The notes below the pieces were generated by a model. It had not been told where the DNA came from, did no database searches, and saw nothing but the letters and a program-made list of their open reading frames with translations. Below are positions 1-33,606 of a DNA stretch of 33,606 nucleotides, one piece after another. The first letter of the stretch is position 1. Each line of letters begins with the position of its first letter. The position numbers and the translations under genes were made by a program. The stretch lies in NCBI GenBank assembly GCA_016212295.1, contig JACRGO010000214.1:1-33606 (forward strand). Reading direction: 5' to 3'. The DNA is from Nitrospinota bacterium. Lineage in GTDB: Bacteria; Nitrospinota; Nitrospinia; JACRGO01.

Positions 1-178
1 AGATTTGTTTAATGTCCATACTGTCCTCCAAGATTAGACGCTAATGAAGAACACTATACCCCATTCGCGGTTCAATGTCCAGGAGTCGATGGTTCTCTCT
101 TATATATCAGTGAGATAGGGAAAAGAACAAATTCACCCTGCGGCTTTATTGTTCCCAAATGAGGAAATTTTTGTTAAG

Positions 179-1300
179 ATGGACTATATGAAAGCCAATG
201 TATTTTTTACTGACCTCAGGACCACCCCCCAACTCAATCTTTATAAAAAACTTGACCGGCTCCTGGAGAAGCTCGTTTTGGAGGATTTGATCGAGCCCAA
301 GGACCTCGTTGCCGTAAAACTGCATTTCGGGGAAAAAGGGAACACGTCTCACGTCAAGCCTGTTTTCCTGCGCCGGATAGTGGATGCCATAAAAAAACAA
401 GGGGGATTTCCCTTCCTCGCCGACACCAATACCCTGTACACCGGCTCCAGGAAGGAGTCAGTTTCCCACCTTTTGACCGCCATTGAGAACGGATTCGATT
501 ACTCAGTGGTTAACGCCCCCTTGATTATCGCGGACGGACTCCGCGGGACCTCCTCTGAAAAGGTTGAGATCAACAAGAAATGGCACAAGGATGTTGAAAT
601 CGCCTCGGACATCCATAACGCCGACACCTTGATCGGCGTGACCCATTTCAAATGCCACGAGCTGAGCGGATTCGGCGGGGTCCTTAAAAATCTGGGAATG
701 GGCTGCGCGCCGCTGAAGGGGAAGTTGAGCCAGCACTCCGATGTGAAGCCCTTCGTGGCGGAGGACGCATGCACCGGTTGCTTGCGGTGCCTGGCGTGGT
801 GTCCGGCGCCCGGCGCCATCCGGAAACTGGAAAACAAAAAGGTCAGGATCGTCCCGGAAATCTGCATCGGCTGCGGAGAGTGCATCCTTCCTTGCCGCGA
901 CGGCGCCATAAGGATCAAGTGGGACGCGGACACAGGAAGCATGCAGGAGAAGATGGTGGAGCATGTTCATGGGGTCCTTAAGCCCAAGAAGGGGAAATTC
1001 GCCTTCGTGACCTTCGCCACTCAGATCAGTCCCGCCTGCGATTGTTATCCCTCCAACGACGCCCCTATAGTGGAGGACATTGGAATCCTGGCCTCCCGCG
1101 ATCCTGTGGCCATTGACCAAGCCGCGGCGGACCTGGTAAACCAAAGGCCCGGCAACAGGAACACCCGGCTGCAGCGCAACTTCGATCCTGGACAGGACAA
1201 GTTCCGGGGGGTCTATCCGGATATAGATTGGACCATCCAGCTCAGGTACGCGGAGGAAATAGGGCTTGGATCGAGGGAGTATAGCCTGGTGGAGGTGTGA
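179..1300 (+). CDS. DUF362 domain protein with two [4Fe-4S] ferredoxin motifs
   Basis: This 373-residue protein belongs to the DUF362 family of uncharacterised iron-sulphur proteins common in anaerobes. The N-terminal part carries the family's HFGEKGN and THFKCHELSGFGG stretches. A ferredoxin insert follows, with cluster ligands C198, C201, C204, C208 and C229, C232, C235, C239, each in CxxCxxCxxxC spacing; the C-terminal part ends the DUF362 fold. No signal peptide is visible, so it is probably cytoplasmic. I chose the ATG at 179; a TTG at 149 and an ATG at 188 are in frame, and the nearest purine-rich stretch (161-167) is a little far from 179. It is a lone gene: the 256-bp spacer after it holds the rpsB promoter. 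The family assignment is firm, the biochemical role unknown (electron transfer is inference). Confidence 0.88.
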   Translation: MDYMKANVFFTDLRTTPQLNLYKKLDRLLEKLVLEDLIEPKDLVAVKLHFGEKGNTSHVKPVFLRRIVDAIKKQGGFPFLADTNTLYTGSRKESVSHLLTAIENGFDYSVVNAPLIIADGLRGTSSEKVEINKKWHKDVEIASDIHNADTLIGVTHFKCHELSGFGGVLKNLGMGCAPLKGKLSQHSDVKPFVAEDACTGCLRCLAWCPAPGAIRKLENKKVRIVPEICIGCGECILPCRDGAIRIKWDADTGSMQEKMVEHVHGVLKPKKGKFAFVTFATQISPACDCYPSNDAPIVEDIGILASRDPVAIDQAAADLVNQRPGNRNTRLQRNFDPGQDKFRGVYPDIDWTIQLRYAEEIGLGSREYSLVEV

Positions 1301-1392
1301 AGGGCTAAAGTTTTTAACCCGGATTATGCGTAAATATAAAATTGACAATCGACAATTGACAATCCCAAAATTCTTGAATTCTTAACGCCTGT

Positions 1393-1422
1393 TTGCCTTT
1401 CAAAAACCAAATATGGTATAAA
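1393..1422 (+). promoter_or_regulatory. Candidate sigma-70 promoter for rpsB-tsf-pyrH
   Basis: TTGCCT at 1393-1398 and TATAAA at 1417-1422 are separated by 18 bases, close to the housekeeping consensus. Transcription would start near 1430 and leave about 125 bases of leader before rpsB. Position in front of a ribosomal protein operon supports the reading; it was judged by eye only. Confidence 0.45.
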
Positions 1423-1469
1423 AGAGAGTTTAAAATAATGGGAAAAATTCTTTTCCCGCACATTTCACA

Positions 1470-1526
1470 CGCTTCCGGACTGACGCGGTGGGTGGCTTCA
1501 TTAACCGCAAAGGGAAGAAGGAAGCG
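1470..1526 (+). promoter_or_regulatory. Possible S2 (rpsB) mRNA leader structure
   Basis: CGCTTCC at 1470-1476 can pair with GGAAGCG at 1520-1526, and inside it GCGGT at 1485-1489 can pair with ACCGC at 1504-1508, giving a two-tier hairpin about 30 bases before the rpsB start. S2 leaders that bind their own product are known from several bacterial groups. Whether this one matches a described class needs a covariance search. Confidence 0.4.
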
Positions 1527-1556
1527 GCGGTCCAACCCGTTTTTTAAGGAGAACGT

Positions 1557-2483
1557 ATGTCTGTATCAATGAAGGAATTGCTTGAGGCCGGTTCGCATTT
1601 CGGGCATCAGACCCGAAGATGGAACCCAAAAATGGAGAAGTACATTTATGGAGACCGCAATGGAATCCATATAATTGACCTGCAAAAGACCTTGAAAAAA
1701 TTCAGGGACGCTTATGCCTTCATAAAGGATCTTTCTTTCAAAAAGGGTAAGGTGCTTTTCGTGGGGACAAAAAAACAGGCCCAGGACCTTATCATGGAAG
1801 AGGCCATCAGGTGCGGGATGTTTTTTGTGAACAAAAGGTGGCTTGGAGGCACTCTGACGAATTTTGCCACCATCAAAAAAAGCATTGCCCGTTTGAAGCA
1901 AATCGAAAAGATGAAGGAGGACGGCACATACGAAAACCTTCCGAAAAAAGAAACCATCAAATTGGATAAGGAGCTCGAAAAGCTTCAAAAATTTCTCGGC
2001 GGAATAAAGGACATGGATGGCCATCCAGACGCCATTTTCATAGTAGATCCAAGAAAAGAAAAAATAGCATTGGCCGAGGCCAATAAATTGGGCATACCTG
2101 TCATCAGCGTGGTCGACACTAATTGCGATCCGGACAAGGTGGATTTCGTGATTCCCGCGAATGATGACGCCATACGCTCCATTCGTCTTTTTTCCTCAAA
2201 AATAGCAGACGCCGTTATCGAAGGCCGGGAGGCCGCCTCAAGCGCCAGGGAAACGGAGGAAGCCTGTGTTAAGACCAATGAATCCAGGGCGCGAAGGGAA
2301 ATAAAGGAAACGGCGGTTGGGGAGGGCACGGAGGAAAGCCAGGTTGAAGAGCAACCCGCCGCTATGGAAAAAATCGTCGATGAAAGACCCTCCAAGGCGC
2401 CTGCCGCTCAAGCCAAAAGAAAAAAAGATAGTAAAGCCGCCCCAAGAAGCACCAGGGCAGCAAGAGATGGAGGAGAGAAATAA
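1557..2483 (+). CDS. rpsB: 30S ribosomal protein S2
   Basis: Small-subunit ribosomal protein S2, needed for S1 docking and translation initiation. The hallmark N-terminal run ([20 protein letters not shown]), [29 protein letters not shown] and the VDTNCDPD stretch are all present. At 308 residues it is about 50-60 longer than usual: after roughly residue 225 there is a Glu/Lys/Ala-rich, probably disordered tail ending in a basic segment. The start is set by AAGGAG at 1546-1551, six bases before the ATG. It is the first gene of the rpsB-tsf-pyrH run; tsf begins one base after its stop codon. Identification is secure; the tail is unusual and its role unknown. Confidence 0.97.
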
Positions 2484-2484
2484 G

Positions 2485-3078
2485 ATGGAAATCACTGCAA
2501 CAATGGTAAAGGACCTAAGGGAAAAGACCGGATGCGGGATGATGGACTGCAAAAAGGCCCTTAATGAGTCCAACGGCGATCTGGAAAAGGCCGTTGATTT
2601 TCTCAGAAAAAAGGGGCTGGCCGATGCCCAGAAGAAACAGGCCAGGACCGCGAACGAGGGCATCATTGGAACGTACATCCACGCTGGAGGAAAAATCGGC
2701 GTCCTCGTAGAGGTCAATTGTGAAACTGATTTCGTTGCCAAAACCGATGAATTCAACGATCTGGCCAAGGACATCGCCATGCACGTGGCGGCCCAGTCCC
2801 CTTTGTACGTAAAAAGGGATGAGGTCCCGGATGAAGCGCTTCAAAGGGAAAAGGAAATCTTCGCTGACCAGGCCAGGCAATCCGGCAAACCAGAAAAGAT
2901 CATAGAAAAAATCGTGGACGGGAAAATCGATAAATTCTACGGCGACATCTGCCTCCTGGAGCAAGCCTTTGTTAAGGACCCCTCCATCACTATCAATGAG
3001 TTGATCTCCAGAAAGATCGCCTCCCTTGGGGAAAATATATCCGTCAGGCGGTTCGCCAGATTTCAGGTGGGGAAATAA
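2485..3078 (+). CDS. tsf: Translation elongation factor Ts
   Basis: EF-Ts recycles EF-Tu by exchanging GDP for GTP in the cytoplasm. The N-terminal UBA-like region with [19 protein letters not shown], and the core motif [14 protein letters not shown], are classic for the family. At 197 residues it is the short form (as in Thermus), lacking the duplicated core subdomain of the E. coli protein of about 283 residues. The reading frame stays open back to 2317 inside rpsB, but the ATG at 2485 is preceded by GGAGGAG at 2469-2475 and matches the family N-terminus, so the longer version is rejected. One base separates it from the rpsB stop, implying translational coupling. Confidence 0.97.
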
Positions 3079-3079
3079 T

Positions 3080-3793
3080 TTGTCGTCCGTGAAATACAAA
3101 CGTGTTCTCATCAAATTGGGCGGAGAGGCCCTGGCAAAGGAGGGCGGAAGCGGCATTGACCACCACGCCGCCCAGACCATCGCCATGGAACTTAAGGAAA
3201 TATTCCAGCTTGGCGTTGAAATAGCTATCGTAATCGGCGGAGGAAATATTTTCAGGGGCGCCACGGCCGAGGCAATGGGCATGGAACGGGTGAATGCCGA
3301 CTACATGGGCATGCTCGCCACTGTGATTAACGGAATGGCCCTGCAGCATTCGTTGGAAAAATTAGGTATCGCCACGCGGATGATGACCTCCATCAGCATG
3401 CCCCAATTGGCGGAGCCATATGTCAGGCGCAGGGCGTTGCGCCATTTGGAAAAGGGGAGGATTTTAATATTCGCCGGGGGCACTGGAAACCCTTATTTCA
3501 CCACGGACACTACTGCGTCCCTTCGGGCAATGGAGGTAAACGCCGAGGTCATTTTCAAGGCCACTAAAGTTGATGGGATATACACAGCCGACCCATTTCT
3601 TGATGAAAACGCGAAAAAGTATCAGGAATTGACCTACCTGGAGATTTTAAAGGACAATCTGAAAGTGATGGATTCTACATCCATCTCCCTCTGCATGGAC
3701 AACAAACTGCCCATAATTGTTTTCAACCTTAAGGAAAAGGGCAACCTCAAGAAAGCAATACTCGGCGAAAAAGTCGGGACATATGTGGGTTAA
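3080..3793 (+). CDS. pyrH: UMP kinase
   Basis: Bacterial UMP kinase phosphorylates UMP to UDP with ATP and belongs to the amino-acid kinase fold family. [12 protein letters not shown] near the N-terminus, [11 protein letters not shown], and [16 protein letters not shown] (the acceptor-site signature) are visible, followed by [13 protein letters not shown]. Length (237 residues) is typical. The start is taken as the TTG at 3080, which lies about seven bases after a GGTGGGG ribosome site at 3066-3072; a GTG at 3089 is the alternative. The gene starts one base after the tsf stop and closes the rpsB-tsf-pyrH run; a 230-bp palindromic spacer separates it from frr. Confidence 0.96.
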
Positions 3794-3803
3794 GAAAGAA
3801 TTA

Positions 3804-4029
3804 ACCACTAAGACACAAAGAGCATTAAGTTTTTTTGTAACATTTTAGCCTTTTGAAAAAATCTGTTTTAGAAAAGAAGGGACCACGAATGGACACTAAT
3901 GAACACGAATTATTTTTAGTAGTTTTATGAAATTCGTGTTAATTCGTGGTTCAGGCAGCCTTTTTTTCAAACAGCTAAAGTGTTACGTTTTTTTAGTTTT
4001 TTCTTTGTGTCCTTAGCGCCTTTGTGGTG
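3804..4029. repeat. Large nested palindrome filling the pyrH-frr spacer
   Basis: Three arm pairs nest inside each other. Outer arms: ACCACTAAGACACAAAG at 3804-3820 and CTTTGTGTCCTTAGCGCC at 4003-4020 continuing TTTGTGGTG. Middle: AACATTTTAGCC around 3839-3850 against GCTAAAGTGTT at 3974-3984. Inner: ACCACGAAT...GAACACGAATT at 3882-3911 against AATTCGTGTTAATTCGTGGT at 3931-3950. The outer right arm runs to within ten bases of the frr ATG. Related single or double arms occur at 9221-9328, 30726-30750, 31938-32010 and 33237-33268. Confidence 0.8.
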
Positions 4030-4038
4030 AAAAAAAAA

Positions 4039-4596
4039 ATGATCCAAGCTCTCTTTGATGAATTAAATAAAAAAATTACCGTCGCCATTGATCACCTGAA
4101 AAAGGAACTGGCAGGCGTCCGGACAGGAAGGGCCTCCACCGGTTTGCTGGAGGACATGACGGTTGACTACTACGGGACCCAAACCCCCATCAACCAACTG
4201 GCGACCCTTTCCGTGCCTGAGAGTTCATTGATAACGGTCCAGCCGTGGGACCGTACAATGCTCCAGGCCATTGAAAAGGCCATATTAAGTTCCAGCCTCG
4301 GCCTTACCCCGGCGAACGACGGCAACTTGATACGCATCCCAATCCCCCCTCTTTCCGGGGAACGCAGGCTGGAATTGGTCAAGCACGTGAAAAAACTGGC
4401 GGAAGAGACCAGGGTCGTGGTTAGAAATGTCCGCCGGGTGAAGAACGAGGACTTGAAAAAACTTGAAAAGGACGGCAAAATCACCGAGGATGATTTTCAC
4501 AAGGCCCATGACAAGATTCAAAAAATCACGGACGATTATATAAAAAAAATCGACCAGATTTTCGCCGTGAAGGAAAAAGAGATTATTGAAACATAG
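4039..4596 (+). CDS. frr: Ribosome recycling factor
   Basis: RRF, with EF-G, splits post-termination ribosomes. The family signature GVRTGRAS, the VDYYGTQTPINQLA and VPESSLITVQPWD segments and the C-terminal RNVRR...DLKKLEKDGKITEDD helix are all present. Starting at ATG 4039 gives 185 residues and an N-terminus that lines up with E. coli RRF (also 185); two in-frame GTG codons at 4024 and 4027 lie inside the upstream repeat arm and would add five residues. No convincing Shine-Dalgarno sequence precedes any of these starts, which is odd for a highly expressed gene. It lies in the usual rpsB-tsf-pyrH-frr-uppS order. Confidence 0.96.
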   Translation: MIQALFDELNKKITVAIDHLKKELAGVRTGRASTGLLEDMTVDYYGTQTPINQLATLSVPESSLITVQPWDRTMLQAIEKAILSSSLGLTPANDGNLIRIPIPPLSGERRLELVKHVKKLAEETRVVVRNVRRVKNEDLKKLEKDGKITEDDFHKAHDKIQKITDDYIKKIDQIFAVKEKEIIET

Positions 4597-4654
4597 GCTA
4601 TATGCGCTCCCGATTCGATCCTGTCGGCGCTTTTCCAACGTTGCTTAGCCTGTG

Positions 4655-4746
4655 CTGGCTCCACAGTCCCGCCAGGGCTATGTGGAGCCAGACTGTATTC
4701 TGCAATATGGCATTTAGGCTCCACAGGGCTTCGCCACTATGGAGCC
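4655..4746. repeat. Two tandem hairpins with a shared GGCTCCACAG arm
   Basis: CTGGCTCCACA at 4655-4665 pairs perfectly with TGTGGAGCCAG at 4681-4691. GGCTCCA at 4717-4723 pairs with TGGAGCC at 4740-4746. The ten-base word GGCTCCACAG occurs in both left arms. They lie in the frr-uppS spacer; no T-run follows, so an intrinsic terminator is not supported. Confidence 0.7.
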
Positions 4747-4824
4747 GGCGAGTGTGAAAAAATTTTCCCTGTCCCCTGCCCTCTGATCCCTTACCCCTGT
4801 GAACTATTGCCAAGGTTTCTCCCA

Positions 4825-5646
4825 TTGAATGCAAAAAGCCCGCTTCCAGCCGGAATCCAAAAAGACAAGCTGCCGCAACATATAGGAATCATCATGGACG
4901 GCAACGGCAGGTGGGCCAAGAAGCGCTTCCTGCCAAGGATCGCCGGACATCGCGCGGGCGTCAAGACAGTGGACCGGATAGTCAGCGCCTCCCGCTCCAT
5001 CGGAATCAAGGCCCTCACCCTTTACGCCTTTTCAGATGAGAATTGGGGCCGTCCATCGCGGGAGATCACCGGTCTCATGAGGATTCTCAAGGAATTCCTA
5101 ATCAAGGAAACGCCGAGGATGCTCAGGGAGGAAATTCGTTTCAACACCATAGGAATGGTGGAGGACCTGCCGGAGTTTATTCAGGAAGTCATACAGGAGT
5201 CCAAGGAAAAAACCAAGGACCAAGGCGGAATGGTCCTAACGCTTGCGTTGAGTTATGGCGCCAGACGCGAGATCGTGGAAGCGGCAAGGAAGCTCGCGAA
5301 AAAGGCCGCTAATGGAACTTTGGACCCTGAGCAAATCGACCTGGGATGCTTTGAGTCGGAGTTATTCACAGCGGACCTCCCTGAACTGGACCTTCTTATC
5401 CGGACCAGCGGCGAATACAGGATCAGCAATTTTCTCCTCTACCAGATCGCCTACGCCGAGTTATATTTCACTGAAACCTTGTGGCCGGATTACGTGGAAA
5501 AGGACCTTCACGAAGCCATTATCGAGTTCGGAAAGAGGGAAAGACGGTTCGGCCTGACCGGGGAGCAGCTCAAGAAAAAAGAAAAAGCTTCTTTTTTTTC
5601 CATGAAAAGGTTAAGGTCCTGGAAAGCCGGGAAACCTGACGAATAA
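4825..5646 (+). CDS. uppS: Isoprenyl transferase (undecaprenyl diphosphate synthase)
   Basis: Cis-prenyltransferase making the C55 lipid carrier for peptidoglycan and other envelope polymers. It shows HIGIIMDGNGRWAKKR with the catalytic Asp, GHRAGVKTV, TLYAFSDENWGRP, and LLIRTSGEYRISNFLLYQ, all diagnostic. No ATG fits: TTG at 4825 (weak CAAGG about nine bases upstream) gives 273 residues and the usual distance to the active site; TTG at 4807 is the alternative. The C-terminus is about 20 residues longer than typical and ends in a basic stretch; its last codons and stop are already part of the palindrome at 5641-5726. Position after frr is the conserved arrangement. Confidence 0.93.
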   Translation: MNAKSPLPAGIQKDKLPQHIGIIMDGNGRWAKKRFLPRIAGHRAGVKTVDRIVSASRSIGIKALTLYAFSDENWGRPSREITGLMRILKEFLIKETPRMLREEIRFNTIGMVEDLPEFIQEVIQESKEKTKDQGGMVLTLALSYGARREIVEAARKLAKKAANGTLDPEQIDLGCFESELFTADLPELDLLIRTSGEYRISNFLLYQIAYAELYFTETLWPDYVEKDLHEAIIEFGKRERRFGLTGEQLKKKEKASFFSMKRLRSWKAGKPDE

Positions 5647-5726
5647 CGAATATCGAACAAGGAACCGCGGAATTTTGAAGGTTCTCCTTCGATATTCGTT
5701 ATTCCTTGTTCGATATTCCGCGGTTC
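5641..5726. repeat. Palindromic repeat of the CGAATATCGAACAAGGAA type
   Basis: GAATAACGAATATCG at 5641-5655 is a perfect inverse of CGATATTCGTTATTC at 5690-5704; TATCGAACAAGGAA matches 5702-5715 inversely, and GAACCGCGGAAT at 5662-5673 is the inverse of 5715-5726. The left arm contains the uppS stop codon. Confidence 0.8.
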
Positions 5727-5784
5727 TACAAGCCTGAATTATAAATTGTGAGAGCCGAATTCTTAGAATGAACATGTAAGTATC

Positions 5785-5976
5785 TATAGTAAACGCCAAA
5801 AATAAGTATACATAAGCCGCTCTAGCATCCAGCCGGATAGTCAACGCTTTTTAGAAAAGTGCCTCTGATTTTCGCAATGAAATTGAGGCGTTTCAGCATG
5901 TATGCTTATTTTTTGCGTTTACTATCCGCTTCTTTGCCAGAAAAATCATGGCACTTTTTAAAAAGCGTTTACTATA
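5785..5976. mobile_element. MITE-like element, 192 bp, with 12-bp terminal inverted repeats
   Basis: TATAGTAAACGC at 5785-5796 is the exact inverse of GCGTTTACTATA at 5965-5976. The outermost TA at each end could be a TA target duplication, as made by IS630/Tc1-like transposases. Inside, the motif recurs inverted at 5835-5847 and direct at 5915-5925. Two longer arm pairs interleave: 5786-5814 with 5897-5925 (26 of 29 match) and 5842-5863 with 5950-5970 (one indel). It has no coding capacity. The mobile-element reading is inference from the ends. Confidence 0.5.
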
Positions 5977-6006
5977 ATTCATGGTTCCAAGTTTTCATTA
6001 ATCCGT

Positions 6007-6381
6007 TTGCGAAACTATATAATATTCCGCCTTGTCCCGCTCTTATTTTATTGCGGCTTGATATTTTTTTTCTCCTCACTGGAGGCGGAAAAATTAAGGC
6101 CGTTCTTTTTCTTCCCTGGTGAAGACAAAATTATTCACCTTCTTGAATACGCCCTTCTTGGTCTGCTATTAATGCGGTGCCTCGTCCCTTGGAGGGGCGG
6201 CGTTCCAGCCAAGGGACTCTCGATGTTTCTTGGGACCCTTCACGGGATCGGAGACGAATTCCATCAAAGTTTCGTGCCGGGCAGGGAATCTGACATAAAC
6301 GACATCCTCATGGATTTTCTGGGGGCGGCGCTGGCTTCCCTCCTTTACGAAAAATTCCGTAAACGTTCTCGTCATGCATGA
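6007..6381 (+). CDS. VanZ family membrane protein
   Basis: A 124-residue VanZ-like protein. The family pattern is clear: a first membrane helix ending in FFFSS, then DKIIHLLEYALLGLLL, a third hydrophobic stretch containing GIGDEFHQSFVPGR, and SDINDILMDFLGAALA in the last helix. VanZ homologues are integral inner-membrane proteins; one confers low teicoplanin resistance, but the role of most is unknown. The only start found is TTG at 6007 with no visible ribosome site; there is no in-frame ATG upstream. The start lies just after the MITE-like element, so its 5' region may have been rearranged. The last ten bases overlap the end of the convergent lipoprotein gene. Confidence 0.83.
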   Translation: MRNYIIFRLVPLLFYCGLIFFFSSLEAEKLRPFFFFPGEDKIIHLLEYALLGLLLMRCLVPWRGGVPAKGLSMFLGTLHGIGDEFHQSFVPGRESDINDILMDFLGAALASLLYEKFRKRSRHA

Positions 6382-6998
6382 AACCCGGAAAGTTTCTCCG
6401 AAAGCATGAGCAGCGTATCCAGGATTTTCACGATGCTTGAGGGGTCCAATTGAAGCGGGTATTTTGATTGGTAGAGGACCTTGACCCGCTCAGGCCCCAG
6501 GGAGAGTTTTTCAAAATTCCTTAAACGGGAAAAGTATTTACCGGCCTGAAATCCGCCGAGAAAATCCATTGCCCTTTTCTCGTGGTCCGAGTCCACTATA
6601 TAGTCATGGTACAAGGCCGGGGTCTTGGATATACCCTTGGGATGGAAAAGCCTTGAAAGCTCGTTTCGTCTGCCCACCTCAATGGAAAAATCCGACGGCT
6701 TCTCCATCCAAACGGAAAGCTCCATCGAATTAACGCCCTTGAAATCGTCCCTGTCCAAAACCAGATCAACTCTGCGGTCTTTATAAAGTCCAGTGTATCT
6801 GTAAGGGCCGTCAGCGTTTTTAGGTTCGTCCCCGCTGGATTTTACACGTTTGAGATCAAGATGATGCTGCGTCGTTAAATCCCTGACAGTCCGCTTGATG
6901 TAGCCGCTGTTATCACGGGCGCAGCCCGCAAGTGGTAGGAAGAGAAAGGCGGCAAGGGAAAGGGTGATGAGGCCGGTTGTCTTTATCTCCAGGCGCAT
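6372..6998 (-). CDS. Putative lipoprotein of unknown function
   Basis: Starting at ATG 6998 the protein has 208 residues with a lipoprotein signal: MRLEIK, a hydrophobic run, then the lipobox LAGC followed by ARDN, whose Asp at +3 is compatible with several fates. The mature part is mixed alpha/beta with charged residues; I recognise no domain. The start overlaps the end of the upstream TPR/FGE-like gene by 16 bases, so the two are probably translated as a unit; a longer in-frame start at 7082 lies deep in that gene and would bury the lipobox, so it is rejected. The 3' end overlaps the convergent vanZ-like gene by ten bases. Confidence 0.75.
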   Translation of the reverse strand: MRLEIKTTGLITLSLAAFLFLPLAGCARDNSGYIKRTVRDLTTQHHLDLKRVKSSGDEPKNADGPYRYTGLYKDRRVDLVLDRDDFKGVNSMELSVWMEKPSDFSIEVGRRNELSRLFHPKGISKTPALYHDYIVDSDHEKRAMDFLGGFQAGKYFSRLRNFEKLSLGPERVKVLYQSKYPLQLDPSSIVKILDTLLMLSEKLSGFHA

Positions 6999-8701
6999 CG
7001 GAAGGAGAGAATGGTTTCGCGGATGTTTTCTAGTCCCTTGTTCCTGCGGCTTGGCCTGAAACTTTCCGGCGCGCCCTGCCACATCCCGCCGCGAACGGCC
7101 CTCACCTTCAGTTTTCCTGGAGTGACCTGCGAGACGTCCGAGGAGCGGTGGGACGGATAATAGGGATTACTCAGCCACTCCCATGCGTTGCCGAACATAT
7201 TTAAAAGGCCGTACTTGTTGGTGTAAAAGGGGTCGCCAGGAAAATCAACGGGTCTGGCCATGTCATATTGGACCAGCTTTTCTTTTTCAATCTTCACTCC
7301 GGACCCGGCCTGAAAGGTCCCCTGGGCCGCTGCCTCCCATTCCTGCTCTGATGGGAGCCGGTAATTAACCCATTTGCAATAGCTTTCCGCGTCCTTCCAG
7401 GAAACCTGCACAACAGGATTTTCGTCTTTTCCCTCGATGGATGAGCCTGGACCATTTGGATGCCGCCAATCCGCGCCGTCCACCCTGGCCCATCCACCGT
7501 CCTTCCAGACCCCGCCCCAGCCGTTTTGCTCAGCTTCTGTTTTATGGAAGGCGGAGAGAACGAAGGCGGTGAATTTTTTGTTGCTCACTTCAAATTTGTC
7601 CATCCAGAAACCATCCACCTTTATTTCCTGCGCGGGTTTTTCGTCTTCAGCGCCGGAATCGCTGCCCATGACGAATTTTCCAGGCTCAATGAAAATCATC
7701 GTGTGGCCGTTTGGGAAAGAGTATTCATAAAAACCCTTCTTGTTTTTAGGAAGGGGATTGGCAGTGTCCACTCCAGCCGGAATATTTCCGCCGAAGATCC
7801 TCGTGAATTCCTTTCGCAAGGTTTCCCTGGTCTCGTCCCTCTCCTTTAATTTTTCCTGCTCCTCGCGCTGTTTTTTGCCTTCAACCAGTATCTTGGCGAG
7901 TTCATTTTCCTGCTGCTTTCGCAGGGCGGAAAGCTTTTCTTCCGCCTCCAGCAGTTCCTTTTCCATTTTCGCGTCCAGTTCCTCTTTTCGTTTTGTCTGT
8001 AGCTCCTCTTTTTTCCTGGCCTCCAGCTCGATTTTTTTCTTCTCCAGTTCCTCTTTCTCCTCCGTTTCCCTCATGATGAGTTCAAAGAATTTCGCGAGAT
8101 GGGGCGGGGTCCTTTGCTTGTCGTATGAAATCTTCTTGTTGATGTTCATGGCCGACCTGAACGATTTTTCCGCGCCCGGGGCGTCGCCCTTCAGGGAGAG
8201 CTGGAGGAGGGCGAGGTATTTGAGGGCCTCGGCCTTCAGCTTGTCGTCCTTGGCTATGCTGTCCAGTCTGGAGAAGTATAAAAAGGCAATCGCATTGGCG
8301 CCGAAATCCAGTTTTTCCAGGGCTTTTACTAGCAGGCCCTTTTCATCGGACATGAAATCAGACCGTATTTTTTCAAGCTTTGCCTGGAGGTCAGGCGGCG
8401 TTCGCTTTTTGTCAATTTCAACGCCTGGATTCAATGAAACAGCGGTTGTGAATTCCAACTCTCCCTTTTCTTCTTCCTTTGCCATAAGAAAGGCGACGAG
8501 GGACAGGTATTTATGCGCCTCCGCCTTGGCCGCTGCGTCAGCGGGGCCTTTAATTATTTCCCCTAGCGCGGCCTTGGATTTGTCGGCGTCCAGGTTGTCG
8601 AATTCCTGGATGGCCTGGGAAAGGAGTCCCTTGTAATCCGCGGCGGACGCCATTCCAAGGACAGAGCACGAGAGTAGTAAAATGCAAATTATTATTTTCA
8701 T
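6983..8701 (-). CDS. Exported TPR protein with coiled coil and C-terminal FGE/SUMF1-like domain
   Basis: From ATG 8701 the protein has 572 residues: a signal peptide (MKIIICILLLSCSVLGMASA); two similar alpha-helical units, each ending in KRTPP followed by a Leu, probably TPR-like repeats (roughly 25-210); a long Glu/Lys-rich coiled coil (about 210-300); and a formylglycine-generating-enzyme-like domain (about 330-572) with FVMGSDSG, EVSNKKFTAFV, NPVVQVSWKDAESYCKWVN, YRLPSEQEWEAAA, GNAWEW and a closing SFRCAWR. FGE-like domains in exported bacterial proteins are often binding modules rather than sulfatase activators; activity here is not shown. Upstream in-frame ATGs (8722, 8740) would lengthen the signal n-region. 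It shares the minus-strand group with kinase and FHA genes and overlaps the lipoprotein gene. Confidence 0.88.
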   Translation of the reverse strand: MKIIICILLLSCSVLGMASAADYKGLLSQAIQEFDNLDADKSKAALGEIIKGPADAAAKAEAHKYLSLVAFLMAKEEEKGELEFTTAVSLNPGVEIDKKRTPPDLQAKLEKIRSDFMSDEKGLLVKALEKLDFGANAIAFLYFSRLDSIAKDDKLKAEALKYLALLQLSLKGDAPGAEKSFRSAMNINKKISYDKQRTPPHLAKFFELIMRETEEKEELEKKKIELEARKKEELQTKRKEELDAKMEKELLEAEEKLSALRKQQENELAKILVEGKKQREEQEKLKERDETRETLRKEFTRIFGGNIPAGVDTANPLPKNKKGFYEYSFPNGHTMIFIEPGKFVMGSDSGAEDEKPAQEIKVDGFWMDKFEVSNKKFTAFVLSAFHKTEAEQNGWGGVWKDGGWARVDGADWRHPNGPGSSIEGKDENPVVQVSWKDAESYCKWVNYRLPSEQEWEAAAQGTFQAGSGVKIEKEKLVQYDMARPVDFPGDPFYTNKYGLLNMFGNAWEWLSNPYYPSHRSSDVSQVTPGKLKVRAVRGGMWQGAPESFRPSRRNKGLENIRETILSFRCAWR

Positions 8702-8750
8702 GAATTTATAAGGTACTTTCATTTTAATATTTAAAATCAAATTTTTAATA

Positions 8751-8817
8751 GAACGCTGATGACGCGGATTTCGCTGATTATCACGGATTAAAGGAAATTT
8801 TATCCGCGATAATCCGT
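8751..8817. repeat. GCGGAT/ATCCGC palindrome, copy a (shorter form)
   Basis: GAACGCTGATGACGCGGATT on the left and TTTATCCGCGATAATCCGT on the right form a palindrome related to copies at 11382, 17684 and 28601. It lacks the distal right arm present in those and stops five bases before the DUF2283 stop codon. Confidence 0.75.
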
Positions 8818-8821
8818 TTTG

Positions 8822-9046
8822 TCAGGCGCCCTTTTGAACCAAATTTTTGTCGAGTTCAAGCTCATAGGAAAGAATTGTTTTAATATTCATCTTCTTGGAA
8901 GCATCGAGTATTTCAATGCCGACTATTTTGTCATCGGATGTTGTGTCTAAATTAACGCCTTCGGAAATCTCTATGACTCCTTCCGGTTTCTGGTTTCCTA
9001 ATTTTATATAAACGGCATCAACTTCATTATCATAATGAACTCTCAT
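8822..9046 (-). CDS. DUF2283 domain protein
   Basis: A 74-residue protein of the DUF2283 family: MRVHYDNEVDAVYIKL at the start, an acidic middle (EISEGVNLDTTSDDKIVGIEILDASKK), then a helical tail. Members are small cytoplasmic proteins often encoded beside DUF4258 proteins, in a toxin-antitoxin-like pairing; the function is unproven. Its ATG overlaps the stop of the DUF4258 remnant by four bases (ATGA), the coupling expected for such a pair. The gene is followed at once by palindrome copy a. The family call is solid, the antitoxin role is inference. Confidence 0.85.
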   Translation of the reverse strand: MRVHYDNEVDAVYIKLGNQKPEGVIEISEGVNLDTTSDDKIVGIEILDASKKMNIKTILSYELELDKNLVQKGA

Positions 9047-9186
9047 TTTTTTCTTCCTTTTTTGAGCAGGTAGTTGGTTATTATCATTGCAATATTTTCT
9101 GCTACAGAGACAACAATTTTCAACGGATACTTAAACCCAATAACATTTTTTATTACCACATGTCTTCCTTGATGTAAATTCATGCT
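9043..9186 (-). pseudogene. DUF4258 protein, C-terminal remnant
   Basis: The last 40 or so codons resemble the end of DUF4258 proteins (GRHVVIKNV, PLKIVVSV, IIITNY-like beta strands, then KKGRKK). The N-terminal half of the family, with its HA..R..ERG helix, is missing. The frame stays open to 9330, but that extension lies inside the palindrome at 9221-9328 and encodes nothing family-like. From ATG 9186 only 47 residues would be made. It still ends in ATGA overlap with the DUF2283 gene. Most likely the 5' half was lost and replaced by a repeat, leaving the partner intact; a shortened working protein cannot be excluded. Confidence 0.6.
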
Positions 9187-9220
9187 CGTTAAGGATATCT
9201 CAAATTTGCTATTTTTTTCT

Positions 9221-9328
9221 ACCGCTGAGGCGCAGGCGCTGAGAAAAGGTAAGGACACGACGCATCGTGCCACAACAACTGTAAAACTTTTATAAAAATC
9301 TCCGCGCCTCTGTGTCTCCGCGGTTCCC
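9221..9328. repeat. Palindrome ACCGCTGAGGCGCAG / CTCTGTGTCTCCGCGGTT
   Basis: Left arm 9221-9244 and right arm 9299-9326 are imperfect inverses with about 55 bases between. It belongs to the word-like class CTTTGTGTC...GGTGAA seen at 3804-4029 and sits where the 5' half of the DUF4258 gene should be. Past it, 9328-9360 holds a low-complexity run of AAATCC/AAATCT words. Confidence 0.7.
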
Positions 9329-9367
9329 AAATCCCAAATCTTAAATTTTAAATCCTAAATCCCCATT

Positions 9368-10195
9368 TCACGGGTTCACCCACACCGCTGGAAGTTCCCT
9401 TGACAGCATATCAACCGTTTCCTGGCTTTTCTCCGACTCAAGGGAAACCGCCAATTCATCGAGAATTATTTTTTGCTCCAGCTTCATGTTCGAGTAACAT
9501 TTAGCGGACATGAGATGGGGGGAATAGGGGACCTCCTTGCCGTCCCGTTTCACGGAAAGGGCAACAGGGGGCTTAATGGCAAGAGACCTCTTGATGGACT
9601 CTGACGCCTTCATCCATTCGTTTTGGGCCATGAAGTCCATGGCCTCGATATAGTACTCGTCCCATTCCTTCTTCTTCGCGGAATCGATCGCCTTCTTGTC
9701 CTCTTCGGATTTCTTCAATTTTTCCGCCGCCAATTGGAGGTATTTCTGGGATTCCTCGTATTGGGAAAGGGCCATGGATTTTTCAAATTCCTTTTTGGCC
9801 AGGTCCCATTTCCCCAAATTATAGTAACAGAGGCCGAGTCTATAGTGGGGAAAGTAGCCGAACCTCATACCGTAGAGTTTTATTTTTTCGCCCTCCTGGT
9901 CGTTATCGGCTATGGCGGTCTCCAAAGCAGTTGCCGCGTCCCGCCAATTTTCCTTTTCCATCAGCGATTCAGCTTCAAGGTAGCTGGAGGTCCATTTAGG
10001 CGCCGCGTGCGCGCCTGCCGGGAAAAAGAGAATGGAAACCGCTGACAACATTGAAAGAAATATGGGGAGGAGGCGAAGGGCGAAGGGCGAAGGGCGAAGG
10101 GAAGAAGGCGAAAGGCTGAAGGCTGAGGGCTGAAGAAAAAAGATTTTAAATTCCTGGCTGCTGGCCGCCGGTAGTTTATTATTTTTAAACCGCAT
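9368..10195 (-). CDS. Exported TPR-like protein with a repeat-derived N-terminus
   Basis: An alpha-helical, probably TPR-containing protein. A hydrophobic signal segment ends in PAGAHA before APKW; the mature part has helix pairs typical of TPRs (YLEAESLMEKENWRDAATAL; YRLGLCYYNLGKWDLAKKEF; AMDFMAQNEWMKASESI). The start is uncertain: ATGs at 10195 and 10207 and a TTG at 10246 are in frame, none with a good ribosome site. From 10195, residues about 20-42 (a Ser/Pro/Phe/Leu-rich run) are encoded by the tandem GGGCGAA repeat at 10072-10134, so the n-region of the signal peptide is unusually long and low in complexity. It is the next gene after the FHA gene, in the same direction, and likely serves the same envelope-signalling group. 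Confidence 0.75.
   Translation of the reverse strand: MRFKNNKLPAASSQEFKIFFLQPSAFSLSPSSLRPSPFALRLLPIFLSMLSAVSILFFPAGAHAAPKWTSSYLEAESLMEKENWRDAATALETAIADNDQEGEKIKLYGMRFGYFPHYRLGLCYYNLGKWDLAKKEFEKSMALSQYEESQKYLQLAAEKLKKSEEDKKAIDSAKKKEWDEYYIEAMDFMAQNEWMKASESIKRSLAIKPPVALSVKRDGKEVPYSPHLMSAKCYSNMKLEQKIILDELAVSLESEKSQETVDMLSRELPAVWVNP
10072..10134. repeat. Tandem GGGCGAA / GGCTGAA short repeats inside a coding region
   Basis: Four units of AGGGCGA, then AAGGCGAA and three GGCTGA(A/G) units. The array stays in frame with the TPR gene on the minus strand. Confidence 0.8.
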
Positions 10196-10270
10196 GGTAG
10201 TTTTCATTTTAGAAAAATTGGTCATTGGTAAATTTTCAATCGTCAATTGTCAATGCTCAATGATTTTGCG

Positions 10271-11305
10271 TCACCACGACAGCTCCACCTTGGCCTGCGA
10301 GCCTATTTTGATTGACTTGATGGCGTCGTCCATAGCCACCACTTTCACCTCTGTCTTGAAATATGTCTTACCGGCCTTCTGAAATCCTTCCTTGGCAATG
10401 GTTTCAATTTTCGCTGGGAGCCCCTCGTCCCCGGTAAGCGATGTTTTGGCCTTGACCGCCATTCCTTCTTCCAATTTGGATATGTCCGACGCGGCGGCGT
10501 CAACTTCAATAATAAAATAATTTCTGGAAATGGAGCCTATGGACCCTTCAAATTCCAACCCCTTGTTTGCCTGGGATTTCCTCGCAACGCTTTGGGCGCC
10601 GGTTGGGGCTTCCTTGCCCGGGCCGGAGGCGAGGAAGTAAAAGGCCCAAGCCAGACCGGCGAGAATCGCCAGACCAAGGATGGCTATAAACTTGTTATCC
10701 TTGATTTTTTCAATAAAGTCCTCGGAAAACGAGCCTGTCCCGTGTCCGTCCAGCGAAATCGCCAATTGAAAGCCTGACAGGGTGATCTTGTCCCCGTTGG
10801 AGAGTTTTACCGGTTGTTTATGAGGGATTTTTTTCCGGTTAAGTATGGTTCCCCCCTTACTGAGATCTTCAATGAAAAAACCGTCTTCCTTATAAAAAAT
10901 AGTAAGGTGTTTCCGGGAAATATTCGGGTCCTCAAGGACCACTTCGTTATTGGTGGCCCTTCCAACGCGAATCATCCCGTCATAGTAAAGCGGGGCGGTT
11001 TGTACCCTCCTCCCGTCCTTGTATATCTTGAGGTGGCCAAGAGCGGTTTTTCCATCCCCCCTTGGTCTTTCCTCTTCCGTATAGATCCGGGTCTTTTCGT
11101 CCTCTTCAAGGACTGAATCCTCGTCCTTTTCGCCCTCCGGCCCAACGGAATGGCTTGCCACAACGGTTTTCCCGTTGTCCAGGGGCAAAGAATCCTCTTC
11201 CGGTTGGGTGTCTTTCTCTTGGTTCCCGGAATTTCCTTCCCTGTTTTCATCGGAAGGGAGATAGACCTGCGTCTTGTCGTTGTCTGGGGGGGCTGTGTTG
11301 CTCAT
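10271..11305 (-). CDS. FHA domain transmembrane protein with Lys-Thr motif tail
   Basis: FHA domains bind phosphothreonine peptides. This 344-residue protein has an acidic N-terminal tail (1-90) with four Lys-Thr motifs at T12 (DKTQVY), T47 (GKTVV), T71 (EKTRIY) and T87 (GKTAL); an FHA domain (about 92-186) with the conserved G115-R116, N119/N120 and S130-R131-x-H133; one membrane helix (206-226); and an outside beta-rich domain (about 235-344) of unknown kind. It faces the cytoplasm with the FHA part. The gene follows the Ser/Thr kinase gene, with palindrome copy b between, so it is the natural kinase substrate or partner (inference). ATG 11305 is preceded by AAAGGA some 12-17 bases away. 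Confidence 0.92.
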   Translation of the reverse strand: MSNTAPPDNDKTQVYLPSDENREGNSGNQEKDTQPEEDSLPLDNGKTVVASHSVGPEGEKDEDSVLEEDEKTRIYTEEERPRGDGKTALGHLKIYKDGRRVQTAPLYYDGMIRVGRATNNEVVLEDPNISRKHLTIFYKEDGFFIEDLSKGGTILNRKKIPHKQPVKLSNGDKITLSGFQLAISLDGHGTGSFSEDFIEKIKDNKFIAILGLAILAGLAWAFYFLASGPGKEAPTGAQSVARKSQANKGLEFEGSIGSISRNYFIIEVDAAASDISKLEEGMAVKAKTSLTGDEGLPAKIETIAKEGFQKAGKTYFKTEVKVVAMDDAIKSIKIGSQAKVELSW

Positions 11306-11381
11306 ATTGAATTTAACGTCCTTTGGTTAAGCAGCCTTTAAAAACTCTGCTCGTACATCTATCAAAATTTAAAAAAATATA

Positions 11382-11478
11382 GAACGCGGATGACACAGAT
11401 GAGGCGGATCTACACGGATTTTAAAAAAACAATTTTTTATCCGCGTAAATCCGTTTTATCCGTGTCATCCGTGTTCCA
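11382..11478. repeat. GCGGAT/ATCCGC palindrome, copy b
   Basis: GAACGCGGATGACACAGATG opens the left arm and GTGTCATCCGTGTTCC closes the right arm; the centre is AT-rich (TTTTAAAAAAACAATTTTTT). It fills the spacer between the kinase stop and the FHA start. Confidence 0.85.
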
Positions 11479-11490
11479 TTTTTCGACTTC

Positions 11491-12942
11491 TTATTGTTTT
11501 TCCTGCTCAAAGTCGACCTTCAGCACCTCGGTCTGGTCCTTTTCAATTTTGATACGAATGGTTTTTTGCTTGCCGATGTCCGGGTTATCCATTACCACAA
11601 CGTGGTTTCCTGTTTTCAGCTTATGTTTTATCAGGGGAGTTGTCCCGGCCTTTTTATCGTCGATTTGAACAAAGGACCAGGGGACGGAGTTTACAGTTAG
11701 AAAACCGAAGGTCTCTTCTTCCGCCTCCCTGGACGCCCTACTTCCCAGCAAGGCCGCCTGGTCAACCGGAACGGCGGCCTGCTTGCCTGGCTTGAGGAAG
11801 AAGACCAGTCCAGCCACCACCAGGAGCATGAAGGCGCCAAGGATGATAAACGGTTTATAATCCTTGGCCGCTTCAACGGCTGACGCGGATTCGGCAAGCG
11901 TGCCGACGTTAGTCGCCTGCATGCTTTTTATATCATCCGGCATGGACCGGATGGCCTCGTCCTCCTCCTTGGCGGCCTGGTTTTCCTTGGCGATGTTTTC
12001 CTTATAATTGGTCTTAAGATAATCGGCTATTTTCCTGGAGCTCAGATCAATCTTGTGCGCGAGGCTGAAATCGTTCAGGGCCTTTTCCATTTCATCCGCC
12101 GTCTGGAACCGCTTAGTCCTGTCTACTTCCAGGGTCTTCCGCACTATCGCGTCCAACTCCTCCGGGATATCCTTGTTTATGTCCCTGGGAGGGGGCAGCC
12201 TGTGCTCCCTCATGGCCCCAAGGATGTCAAGGTCCGTTTTCCCGGCGAACATCTGCTTGTTGGTCAGGAGTTCCCACAGCACTATCCCAAGGGAGAAGAT
12301 GTCGGAGCGCGGGTCCAGCGGCTCGCCGCGAAGCTGTTCCGGAGACATGTAGGCGAGTTTTCCCTTTCTCACTCCCAGTTGGGTCTGCTCCACCTGGATT
12401 TCCGTTTTTGCTATGCCGAAATCGATCAGCTTTACGTCGCCCTCGTATGAGAAAAGGGTGTTATGCGGGCTGACGTCACGGTGGATAATTTCGAGCGGCT
12501 TGCCGGAATCATCCTTGGCGCGGTGTGCGTAGTCAAGGGCCGAGGCCACCTTTGCTATGACTGACACGGAAAGGTCCATTGGAAAGGAATGGCGTTTCTT
12601 GAGGCAGTCCGTGAAGACGTCCATCAGGCTCTTGCCTGGGATGTACTCCATGGCTATGAAGTAATAATCATCGACCATCCCGAAATCGTAAATGGAGATT
12701 ATGTTCTGATGTTTGAACTTCGAGATGATCTCCGCCTCCGTGCGGAAGAGATTGATGAGGGTCTGGTTGGTGGCGAAGTGGGGAAGTATCCTCTTTATGG
12801 CTACGGATATCTGGACCTTGCTGTCCCCAACAATGGTGATCTTCTTGCCTTTATAGATTTCCCCCATCCCGCCCTCGGAAATCTTGCGCAGGAGGAGGTA
12901 ATCGCCGAAGGGTTCGATTTTTAAGCTTGGTTTTTCAGACAT
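11491..12942 (-). CDS. Hanks-type Ser/Thr protein kinase with C-terminal PEGA domain
   Basis: A membrane kinase of 483 residues from ATG 12942. Visible are the glycine loop (ISEGGMGEIYKG), catalytic K50, alpha-C E71, HRDVSPHN with D156, DFG at 174-176 and APE-like YMSPEQLRG, so it should be active. A juxtamembrane linker leads to one membrane helix (IILGAFMLLVVAGLVFFL), then a periplasmic PEGA-type domain (FLTVNSVPWSFVQIDDKKAG, TPL, LKTGNHVVV). PEGA domains are thought to bind surface polymers, so it may sense the envelope. The HRDVSPHN form resembles myxobacterial kinases. The start lies 11 bases after the porin-like gene stop; a TTG at 12957 is less likely. The FHA gene follows. Confidence 0.95.
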   Translation of the reverse strand: MSEKPSLKIEPFGDYLLLRKISEGGMGEIYKGKKITIVGDSKVQISVAIKRILPHFATNQTLINLFRTEAEIISKFKHQNIISIYDFGMVDDYYFIAMEYIPGKSLMDVFTDCLKKRHSFPMDLSVSVIAKVASALDYAHRAKDDSGKPLEIIHRDVSPHNTLFSYEGDVKLIDFGIAKTEIQVEQTQLGVRKGKLAYMSPEQLRGEPLDPRSDIFSLGIVLWELLTNKQMFAGKTDLDILGAMREHRLPPPRDINKDIPEELDAIVRKTLEVDRTKRFQTADEMEKALNDFSLAHKIDLSSRKIADYLKTNYKENIAKENQAAKEEDEAIRSMPDDIKSMQATNVGTLAESASAVEAAKDYKPFIILGAFMLLVVAGLVFFLKPGKQAAVPVDQAALLGSRASREAEEETFGFLTVNSVPWSFVQIDDKKAGTTPLIKHKLKTGNHVVVMDNPDIGKQKTIRIKIEKDQTEVLKVDFEQEKQ

Positions 12943-12953
12943 GGAGTTCAAAT

Positions 12954-14282
12954 TCAAAACCTGTATATAGTTGAAACGGAGAACTGCTCGCCCCGGTTGT
13001 CGGAGATATCCACCCCCATGTCCAACTGTATGTTTTCCTTGTAAACGATTCCTATGCCGCCCGTGCCGTGGTTGGCGTTCTTGCCTGGAGGATATATGTC
13101 CCTGTTGGCGGGGTCCTTGCTTCCCACGTATTTAATATTGTGCTCCTGCTCGTGATAGTAACCCGCCCTTGCCGCGATGAATATATTCTTAAAGGGGCTT
13201 AAAACATATTCCCCGCCGAAGTGGAACTCGTTTCCGTCGCGGATATCATAATTATTGGCGGATGAAGAGTCAAAAAAGGAATTGAGATTGTTCAGCAGAT
13301 CGGAGTACTTGATCCTGACATAGTCAAAGGAAACGTTAAGGCCGAAAAGTTCGTAGGATATCCCGGCCCCGTAGCTGTCCGGCAGCTTCACCGTGTAATC
13401 CTCGGAGGAATACAGGATGAACTTGTTTGCCCCCTCGTAATACGGCCCGGAATAATATTGGGCCTTGGACGTGAATTTGGGCTGTTTTTTATACACCGCC
13501 CCTATTTTCAAGGACGATATTGGGTTCCACTGCATCCCCAGCGTATAGCCGAAAGAGGTTTCCGCGTCATGCACTATCCTTTTCGCCCGTATGCTGTTAG
13601 GTGAATAGTCCGGCGCGCTGTAGGGATTATTCTGGTTGTACTGGTAAACGTTCGCCTCGGAGTCCATGGCGTAGCGCGAGACCCTGGCGTTGGCCCCTAT
13701 GGCGAAGTTTTCAAAGGGGACAAAGGAAACGGCCATTCCCACGTCCTCAACAGTCATGTCAATAACCGACTGCGCCGGGAATTTGCGGGCATAGCCCCCG
13801 GTTGAGGGAACTGAAACTATGGCCCCCCTGGAGGCCCATTTTTCCTCGTAATTCACCAACTCGTGGCGGAAGATGGCGAGGGTCGCCAATTCCGTGGGGT
13901 ACACAAGGCTCATGAAGGAAAGGCTGGTGACGTGGTCCTGGAACACCCTTGGCTGGAAAGCCGGGTCCACAACGCCGAACTGGTTCTCCACGCCCCCCTT
14001 GTTGTCGTAAAAATCGATGTTTGTTTCATTTTTAAAAAATTTCATCTCCACCGACACCTCCGGCTTGGTGAGGATATGGAGGCCGGCGGGATTTGAGGCC
14101 GCCGCCGTGGCGTCGTCCGCCAGGGCGATGAAGGCCCCGCCCATTGCAAGAGACCTGGCGCCCGGATTATTGAAGTTGAATTGGAAGTTGTCGCCGTAAA
14201 GGAGGGAAATGGAGTGCGCTCTTTCCGTTAGCAAGAGGAAAAAGATGAGAAAGGGCAGGGTGGATAAAAGATATTTTTTCAT
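12954..14282 (-). CDS. OmpP1/FadL-like outer-membrane protein
   Basis: A 442-residue beta-barrel. A signal peptide (MKKYLLSTLPFLIFFLLL...RAHS) precedes NNPGARSLAMGGAFIALADD and ATAAASNPAGL, the N-terminal plug signature of the FadL/PorV-type family. The rest alternates aromatic-rich strands, and the chain ends in a terminal Phe (STIYRF), as expected for BAM-inserted barrels. FadL proteins import hydrophobic compounds; PorV-like relatives act in secretion, so the substrate is open. It is the first gene of the minus-strand run porin-kinase-FHA-TPR. The 256-bp spacer to the divergent HIT gene should hold its promoter, but I see no clear elements there. Confidence 0.9.
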   Translation of the reverse strand: MKKYLLSTLPFLIFFLLLTERAHSISLLYGDNFQFNFNNPGARSLAMGGAFIALADDATAAASNPAGLHILTKPEVSVEMKFFKNETNIDFYDNKGGVENQFGVVDPAFQPRVFQDHVTSLSFMSLVYPTELATLAIFRHELVNYEEKWASRGAIVSVPSTGGYARKFPAQSVIDMTVEDVGMAVSFVPFENFAIGANARVSRYAMDSEANVYQYNQNNPYSAPDYSPNSIRAKRIVHDAETSFGYTLGMQWNPISSLKIGAVYKKQPKFTSKAQYYSGPYYEGANKFILYSSEDYTVKLPDSYGAGISYELFGLNVSFDYVRIKYSDLLNNLNSFFDSSSANNYDIRDGNEFHFGGEYVLSPFKNIFIAARAGYYHEQEHNIKYVGSKDPANRDIYPPGKNANHGTGGIGIVYKENIQLDMGVDISDNRGEQFSVSTIYRF

Positions 14283-14538
14283 GAATTGTTTATTCTTTGT
14301 AGTTTTGGCTATTGATACTTATTTGGCAATTGTGATTTGTAGTTTTATCGACTTGCGGCACGGAAGCCGACAGCCTCATGAATTATAAAGAATTATCGGT
14401 TATTTGGCAAGGTGTGAGTTAGTCCAAAATTTTGTATAGGATTTTGGGCATGACGAGATAAAAAAATAACGCGTCTATAATTGACAATAAAGGCGTTTTA
14501 AACTTAAAATTGGCGCTGTAATTCAAAAGGAGAATGAT

Positions 14539-14883
14539 ATGAGTGATTGTCTTTTTTGCAAAATAGTGGCTGGCGCCATACCTTCCAAGAAGGTGTACGA
14601 GGACGAGCATATCCTCGCCTTTCACGACATAAACCCAAAGGCCCCGGTCCATGTCCTCGTTATCCCCAAGATACATAAGGCCACTTTGCTGGAACTGGAG
14701 GAGGCGGACAAGGACGCCATCGGGGGCATATTCCTGGCCATAAACCGGATCGCCAGGGAAAAGGGCGTGGCCGAGGACGGTTTTCGCGTGGTGGCCAACT
14801 GCGGCAAGAAGTCCGGGCAAGAGGTCTTCCACATCCACTTCCACCTCCTGGGCGGCAGGTCCATGCAGTGGCCTCCGGGATAG
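14539..14883 (+). CDS. HIT family nucleotide hydrolase (HinT-like)
   Basis: A 114-residue histidine-triad protein that hydrolyses adenosine phosphoramidate-type or related nucleotides. It has the N-terminal CLFCKIVAGAIPSKKVYED of HinT, FHDINPKAPVHVLVIPK, and the catalytic triad as HIHFHLLGGR. The two early Cys match the zinc-site positions of some members. AAAAGGAG at 14526-14532 sets the ATG. hypF starts 17 bases after its stop, so the two are probably cotranscribed. Confidence 0.95.
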   Translation: MSDCLFCKIVAGAIPSKKVYEDEHILAFHDINPKAPVHVLVIPKIHKATLLELEEADKDAIGGIFLAINRIAREKGVAEDGFRVVANCGKKSGQEVFHIHFHLLGGRSMQWPPG

Positions 14884-14900
14884 GGACGCCGGATCGCGGG

Positions 14901-17192
14901 ATGCGCGAGCGCCTGAGAATCCATGTAAACGGCATAGTCCAGGGGGTCGGCTTCCGGCCCTTTGTGTACAGGCTCGCGCGTGAACTCGGCGTCGGCGGCT
15001 TTGTAAGCAACCACAGCGGCGGCGTCCTGATTGAGGCCGAAGCGGATGGCCAGGAGTCCATCCGGATTTTTTGCGCCAGGCTCAAGGCCGGAATCCCGCC
15101 CCTGGCCCAAATTACTGAATTCTCCTCGGAAGAGATCCCGCCAATAGGGGAGACGGCTTTTTCCATACGTCCAAGCTCACATGACGGCCTGGCCCACACT
15201 CTCATCTCCCCGGATATATGCGTGTGCGGGGATTGCCTGCTTGAACTTTTTGACCCCAAGGACCGGCGCTTCCGTTATCCCTTCATAAACTGCACGAACT
15301 GCGGTCCACGCTACACAATAGTCCACGGCATACCTTACGACCGGCCCCTGACCTCCATGAAGAAATTCCCATTGTGCCGGGAATGCGGAAAGGAGTATAA
15401 CGATCCAGCCGACCGGCGTTTCCACGCCCAGCCAAACGCCTGCCCGGCTTGCGGTCCATCTATTTCCCTTCACTTGAGCAATGGAGACAAGGTGGAAGCG
15501 GAAGACCTGGTGGAGGCCGTTGTTTCCCTTTTGCGGGAGGGGAAAATCGTGGCCATTCGCGGAGTAGGCGGGTTCCATCTGGCGGTTGACGCAATGAACC
15601 AGGAAGCGGTAATGGCACTTCGAGGACGCAAGGGCAGGGCCGAGAAACCCTTTGCCTTGATGGCCCCTGATGTGGAGTCTGTCAGGAAATTTTGCCATGT
15701 GGACCTGCAAGAAGAGGAGGCCCTTCTTCATCCCACGCGGCCCATTGTTTTGCTCAGGGCAAGGGGAAAAAACGCGATTGCCCCAGGAGTGGCCCCCGGC
15801 AGCCTTGATCTTGGTTTCATGCTGCCCTGCGCCCCGCTTCATTATCTGATAATAAAGGACCGCTTCGACGCCTTGGTCATGACAAGCGGAAATTTTTCAG
15901 AGGAGCCTATCGCCATCGGGAACGAAGAGGCCGTGGAGCGGCTGGCGGCAATTGCGGATTATCTTCTCCTGCATGACCGTGAAATACTTCAACGTTGCGA
16001 CGACTCCATTCTCCGCGTGGTCGCCGGTGAGAGACGAATGATACGCCGCTCCAGGGGATATGTTCCGGCCCCTATATTCCTGCCTTCACCTGCATCGAGA
16101 CCAATCCTTGCCTGCGGGGGAGACTTGAAGAACACCGTTGCCCTGGTCCGGGACAGGACCGTTTTCCTGAGCCAGCATATAGGCGACCTCGACAACCCAT
16201 CGGCCCTTTCCTTTTTCGAGCATGGCATAGCCAATCTTGGAAAAATCCTGGAAATAACGCCGGAGGTGATTGCCCACGATCTGCATCCTGAATATCTCTC
16301 CACGAAATGGGCGTTGGGCCGCGGCCTTCCAACTGTCGGAGTCCAGCACCATCACGCCCATCTGGCCTCTGTAATGGCGGAGAACGGCGTGGAGGAAAAG
16401 TGCATCGGGATCATCCTGGACGGCACCGGATACGGAACGGACGGCACAATATGGGGAGGAGAGGTCCTGATCGGCGACTTTAAAAGCTTTGAGCGCTTCG
16501 CATGGCTGGCGCCTGTTCCCCTTCCAGGAGGGGCTGCCGCAGTCAGGCAGCCATGGCGCATGGCGATAAGTTATCTTTATTCGGCATTCGGGCGCGAATT
16601 TTTAAATTTCGATCTTCCTTTTCTCCGGCAACGGACCAGGGAAGAAGTCACGGTCCTGCTGGAAATGATGGAGCGCGGACTGAACTCGCCCGATACCTCA
16701 AGCTGCGGCAGGCTCTTTGACGCTGTGTCAGCCTTGCTTGACATCCGGCAAGCGATAAGCTACGAGGCCCAGGCCGCGATGGATCTGGAGACGGCTGTGG
16801 ATGTGTCCTTTCGAGGCGCTTATGCGGTAATGACGGACAACGCCTTTGATGGCGGTCCGTTGCCCGGCATATCGCTCTTCCGCGCCGTGGCTGAGGACAT
16901 GATGAGCGGGGCTCCGGCTGGAAAAATAGCGGCCAAATTCCACCAGGGCTTGGGTGAGATGTTTTTAAGGGCGGCGCGGAGCGCCAGGGACATGCATGGA
17001 ATCAACACAGTTGGATTGAGCGGAGGAGTTTTTCAGAACTTATATCTATTTAGTTATATTTTGAAACGTCTTAGGGAGGAGGGCTTTGCGGCGCTGACGC
17101 ACAGGCTTGTCCCCTCCAATGACGGGGGATTGGCCTTGGGGCAGGCTGTTATAACGACTTCAGCGCGCCTTCATAATCCGGCTCCTCAGTGA
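14901..17192 (+). CDS. hypF: Carbamoyltransferase HypF
   Basis: HypF makes carbamoyl-adenylate from carbamoyl phosphate and transfers the carbamoyl to HypE, supplying the CN ligand of [NiFe]-hydrogenases. All modules are present in 763 residues: acylphosphatase domain ([18 protein letters not shown]), two zinc-finger-like groups (CGDC...CTNCGPRYT and CREC...CPACGP), a YrdC-like domain ([16 protein letters not shown]) and the Kae1-like C-terminal part ([37 protein letters not shown]). ATG 14901 matches the family N-terminus; an upstream in-frame ATG at 14868 lies within the HIT gene. No other hyp or hydrogenase genes are in the window. Its 3' end overlaps the convergent tpx gene by 44 bases. 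Confidence 0.96.
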
Positions 17193-17646
17193 TTTCCGGA
17201 ACCTGCTGGGCGTGGACCACCGTGCCTTGCGCATCCAGGACCACAACGGCCCTGGACAAAAGGCCGGCGAGCGGTCCGTCCACTATCCTCACGCCGTAAG
17301 CGTCACCGAAGGAAGCGTTACGGAAGGCGGAGGCGGAGATGACGTTCTTCAGGCCCTCTGCTCCCCGGAAACGTTCGTGGGCAAAGGGGAGGTCCATGGA
17401 AACGCAGAGCACAGCGGTATTGTCCATTCCCCCGGCCTCCTTATTGAATCTTCGCACCGAGGCCGCGCAGATTGGGGTGTCGATGCTGGGAAAGATATTC
17501 ATGACAACTTTTTTCCCGGCGAAATCCTTCAAGGCGACGCTGGAGAGGTCCGTCTTGGTGAGCAGGAAATCAGGGGCCTTTGTCCCAATGCGCGGGAGGT
17601 CGCCAGCGGTATTCATCGGTTTTCCGTCAAAAGTAATTATAGCCAT
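17149..17646 (-). CDS. tpx: Thiol peroxidase (Tpx), resolving cysteine absent
   Basis: A 2-Cys-family peroxiredoxin of the Tpx group, 165 residues, normally reducing peroxides with thioredoxin. It follows E. coli Tpx throughout: [20 protein letters not shown] with peroxidatic C60, [18 protein letters not shown] with C81, and TEEPDYE near the end. The resolving cysteine of the family (RFCGAEGL in E. coli) is Arg here: RFRGAEGL, R94, codon at 17365-17367. The enzyme must therefore act as a 1-Cys form, use C81, or be resolved by a partner. ATG 17646 has no clear ribosome site. It lies downstream of the inositol-phosphate synthase gene, with palindrome copy c between. Confidence 0.94.
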
Positions 17647-17683
17647 TGGTTATCAAGTTTTTGTGTAAGTTAACAAAAAAGAC

Positions 17684-17783
17684 ATAGAACGCGGATAACG
17701 CGGATAAGACGGATCTTCGCGGATTTTAAAAAAACAATTTTTTATCCGTGCAAATCCGTCTCATCCGTGCCATCCGCGTTCCA
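17684..17783. repeat. GCGGAT/ATCCGC palindrome, copy c
   Basis: ATAGAACGCGGATAACGCGG at the left and GTGCCATCCGCGTTCCAT at the right; the centre is TTTTAAAAAAACAATTTTTT, identical over that stretch to copy b. It fills most of the spacer between the inositol-phosphate synthase stop and the tpx start. Confidence 0.87.
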
Positions 17784-17815
17784 TTAAAACTTAAAATATC
17801 TTCTGTCCTCCGCTC

Positions 17816-19144
17816 TCACGCGTAATACTCTTCCCCCAGGTGATGGATCACCTTTTCATTCATAAGGTGGCGTAAGGTGTTTTTCAGTTTCATCAATTGA
17901 ATGAAAAGGTCGTGTTCCGGGTAGATGTCTTTCCTTGGGGTCTGCGGCGACTTGAAGTAGAAACTCAACCACTCCTGGACCCCTTTCATTCCGGCGCGTT
18001 TGGCAAGGTCCAGGAAAAGGGCGAGGTCTATCACCAGCGGCGCGGCCAGGATGCTGTCGCGGCATAGAAAGTCTATCTTCAATTGCATCTTGTAGCCCAG
18101 GAAACCGGTGAGGTCTATATTGTCCCAACCCTCCTTGGCGTCTCCCCTGGGCGGGTAGTAGTTGATCCTCACCTTATGATAGAGGTCCTTGTAAAGAGTG
18201 GGATAGTAATCGGGCTGCAAAATCACGTCCAACACGGAGAGCTTGGAGACCTCCTTGGTTTTAAAGCTGTCCGGATCATCCAATACTTCCCCGTCCCGGT
18301 TTCCTAAAATATTGGTGCTGAACCATCCCTCTATTCCCAGCATCCTGGCCTTGAGCCCTGGGGCGATGATGGTCTTCATCAGGGTCTGGCCGGTTTTGAA
18401 GTCCTTTCCGCACACAGGGACTTCGTTTTGGAGGGCCAGGGAGAGGAGGGCCGGGACTTCAGCGGTCAGGTTAGGGGCGCCGTTCGCGAAGGGGACTCCC
18501 TCCTTCAGGGCGGCGTAAGCATAGATCATGGAAGGGGCAATGTCCGGGTGATTTTCCTTCAGGGCCTTTTCAAAGGAGTCGAGGTTTTTATATACCGGAC
18601 TGTCCTCCTCCATGAAAATTTCCGTGCTTGCGCACCATATCATCACGGTCCGCGCGGCGCCTGAATTTTTCTGAAAATCCCGGATGTCCCGGCGGAGGGC
18701 CTCGGCGTTTTCCATGTGGCTGGCGCCGTTTTTCACGTGTGGACCGTCCAATTTGCGCACGAATTTCTTGTCAAACACCGCCTTCATGGGCCTTATCGCC
18801 CGCAGGGGTTCCTTGACCTCCTCGATGAGGCTTTTTTCCAGAACGCCGGCGTGCAGAGCTGCTTCGTAACAGTCTTCCTCGAAAATGTCCCAACCGCCAA
18901 AAACCATATCTTCCAGTCCGGCCAGTGGGACGAATTCCTTGATCATGGGATTTCTCTTCTCGTCTCTTCTCCCAAGCCTTATATGCGCCATTTGGGTAAG
19001 AGAGCCTATGGGCTTCGCGATGTCCCTTTTAATGGCCTCAACTCCGGCTATCACCGTTGTGCTTATCGCTCCCATCCCAGCCATAAGGACCCCAAGTTTT
19101 CCTTCCGGTTTAGGGATATCTTGCCCTTTTTTCGTTGAAATCAT
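17816..19144 (-). CDS. myo-Inositol-1-phosphate synthase
   Basis: Converts glucose-6-phosphate to inositol-1-phosphate with NAD+, the first step to inositol lipids or inositol solutes. The 442-residue protein has the NAD-binding segment (LGVLMAGMGAISTTVIAGV), KPIGSLTQM, GGWDIFEEDCYEAA, VMIWCASTE, CGKDFKTGQTLMKT and WFSTNILGNRDG, all strongly conserved in the family; DSILAAPLVIDLALFLDL follows near the C-terminus. It belongs to the bacterial branch found in Bacteroidetes and deltaproteobacteria rather than the eukaryotic form. ATG 19144 gives the expected N-terminus. No inositol monophosphatase or phosphatidylinositol synthase gene is nearby. Confidence 0.94.
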   Translation of the reverse strand: MISTKKGQDIPKPEGKLGVLMAGMGAISTTVIAGVEAIKRDIAKPIGSLTQMAHIRLGRRDEKRNPMIKEFVPLAGLEDMVFGGWDIFEEDCYEAALHAGVLEKSLIEEVKEPLRAIRPMKAVFDKKFVRKLDGPHVKNGASHMENAEALRRDIRDFQKNSGAARTVMIWCASTEIFMEEDSPVYKNLDSFEKALKENHPDIAPSMIYAYAALKEGVPFANGAPNLTAEVPALLSLALQNEVPVCGKDFKTGQTLMKTIIAPGLKARMLGIEGWFSTNILGNRDGEVLDDPDSFKTKEVSKLSVLDVILQPDYYPTLYKDLYHKVRINYYPPRGDAKEGWDNIDLTGFLGYKMQLKIDFLCRDSILAAPLVIDLALFLDLAKRAGMKGVQEWLSFYFKSPQTPRKDIYPEHDLFIQLMKLKNTLRHLMNEKVIHHLGEEYYA

Positions 19145-19470
19145 TTAATTTTTTTCTCCCCAAAAAGTTATTTTGTAAATGTGAAAAAACATTTTAACAT
19201 TTAATCCAATGAACCAAAAGGGGGGCGTGTTTTTTAGGGGGCGAAGGGTGATAGTGGATAGAGGGCAGGAAGATTAATACTAACAAAAAATATTTTAAAT
19301 TTCAGATTGCGGATTTCAGATTGGAAGAATATAAAAACAAAATATCCTGTGCATCCTGTCTATCCCTGTTAAATTTTTTTTGGCAGGGATGTACAAGATA
19401 GGCATGATAAAGATGAAAAGAAAAACCTGCCACAAATCTGAAATCTGAAATCACAAATCCAGAATTAATT
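19145..19470. other. Spacer holding nested palindromes, no gene
   Basis: Between the cohesin-dockerin gene and the inositol-phosphate synthase gene I see no coding potential. Outer arms made of TTTCAGATT words (19297-19324) face ATCTGAAATC words (19431-19460). Inside are inner arms: ATCCTGTGCATCCTGTCTAT from 19343 and GGCAGGGATGTACAAGATAG from 19382. The 19145-19260 part is A/T- and then G-rich and may hold the promoter of the synthase gene. Confidence 0.7.
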
Positions 19471-20973
19471 TCATCTTACCCGGATGGAGGATGAGGATTT
19501 TTTAATTGCGATGTTCAGGTCCGAGCGTTGAAACTCCTTCCCATGAAAATCATATAGCTTCACGTCAGCCAGCCTGATAATGGCGGTCCCCTTTTTCAGG
19601 GGCGTGAACTTCAGGGCGCCCAGGGAGACCGGTTTCGAGATTGTAACGACCTTTCCCTCCCTGGCCGCGCACACGGCTTCCACGGACCCCTTGCCGGTCT
19701 TTTTTTCGTTGACTTCGCAGGCAAAATCCGTTCCCATGCCCTGGCCCGCGGCAAAATCCGAAAACCTGGCCATCTCCGGATCATAGGTTATCTTGAAATA
19801 AAAAGAGGCGGTCTTGTCCGGGTTGTTGATCTGGAGGCCTGCGGCGCAATCGCCGGAGTCCAGGCCGCACCCGTCTCCTTTCAGGGAAACTTTTCTGGGA
19901 GAATTTTTTTCCAGCCGCCGCAGGGACCGCCTCAATTTTCCCTCATAGGATTTGGGATTGATGTCCGGCGGCCATGCCTGATTGACAATCCAGTAGAGGA
20001 TGGAGTGCCCGTCGTTGGCCCCAATCTCTCCGTCTCCCTCGATATCTCCAGCGTCGATTTGTTTTTTAGATGGGACCGCCTTGTGATCGGCGAACACCAT
20101 GGCGGACGAGGCGTCGTTGGCCAGGACCGCCGTGTCCCCGGTCACGTCGCCCAGCCGGTAGTCGCCTCCAACCGTCACCTTGCCGTCGATAAGATTCAGA
20201 TCAACCTCCTTGAAAGGGTCGGTCTCGCTTTTTACCCAGAGAGTTGTGCCCTTGATGGCCGCAGTGTCCGCCTTGACGAATTGGATAGGGGCTTTATGGC
20301 TGACAGCCGCGTCCTTCTTGATTTTTACCTCCAGACTCAGGAAACGCCCCTCCCCCTTAAGGGCAGCCCCAGGCCCGGACACATAACTGATGACGACGTA
20401 TGGCGGAGAGATGTTGGCGCTCCAGATAAAGTCCCATGTAAGAAGGGTCTCCTTCACCTTCACTATCTCCATGAGGTCAGGATCGTATTGAAGGACTAGG
20501 TCTCCAGCGCTCAGGATAAGGTTGTCCGCGTTTTGCAGGTTGAGCGGAATAGTGACGGTTTCACCGGGCTCCCCATAAACCGCGGGGATGAAGAAAGAGA
20601 GGCGGCCGGACAAGGCCCATGCCTTTTTGGAAAAATTGCCTTTCAATTTTTTGTTGCCGGAAACCGCCTTCACCTTATAATAATAGACCTTGTTTTCATT
20701 AATGCCATTGGTGTCTAGGTAAAAGGTGTTATCAACCGTCTTCTTGTTGATCTTCCTGTAATTTCCTCGAGGCGAGCCGGAGCGGTAAACATCGTATCCG
20801 ATGGTCCTGAAATCATCGCTGGCCTCCCATTTCAATTCTATGTCCGATACCCCGCCCTGGGCGTGGAGATTGTCCGGCCCCGCGATGGCGGCGCTTGGCT
20901 TCGCCTCAGCGTGAAGAAAGGAAAAAAGGCAAAGAAGAATGCCTGACAGGATTTTAGATAGGTTTTTCGTCAT
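19471..20973 (-). CDS. Secreted FN3 / cohesin-like / dockerin protein
   Basis: About 500 residues. Signal peptide (MTKNLSKILSGILLCLF...AEA); a fibronectin type III domain (about 30-125; WEASDDF, GYDVYRS, YYYKVKAV); a cohesin-like beta domain (about 130-265; GETVTIPLNLQNADN, LVLQYDPDLMEIV); a dockerin module (about 270-330) with two calcium loops DVTGDTAVLAND and DIEGDGEIGAND; then a second cohesin-like region (about 365-490; YFKITYDPEMARFSDF). Two Cys pairs occur in the C-terminal part. Cohesin-dockerin contacts build cellulosomes, but such modules also occur in proteins unrelated to cellulose; no catalytic domain is visible. ATG 20973 is preferred; 20994 lies in repeat sequence. Its neighbour upstream has the same module order. 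Confidence 0.85.
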   Translation of the reverse strand: MTKNLSKILSGILLCLFSFLHAEAKPSAAIAGPDNLHAQGGVSDIELKWEASDDFRTIGYDVYRSGSPRGNYRKINKKTVDNTFYLDTNGINENKVYYYKVKAVSGNKKLKGNFSKKAWALSGRLSFFIPAVYGEPGETVTIPLNLQNADNLILSAGDLVLQYDPDLMEIVKVKETLLTWDFIWSANISPPYVVISYVSGPGAALKGEGRFLSLEVKIKKDAAVSHKAPIQFVKADTAAIKGTTLWVKSETDPFKEVDLNLIDGKVTVGGDYRLGDVTGDTAVLANDASSAMVFADHKAVPSKKQIDAGDIEGDGEIGANDGHSILYWIVNQAWPPDINPKSYEGKLRRSLRRLEKNSPRKVSLKGDGCGLDSGDCAAGLQINNPDKTASFYFKITYDPEMARFSDFAAGQGMGTDFACEVNEKKTGKGSVEAVCAAREGKVVTISKPVSLGALKFTPLKKGTAIIRLADVKLYDFHGKEFQRSDLNIAIKKSSSSIRVR

Positions 20974-21000
20974 TCGTGGATCGTCATGTGTCATGTGTCA

Positions 21001-21095
21001 TAAGTCATGTGTCAGGGGGCAGTTTTCAGTTGTCAGTTTCCAGTTTTCAGTTGGCATTCGTCATTTACCTGTCAACCGTCAACCGTCAACTGCCT
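21001..21095. repeat. Low-complexity GTCAG/TTTTCAGTTG word repeats
   Basis: Degenerate copies of CAGTTTTCAGTTGTCAG and TCAACCGTCAACCGTCAAC fill the spacer between the two cohesin-dockerin genes. The same class appears at 24811-24960, 25571-25625 and, in short form, near 1343-1363 and 10231-10260. Confidence 0.7.
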
Positions 21096-21099
21096 TTAT

Positions 21100-24000
21100 C
21101 TACTTCCCCGCTCCCACGCTCCCATCGCCTTTAATGACCTGGTATTGCGTTGAAAGATTGCCGCCCAATACGTCGAACAGGTCGAATGCCTTCAGGGAAA
21201 CAGCGGCGGGTTTTCTTTGCATCCTGGAGAAATCCTTCACCTTGAAATAAAAGACGCCAAGCTCATGGTATCCCTTGGTCTTCTTGTCCTTGTTCTCCTT
21301 GGCCGCGAACCCCTTTCCAGTGGAAAGGGCAAAGGAGATTTTTCCCTTATCGCCCTTGTCATTGGCCCTTATAAGGAATTGGTCGTTCTTGTCCGCCAGG
21401 ACAAGCGATTTGTTGGCGCTCTCAACGGTCGCGTTTTTGTCAAAGGACAGGATGTTCTTGTCGTATCGCAACTCCCCCTGCATCGTCACCATGCTCCTTA
21501 ACTGGTCGATTCCAAGTGAGATCCCTACCTTTTCCCCCTGTTTCACGGCTGTGGCGGAACCCAGGCGCGCGATGATTTTCTGTTTCTTCGCGTTTGCCTC
21601 CTTACGTGCAAGCATTTTTCTCTCCAGCGCGGAACTGGAAGTGGCGCCGGGAAAATAGTCCTCAAGGATGTGGTAGAGAATCTTGCCCACGTCATTGGCC
21701 TTGATCCCCTTGCTGCCGTCTATGTCCGCGGCCGCGAGTTCCGTGTTGGAGGGGTCATTTTCATAAACTGAAAACTTTATAGTCTTGACCGCGTCATTAA
21801 TGTCAATGGAATTGTCCCGGTTAACGTCCCCCAGCTTGTTCTCCACCACCCGCAAGGTCCCGCTCTGGACGTTCAGTTCCACCGGATTGCCGTTGGGGTC
21901 AGAGACCTTGGTGAAAGCCGGGTCAATTGTCAGGGCGATCTCTTCCCCCAGGGGCAGGCCCTGGGCCACGTTGAAATAGATGTAAAAAATATTCCCGCCC
22001 GTGCTCAGGGGCTTGCTTTTGGTGTCCAGAATAACGGCACGCGTGTCCCCCGCGGCCACGTCGCTGGAATAGCTCCATCCGAACTCCTCCACTATGTCCG
22101 CCTTTTCCACCTTGGTGGCGGCCAGCTTAGCCGGATCATGGGAGACCCTGAACTGCAGGCCGGACAGCTTCAGTCCCTCGGCGTTAAGCAATTTAATCGG
22201 GCATTTATAAATCGAGGCGGCCCCGGCCCCGGAAATGATCTCCGCGTCATAAATGGCAAGGCCCAGGACGCCGACCACCGCCTCCTCTATATTGCTCACC
22301 GCGCTTGTCTTGCTGCTCCCGTAAACCGCCGCCACCCCGAAGTAGAGATGGCTCCTCTTCGCGTCCGTGGAATAGGCGTAAGCCGGCTCCGCGGCAGTGC
22401 CCACAAGGGCCGCCTGGCTGAAATCGCTGTTCCTGCTCATGTAAATTTGGTATCCACTGATGGTGGTGGCATGGGAGGGGGAATCCCACGAGAGGAACAC
22501 GGTCCCCCCGCTCACAACCGCCTTCAGGTTCTTGGGCGTGGGGTCGAGCACGATATAATCCCCGCTGCTGGACACAATAAGATTGGCGGCGATGTTCCGG
22601 ATCGATACCTTGCCCGCGGCCGCACCGCCAGGGACCACCACATTGACATAGCCCGCGTAGGCGTCGGCTTTGGAAGAAAGGGTCCTGGCCACGATCCCGT
22701 TGAACGTAACCTCGTTCAGGGAATAGTCAGCGTTCAGGAAATCCCCCTCCGTGTAAATCGTCAGTTCCTCTCCCGAAAGGGCGGCCTCCCGCGAGAAACC
22801 GGTAATGATCGCGGTCCGGACTATATGGAAAGATTGAGTGGACTCAGCCGCGCCGCCGCTGGTTGTTACGGAGACCTTGCCGTCCGGGGCGTCGGACGGC
22901 ACAAGGGCGTAAATATAATCCGAGGAAGAGGCGGAGTGGGAGACAGCCTCAACGGCTGCCTGGGTCCCGCCTATCTTCACGGTGACGTCTTCCTTGAGGC
23001 TGCTGAAATTCCTGCCGTTAATGGTGAGGCGGCCTCCGGGCTTTTCGCACGGAGTGTTGTTGGAGCAGGTTTTGGCCGTTATGCCGGTGATTTCCGGCTT
23101 CAGCACGGAAAATTGGGCGGTGGAGGAAATGACGCCGCCGCCGGAGTTGACCGTGAACGCGCCGGACCTGGCCCCCCTGCCTATGGTTGCCGTTATATAA
23201 TCCGTGGAACCGGAGTCGGAACAGGAGGTCACAGGACAATTCTCTCCGCTAAGGGAGACGGTGGTGGAGGAGCACTCCCAATTGCCCCCGCTGATCTTCA
23301 CGCTGTCCCCCACAACCCCGCTTGAAGGGTAAAAGGTGGAGAGCGTGATCGGCCTTGTCAGGGTGAAACTCCCGGTGATCTCGGCCGTGCTTCCATAGCT
23401 GTTCGTAACAGTCAGGGTATAGGAATAGGTCCCGGCAGTCCAGCCTGTCGAGTACGTGGAAGTGGCAAAGGAGCCGGTTTTGGACGCGGAGGTCCCGCTT
23501 AGGGTCCAGGAATTGGTGTGCTTGGAATTTCCCGCGCTGTCCGTGACCTTGAAGCTCATGGACGAGACGGAAGCATTGGCGCCCCCGGAACTCGCGGATA
23601 CGGTATAGGAAACCGTGTCCCCGACTGAGTAAGAGGCGCTGATCCCGGCCACGCTCCCTGTGGGTTTAACTGCTTCAGGTCCTACTCTAATTTTGTATAT
23701 ATTGAACCTACTATCCGTGGAATACCAAAGATAATTACCATCCCATTCCAACACTTTATGTTCAAAAGTGTTGACTCTCATCAGTTCTAAACTATCAAAA
23801 TCTATATATGCTTGTTTAATTCCATCCTTTGTATATGTATATATTCTGTTATAAGCCTCAAATGAATCTCCAATTAAGAGATTAGTACCATCATAACTTA
23901 TCCCAGTTGGGTGTCCAAAAAAACCTCCAGAAAAAAATAATATCTGCTTACCTGAGCTATCATGCTTATGAATATCTCCAGAATTATAATCACCAACCCA

Positions 24001-24417
24001 AAAAAAACTTCCATCCCACGTAACTCCGCTTCCTGGCCAATATCCTATAGGTAACGTCTTTACAATTTGTCCACAATTCTGACCTGTATCAATAGCTACG
24101 AGTGAGCCTGTGAATGAATCTTCGAGAGCCCATAAATTACTTCCATCCCATGTAAGGTCAGAAATATGGAACGTAACTGTACATGACTTTAATACTTTTC
24201 CATTCGTGTCAAGTTGATAAAGGTTGTTTAAGTTGTCTACCATCCACAATGATGCACCGTCCCATGCGAGTCCAGTTGGACTACCTCCTGGAACACGAAA
24301 TGAAGCTGTTATTGCGGCACCTATTTCCACAGAAGCAAAAGATAGACTCGAAATGCCCAAACAGAAAACAATAGCAAACATAAATGCTCTTATTTCTTTA
24401 CCGTAGGCCCTTACCAT
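21100..24417 (-). CDS. Large secreted propeller / IPT-TIG / FN3 / cohesin-like / dockerin protein
   Basis: A 1,105-residue exported protein. In order: signal peptide (MVRAYGKEIRAFMFAIVFCL...SFA); a beta-propeller-like region (about 36-245) of at least five repeats of the form GLxWDGxxLW; an Ig/PKD-like domain (250-355); three IPT/TIG-type domains (about 360-635); FN3 (636-725); cohesin-like domain (about 726-860); dockerin (860-915) with loops DVNRDNSIDIND and DIDGSKGIKAND; and a C-terminal cohesin-like domain (about 940-1105; GEKVGISLGIDQL, LRYDKNILSF). AAGGAGG seven bases before ATG 24417 sets the start; ATG 24453 is also possible. Codons before about 23680 (the propeller part) are distinctly AT-rich compared with the rest, suggesting a swapped-in 5' module. 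Likely a surface scaffold or adhesin (inference). Confidence 0.85.
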   Translation of the reverse strand: MVRAYGKEIRAFMFAIVFCLGISSLSFASVEIGAAITASFRVPGGSPTGLAWDGASLWMVDNLNNLYQLDTNGKVLKSCTVTFHISDLTWDGSNLWALEDSFTGSLVAIDTGQNCGQIVKTLPIGYWPGSGVTWDGSFFWVGDYNSGDIHKHDSSGKQILFFSGGFFGHPTGISYDGTNLLIGDSFEAYNRIYTYTKDGIKQAYIDFDSLELMRVNTFEHKVLEWDGNYLWYSTDSRFNIYKIRVGPEAVKPTGSVAGISASYSVGDTVSYTVSASSGGANASVSSMSFKVTDSAGNSKHTNSWTLSGTSASKTGSFATSTYSTGWTAGTYSYTLTVTNSYGSTAEITGSFTLTRPITLSTFYPSSGVVGDSVKISGGNWECSSTTVSLSGENCPVTSCSDSGSTDYITATIGRGARSGAFTVNSGGGVISSTAQFSVLKPEITGITAKTCSNNTPCEKPGGRLTINGRNFSSLKEDVTVKIGGTQAAVEAVSHSASSSDYIYALVPSDAPDGKVSVTTSGGAAESTQSFHIVRTAIITGFSREAALSGEELTIYTEGDFLNADYSLNEVTFNGIVARTLSSKADAYAGYVNVVVPGGAAAGKVSIRNIAANLIVSSSGDYIVLDPTPKNLKAVVSGGTVFLSWDSPSHATTISGYQIYMSRNSDFSQAALVGTAAEPAYAYSTDAKRSHLYFGVAAVYGSSKTSAVSNIEEAVVGVLGLAIYDAEIISGAGAASIYKCPIKLLNAEGLKLSGLQFRVSHDPAKLAATKVEKADIVEEFGWSYSSDVAAGDTRAVILDTKSKPLSTGGNIFYIYFNVAQGLPLGEEIALTIDPAFTKVSDPNGNPVELNVQSGTLRVVENKLGDVNRDNSIDINDAVKTIKFSVYENDPSNTELAAADIDGSKGIKANDVGKILYHILEDYFPGATSSSALERKMLARKEANAKKQKIIARLGSATAVKQGEKVGISLGIDQLRSMVTMQGELRYDKNILSFDKNATVESANKSLVLADKNDQFLIRANDKGDKGKISFALSTGKGFAAKENKDKKTKGYHELGVFYFKVKDFSRMQRKPAAVSLKAFDLFDVLGGNLSTQYQVIKGDGSVGAGK

Positions 24418-24449
24418 GGGGAAGCCTCCTTCTTGTGTATTTGCTCCGC

Positions 24450-24779
24450 TCATAGCCCTTCCTTTCTCCCTGCTGCTGGATAAGAAATTCCTATGGGGGT
24501 TATCTGGTTTCTACTCTCAGTCTTCAGGGCCAAGTTGTTATAATATCCAGCCGCCACTGCCGCAACACCCGTGAGGCCGCTAACCTGTGCCGGGGTATAT
24601 CTGGTTGTGCCGGTCCCGTCTCCCAACTGGCCTCGAGTGTTATATCCCCAAGCCCAGACCGTGCCGTCTGTCTTCACCGCCAGGCTGTAATTGCTTCCAG
24701 CCGACACCTGCTTCACGGCCGCGGCTTCTGAAACACCGGCCCTGGCGAACCCAAGCCAGAAAAAAAGCGCCAAAATCAT
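24450..24779 (-). pseudogene. Truncated RCC1-repeat secreted protein
   Basis: The first 85 or so residues carry a signal-like hydrophobic run (ILALFFWLGFARA) and one and a third RCC1 repeats (SAGSNYSLAVKTDGTVWAWG, then GQLGDGTGTTRYTPAQVSG, and AAGYYNNLALKT). At about 24518 homology stops mid-repeat, where DGTVWAWG should follow, and 20 unrelated residues run to a stop overlapping (ATGA) an ATG of the next gene. The best-placed start, seven bases after AAGGA at 24805-24809, is ATA (24795-24797) rather than ATG; reading from there would give a canonical MRKTA-type signal peptide. The present ATG 24779 has no basic n-region. I read it as the displaced front end of the gene downstream. Confidence 0.7.
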
Positions 24780-24810
24780 AATCGCGGTTTTTCTTATGAC
24801 TTGGTCCTTT

Positions 24811-24960
24811 CAGAAGCAGGTGTCAGGGATCAGGTGCCAGGGGGCAGTTTCCAGTTACCGGTTGTCAGAGGGCAATTGTCATTGGTCATTCGTCATGGTC
24901 AATTGTCATTGGTCAATTGTCATTGGTACTTCGTGATTCGTCAATGGTCAAACAAACGGG
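24811..24960. repeat. Low-complexity CAATTGTCATTGGTC word repeats
   Basis: Degenerate short words (CAGGTGTCAGGG, CAGTTTCCAGTTACCGG, then three copies of CAATTGTCATTGGT) occupy the spacer before the RCC1 remnant. No gene is seen from here to 25022. Confidence 0.7.
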
Positions 24961-25022
24961 TTGACGATGAGCAAACGCCCCATAATCTCCTGTCTGTTCC
25001 GCATATAGTGTCGATAAATATC

Positions 25023-25241
25023 TTACCTGGAATTGGCATCGTCCCGGTCAAATTTATATTCGCTGACGTCCACCTTGAAGCTTCGGAAGAAAGTTTCTAT
25101 TTCATCGGCGGTTCTGGGGGCTGGCGCAAGCTCGGATGGCAACTGCTTCACCTTGAGGAAGGCAATGAAATCCAGCAACTCAGCCTGCCTTCCGGGAGGC
25201 AGTGTTTCAACTTCATGTGCGATGATTTCGGAATATTCCAT
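25023..25241 (-). CDS. DUF2281 family protein (VapB-like antitoxin)
   Basis: A 72-residue protein with the DUF2281 pattern: an N-terminal helix followed by ETLPPGRQAELLDFIAFLK, then an acidic tail. Such proteins are usually antitoxins next to PIN-domain toxins. No PIN toxin gene follows in this direction: downstream are only repeats and the RCC1 remnant, so it is an orphan. AGGAG about nine bases before ATG 25241 gives a clear start. The family call is good, the antitoxin role inferred. Confidence 0.8.
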   Translation of the reverse strand: MEYSEIIAHEVETLPPGRQAELLDFIAFLKVKQLPSELAPAPRTADEIETFFRSFKVDVSEYKFDRDDANSR

Positions 25242-25323
25242 GTGCGCGTCTCCTGCTAATCAGTCTAATTTTAACAACAATAAGGAATGGATATCAAACC
25301 TTGATTTTTGCAATCCGCTGCTT

Positions 25324-25371
25324 GGGATTACAAATCCCGAAGGTCCGGCATCGCGGATTACAAATCCGCGA
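25324..25371. repeat. Two small hairpins with 3-base loops
   Basis: GGGATT-ACA-AATCCC at 25324-25338, and the perfect 9-bp stem TCGCGGATT-ACA-AATCCGCGA at 25351-25371. They end nine bases from the end of the truncated DUF1566 gene. Relatives lie at 25652-25666, 26539-26569, 26621-26640 (half) and 30648-30678. Confidence 0.8.
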
Positions 25372-25379
25372 CGTGCAAA

Positions 25380-25556
25380 TTAGACGAGGCCGCCTTGCCA
25401 ATTGACTCTGCCAAGACACCCGGCGTCCTTGGGCCACATAAGGCCGGTCCGGGTATCCGTGATTGTGCCGTCCACGTTGTCCGTGAACCTCCCCGCGTGC
25501 GCCGCGCCCGCGCAAAACAAAACAGCCGCTAATATTAAAGGCAGTATTCTTTTCAT
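25380..25556 (-). pseudogene. Truncated DUF1566 (Lcl C-terminal-like) secreted protein
   Basis: A good start (GAGGAAAA before ATG 25556) and signal peptide (MKRILPLILAAVLFCAGAAHA) lead into RFTDNVDGTITDTRTGLMWP, the opening of the DUF1566 domain, then KDAGCLGRVNWQGG. The frame then ends after 58 residues, where intact members go on for another 100 or more. The stop lies next to the hairpin pair at 25324-25371, which suggests loss of the 3' part by repeat-linked recombination. A short secreted peptide could still be made. Confidence 0.75.
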
Positions 25557-25651
25557 GACTTTTTTCCTCGGACAGGGCAATTGTGAATCGTCGTTCGTAC
25601 TTCGTCAATCGTACTTCGTATTTTGTCATTTATTGTAACGCACCTTCCACC

Positions 25652-25666
25652 CGGATTTGCAATCCG
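25652..25666. repeat. Small hairpin CGGATT-TGC-AATCCG
   Basis: Six-base perfect stem and TGC loop; its right flank (CGGCGAGCGA) recurs nearly unchanged at 26631-26640. Confidence 0.65.
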
Positions 25667-25699
25667 CGGCGAGCGAAAAAAACATTATCATCAGGCCAT

Positions 25700-26179
25700 C
25701 TATTCTCCGGCTTCATGAGCGGATGCTTCTACGATATTGGCATGTATCCAGTACCCATTCTGTTTCAGCTCACCAAACAACTCTCTAACGGAGTGAATCA
25801 TCCCCATTTTCTTTGCGTCAACAAGCACACGGGCAGTGCCGATCACCGCAAGATTGTAGACATTGCGGGCCACTTTGCGCCCCTTGCGCTCGTCAATGAG
25901 GACGGTATCCGCTGAAATCTGCCGGGCAAGCTGAATCACAGCCGCCTCACCCTTGTCCAGAATGCTCAACAACAAAGGATCCGCGGGTGGCTGCGCCATT
26001 TTGACTTCAAGCCATGCGGGCTTGGCCATACGTCGCGCTTCAAATGATGACGCGATCAACTCCGCGTAAACTTCCGATGGAATGATAACATGGCTGAACA
26101 ATTCGGGAAGCAGGTTCAACCGGCCAATCATAGATAGCGCAATGAGCGGCCCGGTGTTAGAAACCAGGACATCTTTCAT
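25700..26179 (-). CDS. DUF3368 PIN-like toxin
   Basis: From ATG 26179 the protein has 159 residues. The DUF3368 family is a PIN-fold nuclease relative: VLVSNTGPLIALSMIG holds the first acidic-site region (with Asn-Thr-Gly-Pro), PSEVYAEL the second, LDKGEAAVIQLA the third and VLIDERKGRKVA the last acidic residue. It should be an RNase toxin acting in the cytoplasm. Its ATG overlaps the antitoxin stop by four bases (ATGA), typical of toxin-antitoxin operons. In-frame codons up to 26221 lie within the antitoxin gene and are not family-like. Confidence 0.88.
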   Translation of the reverse strand: MKDVLVSNTGPLIALSMIGRLNLLPELFSHVIIPSEVYAELIASSFEARRMAKPAWLEVKMAQPPADPLLLSILDKGEAAVIQLARQISADTVLIDERKGRKVARNVYNLAVIGTARVLVDAKKMGMIHSVRELFGELKQNGYWIHANIVEASAHEAGE

Positions 26180-26430
26180 GGTTGCACCGGAAATTCGCCG
26201 GCCAATTCCTCGTCGTCCCATTGCACGGAAGGCGCTCCGAATTTATGGCAGTCAAGTAGAAAATCAACGCGAGACACACCGGCCATTTCCGAAGCCTGCC
26301 CGGATGTCAGGCGGCCAAGCTCGAACAATTTTACCGCCATTGCTTTTCTGGCCTCACTCTCAAACTCGAACCGGCTCGCATTCAATGCGGCAAGAAGCGA
26401 ATCATTATATGGTATGCATAGAGTGCTCAT
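26176..26430 (-). CDS. UPF0175 family antitoxin
   Basis: An 84-residue protein of the UPF0175 family: a basic, helical N-terminal half (ESEARKAMAVKLFELGRLTS) followed by a helix-turn-helix-like GQASEMAGVSRVDFLLDCHKF and an acidic C-terminus. The family is regularly the antitoxin partner of DUF3368 toxins. GGGAGGT, seven bases before ATG 26430, sets the start; the longer frame to 26463 is not needed. It probably binds its own promoter (inference from the family), in the spacer beyond 26430. Confidence 0.88.
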   Translation of the reverse strand: MSTLCIPYNDSLLAALNASRFEFESEARKAMAVKLFELGRLTSGQASEMAGVSRVDFLLDCHKFGAPSVQWDDEELAGEFPVQP

Positions 26431-26974
26431 GTTAATTACCTCCCTACATCGCCTGATGAACAATTGGGGACAACCCCCGGTTTCCGCGCCGGTCCGTTGT
26501 CAAGCCAAACGCGGCCCATACACCGTCCCATTATTTGCGCTCGTTGCAGGTTTGCAACCTGCAACGAGCCTTCCAGCGTTATCGGCATATTTGTCTCCCT
26601 TGCATGGTTTTTTAAATATTTTGCAATCCGCGGCGTGTGAACCTTAATCAACTGGATGCGCGGGATGGGTTAGTTTTAAAGGCAAACTAAAAATTTTTTG
26701 CCCCATAAATCTTAGTAGAAAGGTGTATGAAAGTCAAAAAAAGGCTCAAAATTGCTCAAATGGTATTTCCTGATAACTGCCCCCTGGCAACTGTGAACGG
26801 AATTTAGGAAGTGGAAACAATTATTGATTTTGGTGTACACTAAACGGCGTAGAAATTTTATTCTGACATGGGATGCCTTTTTTTTATCTATTGAATTTTA
26901 AAGGACTTAGGTGATGGCATTTAAATTGCTGATAGATTCTCGCCTGTATTTTTATCTATTTTGAGGAAAGAGGA
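26431..26974. other. 544-bp divergent spacer, no convincing gene
   Basis: Between the antitoxin (minus) and the glutamate synthase FMN subunit (plus). It holds a perfect hairpin (26539-26569), a half-repeat (26621-26640) and AT-rich sequence after 26690 where the promoter of the glutamate synthase set is expected, though no clear -35/-10 pair was found. A 71-codon open frame at 26436-26651 on minus crosses the hairpin and resembles nothing I know. Confidence 0.6.
26539..26569. repeat. Perfect 14-bp hairpin with TGC loop
   Basis: GCTCGTTGCAGGTT at 26539-26552 and AACCTGCAACGAGC at 26556-26569. The core GGTTTGCAACC differs by one base from the core of the hairpin at 30648-30678, while the outer stems differ completely yet still pair. 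Confidence 0.85.
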
Positions 26975-28531
26975 TTGTACTACGAAGAACCAGGAGCGCG
27001 GGAAAGTCTGGGCCTGAGGACCCCTAAGCACGAGGACCTCTTTCACAGCCACCCGGAATACAAGGTTGAAAGAGACGACGCCAAATGCATCCGATGCCTC
27101 TGTTGCGTGCGGCAGTGTCCTTATGAAACCACTTTTTATGATCCCATGCGGAACGTGGTGTACGACGTTCACTCCAACTGCGTCAACTGCAAGCGCTGCG
27201 AGGTTATGTGTCCAACCCAGGCAATTGAAATAAAAAAATGGGGATGCGGATTCAGGGAAAACCACCATTGGAAATTCAGGGACTATGGGGCGGCTTATAA
27301 ACAATCTGATACCGGCGCGGTGGTCCTCACCGGCCTCGGGAACGATAACCCGTATATGTCCTATTTCGACCGCATGGTGCTGGACGCCTCCCAGGTGACC
27401 AATCCTTCCATAGATCCCTTGCGTGAGCCAATGGAGTTAAGGACATACATTGGACGCAAGATGGAAAATCTGGAGGATTTCGGCAAGGAAAGCTTCCAGG
27501 AATACCCGAACATACTGGCGGAGGTCCCCATAGCGTTCGCCCCTATGTCCTTTGGGGCCATAAGCCTGAACTTTCAAAAGGGAATGGCCGCCGCGGCCCA
27601 GGAATTGGGCACCTTTTTCAACACCGGCGAAGGCGGACTGCATGAGGATTTGTTGCCGTACAAGGACAACGCCATAGTGCAGGTGGCCTCCGGGCGTTTC
27701 GGGGTCAGCAAAAGATATCTTATGAACTCCGCCGCCTGCGAAATCAAAATAGGGCAGGGGGCCAAGCCTGGCATCGGGGGACATCTCCCTGGCGAGAAAG
27801 TGACGGCGGAAATATCCAAGACCAGGATGATCCCCGAGGGAAGCGACGCGATTTCTCCCGCCCCCCAGCATGACATTTATTCCATAGAGGACCTTCGCCT
27901 CCTTATTTACGCCATTAAGGAAGCCACTGAGTATACCCGCCCGGTGTCCGTCAAGATCGCCGCGGTCCATAACGTCGCCGCCATAGCCAGCGGGATAGTC
28001 CGCGCCGGGGCCGACATTATTGTAGTGGACGGCTTCAGGGGCGGCACGGGCGCGGCGCCTAAGATCATCCGTGACCATGTCGGCATCCCGCTTGAGGTCG
28101 CGCTGGCCGCGGTTGATGAGCGCCTGCGCCGGGAGAAAATCAGGCACATGGCCTCCATAATCGCTACGGGGGGAATCAGGAGTTCAGCCGATGTTGTTAA
28201 GGCCATCGCTCTTGGCGCGGACGTCGTGTATATAGGAACAGCCGCCATGCTGTCAGCCGGCTGCACCCTTTGCCAGCAGTGCCATCGCGGGAAATGCGCG
28301 TGGGGGATCACCACCAACCGGCCGGACCTGCTGGCCAGGCTTCCGGTGGAGATGGCGAAGGAGAGGGCGATTAATCTCGTAAAGGGCTGGAGCAGGGAGG
28401 TCAAGGAGATGCTTGGACTGATGGGGCTTAACTCCATTGAGAGCCTGCGCGGCAACCGGCTGAAACTGCGGGGGGTCGGGCTGACGAAGCTGGAGCTCGA
28501 GACCTTGGGCATCCGGCAGGCGGGAGTGTAG
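26975..28531 (+). CDS. Glutamate synthase FMN/Fe-S subunit (archaeal-type GltB2)
   Basis: The central, glutamate-forming domain of an archaeal-type split glutamate synthase, 518 residues. An N-terminal ferredoxin part has ligands C38, C41, C44, C48 and C69, C72, C75, C79 (two [4Fe-4S]); the FMN barrel follows with FAPMSFGAISL, NTGEGGLHEDL, KIGQGAKPGIGGHLPG, SPAPQHDIYSIEDL and GGTGAAP; C430, C433, C436 and C441 (CTLCQQCHRGKCAWG) mark the usual cluster by the FMN. It takes ammonia made by the glutaminase subunit and 2-oxoglutarate. The start is TTG 26975, after AGGAAAGAGGA. The partner genes follow on the same strand to 32806. Confidence 0.94.
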   Translation: MYYEEPGARESLGLRTPKHEDLFHSHPEYKVERDDAKCIRCLCCVRQCPYETTFYDPMRNVVYDVHSNCVNCKRCEVMCPTQAIEIKKWGCGFRENHHWKFRDYGAAYKQSDTGAVVLTGLGNDNPYMSYFDRMVLDASQVTNPSIDPLREPMELRTYIGRKMENLEDFGKESFQEYPNILAEVPIAFAPMSFGAISLNFQKGMAAAAQELGTFFNTGEGGLHEDLLPYKDNAIVQVASGRFGVSKRYLMNSAACEIKIGQGAKPGIGGHLPGEKVTAEISKTRMIPEGSDAISPAPQHDIYSIEDLRLLIYAIKEATEYTRPVSVKIAAVHNVAAIASGIVRAGADIIVVDGFRGGTGAAPKIIRDHVGIPLEVALAAVDERLRREKIRHMASIIATGGIRSSADVVKAIALGADVVYIGTAAMLSAGCTLCQQCHRGKCAWGITTNRPDLLARLPVEMAKERAINLVKGWSREVKEMLGLMGLNSIESLRGNRLKLRGVGLTKLELETLGIRQAGV

Positions 28532-28600
28532 TCATTTCAGATTGCAGATTTGAGATTTCAGATTTTTATTCACTTATAACGGGTGTGATGATAAAAAAAA

Positions 28601-28680
28601 TAGAACACGGATGACGCGGATTATACGGATTTAAAAAAATTTTTTTTATCCGCGCAAATCCGTGATATCCGCGTTCCATT
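28601..28680. repeat. GCGGAT/ATCCGC palindrome, copy d
   Basis: TAGAACACGGATGACGCGGA at the left and GTGATATCCGCGTTCCATT at the right, around TTTAAAAAAATTTTTTTTA. It lies between the FMN subunit and ferredoxin genes, after a short run of TTTCAGATT words (28534-28566). Confidence 0.87.
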
Positions 28681-28702
28681 CAAATTTTAGATTTGTTTTG
28701 AC

Positions 28703-29233
28703 ATGAAAAGAGTTTACCCGAAAGAAGAAAATTGCATGAACTGCCGGTTGTGCGAGGTGGCGTGCATCGTGGAGCACTCGGACTCCAAGGACCCCCTTGG
28801 CGCGTATTTCGTTGAGGGGATGGGTTTTAACAGCGCGGCCGGCGAAGGGATTATTGATCCGGCGGACGCGCTGGAGGCCGGGAAACCAAGGCCATTGAAC
28901 CGCATCAGCGTGAGCCTGCGCGGCTATTCCAGCATCTCCACCAATTGCCGCCACTGCTCGGACGCCTCCTGCGTCCTGGCTTGCAAGAACGGCTCCCTTT
29001 ATTACGACGACGCGGGAAGGGTCCGCTTGAGGGAAGATAAATGCGTCGGATGCTGGATGTGCCTTATGGCGTGCGAGTTCGGGGCTATCACCAGGAATCC
29101 GGCCGCCAAGAATGTTCCGAAGGTAAGGAAGAACGGCATCAACCACCATTGCGATTTGTGCCCGGAGCGCTCTTCACCGGCCTGCGTAATGGTCTGTCCC
29201 ACAGGCGCCCTGGTTTATGAGGAAAGGTTATAA
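28703..29233 (+). CDS. Four-cluster ferredoxin-type electron-transfer protein
   Basis: A 176-residue protein of the HycB/CooF/DmsB-like class. Sixteen cysteines in four groups bind up to four [4Fe-4S] clusters: C11-C14-C17-C21, C82-C85-C90-C94, C114-C117-C120-C124 and C150-C153-C161-C165. A 60-residue stretch between the first and second groups is the usual long loop. It has no signal peptide. It probably carries electrons between the FAD oxidoreductase, whose ATG follows its stop directly, and the glutamate synthase FMN subunit upstream. No ribosome site is evident before ATG 28703, which stands about 20 bases after palindrome copy d. Confidence 0.92.
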   Translation: MKRVYPKEENCMNCRLCEVACIVEHSDSKDPLGAYFVEGMGFNSAAGEGIIDPADALEAGKPRPLNRISVSLRGYSSISTNCRHCSDASCVLACKNGSLYYDDAGRVRLREDKCVGCWMCLMACEFGAITRNPAAKNVPKVRKNGINHHCDLCPERSSPACVMVCPTGALVYEERL

Positions 29234-30496
29234 ATGAAGTACACCATCATCGGAAATTCCTTTGCCTCGGTTTTCGCGGTGGAATCCATACGCAAGACTG
29301 ACTCCAAAGGGGAGATCAGGCTGATCTCGGAGGAGGAAGGCCCGGCTTATAGTCCGGCCATGCTTCACGAATACCTTTCCGGCGTCGCGTCCAAGGGCCT
29401 GCTATATTTGCGGCCATCGGATTTTTATGAGAAGAACGGGGTGGAAGCCATATTAGGTTCGAGAGTGGACAAGGTTGACGCGGCGGCCCGGACATTATCC
29501 ATGGGCAGGAAGAAGTTGGAATTTAAGAAACTTCTCATAGCCGCAGGCATGACTCCCTTTGTCCCGCCAGGGATCAAGGGGCTTAGTGGTTTCGATAACG
29601 TCTTTACCTTCACCAGAAAAACGAGCGCGGACTCAATGCTAAGGAAAATAAAGGGGGTGGACTCTGCGGTGGTTCTAGGCGGCGGGTTGATAGGCCTGCA
29701 ATGCGCCGAGGGCTTGGCCCACGCCGGGATCAAGGTTACGGTGGTTGAACTGGCGGACAACATCCTGCCGCTGGCCCTGGATGATGATGCGGCTGGAATG
29801 GTTTTGGAAGAACTCCGCCAGGAAGGGGTGAATGTCATCACGGGAAACACCATAGTCCAGATCAACGGACGCAAGGGAAAGATTGAATCCGTGACGCTTA
29901 GGAGCGGAGAGAAGATCAAATGCGGAATGGTGGTGGTGGCGGTAGGGGTCCGGCCAAACGTTGATTTCCTTAAGGACTCAGGCATAAAGATAGACAGAGG
30001 CATCCTGGTTGACGAGAGGATGCGGACAAATATAAAGGACATTTACGCCGCGGGCGATTGCGCCCAGGGTCTGGAAATTCTTTCCGGGAAGAAGATGCCT
30101 ATACCTATTATTCCAATAGCCACGAAACAAGGCTCAGTGGCAGGATACAACATGGCCGGGAAGAATGAAATCTATCCTGGGGGACTTTCCCTGAATGCCC
30201 TTCAATTCGGGGGCCTGCAGGTCGTCTCCTATGGTTTCGTGCGTGACGAGGAAAAGGCGGAGGTCCTGAAAGACAGAGACCATCAAGGAAACAGGTACAA
30301 GAAAATAATACTGAAAGACGGCAGGATCAGCGGCGTTATCCTGTTGCGCCATATTGAAAGAGCGGGTCTGTTTCGTTATCTCATTGAAAATAAGACGGTG
30401 GTGGAAGGATTCAAGGAAAATTTGATGTTGTGGAATTTCGGAGTGGCCCATTTGCCAAAGGACGTCAGGGACGCCATGTTCACGAGGCCGGTTTAA
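29234..30496 (+). CDS. FAD-dependent NAD(P)H oxidoreductase
   Basis: A 420-residue pyridine nucleotide-disulphide-type reductase close to the NirB/rubredoxin-reductase group. FAD binding: YTIIGNSFASVFAVESIR at the N-terminus and IYAAGDCAQG near 275. NAD(P) binding: VVLGGGLIGLQCAEGLAHAG around residues 150-170. There is no CxxxxC redox disulphide, so it passes electrons onward rather than reducing disulphides; the ferredoxin gene just before (stop and ATG adjoin) is the likely partner. In archaeal-type glutamate synthase sets such a protein delivers NAD(P)H electrons. The C-terminal domain (ALQFGGLQVVSYG onward) is the dimerisation part. Confidence 0.92.
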   Translation: MKYTIIGNSFASVFAVESIRKTDSKGEIRLISEEEGPAYSPAMLHEYLSGVASKGLLYLRPSDFYEKNGVEAILGSRVDKVDAAARTLSMGRKKLEFKKLLIAAGMTPFVPPGIKGLSGFDNVFTFTRKTSADSMLRKIKGVDSAVVLGGGLIGLQCAEGLAHAGIKVTVVELADNILPLALDDDAAGMVLEELRQEGVNVITGNTIVQINGRKGKIESVTLRSGEKIKCGMVVVAVGVRPNVDFLKDSGIKIDRGILVDERMRTNIKDIYAAGDCAQGLEILSGKKMPIPIIPIATKQGSVAGYNMAGKNEIYPGGLSLNALQFGGLQVVSYGFVRDEEKAEVLKDRDHQGNRYKKIILKDGRISGVILLRHIERAGLFRYLIENKTVVEGFKENLMLWNFGVAHLPKDVRDAMFTRPV

Positions 30497-30550
30497 TAGT
30501 ATAGGAATTTCCATTTTTAATCTTTAAAAATCAAATAGATATATGAATCA

Positions 30551-30624
30551 CACCCCCCTTTATCCCCCCTTGCCAGGGGGGAATTTTTGAGCTATTCCCC
30601 CTTAAAAAAGGGGGCCAGGGGGAT
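30551..30624. repeat. C-run/G-run palindrome
   Basis: CACCCCCCTTTATCCCCCCT on the left and AAAAAAGGGGGCCAGGGGG on the right, with an inner CCAGGGGGGAATT / ATTCCCCC pairing. A word-like spacer repeat; terminator activity is possible but no T-run follows. Confidence 0.75.
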
Positions 30625-30647
30625 GTCAATTCTTTTGGTTGCGGCGA

Positions 30648-30678
30648 AGTAGGGAACGGTTTACAACCGTTCCCTACT
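30648..30678. repeat. Perfect 14-bp hairpin with TAC loop
   Basis: AGTAGGGAACGGTT at 30648-30661 and AACCGTTCCCTACT at 30665-30678. Same geometry and core as the hairpin at 26539-26569. Confidence 0.85.
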
Positions 30679-30725
30679 CAGTGTTCTATTTCCAGTCCGC
30701 CCAAAGGGCGATAAGTCCAAAAATT

Positions 30726-30750
30726 TTGTGGTCTTTGTGTCTTTGTGGTG
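30726..30750 (+). repeat. Single CTTTGTGTCTTTGTGGTGAA arm
   Basis: One arm of the class seen at 4003-4029, here without a left partner, ending 24 bases before the glutaminase-subunit start. Confidence 0.65.
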
Positions 30751-30774
30751 AATTTTTAAAAAGGACGTTTTCAG

Positions 30775-31905
30775 GTGTCTATTTCAAAAGAAAACAGTTT
30801 ATTTCCGGACCCGCGGGTAAGGTCTCCTTACAACGAGCGCGATTCGGCGGCCTGCGGGTTGATAGGCTTCATCAATAAGGACCGGCAAAGGGTTTCCGGG
30901 GAAGTAATAAGAAAGGCGATCACGAATCAGCATGACCGCGGGAACGGTCTTGGCGGAGGGTTCGCCGGGTATGGGATCTATCCGCAATTCAAGGATTTAT
31001 ACGCCCTCCACCTTATGTACGATAAGGACAACGCTATTTCCGAGGTGGAGGACATCCTGAGAAAGAACCTTTCCGTGGTCCACCAGGAAATAATCCCTCA
31101 CAAGGCCACCAAGGCGATTCACAGCCATCCCTTTTTCAAGAGATATTTCGTGGACGTGCCCTTGGCCGCCCATGGAGACCGCCATACCCCGGACGATTAC
31201 ATGGTGAAGATAGTCCTGGGAATCAATGAAAAAATAGACGGCGCCTTCGTTATCTCCAGCGGCAAGAACATGGGCGCCTTCAAGGGAGTGGGCTTTCCAG
31301 AAGAGATAGCCGATTTTTTCGGGCTGGAGCAATACGAAGGTTATATCTGGACCGCCCACAACCGCTTTCCAACGAACACTCCCGGATGGTGGGGAGGGGC
31401 CCATCCCTTTTCCATTTTAGACTGGTCCATCGTCCATAACGGCGAGATATCGTCCTACGGCATAAACTTCAGATTCATAGACACCCACGGTTATCCATGC
31501 ACCATGATGACCGACACGGAAGTGGTCACTTATATAATGGATTTTCTTGTGAGGAAGCATAAGCTATCCTTTGTGGACGCCTGCTCGGTGATGGCCCCTC
31601 CTTTCTGGAAGGACATTGACGCAATGCCTGAGGAGAAGAGGCATAAATTCAGGCTGCTCCGCGCCACCTATGGGTCTGCTTCCCTCAATGGCCCCTTCGC
31701 CTTCCTTTTCGGTTTCAACGGGGGGCTTATCGCGCTCAACGACCGGGTAAAGCTTCGCCCGCTAGTGGTGGGACGCAAGGGGAAAACGGTTTATATCGCC
31801 TCCGAGGAGGCGTCCATCAGGGAGATTTGTCCCGGCCTGGACAGCATTCATGCCCCACACGCCGGACAACCCACAATTGAATACCTGGATGAGGAAAAAA
31901 AGTAA
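30775..31905 (+). CDS. Glutamate synthase glutaminase subunit (archaeal-type GltB1, class II amidotransferase)
   Basis: Class II (Ntn) glutamine amidotransferase domain, 376 residues, releasing ammonia from glutamine for the FMN subunit. The nucleophile must be C27 in DSAACGLIGF: nothing fits at residue 2, so a 26-residue propeptide would have to be removed, as in full-length glutamate synthases. TAHNRFPTNTPGWWGGAHPF, SIVHNGEISSYGIN, and TDTEVVTYIMD are the glutamine-site and oxyanion motifs. GTG 30775 follows AAGGA at 30761-30765; this is the only good start. It is separated from the reductase gene by 278 bases of repeats yet keeps orientation with the set. Confidence 0.94.
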   Translation: MSISKENSLFPDPRVRSPYNERDSAACGLIGFINKDRQRVSGEVIRKAITNQHDRGNGLGGGFAGYGIYPQFKDLYALHLMYDKDNAISEVEDILRKNLSVVHQEIIPHKATKAIHSHPFFKRYFVDVPLAAHGDRHTPDDYMVKIVLGINEKIDGAFVISSGKNMGAFKGVGFPEEIADFFGLEQYEGYIWTAHNRFPTNTPGWWGGAHPFSILDWSIVHNGEISSYGINFRFIDTHGYPCTMMTDTEVVTYIMDFLVRKHKLSFVDACSVMAPPFWKDIDAMPEEKRHKFRLLRATYGSASLNGPFAFLFGFNGGLIALNDRVKLRPLVVGRKGKTVYIASEEASIREICPGLDSIHAPHAGQPTIEYLDEEKK

Positions 31906-31937
31906 CTACTCAGCCGCTATGCTTTTTTTTCCATAAA

Positions 31938-32010
31938 GCCACAAAGATTCACTAAGATTTAATGCTTAAAATGTTCTTTGTGATACTTTGTGCCTTGGTG
32001 ACTTTGTGGC
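31938..32010. repeat. Palindrome GCCACAAAG / CTTTGTGGC
   Basis: AGCCACAAAGATTCACTAAG at 31938-31957 and TTGGTGACTTTGTGGC ending at 32010, with an extra CTTTGTG copy between. It lies in the glutaminase to GXGXG-subunit spacer. Confidence 0.75.
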
Positions 32011-32065
32011 ATATTTTGAATTACAATTTTTAGATGAAAACCTTATCGCGGAATAACCAGATAAA

Positions 32066-32806
32066 ATGAAACTCATTAACGCCAAAGGCGTATATTACAA
32101 GCAACTGAACGAGATGATCCGCGCCGAGATCCGTTCCGGGACCAAGGAGATCAAGGTCACGAACGTGGTCGGCCAGCGCTATATCGGCGGGGGCCTTGAG
32201 GACGGCGACGTGAAGATCCACATAGAAGGGGTGCCGGGCGAGGATTTGGCCGCCTTCATGGACGGGCCGACCCTTAACGTGCGCAATAACGCGCAGGACG
32301 GGGTGGGCAACACCATGAACAGCGGAAAGATAATAGTCCACGGCATGGCCGGCGACGTTATAGGCTACGGCATGCGGGGCGGGAAGATATATATCCGAGA
32401 CGACGTGGGATACCGCGTGGGCATACACATGAAGGGATATCTGGACAAGGTCCCGGTGATGGTCATCGGAGGCCGCGCAGGGGATTTTTTCGGTGAATAC
32501 ATGGCAGGTGGAATAGTTGTCCTGCTGGGGGCCACCACGAATAATTCCAAGCCGATAGTCGGGGACTATTGCGCTGCGGGCATGCACGGAGGGACCATTT
32601 ATATCAGGGAGGAAGTGGAAGACCGCTTTTTAGGCAAAGAGGTGAAAAAGTTTTCCCTGGAAAAGAAAGATGAAAAACTCCTTACTCCCATTCTCAATGA
32701 ATTTCTTTCCGACCTTGATATCTCCCTTGATATTTTTGATTTTTCCAGGTACATCAAGTTGATCCCGGTCAGCTCAAGGCCCTATGGCCGCATGTACGTC
32801 TATTGA
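32066..32806 (+). CDS. Glutamate synthase GXGXG subunit (archaeal-type GltB3)
   Basis: The beta-helical C-terminal domain of glutamate synthase as a separate 246-residue protein. Repeating Gly patterns show the fold: VVGQRYIGGGLEDGDVKI, NAQDGVGNTMNSGKIIVHG, GDVIGYGMRGGKIYIRD, GGRAGDFFGEYMAGGIVVLL and CAAGMHGGTIYIRE. The domain is structural, bracing the FMN and glutaminase parts. It ends the set that begins at 26975. ATG 32066 fits the family; no strong ribosome site is seen. A relative, formylmethanofuran dehydrogenase subunit C, shares the fold, but the context decides for glutamate synthase. Confidence 0.93.
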   Translation: MKLINAKGVYYKQLNEMIRAEIRSGTKEIKVTNVVGQRYIGGGLEDGDVKIHIEGVPGEDLAAFMDGPTLNVRNNAQDGVGNTMNSGKIIVHGMAGDVIGYGMRGGKIYIRDDVGYRVGIHMKGYLDKVPVMVIGGRAGDFFGEYMAGGIVVLLGATTNNSKPIVGDYCAAGMHGGTIYIREEVEDRFLGKEVKKFSLEKKDEKLLTPILNEFLSDLDISLDIFDFSRYIKLIPVSSRPYGRMYVY

Positions 32807-32955
32807 TAATCCCTCTCCTTTTCATCTAAAATAAAACCATTAAATACATTTTGGATTTTAGATTTATGATTTTAGATTAAAGTGTAAAAAAATTTAAAAT
32901 CTAAAATTGTAAATTTAAAATCCAAGATGTCCCGTTTTCCAGAAAGACCCTTATA

Positions 32956-33198
32956 ATGAATTGGTGGAAAATCAGACTTTCCGGTTTATTTCTTTTTATC
33001 CTTGGTGGTTTCCTTTTTGTCGCCGCTACCAGGGCGGCCGGGACTGACCCCAATGCCGAGCTCGGCTGGGGCGCGGTGTTTTTGGGAATTCTTTGTATTT
33101 TTTCAGCTTCCTTTGGTTTTGGCTTGATGGTCATGCCAAGGGATGACGAGTTGCAATTACCTTCGGAAGAGGAGGGGGAAAGTTCGAAGAGCGGTTGA
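32956..33198 (+). CDS. Small two-helix membrane protein
   Basis: An 80-residue protein with two hydrophobic segments (LSGLFLFILGGFLFVAA and AVFLGILCIFSASFGFGLMV) joined by a short loop GTDPNAELGW, and an acidic tail (DDELQLPSEEEGES). I do not recognise a family. Codon use looks like its neighbours. The spacer before it (32820-32935) is AT-rich TTTTAGATT word repeats. No ribosome site is obvious before ATG 32956, so the call rests on the clear membrane topology. Confidence 0.6.
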   Translation: MNWWKIRLSGLFLFILGGFLFVAATRAAGTDPNAELGWGAVFLGILCIFSASFGFGLMVMPRDDELQLPSEEEGESSKSG

Positions 33199-33236
33199 AG
33201 TTTTTTTAAAATTCAAATAAATTTTGCTATATTTTT

Positions 33237-33268
33237 TCTCCGCGCGCTTAGCGTCTCAGCGGTGAAAT
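33237..33268 (+). repeat. Single TCTCCGCGCGCTTAGCGTCTC arm
   Basis: Ends in AGCGGTGAAA, matching the GGTGAA end of the arms at 4003-4029 and 30726-30750, and again lies shortly before a start codon (33307). Confidence 0.6.
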
Positions 33269-33306
33269 ATTAAAAAAATTAATCGTGGCTTTTAAAAGGA
33301 GAAGGT

Positions 33307-33606
33307 ATGAGGCTTAAAGAACAGATATTCACCCAATTCGCCACTTCCGGATTGACGGAGTTGTTGAAGGAGTTCCAGGAAAAATATACCCCTAAGAAGG
33401 GGATGCGCTTCAATAAGGACAGCATAACATATGAAATCGGAGCGCCAAGGGTCACCACCGAGTCCATTGAATACGAAATAAGTTCAAAGATCCCGAACGA
33501 CGAACTCCCTACCCAGAAGGGGAAGGAAAGCTATTTTAAAAAAGTAAAGGACATTGTTTCAAAGGCCCATGACAAACCGGCTTCCGTGGAGATGGAAAAT
33601 ATAGTG
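33307..33606 (+). CDS. Unrecognised gene, 5' end only
   Basis: The frame from ATG 33307 is open for 100 codons to the window end. AAAAGGAGAAGGT directly before it gives a strong ribosome site. The product starts MRLKEQIFTQFATSG, is charged and soluble (Lys/Glu-rich, helical N-terminus; YEISSKIPNDELP; KVKDIVSKAHDKP), with no signal peptide or membrane segment so far. I recognise no domain in this part. Confidence 0.7.
   Translation, partial: MRLKEQIFTQFATSGLTELLKEFQEKYTPKKGMRFNKDSITYEIGAPRVTTESIEYEISSKIPNDELPTQKGKESYFKKVKDIVSKAHDKPASVEMENIV

Follow-up and report, generated by a model that had tools for sequence, protein, structure and literature searches.

The locus raises the question of how a single gene for a modular surface protein came to be written in two different compositions, and whether its front end took the place of an older one. 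The window, meaning the whole stretch of 33,606 nucleotides from a Nitrospinota bacterium that was analysed, carries on its minus strand a gene whose 5' codons are AT-rich and whose remainder is GC-richer. The gene was very probably assembled horizontally, a foreign AT-rich propeller segment having been combined with a native GC-richer body; it lies in an accessory block with no counterpart in the sister species. The parts of the locus, in window coordinates, are as follows.

19145-26914, no strand: accessory block between the myo-inositol-1-phosphate synthase gene and a split glutamate synthase operon; the same-genus genome G001 does not have it
19471-20994, minus strand: neighbouring FN3-cohesin-dockerin-like gene of the same block
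21100-24417, minus strand: mosaic gene, 1105 amino acids from ATG 24417, with signal peptide, five-bladed propeller, Ig-like module, TIG repeats, FN3, cohesin, dockerin-like segment and a second cohesin-like region
21688-21834, minus strand: dockerin-like duplicated DxNxD segment (PF00404, 20.2 bits, below the curated Pfam cut-off of 22.9)
21859-22206, minus strand: cohesin domain (PF00963, above the curated Pfam cut-off)
22543-23349, minus strand: IPT/TIG domains (PF01833, two stretches)
23350-23664, minus strand: Ig-like module (PTGSV...), GC3 0.75, present in 6 copies in 4 genes of this genome
23655-23667, minus strand: composition breakpoint, lying where the Ig-like module begins and 8 residues beyond the last propeller homology
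23689-24330, minus strand: AT-rich five-bladed beta-propeller, GC3 0.26, modelled by AlphaFold at pLDDT 94
24331-24417, minus strand: signal peptide (MVRAYGKEIRAFMFAIVFCLGISSLSFA), GC3 0.31, recognised by eye
24425-24430, minus strand: ribosome-binding site AGGAGG, 7 nt before ATG 24417, read from the sequence
24516-24797, minus strand: RCC1 remnant, a signal segment and about 1.5 RCC1 repeats, GC3 0.63, with ATA for the expected ATG
24848-24951, no strand: interspersed repeat of 7/14-bp period on the upstream side of the RCC1 remnant, with a direct copy at 20939-21064
25380-25556, minus strand: another apparent 5' remnant, a signal peptide and the beginning of what we take from its motif to be a DUF1566-like domain, without a Pfam match

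Translation of the mosaic gene likely starts at ATG 24417, behind the AGGAGG and 12 codons inside the listed open reading frame. The propeller then spans residues 30-243 of the protein, followed by an 8-residue linker and the Ig-like module. Third-position GC content rises from 0.25 over codons 1-251 to 0.74 over the remainder, in agreement with the initial annotation, which had described AT-rich codons from about 23680 to the start. A changepoint analysis of GC3 finds one sharp step, best placed at 23664 with a 2-log-unit range of 23655-23667. Its log-likelihood ratio is 96, whereas none of 300 randomisations that shuffled blocks of 30 codons exceeded 31. Among the 55 long reading frames examined in loci read from this genome, on which the genome-level composition statistics are based, no other step is as large. 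The breakpoint coincides with the boundary between the propeller and the Ig-like module and the join is in frame; such a break, sharp, beyond chance and at a domain edge, is what marks an intragenic mosaic. Composition places the 5' limit of this AT-rich stretch best at 24400 but fixes it only loosely (24232-24550), so that the ribosome site and signal peptide are not assignable to this segment from composition alone.

The propeller has no Pfam match at E values up to 1. A single-sequence structure model of it reached a pLDDT of 52 and was superseded by an AlphaFold model built with a 33-sequence alignment (pLDDT 94), which displays five four-stranded blades with an N-terminal strand closing the last one. 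Its best solved structural matches are the five-bladed glutaminyl cyclases (PDB 3mbr, 2iwa, 3nok and 3nol; TM-score 0.77-0.79), which share the blade number and the N-terminal strand closure, and the predicted fold of the window propeller is thus glutaminyl-cyclase-like. Unlike these enzymes, the propeller forms part of a large modular protein, and it is 12-16% identical to them in sequence. Cyclase function is not claimed for it, because the structural matches are only 16% identical at most and no Pfam family is found by sequence. It is better described as a putative ligand-binding head on a surface scaffold bearing cohesin and dockerin.

The relatives of the propeller point outside the phylum. 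A search of the phylum's other 76 genomes, that of the same genus among them, found no homologue. Across other phyla the fold family is widespread (20 of 387 genomes at E up to 1e-6, a count that takes in the genome of the window itself). The genome-wide scan returned one close relative, the N-terminal propeller of a protein (L147) from the Betaproteobacteria MAG RIFCSPLOWO2_02_FULL_65_20 (MEQZ01000241), at 70% identity; the next, from a member of the Neomarinimicrobiota, is 46% identical. In the tree the window propeller and L147 group together with support of 100/99, inside a five-member clade that spans five phyla and in which the partner domains differ in each member. A nearest relative in another phylum, with none among the phylum's own genomes, constitutes the phylogenetic incongruence by which an acquired domain is recognised. 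No close relative emerged from a full-protein contig scan of genomes, from viral and phage searches or from a PDB sequence search, and the plasmid search gave weak matches only, one of them annotated as a glutaminyl-peptide cyclotransferase.

The L147 protein is likewise secreted and modular, with lowered GC3 in its propeller, but there the propeller is followed by InlB-B, Big_2 and RCC1 repeats in place of the TIG, FN3 and cohesin of the window gene. Homology between the two stops at the residues IYKI, eight residues ahead of the composition break, and no relationship is recognisable between their signal peptides (score 6 over 24 residues). L147 comes from another phylum and the domains behind its propeller are unrelated to those of the window gene, so the 5' module is an exchanged one. 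The modular exchange envisaged by the initial annotation is therefore upheld, by foreign composition, an in-frame join at a domain edge and an other-phylum relative with unrelated partners.

At conserved residues, the window gene and L147 use identical codons at a frequency of 0.386 against 0.296 by chance (p 0.0015), and identity at four-fold sites is 0.44 against 0.24, indicating an ancestry too recent for the synonymous signal to have been erased. Across 75 homologous genes the propeller GC3 minus gene GC3 averages +0.02 (sd 0.05) with a minimum of -0.15, which belongs to L147 and is modestly significant in that gene (p 0.016); the window propeller lies about 0.49 below its gene body, L147 being next lowest. 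A close copy of the propeller was found in 1 of 300 sampled genomes of L147's order, namely L147's own. The best match is a GC-rich Betaproteobacterium that resembles another recipient, and no donor was found; a donor of matching composition would be supporting evidence for the acquisition and not a requirement. The window gene and L147 both look like recipients of a propeller from another source, and the low GC3 observed here suggests that the donor was an AT-rich bacterium.

More distant homologues often precede an apparent transglutaminase-like domain, named by eye. These WDG-repeat propellers, from Zixibacteria, Bacteroidales, Aminicenantes and others, share the GLxWDGxxLW repeat, five blades, secretion and an N-terminal position, and differ from the window propeller in their identity to it of about 30%, in their partner domain and in their native composition. 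One further protein (L144, genome G133) consists of a signal peptide and a WDG propeller with an apparent dockerin, again recognised by eye, at its end, an independent combination of propeller and dockerin.

In G001, some 570 bp of intergenic DNA separate the inositol phosphate synthase gene from the glutamate synthase operon; here the interval is nearly 8 kb, occupied by a 7.8-kb block holding two cohesin genes, the RCC1 stub, the DUF1566-like stub and genes for DUF2281, UPF0175 and DUF3368. The UPF0175 and DUF3368 genes are adjacent (25703-26430, minus strand) and have the appearance of a toxin-antitoxin-like pair. G001 has neither an RCC1 match nor an Ig-like module of this kind, and none of its sequences passes the cut-off for cohesin; absence of the block there could reflect gain here or loss in G001. 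A sigma-54-like site (TGGCAY-N5-TTGCT) before the split glutamate synthase operon is kept in both species (window 26915-26930; L070 1359-1374). Repeats of 7/14-bp period (GTCAWTG-like) are intergenic at both window positions and occur also at L052 5822-5850; similar short repeats recur in G001.

Directly upstream of the mosaic gene, the RCC1 fragment has the properties first ascribed to it, namely GC-richer codons (GC3 0.63), its own signal segment and an end within a repeat, put originally at about 24518; RCC1 similarity is lost after the residues ALKT, at about 24516. The stub starts with ATA, and the neighbouring stub has ATG at the equivalent place. The remnant may be either the old front end of the gene or an unrelated leftover. 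The second reading, to which we give slightly better than even chances, regards the stub as independent and the block as a turnover site of arriving and decaying surface and toxin-antitoxin-like genes, the propeller fusion having formed elsewhere or separately. It accords with the DUF1566-like stub and the isolated UPF0175/DUF3368 and DUF2281 genes in the same block, with the absence of the block from G001, and with the interspersed repeats that bracket stub and gene as direct copies, but the position and orientation of the stub, directly upstream of the gene, are suggestive and speak against it.

That the propeller cassette replaced an RCC1 front of the Ig/TIG/FN3/cohesin gene, leaving the RCC1 5' stub upstream, is a serious possibility that nevertheless falls short of even chances. 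The stub shares the strand of the gene, possesses a signal segment of its own and ends some 100 bp short of the new start codon, and its GC3 resembles that of the gene body more than that of the propeller; C156 in the same genome encodes an RCC1-FN3-cohesin protein, and the Ig-like module also occurs in two RCC1 array proteins (C197 and C169). In both of these, however, the Ig-like module precedes RCC1. Apart from C156, no cohesin gene that was read carries RCC1, the full-length RCC1 genes lack cohesin, and the block around the stub contains a further apparent remnant and is missing in the sister genome. The remainder of the RCC1 repeats, moreover, is absent 3' of the propeller. Simple insertion of a cassette into an RCC1 gene is thereby excluded, and any displacement would have to be a replacement. 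Of the proposal in the initial annotation that the propeller displaced an RCC1 front end, an ancestor with RCC1 ahead of FN3 and cohesin is thus conceivable from C156, and a former RCC1 front of the mosaic gene itself would be a conjecture, with no 3' remainder to bear it out.

The same genome contains five TIG-FN3-cohesin-dockerin-cohesin paralogues (C191, C18, C211, C156 and C214), which share the C-terminal architecture of the mosaic gene at 28-29% identity over approximately residues 581-945. They have neither propeller nor Ig-like module, and their N terminus consists of a signal peptide and TIG. At C156:24492-25511 (L237 1993-3012, plus strand) one RCC1 repeat behind a signal peptide leads directly into FN3, then into a cohesin-like region, called by likeness to the paralogues and not by a Pfam match, and a TIG-like end; this rearranged protein apparently lacks the first cohesin and the dockerin of its paralogues. 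A copy of the 7/14-bp-period repeat (L237 2465-2493) lies in frame in the coding linker before its cohesin-like region. At C33 (L043 4577-6016, minus strand) a LamG front is joined to the Ig-like module, and GC3 rises from 0.26 over the first 119 codons to 0.68, the second-largest step among the 55 frames (32.8, against its own block-shuffle maximum of 24.6). The switch falls inside the conserved LamG end (FNGI|FDDIRIYNRA), and C33 is weaker evidence because the frame lies near a contig end and is apparently 5'-truncated. With C33 and C156 taken into account, exchange of front ends in this protein family is likely; its repeated occurrence among these surface genes is a more novel reading, for which the two are only suggestive. 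A more specific scheme, in which this genome recurrently splices foreign AT-rich binding heads (here the propeller, in C33 the LamG domain) as well as RCC1 heads cut short onto one set of native bodies, favouring certain joints and aided by 7-bp-period repeats, is rather unlikely; were it true, such repeats between genes and within linkers would assist repeated head splicing.

An assembly chimera, or a composition imposed by the protein sequence, is a highly improbable source of the step. The genome is a MAG of 237 contigs, and MAG contigs may be misassembled, but the join is in frame, sits at a domain boundary and lies within a gene of 1105 codons; the step, for its part, sits in third codon positions, and homologous propellers in the 75 genes show no such bias. 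Least probable of all is phase-variable switching of a cassette at the 5' end, the phase-variation-like exchange of the initial annotation, which found no support: the paralogues do carry alternative front ends, but the search for the propeller cassette elsewhere in the genome found no second or silent copy, the joint has no inverted repeats, and no recombinase gene was noticed among the reading frames of the block, the small ones having been profiled in part.

Horizontal assembly thus remains the preferred account of the gene. A piece of AT-rich DNA of about 750 bases, encoding a secreted five-bladed propeller, would have arrived from a distant bacterium and been fused in frame to the native Ig-like, TIG, FN3, cohesin and dockerin-like domains, and the new head may have changed the binding target of the protein. 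On this account the unit that crossed from one phylum to another was a single domain and not a whole gene; the joint is resolved to within about 12 bases, and the sister species shows the recipient site in its empty state. The propeller would belong to a promiscuous subfamily, outside the Pfam models, that moves among unrelated surface proteins, and the locus would offer a view of how uncultivated bacteria swap the binding heads of their surface scaffolds.
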